This document shows, piece by piece, positions 1-55,757 of a stretch of DNA of 55,757 nt. Position 1 is the first letter of the stretch; each line of letters begins with the position of its first letter. The notes beneath the pieces were generated by a model, which did not search any database, was not told the origin of the DNA, and saw only the letters and a program-made list of their open reading frames with translations. The DNA is taken from the NCBI GenBank assembly GCA_028821605.1, contig JAPPFM010000003.1, forward strand, positions 93,388 through 149,144, given 5' to 3'. The DNA is from Candidatus Poribacteria bacterium (GTDB lineage: Bacteria; Poribacteria; WGA-4E; WGA-3G). The position numbers were made by a program, and so were the translations under genes.

Positions 1-1
1 T

Positions 2-169
2 CGTAAGGTTGTCGGTATTCGGTTACCGGGAACACGTAGACCTTTGCGAATGCCGATGCAGTTGCACGAAGTGTCTGCTGTTCATGGTAAAGGAGTACGT
101 CTTAGTTTCACGCTGCCCGCGGGTGGGTATGCGACGGTGGTATTGGAGGAACTTTTGTCTAATATGTAG
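2..169 (+). CDS. truD: tRNA pseudouridine(13) synthase TruD, C-terminal end (partial)
   Basis: The frame starting at base 2 is open to a TAG at 167-169 and gives 55 residues. It contains RRPLR near the start and the closing pattern LSFTLPAGGYATVVLEELL. This is the characteristic end of TruD, which isomerises U13 of tRNA; E. coli TruD ends with a similar LPAGSFAT...REL pattern. The 5' part lies outside the window, so the catalytic aspartate cannot be checked. The gene converges on the next one with a 39-base gap. The call rests only on the C-terminal motif. Confidence 0.72.
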   Translation, partial: RKVVGIRLPGTRRPLRMPMQLHEVSAVHGKGVRLSFTLPAGGYATVVLEELLSNM

Positions 170-208
170 TCTTTTAGTAGTATGCCATTACCACTGTTTC
201 TGACGATT

Positions 209-1840
209 TCAATTTTCAGAAGCGGTACGCTTGGATTTCTGGTATCTGTAAAACGTCCATACCCCTGATGCAAGTAGCACGACTAACAACACAATCAGAC
301 CGATGTTGAGGAGATAGCGTCCACGATTCAATTGCCACAGGCGTTCGCTTGCGAGTTCAGCAGCGGAGCTTCCTTTTTGTGCTTTCGTTTTCACCTCTTC
401 CCAATACCGTTTTGCGAGGTCGGGCTGTCCACGTTGCTCTGCAAGCTTTGCTGTAACAACAAGATAGGTAACGTCTTGAACGTCCTGTTTTTCCAGAGCA
501 GCGGCGAAAGAACTAAGGAGTAGAACTGTTAGATCGGGAGACATTTGCGGGAAATCTTGTGTGAGTTCGATCCCGTTCTGAAAAGCGGTGACAGCCCCTT
601 GATGGTTCTGTCGGTCAAATTCGATTTGTGAGACTTCAAACCAAGTGTGCTTAATAAGCTGCAGCGGTTGGACGATGTCGGTATAGCCATCAAATGTGAA
701 AGTCGCCGATCCGTAATTTAGGTCACCCTGTTTTACAGCGAGTGTGTATGTCTCACCAAGTTTCAGTAAACCTGAATCTTTCCACTCGTCGAAGCGATAA
801 GTTCCATCCGTTTTAACAGTCTGTTGATGTGTTGTTCCTTCAATCCAAACGATAGTGCCATTAACCGGTTCACCGGCGACTCCTGTAACGACACCGTGAA
901 TAGCGATGGGTTCAAGTGCCCAACCGATATGAGCGGATTCTCCAAGGACTAACTGCAATTCAACAGTTTTCGGTGGTGGGATAACGTACCCGGCTTTCTT
1001 CACAGATACTGTAGAGGTGCCCTGTTTCAGATTCTCTGTGATGAGTTTGGGTGTACTTCCGACTTCTACATCGTTGATGGAAATTTCTGCGCCTTCGGGA
1101 AATGTCTCAATCTTAAGTGCTGGACTCAATTTGAGCAGTGCAGCTTCAACATCACCCGTTGGTGCGAGAATTCCGTCCATAAAATCGGGATTATCCCGCA
1201 ATAATTCGTAACTTTCGATGATGCTCAGCTGCCGATTATCGTTTGTATCGGTTGTATCTGTGGCGAGAGCGTCATGGAGTTGCTGAAGGAGTGCTGTTGC
1301 ATCCGCTGTTTCTGCCGACTGGATCACGTTTAGTGCAGCGGTTCCGAGTATCTCACGGTTCGCGTAGTAAGCACTTAAGTTTATATCCTCTGTGTAACCG
1401 TCAACAATAACAAAGGTGTCTTTTCTTTGAGTCTCTCTCAACCACTGGTTAAGGGTGGCATCTTGTATACCTTGATCGTCTCCTGGGGTGAGCAGGTGCA
1501 TTGTATTCAAACCTCTCGGTTTGGTAACCATTCCGTGGTAGAGAAGGATCAACGTGTCCTGAATTTCGGTTTGCCTTCCGACCTCTTGAAGCATGGCATG
1601 AATTTCGTCGGGAGTCACACTATCACCTTCAATATGATGGATCTGCTCGCTTGGTACCTGTCCGCGTGCGGTTAGGAGTTCAATGAGTGTATTCACCAGT
1701 TCGTGTGCGCGTGCCTCCGACGTTGCGTCTACAATTAGCCAATGGGTCCCGGAATCAACCGAGAACGCTGGTGCTAATACAACCGCGATCAATACGACAC
1801 AAGTAAAGATAAGGGTGAAAATGAGATTTGGCTGTGACAT
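209..1840 (-). CDS. Membrane-anchored caspase-like/PEGA-domain protein
   Basis: This 543-residue protein has an N-terminal hydrophobic segment (about residues 7-27, signal or anchor) and a C-terminal transmembrane helix (about 510-532) followed by a basic tail. Residues about 30-190 look like a caspase/C14 fold: DTLILLYHG matches the strand carrying the catalytic histidine, and FVIVDGYTE matches the strand that normally ends in the catalytic cysteine (DACxSG), here glycine. A PEGA domain follows (IETFPEGAEISINDVEVGSTP, about 245-310), then a carboxypeptidase-regulatory-like beta domain (about 315-385) and a helical TPR-like stretch. Most of the protein is probably extracytoplasmic. It is transcribed divergently from tolC. 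Function is unknown; the pseudo-caspase reading is inference. Confidence 0.7.
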   Translation of the reverse strand: MSQPNLIFTLIFTCVVLIAVVLAPAFSVDSGTHWLIVDATSEARAHELVNTLIELLTARGQVPSEQIHHIEGDSVTPDEIHAMLQEVGRQTEIQDTLILLYHGMVTKPRGLNTMHLLTPGDDQGIQDATLNQWLRETQRKDTFVIVDGYTEDINLSAYYANREILGTAALNVIQSAETADATALLQQLHDALATDTTDTNDNRQLSIIESYELLRDNPDFMDGILAPTGDVEAALLKLSPALKIETFPEGAEISINDVEVGSTPKLITENLKQGTSTVSVKKAGYVIPPPKTVELQLVLGESAHIGWALEPIAIHGVVTGVAGEPVNGTIVWIEGTTHQQTVKTDGTYRFDEWKDSGLLKLGETYTLAVKQGDLNYGSATFTFDGYTDIVQPLQLIKHTWFEVSQIEFDRQNHQGAVTAFQNGIELTQDFPQMSPDLTVLLLSSFAAALEKQDVQDVTYLVVTAKLAEQRGQPDLAKRYWEEVKTKAQKGSSAAELASERLWQLNRGRYLLNIGLIVLLVVLLASGVWTFYRYQKSKRTASEN

Positions 1841-1882
1841 TTTTTTATCCAGGAATTGCGTTTAGGAACATTTTAACGTATT

Positions 1883-1911
1883 AATCTAACAGAAATCTGA
1901 AACGATTGCAA
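1883..1911 (-). promoter_or_regulatory. Sigma-70-like promoter of the PEGA protein gene
   Basis: On the minus strand TTGCAA (1906-1911) and TAGATT (1883-1888) are separated by 17 bases, about 45 bases upstream of the start at 1840. The rest of the 285-base tolC intergenic region (1841-2125) is AT-rich, and I see no equally clear promoter on the plus strand. Confidence 0.5.
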
Positions 1912-2125
1912 GAAAAAAGAACCTCTTTGGATGTTAAAATGTCTAAACTTTTAACGAAAAGTTGCGTCAAAATATTATAAACAAGGTCTTTTTGACGGGA
2001 CTCGTAAGTTAAAATTTGCTGTTAAAAAAATTTAGGAATATGTCTTGCCTTAAAGCATGTGGTTTTAAATTCTTAAACTTCATGAAAACATACGTATCAG
2101 CGTCGGAATGGACAAGGAGATGTTA

Positions 2126-3541
2126 ATGATTCACGAGAAGATTAAGTTCACTGTTTTGTCAAAACTCACGGGTTCCCAGAACCTGCTCTTAGAACAGATG
2201 CGGCGTGCAGGTCGCCACAGCCTGCTGTTAAAAGCGATCCTTATTGTTCAGTTTGGGGTCATTTTTTGTGTTGGTGCCCAACAACCCATGGATGAAGTTG
2301 ACTTATCACAGCCTTTGACACTTGAACAATGTATTCAGATAGGTTTGGAAAAATCGACAAGTATGCGAAACGCACGGTTAAATCTTGCCATACAGGAACT
2401 GCGAGTAAAAACCGCGCGCGCAGATTACTTTCCACGTATCTTTTCAAATGGCAATTACGATTTTTCTGACCGAATTGATTTCGGCTTTGAACCCGAAAAT
2501 TACAACTTAGGATTAGGTGCACAATATACCATTTGGGACAATGGTCAGCGTGAAGGTGGTTTCGCACAGGCGAAGGAATCATTGACTGCCACTGTGAGCC
2601 GCAATGAGGGCATTAAACAGAGCCTAATTTTACAAATTACTGAAGCCTATTATGATGTCCTTCAGTTTCAAGCACTCGTTGAAGTCAGCGAGCAAAATTT
2701 GGCAAGAGCACAAGAGGACACACAACGAACTAAGTCTTTTGTAGAAGCAGGTTCACTCATTCCAGCAGATATAGCGACTGCTGAGTTGCGAGAGGGAAAT
2801 AACAGATTAACACTCCTACAGAACCAGAATTCCCTTCAGGTTGCACAAGCAAGGTTACCACGGCTCCTCGGTTTAGATCCGGGCGTGTTAATTACTGTTA
2901 CGGAAGATGAATCATTCCAGTTATATCAGCAGCGTGGCACTATTGAGCGAATACAAATACCGGTAGAAGAAGCTATCCAAACAGCCCTTGACAATCGTCC
3001 GGAATTTCAAGAAACCGAAGCGCAATTAAAGTCCCAAGAATGGTCGTTGACACTTTCAAAATTACAGCGCTGGCCCCGGTTGAACGCTGATGTAGACTAC
3101 AACGTGAATCTTGATGATTACCTCCGCGAGCGTGAGAATTTCTCCGACTTCCGAAGTTGGAGTGCTGGCGTGTCACTTAATTTTACGCTTTTTGACGGTG
3201 GTATTTTGGGAAATCGTGTCAAAGAGTTGACAATGCAGTTAGAGCAAGCCCGTGAAAATGCGAGTGACTTGGAGCGTTCCGTCGCTTTAGATGTCCGGCA
3301 ATCGTATCTAAATCTCAAGCGTAGTGAAGCCTCTGTCGATATCGCCAAAACACAGGTGGTCAACGCGCAACTTAGTTTGGAAGTCATTCAAGGACGTTTT
3401 GATGTTGACAAAGCGATCCTGCTTGAACTCCTTGATGCCCAAACCAGTTACGCGCAAGCATTGACGAATGAGGTGAATACGTTCTACGATTACAAAATTG
3501 CACAAACCCGTCTACAGGATGCAATGGGAGTGTTACAGTAG
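2126..3541 (+). CDS. TolC-family outer membrane efflux protein
   Basis: This 471-residue protein is the outer-membrane channel of a tripartite exporter. It begins with a basic stretch and a hydrophobic signal (LLLKAILIVQFGVIF), then LTLEQCIQIGLEKS, the usual opening of the outer membrane efflux domain. Two OEP repeats with long heptad helices follow; ADYFPRI and LQRWPRL are the typical entries into the beta-barrel strands. I chose ATG 2126 because AAGGAG at 2114-2119 lies 6 bases before it; upstream in-frame ATGs at 2108 and 2120 lack this spacing. The stop is followed after 2 bases by the adaptor gene, so the two are co-transcribed. The cargo is unknown. Confidence 0.88.
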   Translation: MIHEKIKFTVLSKLTGSQNLLLEQMRRAGRHSLLLKAILIVQFGVIFCVGAQQPMDEVDLSQPLTLEQCIQIGLEKSTSMRNARLNLAIQELRVKTARADYFPRIFSNGNYDFSDRIDFGFEPENYNLGLGAQYTIWDNGQREGGFAQAKESLTATVSRNEGIKQSLILQITEAYYDVLQFQALVEVSEQNLARAQEDTQRTKSFVEAGSLIPADIATAELREGNNRLTLLQNQNSLQVAQARLPRLLGLDPGVLITVTEDESFQLYQQRGTIERIQIPVEEAIQTALDNRPEFQETEAQLKSQEWSLTLSKLQRWPRLNADVDYNVNLDDYLRERENFSDFRSWSAGVSLNFTLFDGGILGNRVKELTMQLEQARENASDLERSVALDVRQSYLNLKRSEASVDIAKTQVVNAQLSLEVIQGRFDVDKAILLELLDAQTSYAQALTNEVNTFYDYKIAQTRLQDAMGVLQ

Positions 3542-3543
3542 CC

Positions 3544-5514
3544 ATGAAAAATCGGAAAAAGTGGATTACCATCGGGGCGATTGCCGTAGTGGTTATCGCT
3601 GTTGGTGCAATTGGTGCCACCCGAATGAACGTTGGCTTCGGTCAAAAAAAGGAGAAAGCCGAGGACAAGCAGGAGGTGGTCCGTCGTGGCGAATTCCTGG
3701 TCCGTGTGCGTGAATCCGGTAACCTACGCTCTTTTCTTGAGGTGGATGTCCGCTCAAACGTAGAGGGCGAGATTGTTGAGATTTTTGTTGATGAGGCAGC
3801 CAAGGTTGAATTAGGGGATCCTTTGCTGCGAATTGATGAAAAGCAAATTCTGGAACAGAAGAAACAGGCGGAAGCCAATCTTGATGCTCGAAGGGCTCAA
3901 CTTCAACAGGCAGAGCTCCAAATTCAAATCACTGAGAAGCAGCAGGAGAGTAGTCTCGCGCAGGCACGCAATTCTGTCTCTGTAGCGCAGGCATCTTTGG
4001 ATTCATTTGTTGCAACGACACAGCAACGAATTACCGAAGCGGAAACACAAGTTGCCACGACGAAAAATTCCCTCACCCAAGATCAGATTGCCCTGAGACA
4101 GGCGAGAATTGCATTAGCGCAAGCGAAGCTAACCCTTCAACGTACAGAGGGAAATGTTGAATCCGCAAGAATTTCCTTTGAAACCGCAGAATCCGAGTAT
4201 GAGCGGAATAAGGAACTGTTTGATAAAAAGCTCGTTTCAAAGAAAACGTTGGAGGACTCTCAAAAGCAACTTGCTTTAGCTAAGTCACAGTACGAATCCT
4301 CCCAAAAAGAGGTTGAGTCTCAAAACGAGACTATTAAATCGCAAGAAGAGAATATCAACGCGATGAATCAGGCGATTGACAGTCGAAAATCAACACTCGC
4401 ACTAAATGAAAAAAATATTGAGACAATTAAAGAGTCAGAGGAAGAACGGAAGAAGCAATTGGAAGCAGAATTGGAAAACGCTCGCATACGGCTCCAACAA
4501 TTAGAAGGGACAACTGAGGAAGAGAAAGAACTCACCAGACATGCGAAGGTGGGTGCGGAGGCGAGTCTACTCCAAGCGGAAAGTCAACTCAAGTCTCAGG
4601 AAGAGCGTTTTGACTGGACAACAGTAAGGGCTCCAATGTCTGGCACGATTACGCGTATTATTGTAGAAGAGGGTGAAATTATCACTTCGGGACGTTCCGC
4701 ATTTTCGCGTGGTGAGGCGATCATGCGTATTGCTGACCTCGATCAAATGATTGTGAGAACGCAAATTAATCAGGTGGAAATCGGGAAAATAGACGAAGGA
4801 CAACGCGCTGAAATCACCGTTGATAGCTATCCCGGTCAGGTCTTTCCGGGCAGGGTAAGCGAGATTTCACCAAGCGCGACACCGCGCGGTCCCCAGAACC
4901 AGAGTTCTGTCATTACCTTTGAAGTAGATGTAGAGGTCATCGGTTCGCCACCAGAGCTGCTGCCCGGTATGTCCGCGGATGTTGACATTATCGTGTTTGA
5001 GGAGTCCGATATCCTTCAACTTCCTATACCTGCTGTGTTAAGTCCAAAGGTTTTCACTGTTAAGGCGAAAGTAGACCCGGCAGAGGTTGGGCAATTTCAG
5101 GAAGGTCAGGAACTCAAAATCCGAAATCCGATCGGTAGGGAGTTCGCTGGACGTGTTGGTCAAATTTCGTCGGAGGAGAGTCGTGGCAATCTTGAAATTT
5201 TGCTTGAAGGTGAGCAGCAGGGCTTACGGACCGGACCAACGCAGATCGCCATTGTTGTTTCTGGACAGGAGGTGCTCCGCGATATAGAAGCTGAAGTGAG
5301 TAGCGAACGACAGTACTTTGTCATGCTGGATACAGGTGAATCGAGTAAGAATCAAAACGGGAAAAAAGGTGTCAAAACTCACATTACAATTGGGCAACGG
5401 AACAATACCCACTTTCAAATTACAGGTGGTTTGAAGGAAGGGGACCGCGTTTTTGTGCCCTCTATGCAGGAGTTAGCAAAGGAACAGGGAAATATGGAGG
5501 AAGAGGAAAAATAA
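3544..5514 (+). CDS. HlyD/MacA-type periplasmic adaptor protein
   Basis: This 656-residue membrane-fusion protein has one N-terminal transmembrane helix (about residues 6-26). A first half-lipoyl/barrel segment (VRSNVEGEIVEIFVDEAAKV) follows, then a very long coiled-coil hairpin (about 95-360, rich in Q, E, K and A heptads). The second half-lipoyl segment is TVRAPMSGTITRIIVEEGEII, followed by beta-barrel and membrane-proximal domains. It bridges TolC to an inner-membrane transporter. The hairpin is longer than in MacA (about 370 residues in total), closer to large HlyD adaptors. A second barrel-like repeat near 505-575 (VKAKVDPAEVGQFQEGQEL) is unusual. It lies 2 bases after tolC. Confidence 0.88.
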   Translation: MKNRKKWITIGAIAVVVIAVGAIGATRMNVGFGQKKEKAEDKQEVVRRGEFLVRVRESGNLRSFLEVDVRSNVEGEIVEIFVDEAAKVELGDPLLRIDEKQILEQKKQAEANLDARRAQLQQAELQIQITEKQQESSLAQARNSVSVAQASLDSFVATTQQRITEAETQVATTKNSLTQDQIALRQARIALAQAKLTLQRTEGNVESARISFETAESEYERNKELFDKKLVSKKTLEDSQKQLALAKSQYESSQKEVESQNETIKSQEENINAMNQAIDSRKSTLALNEKNIETIKESEEERKKQLEAELENARIRLQQLEGTTEEEKELTRHAKVGAEASLLQAESQLKSQEERFDWTTVRAPMSGTITRIIVEEGEIITSGRSAFSRGEAIMRIADLDQMIVRTQINQVEIGKIDEGQRAEITVDSYPGQVFPGRVSEISPSATPRGPQNQSSVITFEVDVEVIGSPPELLPGMSADVDIIVFEESDILQLPIPAVLSPKVFTVKAKVDPAEVGQFQEGQELKIRNPIGREFAGRVGQISSEESRGNLEILLEGEQQGLRTGPTQIAIVVSGQEVLRDIEAEVSSERQYFVMLDTGESSKNQNGKKGVKTHITIGQRNNTHFQITGGLKEGDRVFVPSMQELAKEQGNMEEEEK

Positions 5515-5604
5515 AAGATATCTCATTGTTAGCAGAGGTATGCTAAGTTCTGTTTTCTTGTCCATTTTTTGTTTTCGTAATATAAACGTTAAGGAGGAAG
5601 TGCT

Positions 5605-6306
5605 GTGTTAATAGATGTAAGAGATCTGACGAAAGTCTATCAAATGGGTGATGTACAGGTACATGCCTTGCGAGGTGTGAGTTTCACCATAACAGAAGGT
5701 GAATTCATTGCTATTATGGGACCTTCCGGTTCGGGTAAATCAACGATGATGGATATTCTGGGGTGTCTCGCGACACCGACATCCGGAGAATATTACCTTG
5801 AGGGTGAAGAAGTCGGGAAACTTTCCGATAATCGTCTCGCGGACATTCGGAATAAGAAGATCGGCTTTGTGTTTCAGTCGTTCAATCTGCTGCCACGAAC
5901 CAGTGCGCTCAACAATGTTGAATTACCGCTTATTTACTCGGGCTTAGGAAGAAAAGAACGGAAACGGCGTGCCTTTGAATCCTTGGAAGCTGTCGGTTTG
6001 GCAGACCGCGTTGATCACAAATCGACCGAGTTGTCTGGTGGACAAATTCAACGCGTTGCGATTGCACGTGCTTTAGTCAATAAACCTTCGATGATTTTTG
6101 CTGATGAGCCAACAGGGAACTTAGATACGCGTTCTGGCACCGAAATCATGGCAATTTTCAATCGCCTGAACGAGGAAGGAAATACCATCATCATGGTGAC
6201 ACACGAGGCTGAAGTCGCTGAACACGCCAAACGTGTGTTGCATATTCGAGACGGTTTAATCGAGCGAGATGTTATACAGAATGGAAATGGAGGCACTGCT
6301 GAGTAA
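5605..6306 (+). CDS. ABC transporter ATPase, MacB/LolD type
   Basis: This 233-residue nucleotide-binding subunit contains Walker [10 protein letters not shown], the Q-loop FVFQSFNLL, signature LSGGQ, Walker B MIFADEP and the H-loop VTHE. These are typical of the MacB/LolD/FtsE branch that works with FtsX-like permeases. The GTG start is preceded by AAGGAGG at 5591-5597. It lies 90 bases after the adaptor gene and completes a TolC-adaptor-ATPase set. The expected permease does not follow: the next recognised gene is a GHMP-family enzyme. The permease must be encoded elsewhere or be lost. Confidence 0.9.
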
Positions 6307-6321
6307 TCGAGGAGGGTCTGT

Positions 6322-6444
6322 ATGAAAAGGGTTCCTTTTTCATCCTTGTTGTGTTTTGTTTCGCTGTCTATTATGTCCAAACGCAGATTAAATGGGACGC
6401 AGCAAAGTTCACGCGTTAACGTACTTACAAGAAACCTAAATTAA
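6322..6444 (+). CDS. Possible 40-residue ORF with good ribosome binding site
   Basis: An ATG at 6322 follows GAGGAGGG (6309-6316) and opens 40 codons, starting MKRVPFSSLLCFVSLSIM, a basic-then-hydrophobic start like a short signal or membrane segment. It ends 12 bases before the beta-RFAP synthase gene. I recognise no family and it does not resemble the start of a MacB permease. It may be a small protein, a remnant, or chance. Confidence 0.25.
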   Translation: MKRVPFSSLLCFVSLSIMSKRRLNGTQQSSRVNVLTRNLN

Positions 6445-6456
6445 TCCGACACAGTT

Positions 6457-7425
6457 ATGTCCCACGTCCGAATTACGACCCCGTCCCGCTTACATTTTTC
6501 CCTCCTTGACTTGAACGGTGCCTTGGGACGAATTGATGGTGGCTTCGGTCTCGCAATTGATAAACCCAATTTCCAAATCATTGCTGAGCGGGCGACCGAT
6601 ATTCATGTGTCATCTTCGGTCTATCATGAACGCGCCTGTGGTGTTATTGCACGACTCCAAGAGACCTATCCTTTTCCGGGCATTAAATTGACATTTACGT
6701 CTGAAATCCCGATGCATTGCGGATTCGGATCTGGAACACAACTCTCTCTTGGTATTGCACAGGCTGTCAATGTCCTGTATGAACTTGGATTAGATGTGCA
6801 GGAATTAGCAACGACTGTTGGGCGTGGTGGTACTTCAGGTATCGGCGTTGCAGCGTTTGATGCGGGTGGATTCATCGTGGATGGCGGGCATCGTTTCCCT
6901 GAACAGAAGGCATCATTTCTCCCATCTTCTGCCGTTGGTGATATTCCACCACCGCCGATTTTACTTCGTTACTCGTTTCCAGAAGTGCCATTGTTGATCG
7001 TCGTACCGGAATGCTCGCGGATTTATGGCGATGAGGAAGTTGAGTTGTTTCGTACGCTCTGTCCACAACCGGAATGGACTGCTCAGAAACTTTCACACAC
7101 GCTATTGATGCAAATACTTCCTGCCCTTGTTGAGGGAGATATGTGCAGCTTTGGAAAAGCCTTAAATCAGATTCAGACGTTTGGATGGAAACGGGTGGAG
7201 ATTGATGCACAGGGTGCCGAGTTACAATTGACGCTTGACTTCTTACAAAACAAAGGGGCATTTGGGGCAGGCGTTAGCAGTTGGGGTGCGGCGATTTGTG
7301 TGATAGGTGAGGATGTCAATAGGTTAAAACGGGATACTGAGGCGTTCCTAAAGACGCTTCCGGGTGGTGGGACCTGTTTTATTACGCAGGCGAATAACGT
7401 TGGTGCAAGCGTTGTGACAGGTTGA
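6457..7425 (+). CDS. Beta-ribofuranosylaminobenzene 5'-phosphate synthase homologue (GHMP family)
   Basis: This 322-residue GHMP-superfamily protein resembles beta-RFAP synthase, which condenses p-hydroxybenzoate or p-aminobenzoate with PRPP at the first step of the tetrahydromethanopterin side chain. Supporting motifs are RITTPSRLHFSLLDLNG at the N-terminus, the glycine-rich loop PMHCGFGSGTQLSLGIA (about residues 85-101), RGGTSGIGVAAFDAGGFIVDGGH (about 128-150) and a late GAFGAGVSSWGAAI. The family is mostly archaeal plus methylotrophic bacteria and a few uncultivated phyla. No other H4MPT gene is in the window. The start ATG is 12 bases after the preceding small ORF; a terminator follows. 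Confidence 0.8.
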   Translation: MSHVRITTPSRLHFSLLDLNGALGRIDGGFGLAIDKPNFQIIAERATDIHVSSSVYHERACGVIARLQETYPFPGIKLTFTSEIPMHCGFGSGTQLSLGIAQAVNVLYELGLDVQELATTVGRGGTSGIGVAAFDAGGFIVDGGHRFPEQKASFLPSSAVGDIPPPPILLRYSFPEVPLLIVVPECSRIYGDEEVELFRTLCPQPEWTAQKLSHTLLMQILPALVEGDMCSFGKALNQIQTFGWKRVEIDAQGAELQLTLDFLQNKGAFGAGVSSWGAAICVIGEDVNRLKRDTEAFLKTLPGGGTCFITQANNVGASVVTG

Positions 7426-7441
7426 GTGTAGGCATAAAAAT

Positions 7442-7469
7442 AGGCGGATGGTGACATCCGCCTGTTTTT
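7442..7469. terminator. Rho-independent terminator, probably bidirectional
   Basis: AGGCGGATG (7442-7450), a GTGA loop and CATCCGCCT (7455-7463) form a perfect 9-bp stem followed by G and TTTTT. On the other side AAAAATA at 7436-7442 supplies the T-run for the opposite strand. It sits between the convergent beta-RFAP synthase and nfuA genes. Confidence 0.88.
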
Positions 7470-7473
7470 GGTA

Positions 7474-8088
7474 CTATCCCTTGCTTGGTGAATAATAAGG
7501 ATTATCCCCAGCAGTGTGATCGGTTGTATCAATCACATGCTTAATTTCAGGAAAGACTTCCTGAATCATTGCTTCAATGCCATGTTTGAGGGTAACATTT
7601 GCCATGCCACACCCTTGGCACCCGCCGCCCATGTGTATATAGATAGAATCCTCTTCAACATTCAGCAGTTCTATTTGTCCACCATGTGCAGCGACAGCCG
7701 GGTTAATCCGTTCATCAATGAGCTTCTGGACCTCTTGTGCCTTTGGATTGTCCCACGTCGGCGTGTTGGGATTCTCAATGTTGAATCCACTTGAATTCAA
7801 GTCGTCAACATAGTCAATCACAGCACCTTTAAGGTCAGGTGCACTTTCAGCGTCGACAAGTACGTTGAAATTCTCATATTCAACAACGATGTCGTCTTCC
7901 TGTGCTTCAGTAGCTAAGCCAAGACTGTATTGGAAAGCAGTGGCAGTTCTGCCTTGGATACTAATGCGTAGTCCTTCGACTTCAACCTCTTCGGTTTCTA
8001 TCACTGCCTGAATCTTCTCTTGTGCGGCTTCTGTGACTTCAAGCAAAGGGGTTTCGTCTCCCTTGAGCTTCTTCAAGAAATTCTTCAT
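7474..8088 (-). CDS. nfuA: NfuA-type iron-sulfur cluster carrier
   Basis: This 204-residue protein has an N-terminal degenerate HesB/IscA-like domain (about 17-105: LEVTEAAQEKIQAVIETEEV, then ALGLR-type strands) and a C-terminal NifU domain (about 120-195). The second holds the cluster ligands in GGGCQGCGMANVTLKHGIE, a CxxC motif. NfuA-type proteins carry 4Fe-4S clusters to target enzymes. The first domain lacks the three cysteines of true A-type carriers, as is usual for NfuA. It lies 22 bases downstream of the sigma factor gene and may share its transcript, ending at the terminator at 7442-7469. Confidence 0.88.
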   Translation of the reverse strand: MKNFLKKLKGDETPLLEVTEAAQEKIQAVIETEEVEVEGLRISIQGRTATAFQYSLGLATEAQEDDIVVEYENFNVLVDAESAPDLKGAVIDYVDDLNSSGFNIENPNTPTWDNPKAQEVQKLIDERINPAVAAHGGQIELLNVEEDSIYIHMGGGCQGCGMANVTLKHGIEAMIQEVFPEIKHVIDTTDHTAGDNPYYSPSKG

Positions 8089-8110
8089 AATTGCCTTCCG
8101 TGTGTAGCGT

Positions 8111-9391
8111 CTATGCGGCAGTTTTTCCTACCCAAGATTGATCCGATCGAAATTCTCCCATTTCGTCGTAAAGGTCATGCAACCGCTTGATTGCATCAAT
8201 TTCGAGCTGTCTGACCCGTTCTCGGGTAACCTTCAGAGCAACACCAATTTCTCGGAGTGTCTTCCGTTCTCCATCTTCGAGTCCAAAGCGCATCTTCAAC
8301 ACTCTCTGTTCTCGTTCAGGCAGTCTTTTAAGAAATTGGGCGGTCAGGTCTTTGTTAATTATTTCTGCGATCGGACCGTCCTCTCCGTTGGTTGTTGGGT
8401 CTTCGATTAGATCACCTAATGTAGCAGCGGAACGCTCATCGCTGAGTGGTAAATCCATTGAAATAGCATCAGCGTTAAACGTTAAAATTTCCTCAACCTG
8501 TTTTACTGTCAGGTCTAAAGCTTCCGCTATTTCCTCGCGCCGCGGTTCGCGTTGCAGTTCTTGGCACAATGTTGCATAAACGGCATCGAACTTATTCATC
8601 TTCGCGACCACGTAGGAAGGTAATCGAATCGAGCGGGAGAAATTGTCGAGCGTACGCATAATTGCCTGTTTAATCCACCAAATCGCGTACGTGCTGAACT
8701 TAAAACCCTTCTGATAATCAAACTTACTTGCTGCTTTAATCAGTCCAATGTTTCCCTCTTGAATCAGATCTTCAAGTGGGACGTTGTGCCCCTGGTATTT
8801 GACGGCAATAGAAATAACGAGTCGTAGGTTCGCTTGAACGAGTTCATCTCGTGCTTTTCGTGCTTCGCCTTCCGCGGCTTCAATTCGTTTCGCCAGTAGT
8901 ACTTTTTCCTCACTGGATAATGAGTTCACTTTCACAAGTACTTCTAATAGTTCATCTACGAGTGCTTTTCGTGCTTCACATCTGCCAGCTTTAATCTGTT
9001 CCGCCAGTAGCTCTTTCTTCTCGCGAACGAATAAATCTGCTTTCACGAGTGCTTCCAGTAGTTCATCTAAGGCTTTGGCTTCCGCGGCTTCAATTTGCTC
9101 GACCAGTAGCTCTTTTTTCTCGCGAACGAATAAATCTGCTTTCACGAATGCTTCCAGTAGTTCATCTAAGGCTTTGGCTTCCGCGGCTTCAATCCGTTTT
9201 GCCAATTCAACTTCTTCCTCACGGGTTAACAGACGGTGCCCAGCGACACTTCGGAGCCAACTCGTTAAAGCACTCTGATCACTTCCTTTGTAACTCTCCG
9301 AGGGCTCTGTTTCTTCTGCTGGATATGATGCGTCCATGTAAGGATCAACACTTTCAATACCTGCTGTTTCACCGAAATACTCGGCTTCCAT
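8111..9391 (-). CDS. RNA polymerase sigma-70 factor (RpoD/SigA-like) with expanded region 1.2
   Basis: This 426-residue protein carries the sigma-70 regions. Region 1.2 is LTSWLRSVAGHRLLTREEEVELAKRIEAAE, region 2 includes DLIQEGNIGLIKAASKFDYQKGFKFSTYAIWWIKQAI, then region 3, and region 4.2 is LREIGVALKVTRERVRQLE. The core is full length for a primary-type factor without a long region 1.1. Between regions 1.2 and 2.1 there are extra near-repeats of a 33-residue helical unit (EAKALDELLEA-VKADLFVREKKELL-EQI-A), so the normal junction EAAEGEARKARDELVQANLRLV appears only after about three units. DNFSRSIRLPSYV in place of the common QARTIRIPVHM suggests a group 2 or divergent primary sigma. nfuA lies downstream. 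Confidence 0.9.
   Translation of the reverse strand: MEAEYFGETAGIESVDPYMDASYPAEETEPSESYKGSDQSALTSWLRSVAGHRLLTREEEVELAKRIEAAEAKALDELLEAFVKADLFVREKKELLVEQIEAAEAKALDELLEALVKADLFVREKKELLAEQIKAGRCEARKALVDELLEVLVKVNSLSSEEKVLLAKRIEAAEGEARKARDELVQANLRLVISIAVKYQGHNVPLEDLIQEGNIGLIKAASKFDYQKGFKFSTYAIWWIKQAIMRTLDNFSRSIRLPSYVVAKMNKFDAVYATLCQELQREPRREEIAEALDLTVKQVEEILTFNADAISMDLPLSDERSAATLGDLIEDPTTNGEDGPIAEIINKDLTAQFLKRLPEREQRVLKMRFGLEDGERKTLREIGVALKVTRERVRQLEIDAIKRLHDLYDEMGEFRSDQSWVGKTAA
8840..9228. repeat. Tandem 99-bp (33-codon) repeats inside the sigma factor gene
   Basis: The block GGCTTCCGCGGCTTCAAT recurs at 9077 and 9176, exactly 99 bases apart. Diverged copies start near 8978 and 8867; that last interval is about 111 bases, a 37-codon unit. 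The two central units are nearly identical at DNA level and the outer ones are diverged, which points to a fairly recent in-frame duplication on top of older ones. All copies keep the reading frame. Confidence 0.9.
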
Positions 9392-9439
9392 CGTTCTCCT
9401 CTCCTTAATATGAGATTTAAAAAATAAACACGAATATTA

Positions 9440-9469
9440 ATGATACATTATGTTAAAACGTTTTGTCAA
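9440..9469 (-). promoter_or_regulatory. Promoter of the sigma factor gene
   Basis: On the minus strand TTGACA (9464-9469) and TATCAT (9440-9445) are 18 bases apart, about 50 bases upstream of the sigma factor start. The surrounding 9420-9590 region is very AT-rich. GGAGAGGAGAACG before the ATG supplies the ribosome binding site. Confidence 0.6.
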
Positions 9470-9597
9470 GTAAAATGTTTAAAAAAAAGTGAATTTTCCC
9501 CATAAAACCTGACAAACAAGGCATTTTAACAAATTTTCGCCATAAAAAACAACATAAATAGGTTTTACACTTGTTTCAGGCTATAAACTGAAATGCA

Positions 9598-10092
9598 CTA
9601 TGTCGCATGCCCAATCAGTAGTACTGCTGCTGGTAAAGACGTTTCTGCTGTCTTTTCAAATGCTCTTTGGATACACAGAATATCGGCATCTGTTTCCAGC
9701 ATTTCATAGGGTAGATTCCACGCTTTCAGCGTGGGTTCAAGGAAGGTCGCGACAGAATCAATCCATTGGCCATCTTCATCTCGGTTGTGATACCCCCGGT
9801 ACCCGATGAATACGACTACTGGCACCCGCATATTGACAACCGTGCCGCGGATTGCATCACCTGATTCTAAAAATCCTGTATTTTGGATGATGATAACAGG
9901 TCTCTTGCCACCGACGTATAACCCTGATGCAATAGCAAATGCTTCCCCTTCGCGGGTTACTGTGATAACCTCTATCTCTGGCTCTGATCGCAAGAGTTCA
10001 TAAATCCGAGCACTTCCGTTATCTGGGACACCTATGACGTGGGTAATGTCCTGTTTTTTCAGTTCATTTACAATCTTCTGTGCTGATGCCAA
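9598..10092 (-). CDS. Sulfopyruvate/phosphonopyruvate decarboxylase alpha-subunit-like protein
   Basis: This 164-residue protein is a lone PYR-type thiamine-diphosphate domain, like ComD (alpha subunit of sulfopyruvate decarboxylase in coenzyme M synthesis) or the N-terminal half of phosphonopyruvate decarboxylase. THVIGVPDNGSARIYELL, then EVITVTREGEAFAIASGLYVGGKRPVIIIQNTGF with the cofactor-activating glutamate and QNTG, are the typical motifs. The matching PP-domain beta subunit is not adjacent; the genes on either side are the sigma factor and acs. The start is TTG with AGGGG upstream. Substrate cannot be told from sequence. Confidence 0.75.
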   Translation of the reverse strand: MASAQKIVNELKKQDITHVIGVPDNGSARIYELLRSEPEIEVITVTREGEAFAIASGLYVGGKRPVIIIQNTGFLESGDAIRGTVVNMRVPVVVFIGYRGYHNRDEDGQWIDSVATFLEPTLKAWNLPYEMLETDADILCIQRAFEKTAETSLPAAVLLIGHAT

Positions 10093-10165
10093 TTTGTACC
10101 CCTACTTCTTGTAAATTTAATGCACAATGAATTACGCGACTACGAACCCAAATGCTTCAAGGAAT

Positions 10166-10240
10166 AGTTATCAGTTAAGAAATATACTGTGGCAGTTACA
10201 GAATATGGGGCTACCACAAGAAGTCTCTTAACTGATAACT
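10166..10240. repeat. MITE-like element with 15-bp perfect terminal inverted repeats
   Basis: AGTTATCAGTTAAGA (10166-10180) is the exact reverse complement of TCTTAACTGATAACT (10226-10240). The 75-bp element contains no ORF and fills much of the 176-base gap between acs and the decarboxylase-like gene. The ends resemble those of the element at 52256-52397 (shared ATAGTTATC[A/G]GTT), so the two probably belong to one family. Confidence 0.7.
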
Positions 10241-10268
10241 CTCACTGCGAGGCAAACTGAAAACTATT

Positions 10269-12212
10269 CTACCGTCTACCTTCTACGAGGGCATCCACGA
10301 CTGTGGGATCGGCGAGGGTCGAAGTATCACCGAGTTCGGAGATGTCACCTTCAGCGATTTTGCGGAGGATACGCCGCATAATCTTACCTGACCTCGTCTT
10401 CGGCAGTGCAGGTGTAAACTGGATCTTATCAGGTGTTGCGATAGGCCCAATTTGTTGACGGACTGCCTGTTTGATGCCTGTCTCTACATCGTCAGACGCG
10501 GATTCGCCTGTCATGAGGGTTACATACGCGTAGATGCCTTGTCCCTTAATGTCGTGTGGGTAACCGACGACCGCTGCCTCTGCCACCGCAGCGTGTTGAC
10601 CGATTGCGCCTTCAACCTCTGCTGTCCCTAAACGGTGTCCAGAAACGTTCAGGACATCGTCCACGCGACCCGTAATCCAGTAGTAACCATCTTCATCGCG
10701 TAGCACGCCATCGCCTGTCATATAGTAGCCGGGGAACCTACTAAAATAGACATCAACAAAACGTTCGTGGTCGCCGTAAACGGTGCGCATGATACCGGGC
10801 CACGCTGTTTTAATACACAGATAACCTGTCGCGGGATTGCCTTCAACCTCGTTTCCTTCTTCATCTAATATCACCGGTTCAATGCCGAAGAATGGGAATG
10901 TCGCCGATCCGGGTTTCAGTGGCGTTACGGCAGGTAGAGGGGTCATCAGAATCCCGCCCGTTTCGGTCTGCCACCACGTATCCACGATTGGGCACCGTTT
11001 CTCGCCGACGATATTATAGTACCACAACCACTCCGGCTCTTTAATCGGTTCACCGACTGTGCCGAGCAACCTGAGCGTAGACCTGTCGTACTTCTCTACC
11101 CATGAGTTTCCCTCCTTCATCAGGGCGCGCAAAGCCGTTGGGGCGGTATAGAAAATGTTAATGTTATGCTTTTCAACGACTTGCCAGAACCTTCCGAAGT
11201 CTGGATAGTTCGGCACACCTTCAAACATAATGCTAATCGCACGGTTTGCAAGAGGACCGTAGATAATGTAGGAATGTCCAGTAATCCAACCGATGTCGGC
11301 GGTACACCAATAGACATCGCCTTCGTGATAATCGAAGATTTGTTGATGCGTATAAGATGTATAAACAAGATACCCGCCTGTTGTATGTAAAACGCCCTTC
11401 GGTTTTCCAGTGGAGCCGGAGGTATATAAGATAAAAAGCGGATCTTCGGCATTCATCACTGTTGGTTCGCATTCTGCATCAGCATCTGCCATCGCTTCAT
11501 GCCACCATATATCGCGCGAGGCATCAAAATCGACTGCATCCCCAGTGCGTTCTACGACGACCACCTTTTCAATAGAGGGGCATTCTGCCACAGCGGCATC
11601 TGCGTTTGCCTTCATCGGTATATCGCTGCGGGGACCGCGCATTGCGGTATCCTGCGTTATGAGCATTTTACACGCTGAGTCATTAATCCTGTCTCGGAGG
11701 GATTCCGCTGAAAAAGCACCAAAAACGATGGAGTGGACAGCACCGATCCTCGCACACGCCAGCATCGCAATCGCCAACTCTGGCACCATCTGTAGATAAA
11801 TGCAAACGCGATCGCCTTTTTCAATGCCTTGCGCTTTTAGCACATTAGCGAACTTTTTGACCTCGGCGAGGAGTTCGCTGAAACTGAACGTTTTATCTTC
11901 GGAGGGGTCATTTCCCTCCCAAATAATAGCGGTTGCATCACCGTGTCCTGCCTCTACATGTCGATCAAGGCAGTTGTAGCAAGCGTTTAGTGTCCCACCT
12001 TCAAACCATTTAATCTCAGCATCAACAAAGTCGTAATTGCTAACCGTATCCCATTTCTGATACCACGTCAACCGTTCCGCAACCGTTGCCCAGAATGCTT
12101 CCGGGTCTTGAATGGATTCGGCGTACTGTGTCTGATATGTGTCCAGACTGTTGACGTGCGCGTTATCGATTGGATAAGCAGTTTCTACCGGTGGAAAAAT
12201 ATTGTTAGCCAT
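10269..12212 (-). CDS. acs: Acetyl-CoA synthetase
   Basis: This 647-residue AMP-forming acetate-CoA ligase activates acetate through acetyl-AMP. It has the N-terminal ACAS domain ([18 protein letters not shown]), the P-loop [30 protein letters not shown] in the acetate pocket with the diagnostic tryptophan, [35 protein letters not shown], and the C-terminal [11 protein letters not shown] with the lysine that Pat-type enzymes acetylate. Length is normal for the family. GAGGAGATTAAAATATAA precedes the ATG. It has its own promoter at 12282-12310. Confidence 0.96.
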
Positions 12213-12281
12213 TTATATTTTAATCTCCTCTACAAATCAATCTCCAGTTCTCAAAATGTCTCTACAAGTTGTATAGGATAT

Positions 12282-12310
12282 ATTTTATAGGAAAACGGGG
12301 AGCATGTCAA
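12282..12310 (-). promoter_or_regulatory. Promoter of acs
   Basis: On the minus strand TTGACA (12305-12310) and TAAAAT (12282-12287) are 17 bases apart, about 70 bases upstream of the acs start. Confidence 0.65.
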
Positions 12311-12383
12311 CTGCAATTAGAGGATATTTTTATGAGAACGTGAGTTTGATGACTCCGAGCAATTTTGAAATTGCAAATATACC

Positions 12384-12413
12384 TTGCGTTTTTCATAAAA
12401 AATGAAGTATAAT
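12384..12413 (+). promoter_or_regulatory. Promoter of the antitoxin-like gene
   Basis: TTGCGT (12384-12389) and a consensus TATAAT (12408-12413) are 18 bases apart and lead into the gene at 12485. It is divergent from the acs promoter, with about 75 bases between the two. Confidence 0.6.
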
Positions 12414-12484
12414 TACCAATCAACGAACTGTTTATTTTTCATTCCATAGCGGGTATAGAACGATTGCAAATAGGAAACACATCA

Positions 12485-12835
12485 ATGAGAGAAATGGGGA
12501 ACTGGCACGAGTATCGAATTAGAAGACTTGCTAATGATCAGGAGTCAGCGATTGACTTGCTTGAATTGACATTGGAGGAATACCTTACTGATGGCGATCT
12601 GCCCTTTTTCCTGAAGGAACTTCAGGTCTTTATAGCATCACAAGGTGGAGTTGTTGAAATTTGCAAACGAACTGGTATTGATACCGAAACGCTTTTAAAT
12701 ATGCTCTCTAATGAGGATGCTACACAATTATTAGATACGTTCAACTCTCTGTTGAACACGCTTAAGAGTCGTCCGGTGATTGAAGATACACAAGCTAAGC
12801 ATCTGTCCCCAGTGAAACAGATTCCAACCAGTTGA
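12485..12835 (+). CDS. HI1420/HigA-type antitoxin-like DNA-binding protein
   Basis: This 116-residue protein resembles the dnstrm_HI1420 group of addiction-module antidotes: LLELTLEEYLTDGDLPFFLKELQVFIASQGGVVEICKRTGIDTETLLNMLSNEDATQLLDTFNSLL (split motifs, about residues 25-95) follows the family pattern of an LxxALEdgD segment and a helix-turn-helix. I chose ATG 12485 over TTG 12464 because AGGAAA lies about 10 bases upstream. No RelE/HI1419-type toxin gene is adjacent. Its last codons and stop lie inside a segment duplicated from the end of hsdS, so its 3' end was probably remodelled by that recombination. Confidence 0.55.
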   Translation: MREMGNWHEYRIRRLANDQESAIDLLELTLEEYLTDGDLPFFLKELQVFIASQGGVVEICKRTGIDTETLLNMLSNEDATQLLDTFNSLLNTLKSRPVIEDTQAKHLSPVKQIPTS

Positions 12836-12920
12836 TACTGGTTTGTTCGTCTTGTTCAATGGCGATTTCCACTGCTCGCTTTGCACATTCCAGCAGGTCT
12901 TTGGATCACTTGCGTAAGTT
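12826..12920 (-). pseudogene. Relic of the 3' end of hsdS
   Basis: These about 95 bases match 15817-15911, the last codons of hsdS, with scattered differences. On the minus strand they still read NLRK-stop-SKDLLECAKRAVEIAIEQDEQ, against NLRKHAKDLLECAKRAVEIAIEQDEQ in the intact gene. The copy has a stop and no upstream coding sequence. With the intact copy it forms a direct repeat bounding the NACHT gene. Confidence 0.85.
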
Positions 12921-13367
12921 CATGAGAGCGTGAGAATTTGCTAAGAAATAGTCGGTGTGTAAAATTTTAACCATAAGTGTCAATTAAAAAAAATAACCGT
13001 CTCGGTGCCAGGTCCGGTAGGTTCGGTTTCCTAACCGAACCGGATCCTACGCGAAAACCTTGAAGACTTCAAAAACCTCTTCAGTCCTGTAAGGACAAAA
13101 TGTTTATAGAAGGACGTTTCAAAGAAGGATCCAACCCTGTAAGGGTGATATGTTTATATCGCCTATGCTAAAACACCATCCAAAATCGCCAAATTGACAC
13201 CTATTGTGTGTAAAGTTTTTGACACACACTTATGAGAAGTCCGCCCTTGTAGCATAAACTTTTAGTTTGTGCCTCGTCCTTCACAAGCCTAAAAAGCCTC
13301 CTTCTGAAAACTCACTGCCAAAATATTTACACACCTCAGAGTGCTGTTTTACGTCTTATCAATCTGG
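12921..13367. other. Non-coding stretch with several inverted and direct repeats
   Basis: No credible gene is seen here. Contents are a perfect hairpin GGTTCGGTT-TCCT-AACCGAACC (13020-13041), the paired repeats at 13084-13159, and AT-rich sequence. TGTGTAAA occurs near 12956, 13206 and 13207-13230 next to TTTTGACAC-like stretches, a possible further short repeat. Confidence 0.6.
13084..13159. repeat. Two direct repeats, 50 bp apart, each with a small covarying palindrome
   Basis: The units at 13084-13109 and 13134-13159 share CCTGTAAGG...ATGTTTATA. Their cores are GTCCT-GTA-AGGAC and ACCCT-GTA-AGGGT: the outer bases differ between copies but stay complementary within each. This suggests a short repeated hairpin family. 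Two units are too few for a CRISPR and do not fit one. Confidence 0.65.
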
Positions 13368-13398
13368 TTGGCATTTGCTCTACCGGATATGGTATAAT
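13368..13398 (+). promoter_or_regulatory. Promoter of the NACHT gene, extended -10
   Basis: TGGTATAAT (13390-13398) is an extended -10 with consensus TATAAT at 13393-13398. A TTGGCA at 13368-13373 lies 19 bases before it, a long spacer that an extended -10 can tolerate. The gene starts about 90 bases downstream. Confidence 0.55.
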
Positions 13399-13491
13399 TG
13401 CATCGAGAGTGAAACTTGTCGGATCAGTTGTGAATTCTCATGGATTTTCCTTCAACTCACTTTGATATTGATTAGAACAGGAAGGTAAGCA

Positions 13492-15765
13492 ATGTTTTCA
13501 GGAGTCATAACAGAAATTTACAAAAAACTCTATGAGTCTGCTGAGGAAAAACGCAGCACATCAAGATCGGAAATCGCAAATGCTTCTCACCAATACGAGA
13601 AAAACTACAAGGAACGCCACGGTCAACTCAAAGTTTCCTGTGTCGAGATGCGGAAACCAATATCGCTTGATGATGTCTATGTAGCAGTTCAGTTCTTAAA
13701 TCAGCACACAGCATTACAGTATAGATCGTCCGAAGAGGTTGAACAGGCGTTCCGAGAAAGAAATAGACGACATTTCGATTCAACTTCGGATGAACGTCAG
13801 AATGGAACACAAGCCGCCAATGACGAACAGTATCTAATGTTGCTTGGTGGTCCTGGTATTGGAAAATCAACGTTTCTCCGCAAAGTTGGACTTGAAGCAT
13901 TAAAAGGGGAGGATGGAAACTTTAAACACCAATGTATCCCAGTCTTTCTTGAGTTAAAGAGATTTAACGAGGACCAGATTGATATTGAAACTTTGATTAC
14001 CAAAGAGTTTGAGGTATGTGGTTACCCTGATCCAGAGCAGATGACAAGCACTGCTTTGAAATTTGGTAAACTTCTAATACTCTTTGATGGACTTGACGAG
14101 GTGCCAACAACTCATGTTCACAACGTCATTCTTAAAATTGGTGATTTCGTCGATCAATATAGCGATAACCGTTTTATCGCCTCCTGCCGTATAGCGGCGT
14201 ATAAAGGCGGATTTACACGGTTTACAGAGGTAGAGATGGCAGACTTTGATGATTCGCAGATTCAGACGTATATCAAAAATTGGTTTGATTCAACACCTGA
14301 CAAGTATCGGAAGCAGCTTCACAATGATATGAAAACAGCCAAACGGTGTTGGGAGATGTTGAAGGCAAGCGAGCATCTCGCAACCAAAGAGTTGGCACGG
14401 AATCCGTTACTGCTCACGCTTTTGTGTGCGGTCTATGATAGATCGCAAACCCTACCGAGAAATCGGGCAAGCCTTTATGAAAAAGCGCTCAACGTTTTTC
14501 TCGAAGAGTGGGCAGCTGAAAAACTAGTTCATCAAGGTGCATCAATGAACCAATATTTGGATATTGCGGATGAAAAGCGGATGCTCTCTGAAATTGCAGA
14601 GAAGAATTTTGAGGCGAACTGTCTTTTTTTTACTAAAGACGAACTCATTACACAGATTCGAGAGTTCGGTGAGGGCAACGCGAATACGCCACAAACGTTC
14701 AATGCCCCCAAAATTTTGGACACAATTCTTATAGATCAAGGGATTTTCGTTGAACGAATCAGAGGTTCTTACTCTTTTTCTCACTTGACTTTTCAGGAAT
14801 ATTTAACGGCGAATCACATGGTAGGAGACAAGCGTTCGATCCAAGATTTGGTAAATCAGCATTTACACGACGAGCGGTGGCGAGAAGTGTTCTTGCTAAC
14901 TGCTGGACTGATGCGCGAAGCAGACGACTTACTTGAGGCAATGGAATCGGAAGCCTCTGAATCCATCAACACTGATGGTCTTAAATCGCTATTGCACTGG
15001 GCAGAACAGATCACAGCTATCACCGACAACCGCTACAGTAGACATGGTAAACAAATCTTTGCCATCCGTCAATATTCTGTTCTGTGCCAACTGAATAAGT
15101 ATCATGAAACAGTCAAGTATAAGAATAGAGATTCTCAAAATGTTTACGGTTTGTACCTCTATCACACTCTCGACCACGATATCTGTTTAGATATCTACTC
15201 AGACCGAGACCTAAACTCCTCTATAGACCTCTATGTCGACCTCTTAGGAGACCGAAACCTCTTAGGAGACCGAGATCTCCACTCAGATACCGACCGGTAC
15301 CTTGACCAAGTCCGCCATTTTAGTTTTGATCTACTTCTCTATCACGATTTTTACCGTTACATGGACGCAGACTTCCATTCCTCTGACTTCTCTAAATTTG
15401 GAGATAGGTTTGATAAGGAATTAAGCGAACGGATAGAAGTTGTTAAGCGTACACAGGAGACACAAATCTTCAAAGGCTTGGATTTACAGAGAATGATTCA
15501 AAGGTTTAATGAAGAACGGGAATTCATCAAGGCCGTGGGGAAGGGAGAATCTGTTGAACCTCCAATGGAGTCTATTCACGATACATGGCTTGCTGTTTTG
15601 GGTATCACTGATGACATACTGGCAATTTCAGACGAAGAGTTGGATAATTATCATCGGTATCTTCGGGCAGTGGAGCTCATCATTGCGTGCAAAGAAGCGG
15701 CTGGGCGCGTTTCACCTAAAGTATGGCAGAAAATTGAGGCGAAATTGCTGACTTTAGGAACATAA
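13492..15765 (+). CDS. Bacterial NACHT-domain NTPase (STAND), probable antiphage defence protein
   Basis: This 757-residue protein has a helical N-terminal domain (1-110), then NACHT Walker A GGPGIGKST (about 118-126), Walker B LLILFDGLDEVP (about 192-203), sensor FIASCRIAAYKGG, and the winged-helix region ending ELARNPLLLTLLC and FSHLTFQEYLTAN. Such STAND ATPases oligomerise on sensing a trigger; bacterial ones are known antiphage proteins. The C-terminal part (about 545-640) is rich in D, L, Y and S with a short degenerate repeat (DLLGDRNLLGDRDL, DLYVDL, YLYHTLDHDICLDIY), as in some cyanobacterial NACHT proteins. AGGAAGGT precedes the ATG. No effector nuclease or TIR domain is recognisable, so the effector is unclear. 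It lies beside a restriction system. Confidence 0.87.
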   Translation: MFSGVITEIYKKLYESAEEKRSTSRSEIANASHQYEKNYKERHGQLKVSCVEMRKPISLDDVYVAVQFLNQHTALQYRSSEEVEQAFRERNRRHFDSTSDERQNGTQAANDEQYLMLLGGPGIGKSTFLRKVGLEALKGEDGNFKHQCIPVFLELKRFNEDQIDIETLITKEFEVCGYPDPEQMTSTALKFGKLLILFDGLDEVPTTHVHNVILKIGDFVDQYSDNRFIASCRIAAYKGGFTRFTEVEMADFDDSQIQTYIKNWFDSTPDKYRKQLHNDMKTAKRCWEMLKASEHLATKELARNPLLLTLLCAVYDRSQTLPRNRASLYEKALNVFLEEWAAEKLVHQGASMNQYLDIADEKRMLSEIAEKNFEANCLFFTKDELITQIREFGEGNANTPQTFNAPKILDTILIDQGIFVERIRGSYSFSHLTFQEYLTANHMVGDKRSIQDLVNQHLHDERWREVFLLTAGLMREADDLLEAMESEASESINTDGLKSLLHWAEQITAITDNRYSRHGKQIFAIRQYSVLCQLNKYHETVKYKNRDSQNVYGLYLYHTLDHDICLDIYSDRDLNSSIDLYVDLLGDRNLLGDRDLHSDTDRYLDQVRHFSFDLLLYHDFYRYMDADFHSSDFSKFGDRFDKELSERIEVVKRTQETQIFKGLDLQRMIQRFNEEREFIKAVGKGESVEPPMESIHDTWLAVLGITDDILAISDEELDNYHRYLRAVELIIACKEAAGRVSPKVWQKIEAKLLTLGT

Positions 15766-15795
15766 AGAATACACAAAGTTCTCACATCCGAAATA

Positions 15796-17184
15796 TCAAG
15801 GGACCGATGAGACAGACTTCAACCAGTCAATAGCACTTTGTTCGTCTTGTTCAATGGCAATTTCGACGGCTCGTTTTGCACATTCCAGCAGGTCTTTGGC
15901 GTGCTTGCGTAAGTTGAAGGATTCATCGACTTTCTGTTTAATTTCAGCCTGTTTCTCTTTGGGCGGAATGGGAATAGGAAAATCCAGAATGTCATCGTCG
16001 TCTAAGGTCGGATATGACGTTCCAGTGTTTGGTTTCCATGACCACGTTAGGAAAAGTTTAGAGCGTAAGCACGCCAATAGAGTTTCTTTGTTAATTTGCC
16101 CGTTTTCCTTTAATACACAGAAGGCACCACTCCCGACGTATCCATCTTGCTGAATAACGGTAATAGCCCCTCTGTAAGTCCTAACTTTAGAGATAATAAT
16201 ATCGCCTTTTTTCAAAACGCGCTTCGCATTCGCAGGTAAATCTTTACCCAAGACTTCCTCTGCCACTATTTCTCCAGTGGAAACATTAACACTTCCTATC
16301 TCCACATAGCGATATAATTTTTCTGGATCTATTTCAAAAATGCTTTTGTTCTGTTTGAATTCATCTCTAATTTTGATAGACTTAGCGGAGTAATTCTCTA
16401 TTCCCTTTTCTATTTCGTCATATTTCGGCTGGAAGTAATCCGCGTCAATGCGCTCTGCGCGTTGCATACTTGCATAATCCGTGGCAAAGGCTAACGTGTG
16501 CTTCGGTTGCCAATCGGCGAGTCCGAGTTCACTCAGAAGAAGGGTTTGGGTCTCGGCATACCGAGTTTTTGATAATTCCGTTAGTTCTTTCGACTGGAGA
16601 TAGGTTTTTTCTATCTCGGTTTGAAGGTGTTCCCAATTTGGGACAGGAATTTGATACAAAAAAGATGGAGCAATATGAGGCTGTGCACTACCATATTTAC
16701 CCCTCTCTATTAATGCTTTACCATACCTACTATTGAGGAAAATAGCGAGAAAGAAAGGATTTAAGATGCTGCTTCGGATGATAAGGGTATCGGACATTGA
16801 TATAGCAGGGCTATCTTCAAGGTAGATAGCACATTGACCGACATTTGCACCTGATCGCATTATCAAAATATCTTTATAGTGTATGGTGTTTTCCTTTAAA
16901 CGTTCTGCATCTTCTTCCGATATATAAACTGGGTTCGCTGTCAAATCAATGGAGAGCGGACGCACGTTTTGCCCTCTTAATAACAGAACGCCATTATCCA
17001 CATAATTTCGCTTTATCTCTTTAGGGTGTCTGATATTGACTTGAAAATCAATGAGTTTGCGCGAACCAATTGCTTCAAGTCGGCGTTGCACCTGTAGATA
17101 ATCGGGTCGAAAAAACTCCGCATCAAACCGCAGAGAATGGGAGGCATCCACTATAGATTGGTAATCAACAACAGAATACTGCAT
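15796..17184 (-). CDS. hsdS: Type I-like restriction-modification specificity subunit HsdS
   Basis: This 462-residue protein has two target-recognition domains, each followed by a helical conserved region. The first recognition domain is about residues 30-190 (LLLRGQNVRPLSI, KDILIMRSGANVGQCAIY, QIPVPNWEHLQTEIEKTYLQS) and the second about 225-420 (YRYVEIGSVNVSTGEIV, GDIIISKVRTYRGAI, FPIPIPPKEKQAEIKQKV). HsdS sets the DNA target for the methylase. Its ATG overlaps the stop of the DUF4145 gene by one base (TAATG), so the three genes are one operon. A relic of its last about 95 bp lies at 12826-12920, beyond the NACHT gene. Confidence 0.9.
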   Translation of the reverse strand: MQYSVVDYQSIVDASHSLRFDAEFFRPDYLQVQRRLEAIGSRKLIDFQVNIRHPKEIKRNYVDNGVLLLRGQNVRPLSIDLTANPVYISEEDAERLKENTIHYKDILIMRSGANVGQCAIYLEDSPAISMSDTLIIRSSILNPFFLAIFLNSRYGKALIERGKYGSAQPHIAPSFLYQIPVPNWEHLQTEIEKTYLQSKELTELSKTRYAETQTLLLSELGLADWQPKHTLAFATDYASMQRAERIDADYFQPKYDEIEKGIENYSAKSIKIRDEFKQNKSIFEIDPEKLYRYVEIGSVNVSTGEIVAEEVLGKDLPANAKRVLKKGDIIISKVRTYRGAITVIQQDGYVGSGAFCVLKENGQINKETLLACLRSKLFLTWSWKPNTGTSYPTLDDDDILDFPIPIPPKEKQAEIKQKVDESFNLRKHAKDLLECAKRAVEIAIEQDEQSAIDWLKSVSSVP

Positions 17185-17846
17185 TATTGCGTTTTACCAT
17201 CTCGTTTTGCTATTTCTTCCTTGTCTTTTTCAGGAAGATTATCGTAGTGTTCTTGAATTTGTTTAGGTTGTGTAATCAAGACATCAGTAATTATATTGAT
17301 TAAGGTAAAAAGTGCTTGAACATTGGTAGTATCGTCAAATATGATCTCACCAGGGTGGACAGCATGATTGCCTGTTACTCGAACAATGTCAAGTGCTTGC
17401 TGCATTTGCTGACTAATACCTTCTTTTACAAGATTCTTTATATTCGTATTGAGATTCCCGGTCCTGCCGCGATGTTCAAAAAGCATCTGTATAGCCAATC
17501 TTAACAAAGCACAAGCGGAACGCGGAGATTGATCAGCTATAGTAGCAGCTTCGTCATAAACCTGTTTTATATCATCCGGTAAATCACTATTGGCTGGTGG
17601 AGCTGTGCAGCGGACAGGGTAGATAATATTTTCAGCCAGCCAAAATGTTTTTTCCTTACAATGTAAACAAGTAGAGATTTCTACTTCTCCTTGCTCAAGA
17701 GAAATTGGACTATCTCGTGTATACTTTCTCTCTGTATCCGTTTTATTATATTCGGATATGTGGGTCCAACTCTGATGGGCATAAACATCGCAATACGGAC
17801 AATTAAATTCACGACTGCTATATTTAGGTGGATAATATTGAGACAT
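17184..17846 (-). CDS. DUF4145-domain protein with N-terminal zinc-binding motif
   Basis: This 220-residue protein starts with two CxxC knuckles (FNCPYCDVYAHQSW and ISTCLHCKEKTFW), probably one zinc site. A DUF4145-type helical domain follows (about 95-190: YDEAATIADQSPRSACALLRLAIQMLFEHRGRTGNLNTNI). DUF4145 is often fused to or encoded beside restriction subunits. I chose the ATG at 17846, which has GGAGGT 5 bases upstream, over the in-frame TTG at 17858 that would overlap hsdM. It starts 2 bases after the hsdM-like stop and overlaps hsdS by one base. Its role in the system is unknown. Confidence 0.75.
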   Translation of the reverse strand: MSQYYPPKYSSREFNCPYCDVYAHQSWTHISEYNKTDTERKYTRDSPISLEQGEVEISTCLHCKEKTFWLAENIIYPVRCTAPPANSDLPDDIKQVYDEAATIADQSPRSACALLRLAIQMLFEHRGRTGNLNTNIKNLVKEGISQQMQQALDIVRVTGNHAVHPGEIIFDDTTNVQALFTLINIITDVLITQPKQIQEHYDNLPEKDKEEIAKRDGKTQ

Positions 17847-17848
17847 GT

Positions 17849-19936
17849 TTACCTCCAAAAACTTAAACCTTCACGCTTTGCCCATTCAATAAAGGCTTCT
17901 GCAATACCATCGCGGAGCTCCTCGTTGTGGTTGTGGAGGTCGTGATCGACAATCAGGTGCCCGTTTTTGTCCAATTTGTGCTGCCCATCGCTATTTTGAA
18001 GGAAAACATAATCGCCAGAATTATCCTTACCGCCTTTCTCACTCACCGCCAAAAAGACAGAATAGTTGCCCACTTTTCGACAGAGGGGTCCCACACTTGG
18101 GTCATCGTTCCACTTTTGCACGAACAGAACGCTCGTTTTCGTGCCGGTGTGCGGTTTGAAGGTGTTACCGTGCAAACTGACGATAGCCAAGATACGGGCG
18201 CGTTCCGCGATAAATTCACGGACGTATTGGTCAGATGTGTTGTTAAATCTGCCTTGCGGTAGCACAATCGCCATACGGCCACCGGGTTTGAGGAAATCAA
18301 GGTTGCGTTCAATGAACAAAATATCTCGCCCAACTTTGGTGTGTGCTTTGCCGTTCTGCTTAAAGGTGAGGTTGTATTGATGGAGGATACGACTCTCCTT
18401 GATGTCTCCAGCGAAAGGTGGATTTGCCATCAGAATATCAAAACCAAATGACTTGTTCTCGTCTTGTTCCATCCTTAACGCTTTGAGGCGGTCAAAACCG
18501 TCGCCATAAGTGCGGACCCACCTGCTATTTCTCTCTGTGCTGTCGTCCCACCGCTCATAGTCCAGTGTATTGAGGTGCAAGACGTTGGTCTCACCGTCGC
18601 CAGCAATCAAATTGAGGGTTCTCGCCACTCGGACGGTCTTTTCGTCGAAATCAATCCCAAACACCTTGAGGACGTGTTCCTTGTCTGCTGCTGGGATTTC
18701 TGCATTGGTGAAGAGTGTCCCTGTCAGTTTGAAAACGGTATGCACCGGAAATCCGCAACTTCCAGCGGCAGTGTCAATCATATATTCCCCTGGCTGCGGA
18801 TTGAGCATCTTGACACACATATCTATGACGTGGCGTGGGGTGAAGTATTGCCCCTTTTCACCTTTCGCAGATTTGCTCACCAGATATTCAAATGCTTCAT
18901 CGACAACCTGCAAATTGGAGTTGAACAACTTTATATCCTGCAAACTGGACACGCAGACTGATAGATGGCTGTCAGAAAGTTCAAACGCCGAATGTTCGGG
19001 AAAAACACCTCTCCACCGATCTCTTGCATCGTCAAAAAGTCGTTGAATTTTGGTTTTGAGTTGGGAGTCGGTTTGTCCTGTGTTTCTAAACTCCATCGCG
19101 CGAAAATCGTCATCTGGGATTTCTTCAACCGCTTTCTTCAAAACCTCATAATCTGGATTCTCAACGTCGTAAGATTGATCTGTTTCCTGAACAATCGTGC
19201 TGATTCTGTGTCGTAGGAGACGGTTGATAAACGTTTTATCTTCCTGACTCTTGAATTCGTCATAGAGTTTGGTGAAGATAAGTTTAAAAACCTCTTCAAA
19301 GACATCTACGCCTGCATTGGCGAGGACTTCATCTTCCAGTTCCAAGATAACATCCTTTAAGGATTTGTGTTCCGTTGCGAGTTTATCCTTAAGAATGAGA
19401 TCCTTGAGCGTAAAACGTTCGTTGAGAATATCCGCCAAAGTCTGATCGGCATTAGGAATATCGGTAATGTCTTCAAAGTAGTTTGGATCTCTCCGGTGGT
19501 AGTGCGAAATTTGTTGTCCGTTTGTCCATACAGCAATGGGCGCGCCAGTGGCGTTGCAGTAAGAACGGAGTTGTGCCTTACCATCTTGGAGTTTTGGCTT
19601 TTTTACTTCAACGATAATATAAGGGGTATCGGCTCTGTCCTTGTCAAGGATAACAACGTCGGCGCGTTTCTTTTCTCTACCGAAATTGACAAGATGTTCA
19701 AACCGCAAACGTTCTCGCGGATAATGATACCGGTTCAGGAGGCGTTCCACATACAGTTGGCGGATAAGTTCTTCAGGTTTTAGTTGGACTGCCTTCCCTC
19801 GAATAGGGCAGTAGGTGATGAGTGTTTTTTTGCCCTCTATCCGTTGACGTAAGCTCTGAATTTCAGATGTGTCGAATAGGTCAAGGTGGTAATTGCTGTC
19901 TTTGAGTATCGTTTGAATGATATCAGGTTGGGTCAC
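17849..19936 (-). CDS. Nuclease-methyltransferase fusion: HsdR N-terminal domain plus HsdM-type N6-adenine methylase
   Basis: The 695-residue protein has two parts. Residues about 40-170 match the nuclease domain found at the start of HsdR: RADVVIL with D93, IIVEVKKP with E110 and K112, then LRSYCNATGAPIAVWTNGQ, a PD-(D/E)xK arrangement. From about 195 it is an HsdM-like methylase: GQYFTPRHVIDMCVKML, SAM motif DTAAGSCGFP (about 387-396) and catalytic NPPF (about 505-508). There is no DEAD-box helicase in it or nearby, so classical ATP-driven translocation is not expected. This resembles BcgI-like type IIB enzymes, where one chain cuts and methylates and HsdS gives specificity. The start is GTG with CGGAG upstream. 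It is first in a three-gene operon. Confidence 0.85.
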   Translation of the reverse strand: MTQPDIIQTILKDSNYHLDLFDTSEIQSLRQRIEGKKTLITYCPIRGKAVQLKPEELIRQLYVERLLNRYHYPRERLRFEHLVNFGREKKRADVVILDKDRADTPYIIVEVKKPKLQDGKAQLRSYCNATGAPIAVWTNGQQISHYHRRDPNYFEDITDIPNADQTLADILNERFTLKDLILKDKLATEHKSLKDVILELEDEVLANAGVDVFEEVFKLIFTKLYDEFKSQEDKTFINRLLRHRISTIVQETDQSYDVENPDYEVLKKAVEEIPDDDFRAMEFRNTGQTDSQLKTKIQRLFDDARDRWRGVFPEHSAFELSDSHLSVCVSSLQDIKLFNSNLQVVDEAFEYLVSKSAKGEKGQYFTPRHVIDMCVKMLNPQPGEYMIDTAAGSCGFPVHTVFKLTGTLFTNAEIPAADKEHVLKVFGIDFDEKTVRVARTLNLIAGDGETNVLHLNTLDYERWDDSTERNSRWVRTYGDGFDRLKALRMEQDENKSFGFDILMANPPFAGDIKESRILHQYNLTFKQNGKAHTKVGRDILFIERNLDFLKPGGRMAIVLPQGRFNNTSDQYVREFIAERARILAIVSLHGNTFKPHTGTKTSVLFVQKWNDDPSVGPLCRKVGNYSVFLAVSEKGGKDNSGDYVFLQNSDGQHKLDKNGHLIVDHDLHNHNEELRDGIAEAFIEWAKREGLSFWR

Positions 19937-19958
19937 AGATTGCTCCGTTTTGATTTAT

Positions 19959-21251
19959 TTATTTTTTCAGGACTAAAATCCAATCCGTGTGGATTCGTTC
20001 CTTTCTCGGCATTTTAACGAAGTGTTTGATAATCTCCGAACCGAAGTAAGTTTCGATCTCAAAACCAATATCTTCGGCAATTGGCATAAGATATTTCCAG
20101 TTCTCAAATAGCTGCCCACGGATACGATTATTACCTACGACAATGACGTATCTACCACCCTCGCGAAGGACTTTGTAGACTTCAATAAGGTTCTTTCGCA
20201 TATCATCTAAATACTTAAAGGCAATGTATGCACGCCTTGGATCATCTTCAAAAATGTTTGCCATGACTCTGTCTGCCTCTGGCACGCCTATTTCGTGCCG
20301 GTGTTTATAATGACTGGCTGACACACTTTCTGTCCCTACATTTTGTTTTTTCAAAGCGGTTAATGAATCCTGCGCGAAACCTAACCAATACATCTCCAAT
20401 TGGTGAGTCCTCGGGTAGTCAACGGCATTGACATAAGGTGGTGAGGTTACCGCAAGATCAAAATGATTTGACTTGTACTTGATGTTCCTTGCATCCATAT
20501 CCTCTGGAAAATCGACGGTTATTCCTTTTGGATAGTTTTCGGAAAACGCTACCATCTTAGGCACTTTAACGAGAACTGTTTTTGCGAACCGATTCAGGGC
20601 ATCGGAGGGACGTACCACTTTGTTCAATTTCTTCCGAATTACCGTACGAGTGCAATTATCATCAGCGTTGGAGACAGAACGGATGATAGACGAAAGACAA
20701 ATCTTGAAGAAATCTTTAACGGCATCATTAGTGTCAATAAATTCAATCTGCTTTTTTAAATAGGTTAGTTCCAAAAGAATTTCTTTGTTGAACCAATTAT
20801 CTCTATAAGGGAAATCTGGTAGATCGGATTCAGCAACGAGCGAAGGACGGTAATCAAGGATAGCCTCCAGAAGTATTTTTTGTGAGGACTTGAGTTCTTT
20901 TTCCACTAAAGGCGTTACTTTCACTCTTGAAATAAAACGCGAAAATGGATCCACATCAATTCCAGCGGAGTGACGCCTTGAGAGGAGTGCCTCAACATTT
21001 GTCGTGCCGCTGCCAGCAAACGGATCAAGAATCCAATCGTTTTCTTGAGAGTATCGTTTAATGAGCCAACGTGGTAATTCCGGGAAGAATTTGGCAGGGT
21101 ACTTATGCAAACCGTGCGTTAGGAAACTCTGATCGTGACTAATGAATAGGAACCTATCGCCGTCCTTCGCTGGTAGATCAACAGGAATATCGCCGTCTAC
21201 CCGAACAATGCTTTCACCAAAATTATTTAGAATCTTTGTAATATTATCCAT
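19959..21251 (-). CDS. Site-specific DNA methyltransferase (DPFAGSGTT / TSPPY type)
   Basis: This 430-residue protein has HGLHKYPAKFFPELPRWLI, SAM-binding DPFAGSGTT (76-84), and catalytic TSPPYVNAVDYPRTHQLEMYW (TSPPY about 268-272). The late motifs LREGGRYVIVVGNNRI place it among beta-class enzymes (N4-cytosine or N6-adenine). SPPY favours N4-cytosine, but this is not decisive. No partner nuclease is recognisable. It ends 22 bases before the nuclease-methylase fusion gene on the same strand and could be transcribed with it. Confidence 0.88.
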   Translation of the reverse strand: MDNITKILNNFGESIVRVDGDIPVDLPAKDGDRFLFISHDQSFLTHGLHKYPAKFFPELPRWLIKRYSQENDWILDPFAGSGTTNVEALLSRRHSAGIDVDPFSRFISRVKVTPLVEKELKSSQKILLEAILDYRPSLVAESDLPDFPYRDNWFNKEILLELTYLKKQIEFIDTNDAVKDFFKICLSSIIRSVSNADDNCTRTVIRKKLNKVVRPSDALNRFAKTVLVKVPKMVAFSENYPKGITVDFPEDMDARNIKYKSNHFDLAVTSPPYVNAVDYPRTHQLEMYWLGFAQDSLTALKKQNVGTESVSASHYKHRHEIGVPEADRVMANIFEDDPRRAYIAFKYLDDMRKNLIEVYKVLREGGRYVIVVGNNRIRGQLFENWKYLMPIAEDIGFEIETYFGSEIIKHFVKMPRKERIHTDWILVLKK

Positions 21252-21299
21252 GTTTTTTCTGCAGAACTCTTTGATACTCTGACGTGAAAATCCAATGGG

Positions 21300-21713
21300 T
21301 TAAGCCTTGATGAGCCGCTCCCGTTCCAACGCCTCTATGCGTTGGCGGAGCAATTTGATTTCTTCTTGTTGATCGCGGACCGCCCTAATTTCTGCTTCTT
21401 GTTGGTCGCGGTTTCGGTTGTATTGATAAACAATAACCCCCATTGGCACTGCAACGAAAGCAATAATGGCAACGATTAAAGCGATAATTAGATGCCCTTG
21501 GAAGTCTATTCGTTTCCCTTGTGCTTGACTTTCAAAAGTGATACGATCCCCCAGTTGCTTCTTCGCCTCATCAATACGCTTCACAAGCCGCACCTCAGCC
21601 TCATTGACAATCTGGCGGATCTTCTCTAAATCCTCAACACTCAATTCACCAAACACAGAGGGACTGAAGCACAAAAAGCATACGATGGCAAGCACCAGTC
21701 CGAAAATTTTCAT
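21300..21713 (-). CDS. Small secreted or membrane coiled-coil protein
   Basis: This 137-residue protein has a signal-like N-terminus ending in SVFG (about residue 22), a helical segment (LSVEDLEKIRQIVNEAEVRLVKRIDEAKKQL), a transmembrane helix (about 74-95, LIIALIVAIIAFVAVPMGVIV) and a C-terminal coiled coil (QQEEIKLLRQRIEALERERLIK). It resembles in plan the coiled-coil/one-helix protein at 46687-47082. It is first in the run leading into the methyltransferase and restriction genes, behind the promoter at 21739-21767. No known family was recognised. Confidence 0.6.
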   Translation of the reverse strand: MKIFGLVLAIVCFLCFSPSVFGELSVEDLEKIRQIVNEAEVRLVKRIDEAKKQLGDRITFESQAQGKRIDFQGHLIIALIVAIIAFVAVPMGVIVYQYNRNRDQQEAEIRAVRDQQEEIKLLRQRIEALERERLIKA

Positions 21714-21738
21714 GATACGATTCTCTATACTTTATGAA

Positions 21739-21767
21739 ATTATAGCATAATTGCCGAGCGTCCACAA
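21739..21767 (-). promoter_or_regulatory. Promoter reading into the coiled-coil/methylase/restriction run
   Basis: On the minus strand TTGTGG (21762-21767) and TATAAT (21739-21744) are 17 bases apart, 26 bases before the ATG at 21713. With only short gaps downstream, it could drive the whole minus-strand run to hsdS. Confidence 0.6.
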
Positions 21768-21775
21768 TAGAATTT

Positions 21776-22510
21776 TTACATAAAGAAGTGCCGAAAAGCA
21801 ACAGCCACCACATCCATTGTCATCGCAACGAGCCAGTGGATCGCCGCTCCATAAATAAAGGAGCGCGTTTCCAGTGCGAGCACACCGAGCAAAACACCGG
21901 CAATGATTGAACCGAGTGCCTCCGGCAGCGGCTTGGAATAGTGCATCACAGCAAACGGAATCGTCTGGATCAAAATGCTGTAGTTTCCGAATTTACGTTC
22001 CAATCCAAAGAGCATAAAGCCACGGAAAAAGAATTCCCACGAGAACATGTAAACACCATAGGCGATCTGATAGGGTAGGAACGTTTGCCAACTATTTGCG
22101 ACTACCTTGCAAAGTGGATACTTTGCTACAAAAGGTGGATACACGATGACCGCGAGAATGACCACCGGTATCATCACAATCCACGCCATACCTGTTACAC
22201 GCCAGCCGAGTTTCTGGTTTCCGAGTTGGACACCGTAGTTGCTCAGTTTTTCCTTCGTTCCGAATTTCGCGACGAGGGCAGGCACGAGTAACAACGTAAA
22301 TGCTGTGATCAAAAACCAGTAGTAGTATGGGTAGCTTTCTGCCAGAGGTCCTGTTCCAAGATATTCTGCGAAATGGCGTTTGAAAAAACTCCGTCGGCTA
22401 TAATATCTATGCAGCGTTAGCAGGAGGGCAGAGGCAAGCAGGATAACAGTCGCCTGCTGTTCCCAACCGCGTAGATACTTTTCTTTTAAACTCTGAAGGT
22501 GGAAGATCAT
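21776..22510 (-). CDS. CPBP-family intramembrane metalloprotease
   Basis: This 244-residue protein has about seven hydrophobic segments and the CPBP (Abi/CAAX protease) motifs. These are WEFFFRGFMLFGLE, a variant of EExxxR with W in place of the first E, then FAVMHYSKPLPEALGSIIAGVLLG with the metal-binding H, and GAAIHWLVAMTMD with the second H. Family members are membrane proteases of mostly unknown substrate, sometimes tied to bacteriocin immunity. It is divergent from the glycosyltransferase gene, and the two promoters overlap. Confidence 0.82.
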   Translation of the reverse strand: MIFHLQSLKEKYLRGWEQQATVILLASALLLTLHRYYSRRSFFKRHFAEYLGTGPLAESYPYYYWFLITAFTLLLVPALVAKFGTKEKLSNYGVQLGNQKLGWRVTGMAWIVMIPVVILAVIVYPPFVAKYPLCKVVANSWQTFLPYQIAYGVYMFSWEFFFRGFMLFGLERKFGNYSILIQTIPFAVMHYSKPLPEALGSIIAGVLLGVLALETRSFIYGAAIHWLVAMTMDVVAVAFRHFFM

Positions 22511-22511
22511 C

Positions 22512-22540
22512 TTGACATCCCGTCAGTTTTACGATATTAT
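22512..22540 (+). promoter_or_regulatory. Promoter of the glycosyltransferase run
   Basis: TTGACA (22512-22517) and TATTAT (22535-22540) are 17 bases apart. The predicted start near 22547 excludes the longest possible reading frame of the downstream gene (from 22499). Confidence 0.7.
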
Positions 22541-22564
22541 ATCGTGACTCGCAAAAATTTACAA
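22536..22564 (-). promoter_or_regulatory. Promoter of the CPBP protease gene, sharing its -10 with the opposite promoter
   Basis: On the minus strand TTGTAA (22559-22564) and TATAAT (22536-22541) are 17 bases apart. Its -10 lies on the same 13-base palindrome, CGATATTATATCG, as the plus-strand -10. Confidence 0.65.
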
Positions 22565-22648
22565 TTGATGGATGAGAGCGTGTACTACGGCATTTTTCGG
22601 TGTTCTGTGAGAACTGTTGGTGTCAGTGGATATGGTAGAAGTTTTAGT

Positions 22649-23665
22649 ATGCTACAACCTGAACAGGTCGATCGTATCTTAATCGTCAGACTGGCACCGC
22701 TCGGTGAGACAGTTTTAACAACACCTGTCATCCGTGCCTTACGTCAGCACTTCCGAGATGCCTATATTGCTTACATGGTAGCACCGACGCGAGAGGATTT
22801 GGTATCTGCAAATCCTCATTTGAATGAGGTCCTTACCTATCAGGCTTCGGTGCCGAAGTTGATTTATCAACTTATTCAGCGTAAATTCCAAATGGCGATT
22901 GTGCTGCAACCGACGTTTCGTTTAGTCCTTCACACATTTCTTGCGAGGATCCCGTTTCGTGTTGGGTTTGAAACGAACGCCGGCAGGAAGAAATTGCTGA
23001 ATCTCACAGTGCCGAATAACACGACGCAGCATGAAACACAACGTTATCTCGATGTCGTTCGTGCGATGGGCATTGATGTAACAGACGATGAGCCGGAAGT
23101 GTTTGTTGACAGTGCAGGGAGGTCGTGGGTGAATGATTTTCTTGCAGATCAGAGGCTTGGTGACAACAAGCCTATTATCGGTCTCAATCCGGGAGCCGCT
23201 ACTGCTTACCGCCGTTGGCACGCAGCGAACTTTGCCACCCTCGGAGATCAACTCCACGAGGCGTATGGTGCACATATCATCATCACAACCGGACCACGGG
23301 AAGGTGAATTGGCAGCTCAGGTGGCGGAGCAGATGGCGTATTCGCCTGTTATTGTCAATCAGGTAACCCCGATGCAACTTGGGGCACTCTTACAACGGTG
23401 TGATCTCTATATCAGCAACGATACGGGACCGATGCATCTCAGTACCGCTGTGAAGACACCAACGGTTGCCCTGTTTGGCGCGTCGAACCTAATTCAATGG
23501 TCGCCGCCGTGGGATAGACATGCAGTGGTTGCGCGCAAAAAGTGTGAGTTTATGAAAACGTTATCTTCCAAAGAATGGGACGACCATCCAGAGCGGGCGC
23601 GCGAAAACCTTGAGGCGATCACCCCGGATATGGTTATGGCGGCAGTAGAGGAACTAACATGGTGA
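22649..23665 (+). CDS. Glycosyltransferase family 9 (heptosyltransferase-like)
   Basis: From ATG 22649 the protein has 338 residues and opens MLQPEQVDRILIVRLAPLGETVLTTPVIRALR, the usual GT9 start. Further family marks are IIGLNPGAATAYRRWHAANFATLGDQL, IIITTGPREGELA and the nucleotide-sugar site DLYISNDTGPMHLSTAVKTPTVALFGASN. GT9 enzymes add heptose or related sugars to the lipopolysaccharide core or other surface glycans. An in-frame ATG at 22568 is also downstream of the predicted transcription start, but the 27 extra residues do not look like the family. It overlaps the next gene by 7 bases. Confidence 0.86.
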   Translation: MLQPEQVDRILIVRLAPLGETVLTTPVIRALRQHFRDAYIAYMVAPTREDLVSANPHLNEVLTYQASVPKLIYQLIQRKFQMAIVLQPTFRLVLHTFLARIPFRVGFETNAGRKKLLNLTVPNNTTQHETQRYLDVVRAMGIDVTDDEPEVFVDSAGRSWVNDFLADQRLGDNKPIIGLNPGAATAYRRWHAANFATLGDQLHEAYGAHIIITTGPREGELAAQVAEQMAYSPVIVNQVTPMQLGALLQRCDLYISNDTGPMHLSTAVKTPTVALFGASNLIQWSPPWDRHAVVARKKCEFMKTLSSKEWDDHPERARENLEAITPDMVMAAVEELTW

Positions 23666-25146
23666 ATTCTAAACGGGTCCAGATTGAGGGTTTGGATACA
23701 CAATCCATCAGAGATTATCTCACCGATATCCGCGCCAGAATGTATCGGCAGGCACTTCTGCAGACGAGCATATCTGCATTGTTCTGTGGGCTTCTTCTGC
23801 TTACGTTTCTGTCCCTTCTGAACCGAGTAGTCCTCCTGCCGATGCAGATGTCAACGGTTAGTTGGTTTCTCATGATCGCGGCGGTAGGTGTAGGTATCTG
23901 TCTCAGTATCAGGCATCGGACGGATTTGCTATCTGTGGCGCGTGCGGTTGATGAAAAAATGGAGCTTGGTGAACGACTTAGCACGGCATTCGAGTTGATG
24001 CAAGCCAATCCTCAAGGCGAGTTCGCGCAACTTCAAATCCGAGATACTGCAGAGACTGTGAGGACCTTAGACATCGCAGAAATAAGTCCGTATCGTATTC
24101 CAAAGCTCCTCAAACTGTTTCCGATTCCGCTTTTGCTGATTGGACTCTCTTTCACGGTTCCGACTTTTTACGAGGTGCCGAAACCACTGACGGATGCACA
24201 GCAGCAGGCATTGGATAGAACAACTCAACGTCTTGAAGGGAAACAGGTTGAAAATTCTACGCTACAGGCGCAAATCAACGAAACGGTGAATAGGTTAAAA
24301 GTCGCAACAGATCTTGACACAGCACAAGGACACCTCAGCAGCCTCAAAAAAAAGGTTCGTAAACAACAATCAACGCAGAATGCTATCACCGAAGCCACAG
24401 AAACGAGCCAAAGTTTTCAAGGTATGGATGCCGACCAATTCGCAGCAGAACTGGAAGCCCTCGCTGAACAGGATGAGATACCACCAGAACTTCAAGCGGA
24501 ACTTACAAACCTTTTTGAACGTTTAGCTGAAAGACTACCGAAGGGCGCGCTTAGTGATTCATTAAATCAGGTTCAGGGGAAGGCAGTCACGCCAGAGACG
24601 TTGCGGGACATCATTGCTGCACTTGAGAAGATAGAAAAGTCAGTAGACTTGGCGCAACTGGAGGCACAACTCGCGGCAAGTCAGAAGGATTTAGCATTGG
24701 CAACTATTGCGCCTGAAACCTCAGGAGGTGGCGTTGCCAATAGCGATGGTGCCCCTGGGCAAGACGCAGGGACAAGTGAGGTTCAAGGTACTCGTGAAAA
24801 TGCCTCAAATTCGGAAGCACAGACAACCGATATGGGTGAAATGGGGAACGAAACAGACGACGAAAATTCTACAACACCGTTGACTGGTGAGGAAGCATCT
24901 GCCTCACCGATTGACGGAGAACAATTGACGCTTACAGCAGAGACCTCTGGCACCGCTGAGAGTTTTTCTGGTGTCTTTACGGGTGAGGCTCGTGACAATG
25001 CGCCTGTCTATTTACCTTTCAGCGATGTGGTACTCAACGCTGAGCGTGCGTATGCTGAAGCCGTAGAAAATAACCGTATTCCTGTCCGATATCAGGCACA
25101 GATTAAAGCCTATTTGGAGGCAATTTCCAGAGACAATGAAAAATAA
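23659..25146 (+). CDS. Two-TM protein with long helical and low-complexity regions (DUF4175-like)
   Basis: This 495-residue protein has two early transmembrane helices (about 35-60 and 65-85), a conserved-looking segment (VARAVDEKMELGERLSTAFEL) and a third hydrophobic stretch (about 150-170). Long charged helices follow, then a Gly/Ser/Thr/Glu-rich linker (about 350-445) and a final folded piece (VYLPFSDVVLNAERAYAEAVENNRIPVRY). VDEKMELGERLSTA recalls proteins encoded near BatA/MoxR-type clusters. No enzymatic motif is seen. GAGG precedes the ATG, which overlaps the glycosyltransferase gene; the 3' end overlaps the next gene by 11 bases, so the three are co-transcribed. Confidence 0.6.
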   Translation: MVNSKRVQIEGLDTQSIRDYLTDIRARMYRQALLQTSISALFCGLLLLTFLSLLNRVVLLPMQMSTVSWFLMIAAVGVGICLSIRHRTDLLSVARAVDEKMELGERLSTAFELMQANPQGEFAQLQIRDTAETVRTLDIAEISPYRIPKLLKLFPIPLLLIGLSFTVPTFYEVPKPLTDAQQQALDRTTQRLEGKQVENSTLQAQINETVNRLKVATDLDTAQGHLSSLKKKVRKQQSTQNAITEATETSQSFQGMDADQFAAELEALAEQDEIPPELQAELTNLFERLAERLPKGALSDSLNQVQGKAVTPETLRDIIAALEKIEKSVDLAQLEAQLAASQKDLALATIAPETSGGGVANSDGAPGQDAGTSEVQGTRENASNSEAQTTDMGEMGNETDDENSTTPLTGEEASASPIDGEQLTLTAETSGTAESFSGVFTGEARDNAPVYLPFSDVVLNAERAYAEAVENNRIPVRYQAQIKAYLEAISRDNEK

Positions 25147-25810
25147 CATCATTAAAATTGGAGTCGCTGTCAGCGTCGTTGTGATCGTTTATCTCGTGTT
25201 GCGGCACTACGGCGTAACAGACGATATTCGGTTGGAAAACGTACCAAAAATCAAAACATGGGTAGCCAGTTTTGGACGGATAGCCCCCTTCGTCTACATT
25301 GGACTCTACCTTGTATCTACTGTTTTTTTTCTGCCTGGCACTCCGGTAACCGTATTAGCGGGGTTTGTCTTTGGACCCTTGTGGGGTGTTTTCTACGCTT
25401 CCATAGCCTCTATTATCTCTGTCTCTGTTGCTTTTCTCATTGCCCGCTATGTTGCCAGGGGCATTGTTGAGAATTGGGTCAAGGACAACGCACAATTCCG
25501 AAAAATAGATGAACAGGTTGAAGAACAGGGATGGCGCATCTTGATGTTTACACGTTTGGTCCCGATATTCCCGTTTAACCTTCAAAACTATGCTTATGGA
25601 CTCACCAGTATTCGGTTCTCCACTTATGTCCTTGTCTCTGCGATCTTTATGTTACCCGGAACGGCGGTGTTGGTACAATTCGGTGGGGCATTTGTCAGTG
25701 GTGAGGGCAATATTGGGAAGACAGTCCTCTATCTCGGAATTGCTGGTGTGCTTATGCTCTTACTCTCGTTGATTCCGAGATTTCTACGAAAATACCAAAC
25801 GAAATTGTAG
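25136..25810 (+). CDS. TVP38/TMEM64-family (DedA-like) membrane protein
   Basis: This 224-residue protein has about six hydrophobic segments and the SNARE-associated/VTT domain marks. These are FFLPGTPVTVLAGFVFGPLWGVFYASIASIISVSVAFLIARYVAR, then LVPIFPFNLQNYAYGLTSIRFSTYVLVSAIFMLPGTAV (both stretches split here by TM boundaries). Members are proposed lipid scramblases or ion-coupled transporters. It is the last gene of the glycosyltransferase run and converges on cca with 1 base between them. No terminator is seen in that junction. Confidence 0.85.
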   Translation: MKNNIIKIGVAVSVVVIVYLVLRHYGVTDDIRLENVPKIKTWVASFGRIAPFVYIGLYLVSTVFFLPGTPVTVLAGFVFGPLWGVFYASIASIISVSVAFLIARYVARGIVENWVKDNAQFRKIDEQVEEQGWRILMFTRLVPIFPFNLQNYAYGLTSIRFSTYVLVSAIFMLPGTAVLVQFGGAFVSGEGNIGKTVLYLGIAGVLMLLLSLIPRFLRKYQTKL

Positions 25811-25811
25811 C

Positions 25812-27146
25812 TCAAAGCAAGCGATTAGACGACTGAATTAACGCTGCTACGGCAGCGAGTGCTTCTTCACGGGTTCGAATTTCGCCATCAAACTGACGTT
25901 CTTCAACCTGTTTTAGTAGGTTGCCAATCTGTTTACCTTCTTTCAATTGGAAAATTTGAATCAAATCCTTTCCGGTGATGAGCCTGCCCTGTTTACAGAC
26001 CGGTAGAATATGTTTATAATAGGTGTTAGCGATCTCTTTGAGAAGTGCTGCATTGATTGAATCCGATGCTGCCGTATAGAGAAGTACGCCCCACCAATCT
26101 GATCTGTAAGTTCTGAGAAAGCGAATAATCTGTTTCTGTGTCGGATGCGGACCTGCCTCTTTAAGTCGTTTGCCTCCGGCGATGAGATGTGCTATGAACT
26201 GGATTGCTTTTTGGCTCAGTCGGAGGCGTTTGCCAATATCACCGGGGGCATCCCCCAAAAGAATGCTGAGTTTAAGCAGCGAACCCCGGTTGACTCCCAT
26301 GCCTAATTTCCCTTGGAGATAGGCACTGATTTCCTCACGATAAGTGGTAAGCACCGCCGGAATTGGGGTTTCCTCGAAAGTCTCAAGTGAACGCCAAGAC
26401 CTACTTATGTCTGGAACAACTTGTGCAAGGAGTCCTACTGCCTCCATTTGCTGTAGATACAGATGTGCCCCCTTAACATTGAGAATTTTCATTAATTCAT
26501 CACGGCATCGCTCAGCTGCTATTTCAGAAAGTAAGGACCGGTGCTTTTTTACCAGATGTATTGCGTTTTGAGATATTTTGAAATCCAACTGCGCTGCAAA
26601 TCTGTAAATCCGTATCAGACGGACCGGATCCTCGTGCACTACCTTTTCACTCGGAAATTGGAGCAGCCCTGCCGCTAAGTCGTTCATACCGCCACACGGG
26701 TCAATTACGTGAAGGGCGTTTTGCTCACACGGACTGTTTGCAGCTGCCTCCGCATTTTCAAACGCAATAGCCATCGCGTTGATTGTGAGGTCCCGTAAAC
26801 GCAGATCCTCAGTGAGCGATGCAGCGCGGAATTGTACGAAATCCATGCTGAGTTGTGGCGTATCGTGCTGCTTGACAATCACGCGGGCAGTGGATGGGTT
26901 TTCTTCCAGCGCAATACAGGTCGCTCCGATACTGGTCGCAAAGGCTTTGGCAAATTGGATTGCATCCGAAGCCAATGCAAAATCGATATCTGTCGTCTGA
27001 CGGCTCAGCAACAAATCCCTCACGCTGCCGCCAACGAGATAGAGCTGCACGTTTTGCTCTTTCGCGAAAGCACTGAGGGACTGTATGATGTGATCACTAA
27101 ATAATTCTTTGAGGGATTCTGCTACTGTACACATTAGTTTGTTCAT
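25812..27146 (-). CDS. CCA tRNA nucleotidyltransferase / poly(A) polymerase family
   Basis: This 444-residue protein belongs to class II nucleotidyltransferases, which add CCA to tRNA 3' ends. Motifs are LVGGSVRDLLL, metal-binding TDIDFALAS, RDLTINAMAI, DPCGGMNDLAAGLL and HEDPVRLIRIYRFAAQL, followed by the RNA-binding helical domain. An HD domain is not evident. Sequence alone cannot separate a full CCA enzyme from an A-adding or CC-adding one. Its ATG overlaps the stop of the upstream YdjM-like gene (ATGA). Confidence 0.88.
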   Translation of the reverse strand: MNKLMCTVAESLKELFSDHIIQSLSAFAKEQNVQLYLVGGSVRDLLLSRQTTDIDFALASDAIQFAKAFATSIGATCIALEENPSTARVIVKQHDTPQLSMDFVQFRAASLTEDLRLRDLTINAMAIAFENAEAAANSPCEQNALHVIDPCGGMNDLAAGLLQFPSEKVVHEDPVRLIRIYRFAAQLDFKISQNAIHLVKKHRSLLSEIAAERCRDELMKILNVKGAHLYLQQMEAVGLLAQVVPDISRSWRSLETFEETPIPAVLTTYREEISAYLQGKLGMGVNRGSLLKLSILLGDAPGDIGKRLRLSQKAIQFIAHLIAGGKRLKEAGPHPTQKQIIRFLRTYRSDWWGVLLYTAASDSINAALLKEIANTYYKHILPVCKQGRLITGKDLIQIFQLKEGKQIGNLLKQVEERQFDGEIRTREEALAAVAALIQSSNRLL

Positions 27147-27751
27147 GCCTTCTGTCGTTGGGCTTTTCGTGAGCGAAATAATATCCCATCAAGGTGGAGA
27201 TGCGACGCGTAGCCGATGAAACTCGCTAAATAGAACGGCACACCGCTCCGCAGAGCGTCCGTGAGTCCGTCCCATTCTGCTAACGCATTGAATATATCTA
27301 CGAGGTTACCATCTGTTGCCCATTCTGAATGTGCGGAATAAATCGGAATTAACAGAAACACACCGGGGAGCAAAATCATGGTAATTCTGGCGTGTGTCCA
27401 TCCACGATGTTTGCTCATAATTGGGAGCATTGCGAATAAACCCAACAGCGCGGATTCCAGATACTTTTGCAAAAAAACGATCAGGACCAAGTTCACTGCA
27501 AACAACACGCTATAAAATATCTTCTGGCTTTTGCTCTTGATGTCAACATCTGGCCACAACCCGAACAGCACTGCAACAGCAAAACAGCCGATGATTTTTA
27601 AAGGTGCTGTTATCGATGGAATGGTCAGGTTCCACCCTTGTGCTACGCCATCATGAAGGATTGGAACAGCAAAGGTAGCGATAAGCGAGAGGATAAAGAA
27701 GGTACTGTAGGCGACTAATCCACCGATCCAGTGTTCACGAAACATACTCAT
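27143..27751 (-). CDS. YdjM-like inner membrane metal-dependent hydrolase
   Basis: From ATG 27751 the protein has 202 residues and about five hydrophobic segments. It opens MFREHWIGGLVAYSTFFI (after an MS lead) and contains GLWPDVDIKSKSQKIFYSV, HRGWTHARITMILLPGVF and YASHLHLDGIL. These histidine/aspartate motifs are typical of the YdjM/LexA-regulated membrane hydrolase family. The upstream in-frame TTG at 27778 was not preferred, though no clear ribosome binding site marks either start. It overlaps cca by 3 bases and is probably co-transcribed with it. Confidence 0.78.
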   Translation of the reverse strand: MSMFREHWIGGLVAYSTFFILSLIATFAVPILHDGVAQGWNLTIPSITAPLKIIGCFAVAVLFGLWPDVDIKSKSQKIFYSVLFAVNLVLIVFLQKYLESALLGLFAMLPIMSKHRGWTHARITMILLPGVFLLIPIYSAHSEWATDGNLVDIFNALAEWDGLTDALRSGVPFYLASFIGYASHLHLDGILFRSRKAQRQKA

Positions 27752-27915
27752 AGAAATATTATAACGTAACTTATACAAAAATAAAAATCACTTTCTGGAC
27801 ATCAAGCAGAGTGGTTCAACTTTCGGTTTTCTGGTTGTTTTGTGTCGAGAGTCGCGATCAGCGGATTTCTCCTACAAGAAGATTGAATACTGCTGGGGTG
27901 TTATTGCTTTAAAAT

Positions 27916-27944
27916 TTGACTTTTAGTATACAGTATGATACAAT
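27916..27944 (+). promoter_or_regulatory. Promoter of the rimP-nusA-infB run
   Basis: TTGACT (27916-27921) and TACAAT (27939-27944) are 17 bases apart. Transcription from about 27951 gives a leader of about 325 bases before rimP. Confidence 0.65.
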
Positions 27945-28044
27945 TAGACTATACGCTGTTGGATACGGGTGTTTGAAAGATTGCAGTTTGAGTTTGTAAT
28001 CAGCAAAGCATGTAGATTTAAAGGGGCAAATTTAACATACAAGG

Positions 28045-28212
28045 TTGAGTTTACTGACTAATTGGCTTGACGAAAAGAAGGAAAACGGGTATTATGTAAC
28101 AATAGAGGTAGATGGGCGAGAATTAATACCCCGTTGCTTTGACATCGGTAGCAGTCGTAAAGTGCAGTCCCTTGATTTATCCATTCCTCTCAACTGCGCG
28201 CTACGACATTAA
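28045..28212 (+). CDS. Possible 55-residue ORF in the rimP leader
   Basis: The frame from TTG 28045 to TAA at 28210 reads MSLLTNWLDEKKENGYYV, then TIEVDGRELIPRCFDIG. The composition looks protein-like, but there is no well-spaced ribosome binding site. It lies wholly within the transcribed leader. It may be a leader peptide, a remnant of another gene, or chance. I recognise no family. Confidence 0.28.
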   Translation: MSLLTNWLDEKKENGYYVTIEVDGRELIPRCFDIGSSRKVQSLDLSIPLNCALRH

Positions 28213-28275
28213 AATGAACCGCGAAGAACCTCTGCTGTTGGGATGTATCGCGTTTTTTTTATATTTTATATAGGT

Positions 28276-28725
28276 ATGACAACAGCTGAGAAAAACGCTA
28301 TTATTGAGATGTTAGCACCGATACTTGACCTTGATGGCATTGAGCTTGTAGATGTTGAAGCACATGCGCAGACGCTGCGACTCCTCATCCACAAACCCGA
28401 TGGGCTTTCGGTGAGGGATTGCCAAGTGGTGAACCAAATCGTACGTCCAGTTTTAGAGGTTCATGAGCATTTGGCAAGTTACGCGCAGTTAGAAGTTGCT
28501 TCACCCGGTATAGACAGACCTTTACGAACTGCTAAGGACTTTCAGCGAAATTGTGGACGGGTGGTTCGGGTAGAAGTCGTCTCAGAAGATGGACAGAAGC
28601 GTGAGGTGCAAGGTACTGTTGTAGAAGTACACTCTGAAAAGGTAGTTTTGGAGGCATCTAACGGCAGGTCTATTCCTATTAAGATTTCGCAAATTCTCAA
28701 TGCGCATATACACCTGATGTGGTAG
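28276..28725 (+). CDS. rimP: Ribosome maturation factor RimP
   Basis: This 149-residue protein is needed for 30S subunit maturation. LAPILDLDGIELVDVEAHAQTLRLLIHKPDGLSVRDCQVVNQIV and LEVASPGIDRPLRTAKDFQRNCGRVVRV (motifs given as two stretches around GIEL and SPGIDRPL) are family signatures. I chose ATG 28276 because family members begin close to this point; the upstream ATG at 28243 adds a hydrophobic lead that is not typical. The Shine-Dalgarno is weak at both. It heads the conserved rimP-nusA-infB cluster, followed by a 126-base gap to nusA. Confidence 0.88.
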   Translation: MTTAEKNAIIEMLAPILDLDGIELVDVEAHAQTLRLLIHKPDGLSVRDCQVVNQIVRPVLEVHEHLASYAQLEVASPGIDRPLRTAKDFQRNCGRVVRVEVVSEDGQKREVQGTVVEVHSEKVVLEASNGRSIPIKISQILNAHIHLMW

Positions 28726-28851
28726 TCAGCGAGTGTTAAGGTTGTACACTGTAAGCCGATATAAGAAAATTGGAAAGGAGCACGCGGACTGAACGAATAC
28801 ACGATGTTACTTGTAAACTTGTGTAGAAAGGTCCCGCGGATATCAATTATT

Positions 28852-30195
28852 ATGTTAGAGAACCTCCAAAACGCTATTCGTCAGAATACGGCGCAGACGG
28901 ATCTGCCAGAACAGGTCTTTGTTGAGGCGATAGAAGAAGCACTTCGCGCTGCTGCACGCCGAGTTTACGGTGCTGATGCCAACATTTCTGTTGAAGTTAA
29001 TTTAGAAAAAGGAGATATACGCTGCTATGTTCCTAAAAAGGTCGTTAATATTATGCGCGATTTCTCCACAGAGATCCCTATTGAGGAAGCCGTGAAACTT
29101 CAGGAAGATGTTGAACTCGGTCAGATGCTGAAGGTTGAAATCAACCCCAGTGAGTTTGGACGGATTCCAGCACAATTAGCGAAGCAAATCCTTTTCCAAA
29201 AAATCAAACAGGCGGAACGAGAAAAAATCTATCATGAATTCGCGGGACGTGAAGGTGAGGTTGTCACCGGTTATGTCCAGCGTTTTGAACGCGGTGGTAT
29301 CGTTTTGGACCTTGAACAGACAGAGGCATTTTTACCGCCGCGGGAGATACCACGTTCACATAATTATGAGCGCGGTAAACGATTGCAGTGTTTAATTTTG
29401 TCTGTGAAAAATGAAACGCGCGGTGCGCCTGTCATTGTATCTCGAACCCATCGCGATCTCGTCACAATGCTGTTTGAACAGGAAGTACCCGAAATCTATG
29501 AGGGCCAGGTCCGCGTTATGGCGGTTGCGCGTGATCCGGGCAATCGTGCGAAAGTCGCTGTCCAAGCAACTGAGGAAGGTATTGATGCTGTAGGAACGTG
29601 TGTCGGTGTCAAGGGAATTCGGGTCCAAACTATCATCGGTGAACTTGATGGAGAAAAAATAGACGTGCTTGACTGGAGCGACGATCCGACTGTCTTCATT
29701 GCTAACGCTTTAGGGCATGTTGCCGTGCGTAGAGTGGAACTCAATGAGGAAGACAAAAGTGCTCGCGTGATTGTACCGGACAATGAACTTTCTCTTGCGA
29801 TTGGGCAACGCGGACAAAACGCAAGACTCGCCGCAAAATTAACGGGTTGGAAGGTTGACATAAAGGGTGAGTCTGAAGCAACTGTTTCGATTGACGAACT
29901 TTTTAAACCTGTTGAGGGAGAAGAGAACCCTGATGTACCAGTTGAGGATCCGCAGGATACCTCGGAAGAGGGGGCAGATGTAAGTACGCTCACTGAGGAA
30001 TCTGATACAACGGATTCTGAGGAATTAGCAAGTTCAGCAGAGGATGTCCAAGAAGACGCGGATACGGAAGGTTTTGAAACTGAGACAGCGAAGGCACCGA
30101 ACGAGGATGACTCTATCTTTGATTTGGAAGAGGACGCTGAGATGGAGGTAGTTGACACCGCTGAAGTCAATGATTCTGATGTTAAGTCTGAGTAG
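28852..30195 (+). CDS. nusA: Transcription termination/antitermination factor NusA
   Basis: From ATG 28852 the protein has 447 residues. It has the N-terminal RNA polymerase-binding domain (MLENLQNAIRQ, LPEQVFVEAIEEALRAAARR), an S1 domain (REGEVVTGYVQRFERGGIVLDLEQTEAFLPP), KH1 (GTCVGVKGIRVQTIIGELDGEKIDV) and KH2 (VPDNELSLAIGQRGQNARLAAKLTGW). It lacks E. coli-style C-terminal AR repeats and ends in an acidic tail of about 85 residues. An upstream in-frame ATG (28804) exists; I preferred 28852 because it matches the family start. AAAGGAG at 28774-28780 is too far from either for a confident choice. Confidence 0.93.
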   Translation: MLENLQNAIRQNTAQTDLPEQVFVEAIEEALRAAARRVYGADANISVEVNLEKGDIRCYVPKKVVNIMRDFSTEIPIEEAVKLQEDVELGQMLKVEINPSEFGRIPAQLAKQILFQKIKQAEREKIYHEFAGREGEVVTGYVQRFERGGIVLDLEQTEAFLPPREIPRSHNYERGKRLQCLILSVKNETRGAPVIVSRTHRDLVTMLFEQEVPEIYEGQVRVMAVARDPGNRAKVAVQATEEGIDAVGTCVGVKGIRVQTIIGELDGEKIDVLDWSDDPTVFIANALGHVAVRRVELNEEDKSARVIVPDNELSLAIGQRGQNARLAAKLTGWKVDIKGESEATVSIDELFKPVEGEENPDVPVEDPQDTSEEGADVSTLTEESDTTDSEELASSAEDVQEDADTEGFETETAKAPNEDDSIFDLEEDAEMEVVDTAEVNDSDVKSE

Positions 30196-30284
30196 TCTTC
30201 AAAGGTGCCCCGTGTGGTCTTGACTGTCTGGGCAGGACTATGAATATATTGATTGATAGATTCGGAGCAAGTTGAAAAAAGTGG

Positions 30285-30599
30285 GTGAGGTTGTTGAGGG
30301 ATGTTATTCGCACTTGCATTGGGTGCCGTGAGAAACTTCCACAGAAAACATTGATTCGGTTCGTGTGTCAGCAGAACGCAGAACTGCAAATTGACTGTCG
30401 AAAGCGGTTACGCGGGCGTGGGGCTTACGTTTGCTTCTCTCAAGTCTGCATTCAGAAAGCGTTTAAGTCTCCCAGACGGATTAATTCTTTATTACGTGCA
30501 CAACTGACGAATGAAGTTATAATGCGGTTTGAACAGGTGCTTCTTCAATGGGTCCAGCAATCCGCGAGCACAACAGAAGAGAAGGAGGAATTACGATGA
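30285..30599 (+). CDS. ylxR: YlxR-family RNA-binding protein
   Basis: This 104-residue protein carries RTCIGCREKLPQKTLIRFV and RLRGRGAYVCFSQVCIQKAFK, the DUF448/YlxR marks, including the GRGAYVC loop. It normally sits between nusA and infB, as here; B. subtilis YlxR is described as a nucleoid- or RNase P-associated protein. The start is uncertain: GTG 30285 or TTG 30291/30294. Its TGA overlaps the infB ATG (ATGA), so translation is probably coupled. Confidence 0.88.
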   Translation: MRLLRDVIRTCIGCREKLPQKTLIRFVCQQNAELQIDCRKRLRGRGAYVCFSQVCIQKAFKSPRRINSLLRAQLTNEVIMRFEQVLLQWVQQSASTTEEKEELR

Positions 30600-32638
30600 G
30601 GGAATCCACACGAGAACGGCGAAAATCCGCCAAAGGTGATCGTAAGGAAAATAAAAGCCCGAATATACGAGTTTATGAGTTAGCAAAGCAATACGACCTA
30701 ACAAACAAAGCACTTATCGCACTGCTTGAGGAGCATGGCGTTCATGTTAAGAGCGGTATGAGTGGTCTTGATCCAGACACTGTCGCGCTTATCGAGTCGG
30801 AGTTGGTAGTTGATGAACCAGTGGAAGAAACTGTCTCTACAACCGAGGATTCCGTTGAAGAAACCACAGAGGTAGAAACTGTCACAACCAATGGTTTGCA
30901 AATTCCGGAAGGGACAACCGTCGCTGATCTTGCTGCATCACTTGAGTTGCAACCTTCAGCATTAATTATGCAACTTATGAAGTTAAAGGTGATGGCAAAT
31001 ATAAACCAACGACTTGATTACGATACACTTGTAATGCTTGGGGATCACTTGGATTTCAAAGCAGTTAAATTGAAAACACTTGAAGAAGAACTGTTAATCG
31101 ATACACCAGATACACCAGAATCTTTGCAGCCCCGTGCCCCGGTCGTCACAATCATGGGACACGTTGACCACGGTAAAACTTCTCTGCTGGATTCTATTCG
31201 TCAATCAAATGTCAGTGAGTCTGAAGCTGGGAATATAACGCAGCATATTGGTGCTTACCATGTGACACTGGAGAATGGAAGTGTTGTTTTCTTAGATACA
31301 CCTGGACACGCGGCTTTTACTGCAATGCGGGCGCGTGGCGCACAAGTGACTGATATTGTCGTACTTATTGTCGCGGCTGACGACGGTGTCATGCCTCAGA
31401 CAATTGAAGCGATCAGTCATGCGAAGGCTGCTAAAGTTCCAATCGTGGTCGCAATTAACAAAATAGACGTTCCCGGTGCGCGCTCGGACTATGTCAAACA
31501 GCAATTGGCAGAACAGGAACTTCTCCCAGAAGACTGGGGTGGACAAACAATTTGTGTTGAAACCTCCGCAACAGAAGGTACTGGCATTGACTTTTTGCTT
31601 GAGATGCTCCTTCTGGAAGCGGCTCTGCTCGAACTCAAGGCGAACCCGAATAAGCCTGCACGCGGCATTGTTATTGAAGCACAGGTCGATAAAGGACGCG
31701 GTGCCGTGGCAACCGTCCTCGTACAGTCTGGAACATTAAGGGTCGGTGATGTTTTCGTTTCAGGGAGGTACTCTGGAAAAGTTAGGGCAATGATGGACGA
31801 TCACGGAAAGCGGATGAAGGAAGCCAGTCCCTCATGTCCTGTTGAGGTGCTCGGTTTTACGGGTGTACCTGAGGCGGGCGATAGATTCTATGTCGTTGAG
31901 TCCGATAAGGATGCCCGTGCTATCAGTGAAACTCGTCAAGAGCAGTACCGCAATGAGCAACTTGGTGCCAACAGCCACGTCAGTCTGGAAAATCTGTTCC
32001 AACAGATTCAGGAAGGTGAGATTAAAGAATTAAACGTTGTTCTTAAAGGCGATGTGCAAGGTTCTGTGCAAGCGGTTGCCTCGGCACTGCTTGAGTTGAG
32101 TACCGATGAGGTTAAAATCAACATTATTCATCAAGCGGTCGGCGGAATCACCGAAACCGACATTTTGCTTGCTTCCGCCTCCGATGCTATTGTCGTCGGT
32201 TTCAACGTTCATCCCACGACAGAAGCAGTGCAAGCCAAGGAAACTGAGGGGATTGATGTTCGGACCTACAACGTTATTTATAACCTCATTTCCTATATCC
32301 ACTCTGCTATGGAAGGCTTACTTGATCCTGAGGTGCGGGAAGTCGTTATCGGACGTGCAGAGGTTCGTGAACTGTTTAGAGTGCCACGTCTCGGTTTAGT
32401 TGCTGGTAGTTACGTCAATTGGGGACGAATTTCCTACAATCAACCCCTCCGTATCCTTCGGGATAATAGATTGATTCACGAAGGCAAAGTCAATTCGCTC
32501 CGACGGTTCAAGGACAATGTGAACGAGGTGCAAGCGAATTATGAATGCGGGATAGGTATTGAGACGTTTGATGACCTACAGATTGGTGATGTCCTTGAAT
32601 GTTATGTTCACGAGCAGGTGGCACGCTCACTTTCGTAG
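30596..32638 (+). CDS. infB: Translation initiation factor IF-2
   Basis: From ATG 30596 the protein has 680 residues. A perfect AAGGAGG at 30583-30589 fixes the start against the longer frame from 30548. Two IF2_N-type modules ([26 protein letters not shown], and [23 protein letters not shown]) precede the GTPase with G1 GHVDHGKT (about residue 188), G3 DTPGHAAF and G4 NKID. IF-2 domains II-IV with [19 protein letters not shown] at the end follow. IF-2 brings initiator tRNA to the 30S subunit. The N-terminal linker is short, so the protein is compact compared with E. coli IF-2 (about 890). Confidence 0.97.
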
Positions 32639-32813
32639 ACTGTCTTTAGTTCATCTGATAACTTGTTTTCATAAAGGGCGCGGTTAAATAAAGCTTAAAG
32701 AATTAATGGCATGATTTCATAATGAGGCTTGAAGTATCCTGTCTTGATTAGGGGACCAGTGAGATTATCCGCTTATATTCTTAAACTCCATAAAATCGCG
32801 CCTACAATTGATT

Positions 32814-32907
32814 TAGAACTTACGCAGCATCCTTTGCTGGCGAGGTTTCAAACCTCGCCAGCGGCGTGCGGGCCGTAGGTGCTCATCAGCAAATTGCGTA
32901 AGTCCTA
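32814..32907. repeat. MITE-like element, copy A
   Basis: A 94-bp element with 13-bp terminal inverted repeats (TAGAACTTACGCA at 32814-32826, TGCGTAAGTCCTA at 32895-32907, one mismatch). It has an inner palindrome GCTGGCGAGGTTT-C-AAACCTCGCCAGC. A second copy in opposite orientation lies at 39552-39642. It carries no ORF and sits in the 284-base infB-ylxP gap. Confidence 0.85.
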
Positions 32908-32922
32908 TGATTAACACTTTCC

Positions 32923-33207
32923 ATGCACATCGGTGTTTGTAAAATCCGTCTCCGTATCCCGGATAGCCACTCGCTGAAAGCGAAACGCCGGGTTGTAAAA
33001 AGCCTTATCGCGAGGCTTAAAAATCGTTTCAACATCGCTATTGCCGAAGTTGAAGCGTTGGATGCACATCAGGTCGCGATATTAGCCGCCGTTTCGGTTT
33101 CCAATGACGTAGTGCATCTCAATAAGATTATCTCACATGTGATCACTTTTGTTGAGACAAATATAGATGCTGAGTTAGTGGATTACGAAACGGAATTTTT
33201 CTTTTAA
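32923..33207 (+). CDS. ylxP: YlxP-like DUF503 protein
   Basis: This 94-residue protein is of the DUF503 family: MHIGVCKIRLRIPDSHSLKAKRRVVKSLIARLKNRFNIAIAEVE (family pattern SLKxKRxVVKSLxxRLxxxFNVAVAEV). It normally lies between infB and rbfA, as here, and has been linked to ribosome assembly without a firmly known activity. No strong ribosome binding site precedes the ATG. The MITE-like element ends 15 bases upstream. Confidence 0.87.
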   Translation: MHIGVCKIRLRIPDSHSLKAKRRVVKSLIARLKNRFNIAIAEVEALDAHQVAILAAVSVSNDVVHLNKIISHVITFVETNIDAELVDYETEFFF

Positions 33208-33246
33208 TAAATTCTCCCTAAATTTGCTGTTAAAGATAGGAACACC

Positions 33247-33606
33247 ATGGTAGATAATAGAAGGCAAGATCGAGTCGGAGCCCTCATCCAGCGGGAGTTA
33301 AGCGAGATTATCCAACGTTCTGTTAAAGATCCGCGTGTCGCATTTTGCACTGTCACGCAGGCATCCGTATCACCGGATCTAAAATATGTAGATGTAAAAG
33401 TGAGCGTTATGGGCGACGAAGCACAGAAGAGTGAAACACTCGCCGGTCTAAAGAGTGCAGCAGGATTTCTTCGGCGCGAAATTGGAAGCCGTTTGACGCT
33501 TCGCTATTCGCCGGAGCTTCGGTTTGCTATAGATGAATCCGCTGACTACCTCTTTAAAATAGATGACCTCCTCAAGTCTGTTAAGTCTGAAGACGAAACA
33601 ACCTAA
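33247..33606 (+). CDS. rbfA: 30S ribosome-binding factor RbfA
   Basis: This 119-residue KH-fold protein assists late 30S maturation. Family marks are DRVGALIQRELSEIIQRSVKDPRVAF, VSPDLKYVDVKVSVMGDE and AAGFLRREIGSRLTLRYSPELRFAIDES. Length is normal. It follows ylxP by 39 bases and precedes nrnA by 20, in the standard order. Confidence 0.93.
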   Translation: MVDNRRQDRVGALIQRELSEIIQRSVKDPRVAFCTVTQASVSPDLKYVDVKVSVMGDEAQKSETLAGLKSAAGFLRREIGSRLTLRYSPELRFAIDESADYLFKIDDLLKSVKSEDETT

Positions 33607-33626
33607 GACCACGCAGCGGACATTTC

Positions 33627-34655
33627 ATGGGTACCCAACAGATGGTTGATATGCAGAACTATAGCACCCTTTTTAGTTTATTTGACCGGTATCATAACTT
33701 TGCGCTCTCGACACATATTAACCCTGATGGCGATGCAATCGGTTCCGAACTGGGTCTTTACTTGTTTCTCACGAGACTGGGAAAATCTGTTAAAATGTTT
33801 AATACGGATGCGGTGCCCGCTAACTATAGATTTCTCCCGTTTTGGGATAGTATTGAGAGCACGCATTCTGTTGGAACGTATCGCCCAGAGGTATTGATCG
33901 TATTGGACGCAAGCACACTTGAGCGAATCGGCAAAGCTTTGTCCAAAACCTTGCATCCTACACATAGCCTCATTAACATTGACCATCACGCCACTGCCGA
34001 GGCATTCGGCGATATCAACCTCATTGTGCCCTCTGCCTCTTCCACTTCAGAGATTGTCTACAAACTCATTAAGTCCCATCAAACCCCGATAGACAAAGCA
34101 TGTGCCCTTTGTCTTTATACAGGGCTGATGTTTGATACCGGCTGTTTTCGCCATAGTAATACCACAGCTGAGACCCACCGAATCGCCTCGGACTTAATTG
34201 AGATAGGAGAGTTCTCTCCGGACGAGGTCTATCGAAATGTCTATGAGCAGGTGCCTGTTGCGAAGATACACCTGCTGAGTGAAGTCCTCAGCACATTGCA
34301 AGTAACGGATGATGGGAAGATAGCATCGGTATATGTAACACAGACAATGTTTCGCAAAACTGGAACAACTGCTGATGCTGTTGAGGGTATTGTAAACCAG
34401 ATTCAAGCGATTGCGGGTGTTGAAATAGCACTTTGCGCATCTGAGATGATGGATCGAAGTACGAAAGTGAGTCTGCGGAGTCAGAGTTGTGTTGATGTCA
34501 GTCAACTCGCCGCAGAGTTCGAGGGTGGCGGACATGCGCGCGCCGCCGGCTGTCGTATTGCTATGCCTTATCCCTTAGCGATTGCTGCCCTTGTTCAGGC
34601 TGCACAACGCTATATCGATCCGAGTCAGATGGAAGATGATTGCCAGAAGGATTGA
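33627..34655 (+). CDS. nrnA: DHH-family oligoribonuclease/pAp phosphatase NrnA
   Basis: This 342-residue protein has the DHH motifs STHINPDGDAIGSELGL, VLIVLDAS, LINIDHHATAEAFGDIN and TGLMFDTGCFRHSNT, and the DHHA1 motif GGGHARAAGCRI. NrnA degrades short RNA and 3'-phosphoadenosine 5'-phosphate and often lies after rbfA. The ATG at 33627 is used; in-frame ATGs at 33642 and 33651 are alternatives. In most genomes truB follows; here ribF begins 5 bases after the stop. Confidence 0.9.
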   Translation: MGTQQMVDMQNYSTLFSLFDRYHNFALSTHINPDGDAIGSELGLYLFLTRLGKSVKMFNTDAVPANYRFLPFWDSIESTHSVGTYRPEVLIVLDASTLERIGKALSKTLHPTHSLINIDHHATAEAFGDINLIVPSASSTSEIVYKLIKSHQTPIDKACALCLYTGLMFDTGCFRHSNTTAETHRIASDLIEIGEFSPDEVYRNVYEQVPVAKIHLLSEVLSTLQVTDDGKIASVYVTQTMFRKTGTTADAVEGIVNQIQAIAGVEIALCASEMMDRSTKVSLRSQSCVDVSQLAAEFEGGGHARAAGCRIAMPYPLAIAALVQAAQRYIDPSQMEDDCQKD

Positions 34656-34660
34656 ACAAC

Positions 34661-35632
34661 GTGGAAAACGCCTGTAGTAGGGGCGATCTACAGGTCGCAA
34701 CTACAATTTATAGTTTAGACGACATAGTTGAATTCGGCAGAGAAACCGTTGTTACTTTTGGTGTGTTTGATGGTATCCATGTTGGTCACCAATCAGTTAT
34801 TAACACCCTTCTTGAGCGGGCTACGCAAGATAAGTTAATGAGCGTATTGGTTGGTTTCTATCCACATCCCCTTGCATTCCTTGCCCCAGAACGATGTCCA
34901 CCTCTCCTGACACCTCTCTTTAAACGCGTCGAAATTCTTCAACAGTTTCGCATTGACAAAATCATCATGCTCAGTTTTGATGCTCAGATTGCCTCGATGT
35001 CTCCCGAATCTTTTGTAGAAAGAGTTCTCTTAGAGAAATGTCGAGCCAGACATATCGTGGTGGGGTATGCCTGTCAGTTTGGTAAAGACCGCGCTGGGAA
35101 TGCGGAACGGTTAGCGGAGTTTAGTCAGAAATATCCGTTTGATGTTTCCATTGTTCCACCTACAGAAATAAATGGGGCACCCGTTCATAGCACGCGTATC
35201 CGAGAGTCACTCGCGCGAGGCGATCTTAGGTGCAGTTTGCAGTTATTGGGACGTCCCTATTCCTTGATAGGTAATGTTGTTCGCGGCGATGGTCGTGGCA
35301 GAAAAATTGGATTTCCGACTGCTAATATAGACTTTCAAAATCAAGTCTGTCCTCCTAATGGCGTTTATGCTATCCGTGCCAAGTTAGAGGAGCGGCTGTT
35401 AGACGGCGTGTTGAATATTGGGACACGTCCTACATTTAATGGCATAGATGTTCAGGTGGAAGGACACTTCTTTGATTTTGATGAAATGATTTATGACAAA
35501 CCCGTAGAAATGTTTTTTGTAGAGAAAATTAGAGGTGAGCGGAAGTTTCCAAATCCAGAGCTTTTGGTTCAACAGATACAACGCGACATTGCAGATGCGG
35601 TGGACATTCTTTCGGAGCCTACTTCTTTATAG
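34661..35632 (+). CDS. ribF: Bifunctional riboflavin kinase/FAD synthetase RibF
   Basis: This 323-residue protein makes FMN and FAD. The N-terminal adenylyltransferase has VTFGVFDGIHVGHQSVI, FYPHPLAFL, VVGYACQFGKDRAGN and HSTRIRESLARGDL. The C-terminal kinase has LGRPYSLIGNVVRGDGRGRKIGFPTANI and GVLNIGTRPTFNG. I chose GTG 34661, with AGAAGGA about 10 bases upstream; TTG 34640 and 34652 overlap nrnA. The first about 15 residues (ENACSRGDLQVATT) are encoded by a small inverted repeat, so the N-terminus may have been extended by an inserted repeat. Confidence 0.93.
   Translation: MENACSRGDLQVATTIYSLDDIVEFGRETVVTFGVFDGIHVGHQSVINTLLERATQDKLMSVLVGFYPHPLAFLAPERCPPLLTPLFKRVEILQQFRIDKIIMLSFDAQIASMSPESFVERVLLEKCRARHIVVGYACQFGKDRAGNAERLAEFSQKYPFDVSIVPPTEINGAPVHSTRIRESLARGDLRCSLQLLGRPYSLIGNVVRGDGRGRKIGFPTANIDFQNQVCPPNGVYAIRAKLEERLLDGVLNIGTRPTFNGIDVQVEGHFFDFDEMIYDKPVEMFFVEKIRGERKFPNPELLVQQIQRDIADAVDILSEPTSL
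34673..34705. repeat. REP-like inverted repeat inside the start of ribF
   Basis: TGTAGT (34673-34678) pairs with ACTACA (34700-34705), and GCGA (34683-34686) with TCGC (34695-34698), around the loop TCTACAGG. It lies just after the chosen GTG start of ribF. Confidence 0.45.
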
Positions 35633-35678
35633 GCACTACCTCTTAAATCCAAACACGACTTGGCACCATGAGTTTAAT

Positions 35679-35707
35679 TTGAATTTTGGGTTGATTTGTG
35701 GTATTAT
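35679..35707 (+). promoter_or_regulatory. Promoter abutting the group II intron, probably the original rpsO-pnp promoter
   Basis: TTGAAT (35679-35684) and TATTAT (35702-35707) are 17 bases apart. The expected transcription start (about 35714) lies only a few bases before the intron at 35718. Without the intron this promoter would sit about 250 bases upstream of rpsO. Confidence 0.5.
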
Positions 35708-35768
35708 ATATGTATCAGTGCGTTTCAAAGAAATGTGTTGAAAAGTCGTAAGGATAAATAACACACTG

Positions 35769-35871
35769 GGCGGATAAGCATTAGGCAAATTGCCTAAGCA
35801 ATCCGCCTAATATGTTTCATAACTGTAGTGTAGATTGCCTAATAATCACTTAGGCAAATCATATCTACACT
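35769..35871. repeat. Two hairpins carrying four copies of TTAGGCAA, within intron domain I
   Basis: Hairpin 1 pairs GGCGGAT (35769-35775) with ATCCGCC (35801-35807) and, inside, TTAGGCAA (35781-35788) with TTGCCTAA (35790-35797). Hairpin 2 pairs AGTGTAGAT (35827-35835) with ATCTACACT (35863-35871) and, inside, TTGCCTAA (35835-35842) with TTAGGCAA (35850-35857). The octamer thus occurs four times, twice on each strand, just upstream of the small gene at 35889. Confidence 0.8.
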
Positions 35872-35888
35872 GTAGAGGAGGTGGCGAT

Positions 35889-36164
35889 ATGAAGAAACCA
35901 CCTTCAAATTCATATCAAATGGGGTCGGAAGATTTCGATACCCGATTTGATATGGATATGCTAAACATTGAGGCATTTGAAGAAAATCTCGAAAGAGAAA
36001 AACTCAAAGCTGAAGTGGATAGCGAAACGAAGACTGCTGTCAGAAATTACGCAATATCACCCGAACTGGTTAATTCTCTACTGAAAATAAGCCAACAAAG
36101 GAATGCATTAATTACTGATAGTATCAAAAGGACATTAGATGCGATGAATATAAACAACAACTAA
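35889..36164 (+). CDS. Small ribbon-helix-helix-like protein encoded in intron domain I
   Basis: This is a 91-residue protein with a strong ribosome binding site (GAGGAGGTG at 35876-35884) before ATG 35889. The first 50 residues are acidic; the last 40 read RNYAISPELVNSLLKISQQ, then RNALITDSIKRTLDAMN. That resembles a beta strand plus two helices, as in CopG/Arc-type DNA-binding proteins, with ITDSIKRTL like helix 2. The match is by eye and weak. It lies between two hairpin-rich intron segments, an unusual place for an intron gene. The octamer cluster upstream could be its operator. Confidence 0.5.
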   Translation: MKKPPSNSYQMGSEDFDTRFDMDMLNIEAFEENLEREKLKAEVDSETKTAVRNYAISPELVNSLLKISQQRNALITDSIKRTLDAMNINNN

Positions 36165-36171
36165 TGTCCAC

Positions 36172-36244
36172 CCAATTACCATTATACTAACCTATGCTGA
36201 AAGGTCATGTGCTAAAAGGTATAGGTTAGTAGATTGGTAGTTGG
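36172..36244. repeat. Long hairpin after the domain I gene
   Basis: CCAATTACC (36172-36180) pairs with GGTAGTTGG (36236-36244), one wobble. ACTAACCTAT (36186-36195) pairs perfectly with ATAGGTTAGT (36221-36230). It starts 8 bases after the stop of the small gene. It may be an intron helix (compare the CCAACC/GGTTGG helix of LtrB domain I) or a terminator-like end for the embedded gene, although it has no T-run. Confidence 0.7.
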
Positions 36245-36874
36245 ATTATCCAAGCGACCCAATCAACCTGTGATTGCGACTCTTACCTCAACTGCGTTGC
36301 TGGAAACGGCAGGGTAGGAAGCAGAGGGACAAGCAAGCACCATCATATAAGAACGGGATATGATGACGGAGCAGAGTAGAAAGGACAAGGATAAGACGAA
36401 AGTTGAATGGCTGTTTGACGCTTCGTAAATATAGAGATATAGAAACCGTTATGACACTATATCAAAGTATCTAAAGAGTAAAGGTCTTGATACGCCTTCA
36501 CTAAAGATTTTCTATTTTATGTTATGGAAAATAACAGGTCAATAAGGATACGCATATTGAGTTTCTCAATATATCGGAGTATAGGTCAATCCTAAATCCT
36601 TTTGTTTTAAAATCAACACGCGGAAATTGAAAAGTGTCTAAGTCATCTTAATAACAACTTCTACGCGATTTTAGTAATCAAATGGAAGTTAAAAAATTAA
36701 GAAGATATGACAGAGGAGGTTAGAAAAAGCGAAAAGACCTATCAAGACATAAAAGTGAATTCCATTTTATCTTTTTTAAAGATTTTTTTTTCGTTAAAAT
36801 AACGACCTAATGATTTTCATTGGGAAATCAGGTTGACGAAACGGATGAAAAATCAAACTATAAGGAGAAACAAA
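36245..36874 (+). other. Group II intron RNA core: rest of domain I to domain III, with EBS1
   Basis: There is no credible gene here. The stretch matches the catalytic-core position of the intron: GATATGATGACGG near 36354-36370 and the EBS1 loop TGATAC at 36488-36493, preceded by T36487 (delta). It becomes AT-rich toward 36700-36830, where domain IV with the ORFs should begin. Individual domain II and III helices were not drawn with confidence. Confidence 0.6.
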
Positions 36875-37183
36875 ATGGAGTTTGGAATTGTGTTTTGGTT
36901 CCTATTTGGATTAGTAGGCATAATTATTGCCAACTATAAAGGTCAGAGTGGTTGTCTGATGTTTGGACTATGCTTTATACTTGGTCCGATAGGCATAGCG
37001 ATCCAATTACTAATGCCAACAAATATCCGAAGAAAACAACGTAGATTAATAAACAAGGGAGAAATGAAACGTTGTGATGCTTGTTCGGAATTAGTAATAA
37101 TCACAGCGACTAAATGTCGATACTGTGGAGAAACGCTAATCTATAAACCGAAGGTGAAAAGCAGACTAAATAAGAGGAAATAA
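36875..37183 (+). CDS. Two-TM zinc-ribbon membrane protein carried in the intron
   Basis: From ATG 36875 (AAGGAG at 36862-36867) the protein has 102 residues. Two hydrophobic helices (FGIVFWFLFGLVGIIIANY, and CLMFGLCFILGPIGIAIQLL) are followed by a basic linker and a zinc ribbon, CDAC...CRYC (about residues 67-86), with a basic tail. Small membrane zinc-ribbon proteins of this plan are widespread chromosomal genes of unknown function and are not a known group II intron component. It ends 88 bases before the reverse transcriptase start. Confidence 0.65.
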   Translation: MEFGIVFWFLFGLVGIIIANYKGQSGCLMFGLCFILGPIGIAIQLLMPTNIRRKQRRLINKGEMKRCDACSELVIITATKCRYCGETLIYKPKVKSRLNKRK

Positions 37184-37271
37184 CCAATCTAATCGCAAAG
37201 CCTAACCAGATTTGAAGTTTTAGAAGGTGAAGCAAGGATTTAATTATTCACTAATTCACATATATTTGATT

Positions 37272-38957
37272 ATGAATAAAGATAGCATATTCAACGTAGA
37301 AAATATAAGAGAATGTGAAGATTATGTTCTCTCAATCCAATTTTCGCTGGATAAAGCGGTTGCTATGGATGATACTAAAGTCATTCACAGATATTTTGAC
37401 CTATTATGCAAAAGGTCGGAAGCCGTTAGGATACTTGCTGTTAATCGGATAACCCGAATAAATCAAGGCAAGTATACGGCAGGGGTAGACGGCATAAAAA
37501 CGCCAAGAGATAGTAAGGAAGCGATGCTTTTCAGAAAACGTCTATTATCAGAAATAGATATAGAAAAGCCGCCAGACCTAATCAAAAGGGTTTATATTCC
37601 TAAATCAAAAGGCAATATGCGTCCGCTTGGAATACCGACTATAGCAGATAGGGTTATTCAAGAAATCTATCGGATAGCATTATCACCGATAACGGAATAC
37701 CACTTCCACGATAATAGTTATGGATTTCGTCCATATAGAAGTTGTCAAGATGCACAAGCACATCTATTTCTAAAACTATCAAGGAATAATTGTCCGAAAT
37801 ATGTTTTAGAGGGAGATATTAAGGGTTGTTTTGACAATATCAATCACAACCATATACTTAATACCTTGAGTGATTGGCAAGTTCCAGAATGGGCAATGCT
37901 AAATATAAGCAAAATCCTAAAGAGTGGAATAATGGAAGATGATAAGATATATGATAATGTTAGAGGCACGCCACAAGGTGGAGTTATTTCGCCTATGCTT
38001 GCCAACGTAGCATTAACAACCCTTGACTTCCATTGCCTACAATATAATGATTATGGCAATAACCCAATAGTCAGATATGCTGATGATTTTGTTATTGTCT
38101 GTAAATCAGAAAAGCAAGCAAAAGAAATAAAGGAAGATATAACCTATCATCTGAAAAAGGTTGTCAGTCTTGAGTTATCCGATGAGAAAACTAAAATAAC
38201 CCATATCAATAAAGGTTTCAACTTTTTAGGTTTTAACTTTAGAAAGCATAAACCGAAAGGGATTAGAAAATATCAAAATCCAAATCGGGTGCTTCTTATT
38301 ATGCCTGAAAAAGAAAAGGTTTATGAACTCCTTTATGAAATAAAAAAGGAACTCAAAAAGTCCCAAAACTTATCACAGGAAGAAGTAATTGATTTACTGA
38401 ATCCGAAGTTAAGAGGATTTGGATATTATTACCGCCATGTTTGTAGTAAAAAGACTTATACTAAAATTGATTATCATGTATGGGTCAAATTACTAAAATG
38501 GGCAACCAGAAAACATAGCGGTAAAAATAAACAATGGGTTCTTAATAACTTATTTCATAATTTCAATAATCAAACCTACCATTTCAGAGATGATAAAAGC
38601 GATAAATCAATCTTTTCAATGAAAGGTATTGAAATAAACCGATTTGTGAAAATGAAGCAAAATCATCGCGTTTATGATAATAATGATAAGGTTCAGAGTT
38701 ATTGGCAAAAACGGATAACTATGAATGCTTACAATGTTGTTTCTTCCAAAAGAAGAAGGTCAATTTTCAATAGACAAAATGGCAAATGTGCCTTCTGTCA
38801 TAAGTTTATCACTGCCGATGAAATAGTTGATAATCAAATTGAACTTGACCATATACAACCAATCAGCAAAGGCGGAACTAATAGGCTATGCAACCTACGG
38901 CTTGTTCACGCCGATTGTCATAAAGAAATCCATAAAGGAAAGGAAATCTTATCCTAA
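37272..38957 (+). CDS. ltrA: Group II intron-encoded reverse transcriptase/maturase with HNH endonuclease
   Basis: From ATG 37272 the protein has 561 residues. RT blocks are YIPKSKGNMRPLGIPTIADR, SYGFRPYRSCQDA, LEGDIKGCFDNI, GTPQGGVISPMLANV and the catalytic RYADDFVI (YADD about 269-272). Maturase domain X follows (LNPKLRGFGYYYRHVCSK). A C-terminal HNH nuclease (about 496-553) has CAFC, ELDHIQPISKGGTN, LRLVHADCHKEIH. All catalytic motifs are intact, so the intron may be active for splicing and retrohoming. The start is uncertain; GTG 37227 is in frame, and no strong ribosome binding site marks either. Confidence 0.95.
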   Translation: MNKDSIFNVENIRECEDYVLSIQFSLDKAVAMDDTKVIHRYFDLLCKRSEAVRILAVNRITRINQGKYTAGVDGIKTPRDSKEAMLFRKRLLSEIDIEKPPDLIKRVYIPKSKGNMRPLGIPTIADRVIQEIYRIALSPITEYHFHDNSYGFRPYRSCQDAQAHLFLKLSRNNCPKYVLEGDIKGCFDNINHNHILNTLSDWQVPEWAMLNISKILKSGIMEDDKIYDNVRGTPQGGVISPMLANVALTTLDFHCLQYNDYGNNPIVRYADDFVIVCKSEKQAKEIKEDITYHLKKVVSLELSDEKTKITHINKGFNFLGFNFRKHKPKGIRKYQNPNRVLLIMPEKEKVYELLYEIKKELKKSQNLSQEEVIDLLNPKLRGFGYYYRHVCSKKTYTKIDYHVWVKLLKWATRKHSGKNKQWVLNNLFHNFNNQTYHFRDDKSDKSIFSMKGIEINRFVKMKQNHRVYDNNDKVQSYWQKRITMNAYNVVSSKRRRSIFNRQNGKCAFCHKFITADEIVDNQIELDHIQPISKGGTNRLCNLRLVHADCHKEIHKGKEILS

Positions 38958-39392
38958 TACTTCCTTCCTTCTTATTAGATATTATACTAACTAATGGGAA
39001 AATGAAGGGAAAATCTATAGGGCAAATAATCCGTAAACCTTATGGGTTGATAAAGACTGAAGGAAAAAAACGCAATAAATTCCATGAAGTTTTTATCAAC
39101 CCACCTATATGGGGAAGGAAAAACGCCAAATCTCCGAACCATTATTATTATAGGATAAAATAAGGTATAAGCCAAATTATTCGCCCATTGTGATTGTTTG
39201 TGAAATATGTCATAATAACCTTAGTGGATAATCTAATAATATCTAAAAAGGGTTTTAGGGCGAATTATAGCATAACCAATCCGAAATATAGAGGTTTTAG
39301 GGCGATTTCGTTTGACTTCTATCCATAAATGCTATATAATTATAGTATAAGATAGTGGGTTTCATAAAAGCGATAATCCATATCAAATGGGA
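38958..39392 (+). other. Distal part of intron domain IV
   Basis: AT-rich sequence without a credible gene, lying between the reverse transcriptase stop and domain V. A partly repeated motif is visible: ttttagggcgaatta near 39250 and ttttagggcgatttc near 39295. Confidence 0.55.
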
Positions 39393-39467
39393 AAGCCGTG
39401 TGCCGTGAAAGTGGCACGCACGGTTTGGAGAAAGGGGTGGATGAGTGATTATCTGTCCCTATTCTAC
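39393..39467 (+). ncRNA. Group II intron domains V and VI
   Basis: Domain V occupies 39393-39426 (34 nt): AAGCCGTG with the catalytic AGC at 39394-39396, a GAAA tetraloop at 39407-39410, and the CACGGTTT return strand. Domain VI follows: 39433-39444 pairs with 39449-39460 around a GTGA loop (39445-39448), 39429-39432 pairs with 39462-39465, and A39461 is left bulged between them, 7 bases from the 3' end. That is the expected branch point. The intron ends AC at 39466-39467. Confidence 0.95.
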
Positions 39468-39551
39468 AATGTCGAGAAAAACGGAAGCGATGTCCTGAAT
39501 ATGGTTTAGTTTCCGCCTCATATAGTATCGCAGAATTTCCTTTATGGGTAG

Positions 39552-39642
39552 AGGACTTACGCAATTTGCTGATAACTACGGACATTTCACACGCCGCTGG
39601 CGAGGTTTCAAACCTCGTCAGCAACGAAGCTGCGTAAATCCT
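39552..39642. repeat. MITE-like element, copy B (inverted relative to copy A)
   Basis: Terminal inverted repeats are AGGACTTACGCA (39552-39563) and TGCGTAAATCCT (39631-39642). The inner palindrome CTGGCGAGGTTT-C-AAACCTCGTCAG is nearly that of copy A. Its reverse complement aligns along the whole of 32814-32907. It lies in the rpsO leader, 84 bases after the intron. Confidence 0.85.
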
Positions 39643-39719
39643 GATGGGCTATTTTTCTCGAATTTTGCAAGTTTCCCAAACTTGTTGTTAGTTGTTCAAC
39701 TTAAAGGAGGTGAACGCAA

Positions 39720-40010
39720 TTGGCAATTGATGCAGCAGAGAAGAAGGAATTGATCCAACAGTACCAAATACACCAACAAGACACCGGTTCACCGGAGGCT
39801 CAAGTGGCAATTTTGACTGCGCGTATTCAACAGTTGACTGAACACTTTCAGACGCACCGGAAGGATTACCATTCGCGTTATGGACTTTACCGACTCGTTG
39901 GCAAACAACGCCGCCTGTTACGGTATCTTTACAAAAAAGACGTTACGCGCTATTACCGTTTAATTAATGAACTCGGAATTCGTGACACCATTGGACAGAG
40001 GAGCAGTTAG
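39720..40010 (+). CDS. rpsO: Ribosomal protein S15
   Basis: This 96-residue protein (usual length about 89) binds 16S rRNA in the platform. [51 protein letters not shown] is the S15 core, with the [11 protein letters not shown]-binding loop. The start is TTG 39720, set by a perfect AAAGGAGGTG at 39703-39712; the next in-frame ATG would remove the conserved N-terminus. It lies upstream of pnp as in most bacteria. S15 often represses its own mRNA, but no such structure was identified here; the leader is interrupted by the intron and a MITE-like element. Confidence 0.95.
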
Positions 40011-40149
40011 ATTTTGTACTGGCACTAAGTCAGTTTTCTATTTGGTACCGAGCGGGAGATGAATGGATTCTAACTGTTCTTCAACCGCCTTTTTAGTGTT
40101 CATACTTGGTAACACGAAGAAAAATGGAAATATAGGAGTAGTATATAGA

Positions 40150-42483
40150 ATGAAAGTTGAAATGCAACTTGGGAGCGAGAAGTTATCAATTGAGACCGGA
40201 AAAGTTGCGAAACAGGCAGACGGTGCGGTTTGGGTACAATACGGTGGAACGGTTGTCTTAGTCACGGTGGTAGCCGATGATGGCGATCATGACCTCGATT
40301 TCTTTCCGCTAACGGTAGATTACCGCGAAAGGGCTTACGCTACTGGACGTATACCGACAGTCTATGGTAGACGAGAGCCACGTCCCGGAACCTCAGAACA
40401 GTTAGTGGCTCGTTTAATAGACCACTGCATCCGGCCCCTCTTTCCAAAAGACTTTAAGGCTGAGGTCCAAATTTTATGTAACGTGTTTTCATCGGATGGT
40501 ATTCATCCTGCAGATGTTCCTGCACTTATTGGCACATCTGCTGCATTAGCGATTTCGGATATCCCCTTTAACGGCCCCGTAGCTGCCGTCACCGTTGGAA
40601 AAGTTGAAGACCAGTTAGTTATCAATCCAAGTTACGAAGAGTTACATACTGCTGAGATGGAATTATTCGTTAGCGGTAAGGCAGACGCTGTAATGTCTGT
40701 TGAAGGCGGTGGACATGAAATTCCTGAAGATGAAGTTATTGATACAATTATCACCGCACACGCACAGATAAAAGAAATTATCAAACTTCAAGAAGGGTTA
40801 GCTGCAGGGTGCAGTAACACAAAACGCGACTACGCATCCAAAAATGTTGAATCCGACCTCAGTAGTCGTGTCCGACATCTGGCTACGTCACGAATTCGGG
40901 AATCCATCGGGATGGCAGACAAGAAGGTCCGTGAGGATTATCTTGAGCAGGTTCAAGAAGAGGTACTCTCAGAAATTCTCGAGGAGACGCCTGAGGAATC
41001 TGATCCCAACGCAGCAAAAGATACCATCTCTATCTTGAGTGAAATTGAAAAAGAAGAGATGCGTGAAGCGATTCTTACCCAAGGGAAACGCGTTGATGGT
41101 CGGGGTGTAACCGATATTCGTTCCATTTCAGGAGAAGTAGGGCTGCTCCCGCATACCCACGGTTCCTCTCTATTTAGCAGAGGTCAGACGCAGGCACTCT
41201 GCGTGACGACCCTCGGTACATCTGGCGATGAAGACGTACAACGTGGGCTTGATGGCGAGGCAAGGCGCTCGTTCTTCCTACACTATAATTTCCCACCATT
41301 CAGTACGGGTGAAGTCAAGCGTATGATGGGACCCGGTCGCCGAGAAATCGGACACGGTGCCCTTGCAGAAAAGGCACTTGAACCGGTTATTCCAGATAAA
41401 GAAGAATTTCACTATACCATCCGAATGGTCTCCGAGATTTTGGAATCCAATGCCTCATCTTCAATGGCGACCGTTTGTGGTGCGACGCTCGCCCTGTTAG
41501 ATGCGGGGGTCCCCATTAAGAGACCCGTTGCAGGGATCGGTGTCGGTCTTATCAAGGAAGGTGAACAGGAAGCGATCCTGACCGATATGCTCGGTACCGA
41601 AGATTTTCTCGGTGATATGGACTTCAAGGTCGCTGGAACCAATGAAGGTGTTACTGCCATACAGATGGATATCAAGATTGATGGTGTCACACCTGAGTTG
41701 ATGCGCCGTGCGATTCATCAGGCAAAAGAGGCACGTTTGTCAGTCATCGAACAGATGAACGCTGTTATCGCTGAGCCCCGTGCAGAACTTTCACCTTACG
41801 CGCCGCGAATTTACTCTCTCCAAATTGCACAGCAGAAAATCAAGGATCTTATCGGACCGCGCGGTAAAACAGTACAAGGGATTCAAGAGGAAACAAACAC
41901 TACCATCAATATCGAAGATGATGGGACTGTGGAAATCGCCGCGACGAGTGCGGAAGATGTCAAACGTGCTGAAGAGAAAATTCGGGCGATTACCGCTATG
42001 CCTGAGATTGGTAAGGAATACACTGGTAAAGTGGTACGGACTGCACCTTTCGGCGCATTTGTGGAGATCTTGCCGGGCAAGGATGGACTTGTTCATATCT
42101 CGCAGATGGGCGACGGATATGTCCGCCGCGCAGAGGACGTTATGCAGGTTGGCGATGAGGTCACCGTCCGTATTCTTACAATTGACGAACAGGATCGTGT
42201 AGATCTAACGCTCGTTGCTGCAGGTGGCGTGCCGGTTGAGGAATTGAATATCGAGTCATCGGATGAGGATCGCGAGTTCTCATCTGATTGGAATTCTGGT
42301 AGAGACTCCCGCGAAGGTGGGCGCTCTAACAACTATCGTGATAATCGAGACTCGCGTGAATACCGCGACAGGCGTTCTAATGACACACGCGAACGGCGTG
42401 GAAATCGGTACGATCAACGAGATAATTCTCGCGATTTCCGTGATCGACGTTCACCACGGATTCCCAAAGGACGTTCCCGGTAG
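40150..42483 (+). CDS. pnp: Polyribonucleotide nucleotidyltransferase (PNPase)
   Basis: This 777-residue phosphorolytic 3'-5' exoribonuclease has two RNase PH domains: VDYRERAYATGRIPTVYGRREPRP with FPKDF, and GRGVTDIRSISGEVGLLPHTHGSSLFSRGQTQAL with FFLHYNFPPFSTGEVKRMMGPGRREIGHGALAEKAL. A KH domain (IKDLIGPRGKTVQGIQEET) and an S1 domain (GKVVRTAPFGAFVEILPGKDGLVHISQM) follow. It ends in a tail of about 65 residues rich in R, D, S and N (DSREYRDRRSND). The ATG at 40150 is preceded by TAGGAG about 12 bases upstream; the frame is open from 40063. Confidence 0.97.
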   Translation: MKVEMQLGSEKLSIETGKVAKQADGAVWVQYGGTVVLVTVVADDGDHDLDFFPLTVDYRERAYATGRIPTVYGRREPRPGTSEQLVARLIDHCIRPLFPKDFKAEVQILCNVFSSDGIHPADVPALIGTSAALAISDIPFNGPVAAVTVGKVEDQLVINPSYEELHTAEMELFVSGKADAVMSVEGGGHEIPEDEVIDTIITAHAQIKEIIKLQEGLAAGCSNTKRDYASKNVESDLSSRVRHLATSRIRESIGMADKKVREDYLEQVQEEVLSEILEETPEESDPNAAKDTISILSEIEKEEMREAILTQGKRVDGRGVTDIRSISGEVGLLPHTHGSSLFSRGQTQALCVTTLGTSGDEDVQRGLDGEARRSFFLHYNFPPFSTGEVKRMMGPGRREIGHGALAEKALEPVIPDKEEFHYTIRMVSEILESNASSSMATVCGATLALLDAGVPIKRPVAGIGVGLIKEGEQEAILTDMLGTEDFLGDMDFKVAGTNEGVTAIQMDIKIDGVTPELMRRAIHQAKEARLSVIEQMNAVIAEPRAELSPYAPRIYSLQIAQQKIKDLIGPRGKTVQGIQEETNTTINIEDDGTVEIAATSAEDVKRAEEKIRAITAMPEIGKEYTGKVVRTAPFGAFVEILPGKDGLVHISQMGDGYVRRAEDVMQVGDEVTVRILTIDEQDRVDLTLVAAGGVPVEELNIESSDEDREFSSDWNSGRDSREGGRSNNYRDNRDSREYRDRRSNDTRERRGNRYDQRDNSRDFRDRRSPRIPKGRSR

Positions 42484-42526
42484 TAAGAACGCGTCGCAAC
42501 CAGCGATTTACAGAAGACACGAAATG

Positions 42527-42561
42527 GGGTGAAGGATAATTCCTTTGCCCTATTTTTATTT
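42527..42561 (+). terminator. Rho-independent terminator after pnp
   Basis: GGGTGAAGGA (42527-42536), loop TAAT, TCCTTTGCCC (42541-42550), 10 pairs including two wobbles, followed by TATTTTTATTT. It ends the rpsO-pnp unit. Confidence 0.8.
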
Positions 42562-42573
42562 TACTATAAAATT

Positions 42574-42602
42574 TTGCATGTTATCTGTTTTTGTGCTATA
42601 AT
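42574..42602 (+). promoter_or_regulatory. Promoter upstream of the small membrane protein
   Basis: TTGCAT (42574-42579) and consensus TATAAT (42597-42602) are 17 bases apart, about 98 bases before ATG 42700. Confidence 0.65.
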
Positions 42603-42699
42603 TTTGAATATTGAGAAGTCAGCGAATCTCTAATAAAAATAGTAGGGCAGACCTCTGTGAATGAAGTAAAATACATCAGTGAAGTGAGGAGTTAAACCG

Positions 42700-42954
42700 A
42701 TGAAATCACGACGTATTATTGCCAGACAAGCCTTTAATAAAGGGGATCTTCTCGATCAAAGATGGCTAACCTATTTATTAGCCATTGTCCTTATACTCCT
42801 TGTTCTTATTTTTGTTGTTCTATTGACCCCTGAATATAAGCAATATGTTGTTGATACGGTCAGATCTATATTTTATGGTGGGAAGCAGGAAGCACCACGT
42901 CCGAAGGCTGCTCCGGTAAAGTTTCAAGTGCCTGTACTGTTAGATGGGTTTTAA
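42700..42954 (+). CDS. Small single-pass membrane protein
   Basis: This 84-residue protein has a basic N-terminus (MKSRRIIARQAFNKGDLLDQR), one transmembrane helix (about 23-45, LTYLLAIVLILLVLIFVVLL) and a short Pro/Lys-rich tail. GTGAGGAG lies upstream of the ATG. It is followed by two lipoprotein genes and may be expressed with them. I recognise no family. Confidence 0.6.
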   Translation: MKSRRIIARQAFNKGDLLDQRWLTYLLAIVLILLVLIFVVLLTPEYKQYVVDTVRSIFYGGKQEAPRPKAAPVKFQVPVLLDGF

Positions 42955-43049
42955 ACGAAACGTACGAAATGAGCACAGTGAGAAGTCGCGAAGACTCACC
43001 TTAGAACACCAGTTGGATTACGTTTTCTTACGAAATTTGGGAGAAGAAA

Positions 43050-43565
43050 ATGTCTAAAACGATGTTCATGTTAGCACTACCGATATGGCTGAGTTTAATC
43101 TCTGGATGCGGTTATGTTTCCAAGTCAGAGTACTTGGAACATATCAACACCATTCGTATTCCACCTATTGATATTCTGGATGCAGATTTTGCTTACGATG
43201 AGACCTCACAGAGAGGCTATGATGAAGTAATTCATGAGAAATTAATTCAACGCTTCAATCGGAAATGGCGAGATGGAAACGATGCCGAATTTACCATGCG
43301 AATACAGGATTACGAGCTAAGGGAGCACGGATTTGGACCGAACGGTGAACCCGAATTGTTGCGTATGAGCCTACAAATAGAATATCAGTTTATAGACCGG
43401 GTTCGCAATACTATAATTGATGAAAGTGACAATTACATCCAGGTCCATGATTTCTATATTGTACCAAATCGGGCTGAACCTATGGAAAGCGTTCCACAGG
43501 CAAAGAATCTTATTGTAGACGAATTAATAGAAGACCTTTACAATCAGCTTGCTGAACAGTGGTAA
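43050..43565 (+). CDS. LptE-like lipoprotein
   Basis: This 171-residue protein has a lipoprotein signal with lipobox SGCG (cysteine at about residue 20). A short mixed domain follows with HINTIRIPPIDILDADFAYDE and VDELIEDLYNQLAEQW at the end, which fits the LptE/LPS-assembly lipoprotein plan (strand, helix, ending in an LxxxLxxxL helix). LptE plugs the LptD barrel in the outer membrane. The similarity is one of pattern only. GGGAGAAG precedes the ATG. The next gene starts 29 bases after its stop. Confidence 0.55.
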   Translation: MSKTMFMLALPIWLSLISGCGYVSKSEYLEHINTIRIPPIDILDADFAYDETSQRGYDEVIHEKLIQRFNRKWRDGNDAEFTMRIQDYELREHGFGPNGEPELLRMSLQIEYQFIDRVRNTIIDESDNYIQVHDFYIVPNRAEPMESVPQAKNLIVDELIEDLYNQLAEQW

Positions 43566-43594
43566 CAGGACGCATCACGGGAGCGCGCACGCGA

Positions 43595-44647
43595 ATGAAA
43601 TGCAAGGCAGGACGTATTCTTCATAAACTCTACTGGTGTTTGTTCGGTATGCCGCTTTTCTTAAGTTTGATGTTAATTTCGTGTAGTGGGGAACAGGGGG
43701 ACTGGACAGCGGTTCAACAGGAAGGTGAGTATATCTACGGGGTCTGGCACAGTGCTACAATGAAGAAAGCGGAGCAGACGATGTTGAAGGTTGTCGAAAA
43801 CATTAAGAGCGCGTCAATACTGTCGGAGGAACCGCCAACGATAGAAAAAATAGAGCAAACAACTATTTCGCCGGAGCATCTCTTGCCGGGTGATGGTACA
43901 TTCTTGGATTGGGTCCAGTCGCGTGCACCATCAACCTATCAGGGTAAAACCCTCTATCGGGATAGAGCCGCATCACCTGATCTTTACCACGCTTACGGTT
44001 TTGAAGGACAAGCGGAGGTGGAATATCAGGCACCTCAATTCGGTTCAAAACCGCTAATATTACTTGAAATTTTCGATATGGGCACGCCAGAAAATGCCTT
44101 TGGAATTTACAACTTTCACACTTACCCACAAGCCAAGTTTGAATGGGTAGGCAGCAAGGCGATGCTTTCAGGCGGGTATCTCCGGTTTTCAAAAGGGAGA
44201 TATTTCATTCAGATTGAGGGCTATGAGTTCGCAACGGGCATTCGTGAAGCGATGATTGCAATTGCAAAGGCCGTTGCTTCAGAAATTAAAGACCCACCTC
44301 CAAAACCAGGAATCCTTACGCTACTCCCAAGCAATAAGGTGAGTGGAAGTGTCAAGTTGTTCCGCTCAAATTGGGCGTTGCGCCAAATCTACAGTACATT
44401 ACCTGTCAACGTGCCACAATTAAGTGATCCAGCACTCGGTATTTCCGCGCGTTATCGGGCTAACGCTGATTCAGCGAATTGGATGGATGCGCAGATTGTT
44501 TTTATCATCCGTTTTTCTGACACCTCTGCGGCGGAATCTGCTTATACGCTTTACCGCGATTCCGTAATGAAGGCAGCTGTGTTCCCTGAAGTCGGAGCGG
44601 ATGGTGCGATTCTTGTGAACGAGCTTGTCGTGCCAAAAGGAAATTAA
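43595..44647 (+). CDS. Lipoprotein with DUF6599-like domain
   Basis: From ATG 43595 (GGGAG upstream) the protein has 350 residues. A signal with lipobox ISCS (cysteine about residue 30) precedes a mature part. GKTLYRDRAASPDLYHAYGFEGQAEVEYQ, ILLEIFDMGTPENAFGIYNFHTY and FSKGRYFIQIEGYE are the marks I associate with DUF6599, and a second, weaker copy of this plan seems to follow after about residue 235. An in-frame GTG at 43559 would overlap the preceding gene. Function is unknown. Confidence 0.65.
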   Translation: MKCKAGRILHKLYWCLFGMPLFLSLMLISCSGEQGDWTAVQQEGEYIYGVWHSATMKKAEQTMLKVVENIKSASILSEEPPTIEKIEQTTISPEHLLPGDGTFLDWVQSRAPSTYQGKTLYRDRAASPDLYHAYGFEGQAEVEYQAPQFGSKPLILLEIFDMGTPENAFGIYNFHTYPQAKFEWVGSKAMLSGGYLRFSKGRYFIQIEGYEFATGIREAMIAIAKAVASEIKDPPPKPGILTLLPSNKVSGSVKLFRSNWALRQIYSTLPVNVPQLSDPALGISARYRANADSANWMDAQIVFIIRFSDTSAAESAYTLYRDSVMKAAVFPEVGADGAILVNELVVPKGN

Positions 44648-44655
44648 AAAAGCGT

Positions 44656-44764
44656 GTTTCCTTTAACAGATGTAACCAAAGATGTAAGCCCAACCATCGG
44701 GCGGGGCCGGATATACTCCGGGGAACGTTATGCCTCGAACCGACTTGCCTAAGCCGCAAGGAAC
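44656..44764 (+). ncRNA. Candidate structured RNA or leader upstream of the amidohydrolase-like gene
   Basis: A closing helix can form between GTTTCCTT (44656-44663) and AAGGAAC (44758-44764) with one bulge. Inside are hairpins GCCC-AACCATC-GGGC (44698-44712 region) and CCGGA-TATAC-TCCGG (44707-44721 region). The sequence is GC-richer than its surroundings and not coding. It does not show glycine-riboswitch motifs although glycine-cleavage genes follow. It may be a 6S-like or other small RNA, or a leader element. No family is recognised. Confidence 0.3.
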
Positions 44765-44785
44765 ATTAAAAATAGGAGCTTTCTC

Positions 44786-45538
44786 ATGCGAGGCGATTTT
44801 GAAGCCTATCTCAACGATTCTTTCCGTGATGAAAATGGCAAACTTGATTTAGCAGCATTGTTGGTGTTAGAAGACGAAGCCGACATGGATGTTGCTGTTA
44901 TCATGCCGAATACCCAACCGCTTCCCCAAAACAGTGAACTTGCCGAAGCGATTCGCGGTAATCCGCGTGCCCTTGGGTGTGCACTTGTACATCCGACGGA
45001 ACCGGAACCTACTGAACAGGTCAGATTGGCTGCCGAGGCATGGGGGATGCGTGGGATTAAATTGATGCCTGCTGTTCACAACTACAATGTCGATGACCCA
45101 ATCGTGCGTCCCGTTGTTGAAGCCGCCCGTGACTATGGACTTATCGTCTCAATTCATTCCGGACCTAACAATTGCCATCCCAACCGTATCGGTACTGTCG
45201 CGAGTTGGGTGCCTGAAACGCCAGTTATCATGGATCACATGGGATTTCCAGACGACTTAGACGCGGCGATCACTGTCGCAAAAGCGAATAAGAATGTTTC
45301 GCTCGGAACTACCATCTTAAGGTTTCATCGCCGTTGGGGGACCGACCCGGACACCGTTGTGCCAACTGAGGTGAAAACAGCAGTTGACGAACTCGGACCC
45401 GAGCAGATCGTCTTCGGTTCTAATTTGCCTGAATACCGTCCTATTCAGGTTATCAACGCCCTCAAACGATTGGAACTCGGCGATGATGCAGAGGCACTGA
45501 TTTTCGGTGGAAATCTCGCGCGCATTTATGGGCTTTAA
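44786..45538 (+). CDS. Amidohydrolase_2-like TIM-barrel protein lacking the N-terminal HxH
   Basis: This 250-residue protein resembles the amidohydrolase 2 family: ADMDVAVIMPNTQPLPQNSELAEAIRGNP, WGMRGIKLMPAVHNYNVDDP, YGLIVSIHSG, TPVIMDHMGFPD, QIVFGSNLPEY and EALIFGGNLARIYGL, each matching a barrel strand. The usual first strand with the metal ligands (IIDxHxH) is absent: the protein starts at MRGDFEAYLND, and an in-frame stop lies just upstream. It may be a naturally short, metal-free homologue or have lost its 5' end. AGGAG precedes the ATG. It is 35 bases upstream of gcvT. Confidence 0.72.
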   Translation: MRGDFEAYLNDSFRDENGKLDLAALLVLEDEADMDVAVIMPNTQPLPQNSELAEAIRGNPRALGCALVHPTEPEPTEQVRLAAEAWGMRGIKLMPAVHNYNVDDPIVRPVVEAARDYGLIVSIHSGPNNCHPNRIGTVASWVPETPVIMDHMGFPDDLDAAITVAKANKNVSLGTTILRFHRRWGTDPDTVVPTEVKTAVDELGPEQIVFGSNLPEYRPIQVINALKRLELGDDAEALIFGGNLARIYGL

Positions 45539-45573
45539 ATATGCTCAATCTTCGGCGTGTTTGGTGACTACAA

Positions 45574-46656
45574 ATGAAGAGAACGCCCCTTTATCAGGTC
45601 CATGAATCCCTTAATGCAAAGTTCACCGAATTCGGTGGCTGGGAGATGCCGCTTCAATATAGTAGTATTGTTAAGGAGCATCTATCTGTTCGGGCGACTG
45701 TTGGTTTGTTTGACCTGTCGCACATGGGGGAACTTGAGGTTTGCGGACCGGGAGCGAATGCGTTGGTGCAAAAACTTAGCACTAACGACGTGGGACGTTT
45801 AACTGATGGTCGTGTGTTGTATACGCTATTCTGTAATGAAACAGGCGGAATCATTGATGACCTTCTCATTTACCGACACGCCGATAACCACTATGTGCTG
45901 GTCGTCAATGCTGCCAACATTGAAAAGGATTTGACGTGGGTAGAGACCCACAACGACACGGGCACGGAGATAAAAAATATAAGCAAGGACACGGCTCTCA
46001 TTGCGCTACAAGGTCCAAAGTCAATAGATATTTTGAATCCTTTTGTCCGCGAACGAGATGTTTCTGAAATTTCGTTTTTTCGCTTTGCGGTAGACGAAGT
46101 CGCCGGTATCCCGACCACCATTTCACGAACTGGGTATACGGGGGAAGTCGGTTTTGAGTTATACGTTGATGCAAACAATGCGGAGGATTTATGGAATGTG
46201 CTCTATCCTGCCGTGATAGAAATAGAGGGACAACCTGTGGGACTTGGGGCACGCGACACCTTACGGCTTGAAGCCGGACTCCGCCTCTACGGCATGGACA
46301 TGAATGACAACACAAACCCATTTGAAGTTGGTCTCGGTAAGTTTGTCAAATCCAAAGGGCGACAATTTATTGGAAAAGACGTACTCCTTGCGGCGAGAAA
46401 GAAGGGTATAGCGAAACAGGTGGTAGGATTTCAGATGCTTGACCGTGCTGTAGCACGTGCAGGTTATGCCGTTTATCAGCAGGGCGAACACATAGGCAGC
46501 GTAACGAGCGGGGCACCTTCGCCGAGTCTGAAATGCAGTATCGGGTTCGCTTCTGTTGAATCACAAGCGGTGGTTAAAAACGAAAAAATTAATGTAGAAG
46601 TTCGAGGTAAACTGCATCCTGCGAAGATTGTGGAAATGCCCTTTATCAAGAACTAA
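45574..46656 (+). CDS. gcvT: Glycine cleavage system T protein (aminomethyltransferase)
   Basis: This 360-residue tetrahydrofolate-dependent enzyme takes the aminomethyl group from the H protein, giving methylene-THF and ammonia. Motifs are TPLYQVHESLNAKFTEFGGWEMPLQY, VGLFDLSHMGELEVCGPGA, DDLLIYRHADNHYVLVVNA, RTGYTGEVGFELYV, LGARDTLRLEAGLRLYG and IGSVTSGAPSPSLKCSIGFA. Length is normal. It leads the gcv cluster; two small genes separate it from gcvH. Confidence 0.95.
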   Translation: MKRTPLYQVHESLNAKFTEFGGWEMPLQYSSIVKEHLSVRATVGLFDLSHMGELEVCGPGANALVQKLSTNDVGRLTDGRVLYTLFCNETGGIIDDLLIYRHADNHYVLVVNAANIEKDLTWVETHNDTGTEIKNISKDTALIALQGPKSIDILNPFVRERDVSEISFFRFAVDEVAGIPTTISRTGYTGEVGFELYVDANNAEDLWNVLYPAVIEIEGQPVGLGARDTLRLEAGLRLYGMDMNDNTNPFEVGLGKFVKSKGRQFIGKDVLLAARKKGIAKQVVGFQMLDRAVARAGYAVYQQGEHIGSVTSGAPSPSLKCSIGFASVESQAVVKNEKINVEVRGKLHPAKIVEMPFIKN

Positions 46657-46686
46657 CGATGCCTTGATTCAGGCGAGGAGTATTTT

Positions 46687-47082
46687 GTGGAAAACCAGAA
46701 CATCGCTGAGCTCTATGTTAACGAAAGAATTGAAACTATCGGGATGCACGACCAAGAGCCTAATGAAGCGGTTAGTGATGTGGAATGGCGTTTGAATAAC
46801 CAGATTCGGATAGTTAAAGAGGACCTCAAACTGGACATCAAAGATGTCAAGGAGGACCTTAAGGAGGACATCAGGGAGGTCAAGCAAAACATCAACGAAG
46901 TCAAGAGCGACCTTGAGAGAAACATCAGCGAAGTCAAAAACGACCTTGAGAACGACATTAACGGCGTTAAGAGTGACCTCAAAGACGACATCTCAGACTT
47001 AAAAGGATTTATAACGATACTCGTTACGATTGCTGGCTTCATCATCAGCGGTGTTACAACAGTTATTGTTAAGTTCCTATAG
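46687..47082 (+). CDS. Coiled-coil protein with 11-residue repeats and a C-terminal TM helix
   Basis: This 131-residue protein starts with GTG, with GAGGAG at 46675-46680. Residues about 45-110 are a run of 11-residue repeats with the pattern VKxDLxxDIxx (for example VKEDLKLDIKD, VKEDLKEDIRE, VKSDLKDDISD), typical of a right-handed hendecad coiled coil. A final transmembrane helix follows (about 112-130). It recalls DUF1640/CCDC90-type membrane coiled coils and, in plan, the protein at 21300-21713. It lies inside the gcv gene run, 30 bases after gcvT. Confidence 0.65.
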   Translation: MENQNIAELYVNERIETIGMHDQEPNEAVSDVEWRLNNQIRIVKEDLKLDIKDVKEDLKEDIREVKQNINEVKSDLERNISEVKNDLENDINGVKSDLKDDISDLKGFITILVTIAGFIISGVTTVIVKFL

Positions 47083-47101
47083 TTAGCAAAGGAGGTTGGC
47101 A

Positions 47102-47401
47102 ATGTCAGAGAAACCGAGTGGTAAGGAAAAATATACACCTACTTGTTTAGAATGGCTTATCGTCATGTTAAATTCTACTTTTCATTTCTATGATATAGAG
47201 CGTGATGGGTTTGATTTAGTATATCTACCTGCGGAAGATGGCGAGAGTATTCAAATGATAGTTACCCATTATGCGCATGTGAATGGAGCACGCATGAGCA
47301 AAGCGGTTGAGTCTGGCCAGAGAGTCGCTCTTTCACTCGCCGAATCTTATAAATGGAATTCATGGGTCAACGTTGAAGTAGATTTTAGAGAGGTAAAGTA
47401 A
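47102..47401 (+). CDS. Unknown 99-residue protein in the gcv run
   Basis: A perfect AAGGAGG (47089-47095) lies 6 bases before ATG 47102. The protein is soluble-looking (CLEWLIVMLNSTFHFYDIERDGFDLVYLPAEDGES, VTHYAHVNGARMSKAVESGQRVALSLAESYKW, given as two segments). I recognise no family. It starts 19 bases after the coiled-coil gene and lies 82 bases before gcvH, so it is probably co-transcribed. Confidence 0.6.
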   Translation: MSEKPSGKEKYTPTCLEWLIVMLNSTFHFYDIERDGFDLVYLPAEDGESIQMIVTHYAHVNGARMSKAVESGQRVALSLAESYKWNSWVNVEVDFREVK

Positions 47402-47483
47402 ATCACAAAGGGTACGATATGACAGAGGCAATAGTCGAACCCAGAAAGTTAAATTACAGCATAACACAGAAAGTAAGGCAAAA

Positions 47484-47870
47484 ATGATTCCACAAAACTT
47501 AAGATATATGGAAAGCCATGAATGGGCAAGGCAAGAGGGTGACATCGTCACTATCGGTATCAGCGACTATGCCCAATCCGAAATTCAAGATATCGTCTAC
47601 GTTGAATTGCCAGAAGTCGGCACTGAACTCACACAGAAAACAGAGTTCGGCGTGATAGAATCTGTCAAAGCAGCGTTCGACCTTTACGCGCCTGTTAGCG
47701 GCGAAGTGGTTGATGTCAACGAATCGCTTCTTGATGCCCCAGAACAGGTCAATGAGTCTCCTTACGATGATGGGTGGTTTCTCAAAATCAAGATAACCGA
47801 TCCCAGCGAGCTTGACGCGCTTCTTGATGCCGACGGTTATCAAGCACACATCGAGGCAGAGCATGCCTAA
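47484..47870 (+). CDS. gcvH: Glycine cleavage system H protein
   Basis: This 128-residue lipoyl carrier shuttles the aminomethyl intermediate between P and T proteins. [32 protein letters not shown] and the lipoylation site [26 protein letters not shown] (lysine 62) are typical, as is [11 protein letters not shown]. Its stop overlaps the gcvP start by 8 bases. Confidence 0.96.
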
Positions 47871-50748
47871 AAAAGAAAACAACAAAAGCCTTTTCGCAAA
47901 TCGACACATCGGACCTCGCTCAGAAGATATTGAGTTGATGTTGACGACACTCGGTTATTCTTCAATGGCAGATTTCATTGAGGATGTTGTGCCAGCGGAT
48001 ATCCGCTTATCGTCAACCTTCAATCTAAATGGAAATGCCAGTGGTTTGGGGCGTAGCTTGCAAGCCCATATTGCAAAATCAGAATCGGAAGCACTTGTTG
48101 CGTTAAAAGAACTCGCCTCACAAAATCAAGTCTTCCGTTCCTTTATCGGAATGGGCTACTATAACTGCTTCGTTCCACCAGTCATCCAACGCAACATTTT
48201 GGAAAATCCGGGCTGGTATACGCAATACACACCGTATCAAGCAGAGATTTCACAAGGACGTTTGGAGGCGTTGCTCAACTTCCAAACAATGGTTATTGAC
48301 TTAACCGGTTTACCTATCGCGAACGCTTCACTCCTTGACGAGGCAACGGCTGCTGCGGAAGCAATGGGAATGTGTTTTGCAAATGTCCCGCAGAAGATCA
48401 CTCGAAAATTTTTTGTCTCAGAAACCTGTCATCCACAAACAATCGCTGTCCTACAAACACGCGCTGAACCCCTCGATATCGAATTACAAATCGGGGACCA
48501 TCGTGATGTCAATTTTGACACACCGATTTTAGGTGCCATCGTGCAATATCCAGCCACAGATGGTGCGATTTACGATTACCATCAATTCGCTGAACAAGTA
48601 CACAATGCTGGTGGTTTATTTGTTGCCGCGACAGACTTGTTGGCACTAACACTTCTACGTCCACCCAGTGAGTTTGGTGCAGACATCGCTATTGGTAGTG
48701 CACAGCGGTTTGGTGTGCCCCTTGGATATGGCGGTCCGCACGCAGCTTTTCTTTCCACACATGAAGAGCTTAAACGTAGTATCCCTGGACGGATTGCTGG
48801 CGTATCCCACGATGCAAACGGCAAGCCTGCTATTCGCTTAGCACTCCAGACGCGGGAACAGCACATCCGGCGTGAAAAGGCAACAAGCAATATCTGCACT
48901 GCACAAGTCTTGCTCGCTGTCATAGCAGGGATGTACGCTGTCTATCACGGACCGACGGGACTTAGGCAGATTTCGGAACGTGTGCATTCACTTACCTGTG
49001 GATTACGAGAGGGACTTGAGAAACTCGGTTATACCACCGGGCAATATCCGTGTTTTGATACCCTCTCTGTTACTGTCTCGGCGGAAGCAACAGAAAAATT
49101 GCTCGCTTCTGCCCGCGTCAGACAGATAAACCTTCGGAAAATTGATTCAACACACATTGGTATCTCCTTAGATGAAACAACGACATCTGCGGATGTTGAG
49201 GAACTCCTCCAGGTATTTGGCGCACAAGTGCCCTTTGAAATTTCGTCTGCAAGTGCCATCCCTGTAGAGTTACAAAGAGATAGCCCATATCTGACGCATC
49301 CTGTTTTCAATAATTACCATTCTGAAACTGAGATACTCCGCTATATCCACAGACTCCAAACCAAAGACCTCTCCCTTGTGAATGCGATGATTCCACTCGG
49401 TTCCTGTACGATGAAACTCAACGCTACAACGGAGATGGTGCCGGTGACATGGCGCGAGTTCGGAGAGATACACCCCTTCGCGCCGCAAGAGCAAGCGGAA
49501 GGTTACCGACATCTATTTTGGCAATTGGAGGAGTGGTTAGCTGAGATAACGGGTTACAGTGGTATTTCACTGCAGCCGAACGCAGGCTCACAGGGCGAAT
49601 ATGCCGGGCTGTTGGTCATCCGTAAATATCACGAGAGTCGCGATGAAGCGCATCGTAACGTCTGTTTGATCCCGACTTCTGCCCACGGCACAAATCCTGC
49701 GAGTGCTGTAATGGCAGGTATGCAAGTCGTCGTTGTTGCCTGCGATCTGGAGGGAAATATTGACCTCGACGATCTCCGAGAGAAAGCAGATACACACCGT
49801 GACAATCTTGCCGCTGCGATGATTACGTACCCTTCAACGCACGGTGTTTTTGAAGAGAAGATTCGGGAGATTTGCGACATTGTTCGCCAATCCGGTGGAC
49901 AGGTCTACATGGACGGTGCGAATCTAAATGCGCTTGTTGGCATCGCACAACCAGCGGGTATCGGAGCAGATGTTTGCCATTTAAACCTTCACAAAACTTT
50001 CTGCATCCCTCACGGTGGTGGTGGACCAGGGATGGGACCCATTGGGGTCAAAGCGCATCTCACGGATTTTTTGCCGACACATCCACTTGTGACCGTCGGT
50101 GGTAAGGCAGGGATTGGAGCCGTATCTGCAGCACCGTGGGGAAGCCCCGGAATTCTACCGATCTCTTGGGCGTATATCGCGATGATGGGAGCAGAAGGAC
50201 TTACCTCGGCAACGGAGGTGGCGATCCTTAACGCTAACTATATCGCGAAAAAACTCGCGCCTCACTACCCTGTGCTTTATACGGGAAAGCAGGGTTTAGT
50301 TGCCCATGAATGTATCATTGATCTCCGTGCCTTCAAAAAGAGTGCTGACATAGATGTAACTGATGTTGCGAAGCGGTTGATGGATTATGGCTTCCACGCA
50401 CCGACTGTTTCCTGGCCGGTGCCGGGCGCGATGATGATTGAACCGACAGAAAGCGAATCGAGAGTCGAGTTGGATCGGTTTTGTGACGCACTTATCTCAA
50501 TACGTGAAGAGATAGCGGAGATTGAGGCAGGCATCGCCGATCAGGCAGACAATGTGCTGAAAAATGCCCCCCATACGGTAGAAATGGCTACACAATCTGA
50601 ATGGTGTCACCCGTATTCGCGCGAAAAAGCAGCGTTTCCAAAACCGTGGGTGCGCGATGCTAAATTTTGGCCCGCTGTAGCACGTATTAACGAAGTCTAT
50701 GGGGACAGAAATCTTATGTGTGCCTGCCCGCCACTTGATGAATATTAA
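47863..50748 (+). CDS. gcvP: Glycine dehydrogenase (decarboxylating), single-chain P protein
   Basis: From ATG 47863 the protein has 961 residues, the fused alpha/beta form known from E. coli, not the split GcvPA/GcvPB form. It opens with [22 protein letters not shown]. The PLP lysine is K711 in [21 protein letters not shown]. Other marks are [40 protein letters not shown] (N-half) and [22 protein letters not shown] (C-half). It decarboxylates glycine and loads the H-protein lipoyl arm. It overlaps gcvH, so translation is coupled. No lpd gene is in the window. Confidence 0.97.
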
Positions 50749-50849
50749 AGGACAAAAACAAAAAGCGTACATGACTCAAATCCAATTGACTTAAGCGAAA
50801 ACCGCCGTGGAACGTAGTAGAACGGTGACGAGAATTAATAATTGAAAAC

Positions 50850-52256
50850 ATGAAAGCAATAATTATAGGCGCAGGAGAGGTTGGATTTCATATCGCCAAA
50901 CTTCTTACTGTCCAAGCGAACGATGTTGTTCTCATTGATGAGTCCGATGCCGCCTGTAACCGAGTCAATGAACAGTTGGACTTGCAGACGTTACGTGGAC
51001 CAGGAGCGTCGCCACGTCTCCTGAAAACCGCCGGGATTGACGAAGCCGATCTCCTCATTGCCGTTACGAATAGCGATGAGATTAATATGCTCGCTTGTCA
51101 AATAGCTGACAGGTACAGTGTTAACACAAAAATCGCTCGTGTTTCAAATCCGGACTACTTCTCCATGGAAAGTGGACTGACACCCAACGATTTCGGTATC
51201 AACCTTCTGGTTAATCCGGAGCATCTCTGTGTTGCTGAATTTGTTAGACTTCTACAAATACCTGAAGCGAGAGAGATCGTCGAATTTGAGGATGGTAAAG
51301 TTCAACTTGTTTCCTTCCGAGCTAAACAATCAAATCCGTTAATAGGAAAATCGCTTGCTGAATTAGATGAAAGTGGGCTTCTTACGGATACCCGCTTTGC
51401 CGCGATTAGTCGTCGTGGTCGTTCCAATAACGGAGACCCTACTCAGAACGGGAACAGGCACATTATCATTCCGAGAGGTGATGATGCTTTACAACAAGGG
51501 GACGAAGCCTTTGTCATCGGTAGTTCGTTGGCAGTTGAACAATTGCTGCGTATCAGTGGTATCACGTTCAATCAGCAGCTTGACCGCGTTATCATTATTG
51601 GTGCGAGTCCTATCGGCATTGAGCTTGCCCGTGTGCTTGAAGAAAACGATACCAACGTCAAACTCATTGAGGAGGATCAAACGAGAGCACGGCAAGCATC
51701 GCAAATGCTAAAGCGCACGACCGTTTTACACGGCAATTACCTCCAATTTAGGCTTCTTGAAGAAGCAGGTGTCGATGGGGTCAACGGATTCGTTTCCGTT
51801 ACGGGTGACGATGAAAACGATATTATGGCATGTATGACAGCGAAAGAACAGGGCGCACAGCGTGTCCTCGCACTCGTTCAACAACCGCACTATCTCCCTT
51901 TGTTGGCACGCATTCCGAGGCTTGATGGCGCAGTGAGTCGGCATCTCACTGTTGTGAGTAATATCCTGCGACTCATCCGCCGCGGTAACATAGTTTCCGT
52001 TGCTTCACTTCATGGAATAGATGCAGAAGTTATTGAAATCGTTGCTGGTGTTAACGCGAAAATTGTTCACAAAGAACTTACCTCCTTTAAAACGACATTT
52101 CCTGAGAATGCCTTCATCGGTGCTGTTATTCGGCGGGAAAGACTCATTATTCCGACGGGACAGTCTGTTATCCAACCTGCGGATCGCGTAATTGTTTTTA
52201 GTATGCCTGGAGCGATTCCGGTTGTTGAAGACCTGTTCGCAGAACGGAGAAACTGA
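50850..52256 (+). CDS. trkA: Trk potassium uptake regulatory subunit TrkA
   Basis: This 468-residue peripheral membrane protein has two tandem RCK units. The first NAD-binding site is MKAIIIGAGEVGFHIAKLL with acidic strand end VVLIDESD; the second is VIIIGASPIGIELARVLEE with VKLIEED. TrkA_C domains follow each (about 145-225 and 385-465). It gates the TrkH channel in response to nucleotides. A MITE-like element fills the gap to trkH; its terminal repeat begins at the TGA stop. Confidence 0.94.
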   Translation: MKAIIIGAGEVGFHIAKLLTVQANDVVLIDESDAACNRVNEQLDLQTLRGPGASPRLLKTAGIDEADLLIAVTNSDEINMLACQIADRYSVNTKIARVSNPDYFSMESGLTPNDFGINLLVNPEHLCVAEFVRLLQIPEAREIVEFEDGKVQLVSFRAKQSNPLIGKSLAELDESGLLTDTRFAAISRRGRSNNGDPTQNGNRHIIIPRGDDALQQGDEAFVIGSSLAVEQLLRISGITFNQQLDRVIIIGASPIGIELARVLEENDTNVKLIEEDQTRARQASQMLKRTTVLHGNYLQFRLLEEAGVDGVNGFVSVTGDDENDIMACMTAKEQGAQRVLALVQQPHYLPLLARIPRLDGAVSRHLTVVSNILRLIRRGNIVSVASLHGIDAEVIEIVAGVNAKIVHKELTSFKTTFPENAFIGAVIRRERLIIPTGQSVIQPADRVIVFSMPGAIPVVEDLFAERRN

Positions 52257-52397
52257 ATAGTTATCGGTTGTCGGTTGTCAGTTAAGGGGTTTCTGACACA
52301 TTAATATCTTTTAATAACCGTCGTTATTTCATTTGTGTAACAACTTTTCCAAGAAGGTGATTAGCAATCGCAACCCGACTGACAACTGATAACTATT
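52256..52397. repeat. MITE-like element between trkA and trkH
   Basis: AATAGTTATCGGTTGTC (52256-52272) is the inverted copy of GDACAACTGATAACTATT-type end GACAACTGATAACTATT (52381-52397), one mismatch. The 142-bp element makes up the whole intergenic space: its left end overlaps the last base of the trkA stop and its right end is 4 bases before the trkH ATG. Its ends resemble those of the element at 10166-10240. Confidence 0.82.
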
Positions 52398-52401
52398 AAA
52401 T

Positions 52402-53907
52402 ATGAGTCTTAAACTAATCTTTTATACCCTCGGCAATTTACTTATCTGTCTCGCGGGGACCATGTTATTCCCCTTGGCAGTGGCTATCTATTACAGGGTA
52501 ACCACAGGCGAAATCCAGAACGATTTGATGGCGTTTGTCATCTCGGCGATAATCACCTTGATTATCGGTTTAATCCTCCGCTTCAGTGCTCGATCTCGAC
52601 AGGAAGAACTCGGCATCCGAGAAGGTTTTGCTGTTGTCGCCTTGGGGTGGGTAACAGTCGCGCTCTTCGGTACGCTTCCATACCTGTTTGCTGGCGTATT
52701 TCACATTGATGGACGCTCGCCGTGGACAGCGTTCTCCTTCTGCTATTTTGAGTCTATGGCAGGATTTTCAACAACCGGTGCGACTGTCCTGACAGAGATT
52801 GAACATCTTTCGCACGCCGTGCTTTTTTGGCGGAGTTTCTCACATTGGCTCGGTGGAATGGGGATCGTTGTTCTTGCTGTTGCTATTCTTCCGATGCTCG
52901 GTATCGGTGGCATGCAGCTTTTTCGTGCCGAAGCACCCGGACCGCAAACGGATCGACTCACGCCGCGTATCGCACAGACTGCTAAGCTGCTCTGGGGTGT
53001 TTATCTACTCCTCTCTTTTATTGAAACTGTCCTCTTAATGCTGGGGGGTATGACACTCTTTGATGCCCTCTGCCACACCTTTGGGACTATGGCAACCGGT
53101 GGGTTCTCTACAAAGAACGCCAGTATTGGGCACTACGATAGGGTCTATATTGACATAGTTATTTGTTGTTTTATGTTCCTTGCAGGCACTAATTTTGCCC
53201 TCCACTATCGCGCCCTCCGAGGCGATATCAAAAGTTATTTCCGAGATACAGAATTTAAATTCTACTGCATTGTTATCGCAGTGAGTATCACCTTAATTTC
53301 ATGGAATACCATCAGGTTTCAAGTTGATGGACAAATCCCTTACGATTCAATGTGGACCTCCCTACGTTATGCTGCATTTCAGGTGATGTCTATCATCACG
53401 ACGACGGGCTATGGCACTGCTGACTTTGAACAGTGGCCCGCGCTTTCCCAATTTATTTTGGTAACACTTATGTTTTACGGTGGCTGTGCAGGTTCCACCG
53501 GGGGTGGCATGAAACAGGTGCGGTTCCTCCTCCTTATCAAACAGAGTGGTGCGGAAATTAAACGTCTCATCTTCCCCCATGCGGTGCTACCCATCCGTGT
53601 TAATGATCGAGCAGTTCCGCCCGAAGTTATGACGAACGTCCTCGGTTTTTTCTTCTTTTTTATCGGAATTTTCGCGATTGTAACCTGCATCATGACAACT
53701 TTAGGACTTGACCTCGTGAGTGCCGCGGGCGCAACGATCGCTACGATGGGTAACATCGGCCCCGGTCTCGGCAGCGTGGGACCGGCTGATAATTACGCGC
53801 ATATTCACACGACTGGAAAATATATCTTATCTTTCTGTATGTTACTCGGACGCTTAGAACTCTATACAGTTCTTATCCTCTTTTCACCGAATTTCTGGAA
53901 AAATTAA
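52402..53907 (+). CDS. trkH: Trk potassium transporter membrane subunit TrkH
   Basis: This 501-residue polytopic protein has the four pore loops of the SKT family: FSTTGATVL, MATGGFSTKNAS, ITTTGYGTADFEQWP and TMGNIGPGLGSVGP, each carrying the selectivity-filter glycine. The pore segment GGCAGSTGGGMKQVRFLLLIKQ is also typical. Length matches the family. It works with TrkA upstream. The ATG lies 4 bases after the MITE-like repeat, which must therefore supply its ribosome binding region; no good Shine-Dalgarno is seen. Confidence 0.95.
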   Translation: MSLKLIFYTLGNLLICLAGTMLFPLAVAIYYRVTTGEIQNDLMAFVISAIITLIIGLILRFSARSRQEELGIREGFAVVALGWVTVALFGTLPYLFAGVFHIDGRSPWTAFSFCYFESMAGFSTTGATVLTEIEHLSHAVLFWRSFSHWLGGMGIVVLAVAILPMLGIGGMQLFRAEAPGPQTDRLTPRIAQTAKLLWGVYLLLSFIETVLLMLGGMTLFDALCHTFGTMATGGFSTKNASIGHYDRVYIDIVICCFMFLAGTNFALHYRALRGDIKSYFRDTEFKFYCIVIAVSITLISWNTIRFQVDGQIPYDSMWTSLRYAAFQVMSIITTTGYGTADFEQWPALSQFILVTLMFYGGCAGSTGGGMKQVRFLLLIKQSGAEIKRLIFPHAVLPIRVNDRAVPPEVMTNVLGFFFFFIGIFAIVTCIMTTLGLDLVSAAGATIATMGNIGPGLGSVGPADNYAHIHTTGKYILSFCMLLGRLELYTVLILFSPNFWKN

Positions 53908-53911
53908 CTTT

Positions 53912-54556
53912 ATGAACACAGATAAACTCCGCAGAGAATACAGAATACACAAAGAACACCTTCTTGAGCAGAACACCGCATCCGATCCGTTTGAACAGTT
54001 TGAAAGGTGGTTTGCAGATGCGGTCGATGCTAAACTTGATCTACCAGATGCGATGACCTTAGCAACCGCGACACCGCAAGGGGTTCCCTCTGCCCGAATG
54101 GTCGTACTCAGAGGCTTTGATGCGAGAGGATTCTGTTTCTACACCGACTATGGCAGCCAAAAGGGAAAGGAACTGGCTGAGAATCCCAATGCAGCGTTGG
54201 TATTTTATTGGCGTGAACTCGACCGACAGGTTCGGAGTACTGGCATCATTGAGAAGATGACCTCGGAAGAATCGGATGCCTATTTCGCCAACCGCCCTGT
54301 TGAGAGTCAACTCGCCGTACAAACAGAACGTCAAAGCATTGCTATTAGTGGACGAGAGCATCTTATAGAAGGTTTCCAGCGCGCAGAGCAGACGTATTCA
54401 CCGGATGCCATTCAGCGTCCGTCACATTGGGGTGGATATCGGCTTGTACCCAATATATTTGAATTTTGGCAGGGCTGCCCAAACCGCCTCCATGACCGGC
54501 TCTGTTATACACTGCAACCCGATGGAACATGGGAAATGACGCGGCTTTCGCCGTGA
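53912..54556 (+). CDS. pdxH: Pyridoxamine 5'-phosphate oxidase
   Basis: This 214-residue FMN enzyme makes pyridoxal 5'-phosphate. Motifs are LRREYRIHKEHLLEQNTASDPFEQFERWF, ATATPQGVPSARMVVLRGFDARGFCFYTDYGSQKG, NPNAALVFYWRELDRQVR, RPSHWGGYRLVP and FEFWQGCPNRLHDR near the end (motifs are separate stretches). Length is normal. It starts 4 bases after trkH. It supplies the cofactor of GcvP encoded upstream, though they need not be co-regulated. Confidence 0.95.
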   Translation: MNTDKLRREYRIHKEHLLEQNTASDPFEQFERWFADAVDAKLDLPDAMTLATATPQGVPSARMVVLRGFDARGFCFYTDYGSQKGKELAENPNAALVFYWRELDRQVRSTGIIEKMTSEESDAYFANRPVESQLAVQTERQSIAISGREHLIEGFQRAEQTYSPDAIQRPSHWGGYRLVPNIFEFWQGCPNRLHDRLCYTLQPDGTWEMTRLSP

Positions 54557-54600
54557 ATTTACTGTTTTGTTAGACGCATCGGAAAATTCTCGAAAATTGC

Positions 54601-54630
54601 TTGACATCCGCTCCAGATTCCCATTATACT
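54601..54630 (+). promoter_or_regulatory. Promoter of the secreted LamG-like protein gene
   Basis: TTGACA (54601-54606) and TATACT (54625-54630) are 18 bases apart, 44 bases before the ATG at 54674. Confidence 0.65.
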
Positions 54631-54673
54631 ATGAGCACTTGCGCAGAACATCAAAAAAGAAAGGTGATTCCTG

Positions 54674-55420
54674 ATGAAATTTATGCTAATTGTAGCAGCA
54701 CTCTTTCTGCTCTCCTTCTCTGGATGGGCAGGCACGTTTCTGGAAACCTTTGATGATGGGGATTTCGACGGATGGCAGGAGCTGGCTAAGTGGGATGAGA
54801 TACCCGGTTCTTGGGAGGTTGTTAATGGTGGACTTCATGCGACAGGTCATGATGGATTTCTGCGTTTCCTCACAACCGGGGATGACACATGGAAGGATTA
54901 CACAGTCGAATTTGATGTTAGACCTCTTAAAAAACACGGTCGTCCGACTATTGCAATTGCAGCGCGGGTTAAGGAGAAATGGTTGGTGCGTTGCTCTATT
55001 TCGGATCCAGTAGTTGTATTGCCCGGTGGTGCCAATGTCCCCGCAAGAGGATGGGTGTTTTGTGGAGCTGGCAGTTTGCGTCGGGGAACGTTTAATGGAC
55101 TTGTCTTTAGTCCTCATCCACTCTTAAAATTAAACAGATGGGCACATCTAAAGTTAAGCGTTGAAGGCGATATTTTCACCTTCTGGATTAATGATGAGCA
55201 GGTTATGGAACCTACAAAACTCCGTATTTTCAGAAACCGTGAAGGCTTTGCGGACTTTCCCGATTTTCAGACGGGGGGTGTCGGGTTTGGTGTCTCGAAT
55301 TATACGGCACGCTTTGATAACATCACTGTCACCGGTGATACTATTCCAAACAGTGGTGGATTCGACGTAACGCCGCAAGGCAAACTCGCGACGACATGGG
55401 GAAAGTTGAAACAGTTTTAA
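54674..55420 (+). CDS. Secreted DUF1080/LamG-like carbohydrate-binding domain protein
   Basis: This 248-residue protein has a signal peptide (MKFMLIVAALFLLSFSGWAG, cleavage near residue 20). One jelly-roll domain follows, with TFDDGDFDGWQELAKWDEIPGSWEVVNGGLHATG, DYTVEFDVRPLKKHGRPTIAIAARVKE, RWAHLKLSVEGDIFTFWINDEQV and GGVGFGVSNYTARFDNITVTG. This is the pattern of 3-keto-disaccharide hydrolase (DUF1080)/LamG proteins that bind or process glycans. A short tail ends WGKLKQF. AAAGGTG precedes the ATG. It has its own promoter and appears monocistronic. Confidence 0.75.
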   Translation: MKFMLIVAALFLLSFSGWAGTFLETFDDGDFDGWQELAKWDEIPGSWEVVNGGLHATGHDGFLRFLTTGDDTWKDYTVEFDVRPLKKHGRPTIAIAARVKEKWLVRCSISDPVVVLPGGANVPARGWVFCGAGSLRRGTFNGLVFSPHPLLKLNRWAHLKLSVEGDIFTFWINDEQVMEPTKLRIFRNREGFADFPDFQTGGVGFGVSNYTARFDNITVTGDTIPNSGGFDVTPQGKLATTWGKLKQF

Positions 55421-55684
55421 CGTACACGAATGATAGATTCCCTTCTTCCGTTTCATCTGAGATCTATTGAACAACTGAATCTTATGCTATAACAAGGGAA
55501 ACGAATTGGCTCTGAAGAATTTATTCTTATCTTTCATTTTTTTCAAAAAAACTTGACAATGTTTTTGAAATATGAGAAACTATTAAGCATATCAAATGAA
55601 TCTGTTTGCAAGTCGGAATTAACCTTCACCTTGGCGACGCTTGCGAGCCATTAAAATGTGTGAGGACGAAGTAGATTAGAAACA

Positions 55685-55757
55685 ATGTTAATAGATTATC
55701 TCCCAATCTTGTTGTTAGGACTCTTCGCAGTCCTCTTTGCGGGTATTAATCTCGCCC
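55685..55757 (+). CDS. nuoA: NADH-quinone oxidoreductase subunit A-like, 5' end (partial)
   Basis: From ATG 55685 to the window end the frame reads MLIDYLPILLLGLFAV, then LFAGINLA. It is a hydrophobic first helix preceded by a short acidic lead, as in NuoA/NdhC. Only 24 residues are visible, so another membrane protein is possible. A TTGACA at 55553-55558 lies upstream, but no good -10 is found at 16-18 bases, so the promoter is uncertain. Confidence 0.5.
   Translation, partial: MLIDYLPILLLGLFAVLFAGINLA

Follow-up and report, generated by a model that had tools for sequence, protein, structure and literature searches.

The window analyzed here, a 55,757-nucleotide stretch of a Candidatus Poribacteria contig, contains a group II intron of 3750 bp on the forward strand (35718–39467), between ribF (34640–35632) and rpsO (39720–40010). 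We consider it very probable (roughly 0.86) that this is a retromobile intron, situated at or just downstream of the rpsO transcription start, and that it carries two passenger genes not related to mobility: an orphan gene within domain I (gene 1) and a host-derived zinc-ribbon gene within domain IV (gene 2). The corresponding features are listed in Table 1.

Intron boundaries, ribozyme core and intron-encoded protein

The boundaries of the intron are defined by uninterrupted ribF–rpsO sites in three relatives, G006 (90% identity), G008 (88%) and G017 (83%). If the flanks of the intron (35501–35717 and 39468 onward) are joined, they align with all three without a gap over 35717/39468. Therefore, relative to these genomes, the entire 3750 bp, including gene 1, represents a single insertion. 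The intron ends that had been proposed in the first-pass annotation from the sequence alone are thus correct to the base. At these ends the intron reads GTGCG (from 35718) and AC (39466–39467), in agreement with GUGYG/AY. An assembly chimera is unlikely, since a like architecture is found in ten genomes and the junctions agree with the empty sites.

A conserved motif of domain I is located 72–82 nt from GTGCG in related introns, and 569 nt from it in the window intron. A GTGCT at about 36208, on the other hand, is some 80 nt upstream of the motif, which is the usual spacing in relatives. If the intron began there, gene 1 would lie outside it as an independent gene of the 5′ flank, and gene 2 alone would be intronic. 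However, the empty sites put the start of the insertion at 35718. Moreover, only 7–8 of 14 positions pair with the 3′ strand of domain I for a start at 36208/36209, compared with 14 of 14 for 35718; the would-be IBS1 matches EBS1 at about one position in six; and in the fold this GTGCT falls into the loop of a long hairpin. We regard the chance that the intron starts after gene 1 as negligible: the empty-site alignment and the domain I pairing rule out 36208. The same two lines of evidence exclude any 5′ end downstream of 36164, the finding that had been named in advance as fatal to the proposal.

The domain I helices pair 35723–35741 with 36613–36632, so that gene 1 (35889–36164) lies inside domain I. 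Across 15 related introns, helix I(i) shows 90 of 90 paired cells (mean 54 and maximum 70 for shuffled partners, 2000 shuffles) and helix I(ii) 115 of 120 (shuffle mean 85, maximum 101); these counts are taken over related sequences, the partner strands of which nonetheless differ between introns. Position 35718 is also the only one of 900 tested starts to reach 13 of 14 pairs with the 3′ strand of domain I. The location of gene 1 in domain I, originally assigned by inspection, is thereby upheld through helix covariation, with the start of the gene corrected to 35889. An unconstrained minimum-energy fold of 35718–36760 encloses the gene in one hairpin loop. The same first domain I hairpin has a loop of 4–7 nt in relatives, and gene 1 is therefore an insertion into a domain I loop that leaves the core helices intact.

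Other ribozyme elements noted at first pass could also be recovered. EBS1 and IBS1 are Watson–Crick complementary at all six positions, and in the related intron L056 the EBS1 at the aligned position (CTAATCC) pairs with its own exon at 7 of 7. A delta–delta′ pair is possible between T36487 and A39468. The Rfam Intron_gpII model (RF00029) matches domains V and VI at 66.5 bits (E 6e-11, cut-off 40), and by inspection A39461, 7 nt from the 3′ end, is unpaired in domain VI. With the Rfam covariance model group-II-D1D4-7, the window intron scores 28.7 bits against a cut-off of 34, and one relative scores 38.4. The assignment to group II introns is firm.

The intron-encoded protein has its motifs preserved, as had been claimed: the reverse transcriptase (RT; RVT_1, 1e-41), maturase (GIIM, 1e-18) and HNH (6e-8) domains are all intact, and the protein exceeds the cut-off of NCBIfam group_II_RT_mat (TIGR04416; 341 bits versus 300). 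The RT is found in 16 of the 85 genomes of the phylum that were searched, mostly in one bacterial family. A separate contig scan with RT peptides matched only unrelated HNH sequences. In the RT tree, the branches around the window intron have low support (57/75).

Table 1. Positions of the intron, its RNA elements and its genes within the window
Feature	Position	Strand	Detail or basis
rpsO sigma70-type promoter	35679..35707	+	-35 TTGAAT 35679-35684, 17-nt spacer, -10 TATTAT 35702-35707; block conserved in intron-less relatives
IBS1 GTATCA	35712..35717	+	last six 5′-exon bases; 6/6 Watson–Crick with EBS1
Complete group II intron	35718..39467	+	empty-site alignments, domains V/VI, domain I helices
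Domain I	35718..36632	+	5′ GTGCG; helix I(i) 35723-35728/36627-36632; helix I(ii) 35734-35741/36613-36620
Domain I peripheral hairpin, gene 1 in loop	35745..36258	+	GTCGT-GGATAA (35745-35757) with TTATCC-GCGAC (36246-36258)
Passenger gene 1, 91-aa orphan protein	35889..36164	+	ORF, Shine-Dalgarno GGAGG
EBS1 TGATAC	36488..36493	+	sequence and alignment with relatives
Domains II and III	36635..36760 (approximate limits)	+	alignment with 10 relatives and folds
Passenger gene 2, membrane protein of 102 aa with a zinc ribbon (CxxC...CxxC) at its C-terminus	36875..37183	+	domain IV, upstream of RT gene
RT-maturase-HNH endonuclease, 561 aa, domain IV	37272..38957	+	Pfam/NCBIfam domains
Domains V and VI	39391..39467	+	RF00029; catalytic AGC 39394-39396, candidate branch-point A39461

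The two passenger genes

Gene 2 had been described as a membrane zinc-ribbon gene, which proved right in kind. Its Pfam matches are below cut-off, phrog_8436 is matched at 5e-12 and the four cysteines are retained. The protein has the motifs of a family of small membrane zinc-ribbon proteins, namely a TM segment, KGxSGC...LGPxG and CxxC...CxxC, and it matches free-standing chromosomal genes in relatives with E-values of 1e-21 to 1e-23. Judging by these sequence similarities, gene 2 belongs to a real family of zinc-ribbon membrane proteins and appears to be host-derived.

Gene 1 is a different case. The suggestion that it encodes a ribbon-helix-helix-like protein found no support, as the product belongs to no Pfam or NCBIfam family and its AlphaFold2 model (low pTM, 0.34) consists of two helices and no strand. 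Homologues were sought in 98 related genomes as well as in viral contigs and plasmids, and none was found. We also considered the gene 1 region as a dispersed element and rejected this idea, as the genome contains just its own copy. Gene 1 could be a chance or decaying ORF. Both genes do have Shine-Dalgarno-like sequences (GGAGG for gene 1 and AAGGAG for gene 2), in line with the ribosome binding sites first noted, and both ORFs are longer than those in all 100 shuffles of their zones.

Cargo and insertion sites across the intron family

We compared 15 full-length introns, the window intron included. Five of them (L018, L053, L054, L056 and L058) are cargo-free and 2.25–2.45 kb long. The other ten are longer by 0.5–1.5 kb, with the additional sequence located in domains I, II or IV, and reach 2.9–3.9 kb in total; in nine of these ten the extra ORFs are clear. 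Domain I cargo is represented by gene 1 of the window intron. Cargo in domain II is present in L061 (49 aa), L062 (62 and 81 aa) and L063 (a lipoprotein-like 124 aa); domain III was considered for the L062 and L063 inserts, but the folds place them in domain II. Domain IV holds cargo either before the RT gene, as with gene 2 of the window intron, or between the RT gene and domain V, as in L052 (107 aa), L055 (126 aa), L057 (135 aa), L059 (175 aa), L060 (138 aa) and L063 (138 and 77 aa). The L064 ORF (59 aa) is doubtful, as is the one in domain IV of L061. The longest ORF runs in the same direction as the intron in 12 of 14 extra zones, and mostly exceeds what shuffled sequence yields. The view of the window element as a gene-bearing intron is therefore right, and the family evidence strengthens it.

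Cargo has turned over in orthologous introns. L060 and L061 share a site and are about 90% identical, with L061 having an extra domain II gene and an unrelated segment before domain V. L052 and L055, which likewise share a site, are 85% identical up to the end of the RT and 90% over the last 99 nt, with different genes in between. On alignment evidence, we take these two orthologous pairs to be decisive for cargo turnover. Several cargo families are of host origin: gene 2 and two other cargo families also have free-standing members on chromosomes, away from any intron.

The same genome contains a sister intron devoid of genes 1 and 2. Related introns without the genes, together with the genes standing alone elsewhere, had been named at first pass as evidence against carriage; half of this pattern is seen, in the sister intron and in the free-standing relatives of gene 2. 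Taken together, the sister intron and the free-standing relatives fit the capture of host genes and do not contradict carriage.

Do passengers travel with the intron? The first-pass annotation suggested that the intron may be able to move its passengers, and at the level of the family this is supported. In a tree of only eight rows, the MKDKIV-type passengers carried by L057, L060 and L063 group together as a clade apart from five free-standing copies (100/100). L057 is located at the promoter of a TonB gene, while L060 and L063 are at the promoter of a Rieske gene, and the RTs of all three introns fall into one supported clade (100/99). The simplest reading of these trees would be a single capture followed by movement of the passenger with the intron. 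Alternatively, this cargo might have been shared between introns via recombination. For the window copy itself, joint movement would be conjecture: none of the genomes searched contained a second copy of the intron bearing genes 1 and 2. This absence, along with the different cargo of orthologous introns at one site, is what would be expected if passengers were gained in place after insertion and did not move with the intron, carriage being a local accident at each site. Such an account is possible although doubtful, as it conflicts with the finding of one passenger family, monophyletic relative to its free copies, in introns at both Rieske-gene and TonB-gene promoters.

A different possibility is that the intron is a degenerate, immobile landing pad, the peripheral loops of which have tolerated random DNA, and that the ORFs are fortuitous or decaying. 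The lack of homologues of gene 1 is in line with this, as are the domain IV zones of L061 and L064, which have no convincing ORF and in which the longest ORFs are antisense. Nevertheless, the RT-maturase-HNH protein is intact, gene 2 retains the cysteines and motifs of its family, and gene 1, gene 2 and several ORFs of relatives exceed all 100 shuffles. Together with the recurrence of extra material in ten introns, the sense bias and the retention of a passenger across two insertion sites, this makes the idea of random DNA in an immobile intron improbable.

The insertion sites provide indications of splicing. Joining of the exons restores tRNA-Arg(CCT) for L052 and L055, which bear cargo, and tRNA-Arg(ACG) for the cargo-free L056. 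When searched, none of these three genomes (93–94% complete) yielded an intact second copy of the interrupted tRNA-Arg gene. Since L052 and L055, with their cargo, split the sole detected tRNA-Arg(CCT), cargo-bearing members must splice exactly if this tRNA is needed. The split tRNA-Arg genes thus seem to imply precise in vivo splicing of the relatives. By analogy with these relatives, and given the empty site, the window intron is probably also self-splicing and retromobile.

The window intron starts 10 nt downstream of the rpsO -10 element. More generally, four independent sites (rpsO, Rieske, TonB and atp) account for seven introns positioned 9–13 nt downstream of a sigma70-type -10 element, and five of the seven promoters have perfect hexamers (12/12) with a 17-nt spacer. 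By chance, about 1.2% of random 60-mers score at least 9 at a similar distance. This suggests a target preference for the transcription starts of consensus promoters, and insertion into the open promoter bubble is one possible cause of such siting. So near the promoter, the transcribed 5′ exon would amount to just a few bases, a possible handicap for forward splicing.

We envisage the following scheme. The rpsO promoter would drive a joint transcript of the intron and rpsO. The RT and both passengers would be translated from the precursor or from intron RNA by means of their own Shine-Dalgarno sites, and the ribozyme with its maturase would excise all 3750 nt, regaining the native rpsO leader. 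As the passengers reside in loops that spare the core helices, they should be copied along with the intron during reverse splicing and reverse transcription. The passengers themselves would be taken from chromosomal gene families of the host and exchanged at a few permissive places: the domain I hairpin, the domain II hairpin and domain IV, before or after the RT gene. Capture might proceed by template switching of the RT onto mRNA, which the sense bias fits, or by DNA recombination; the data do not discriminate between them. Seen more broadly, the intron lineage might constitute a cargo-carrying retroelement with docking loops in which genes are captured and exchanged. It would insert at the starts of strong housekeeping promoters or into tRNA-Arg D-loops, such that cargo is highly expressed and the host unharmed, and transport its cargo by retrohoming. 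We put forward this broader view tentatively, as nearly an even bet.

Relation to known group II introns

Group II introns are usually regarded as pure self-propagating elements with a single domain IV protein. If our reading is true, introns that keep the RT-HNH protein and the ribozyme core while carrying and swapping host genes, domain I included, are gene-transport vehicles like transposons. They would also offer natural templates for sites of long-cargo tolerance in the group II ribozyme, relevant to targetron engineering, and would open to testing the question of how cellular genes are captured by a retroelement, RT template switching onto mRNAs being one example. Searches of the open literature did not yield an RT-bearing group II intron with non-mobility passengers.

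With bacterial RT-maturase-HNH introns (IIB/chloroplast-like) the window intron has in common GUGYG, the domain V AGC, a candidate branch A, EBS1–IBS1 pairing and an RT-X-HNH protein in domain IV. Relative to them, it adds two non-mobility genes, one of which is in domain I; in its relatives, domains II and IV contain further such genes. In reviews, group II introns are described as encoding a single domain IV protein or no protein at all (PMC4424553). LAGLIDADG ORFs in group II introns are known from domain IB, III or IV (PMC13190283), so that ORFs outside domain IV occur there too, and phage introns with homing endonucleases have been described as well (PMC12350094). However, LAGLIDADG introns have lost the RT and their ORF is a mobility enzyme, whereas the window intron retains an intact RT-HNH protein and its extra genes encode no mobility enzyme. 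No LAGLIDADG domain is present among the ORFs of the window intron, which do include an RT.

CL1 (IIB1) introns likewise have a long insertion of hundreds of nucleotides near the intron 5′ end (Michel et al. 2007, cited in PMC4028801). In the window intron, GUGCG is at the splice site and what has been inserted is a gene, situated in the loop of a domain I hairpin. The CL1 insertions, by contrast, are reported to lie upstream of GUGYG, as changes to the RNA that are connected with the 5′ splice site. Twintrons and IStrons, too, are ribozyme introns that hold extra genetic material, but we found neither a second intron nor a transposase here, and the passengers are ordinary small genes of host type. 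Whereas membership in group II is secure, what appears new against the open literature is the cargo, its places and its turnover.

Insertion near promoters and in tRNA-Arg genes

Family introns lie 9–13 nt downstream of a -10 box, as measured in the window and in the 5' flanks of the related introns at L057, L059 and L060–L063; the promoters concerned are of the sigma70 consensus type and belong to housekeeping genes. Judged from this spacing, the insertion points of these promoter-sited introns would be near the transcription start. Elsewhere, group II introns split the D-loop of tRNA-Arg genes (CCT in L052 and L055; ACG in L056), and joining the exons yields intact tRNAs in all three. No second intact copy of the split tRNA-Arg was found in the L052, L055 and L056 genomes.

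Coordinates of features
Feature	Location	Position	Context
Promoter-spacing segment	window	35679-35717	
Two strong nested palindromes	window	35769-35880	upstream of gene 1
MITE-like repeat (roughly 95 bp)	window	about 39549-39643	between intron and rpsO
Second intron of the genome that contains the window	L018	2905-2920 and 5317	between ssb and rpsR
tRNA-Gly(GCC) gene	L057	7128-7201	within intron; overlaps 3' end of RT gene

The ssb stop codon at L018

Insertion of the L018 intron, which begins with GAGCG rather than GTGCG, interrupts the ssb stop codon. Read from the sequence, the end of ssb is T/GA (stop) unspliced and T/AA (stop) spliced, and the intron's unusual second base keeps the stop in unspliced RNA.

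Palindromes and a repeat in the window

Both palindromes share the motif TTGCCTAA/TTAGGC; they are possibly regulatory hairpins, or else remnants of the original context of gene 1, the passenger ORF in domain I. The MITE-like repeat is missing in relatives with an uninterrupted ribF-rpsO site. Its termini are GGACTTACGCA/TGCGTAAATCC; for its first half, the genome has matches at more than 10 further places.
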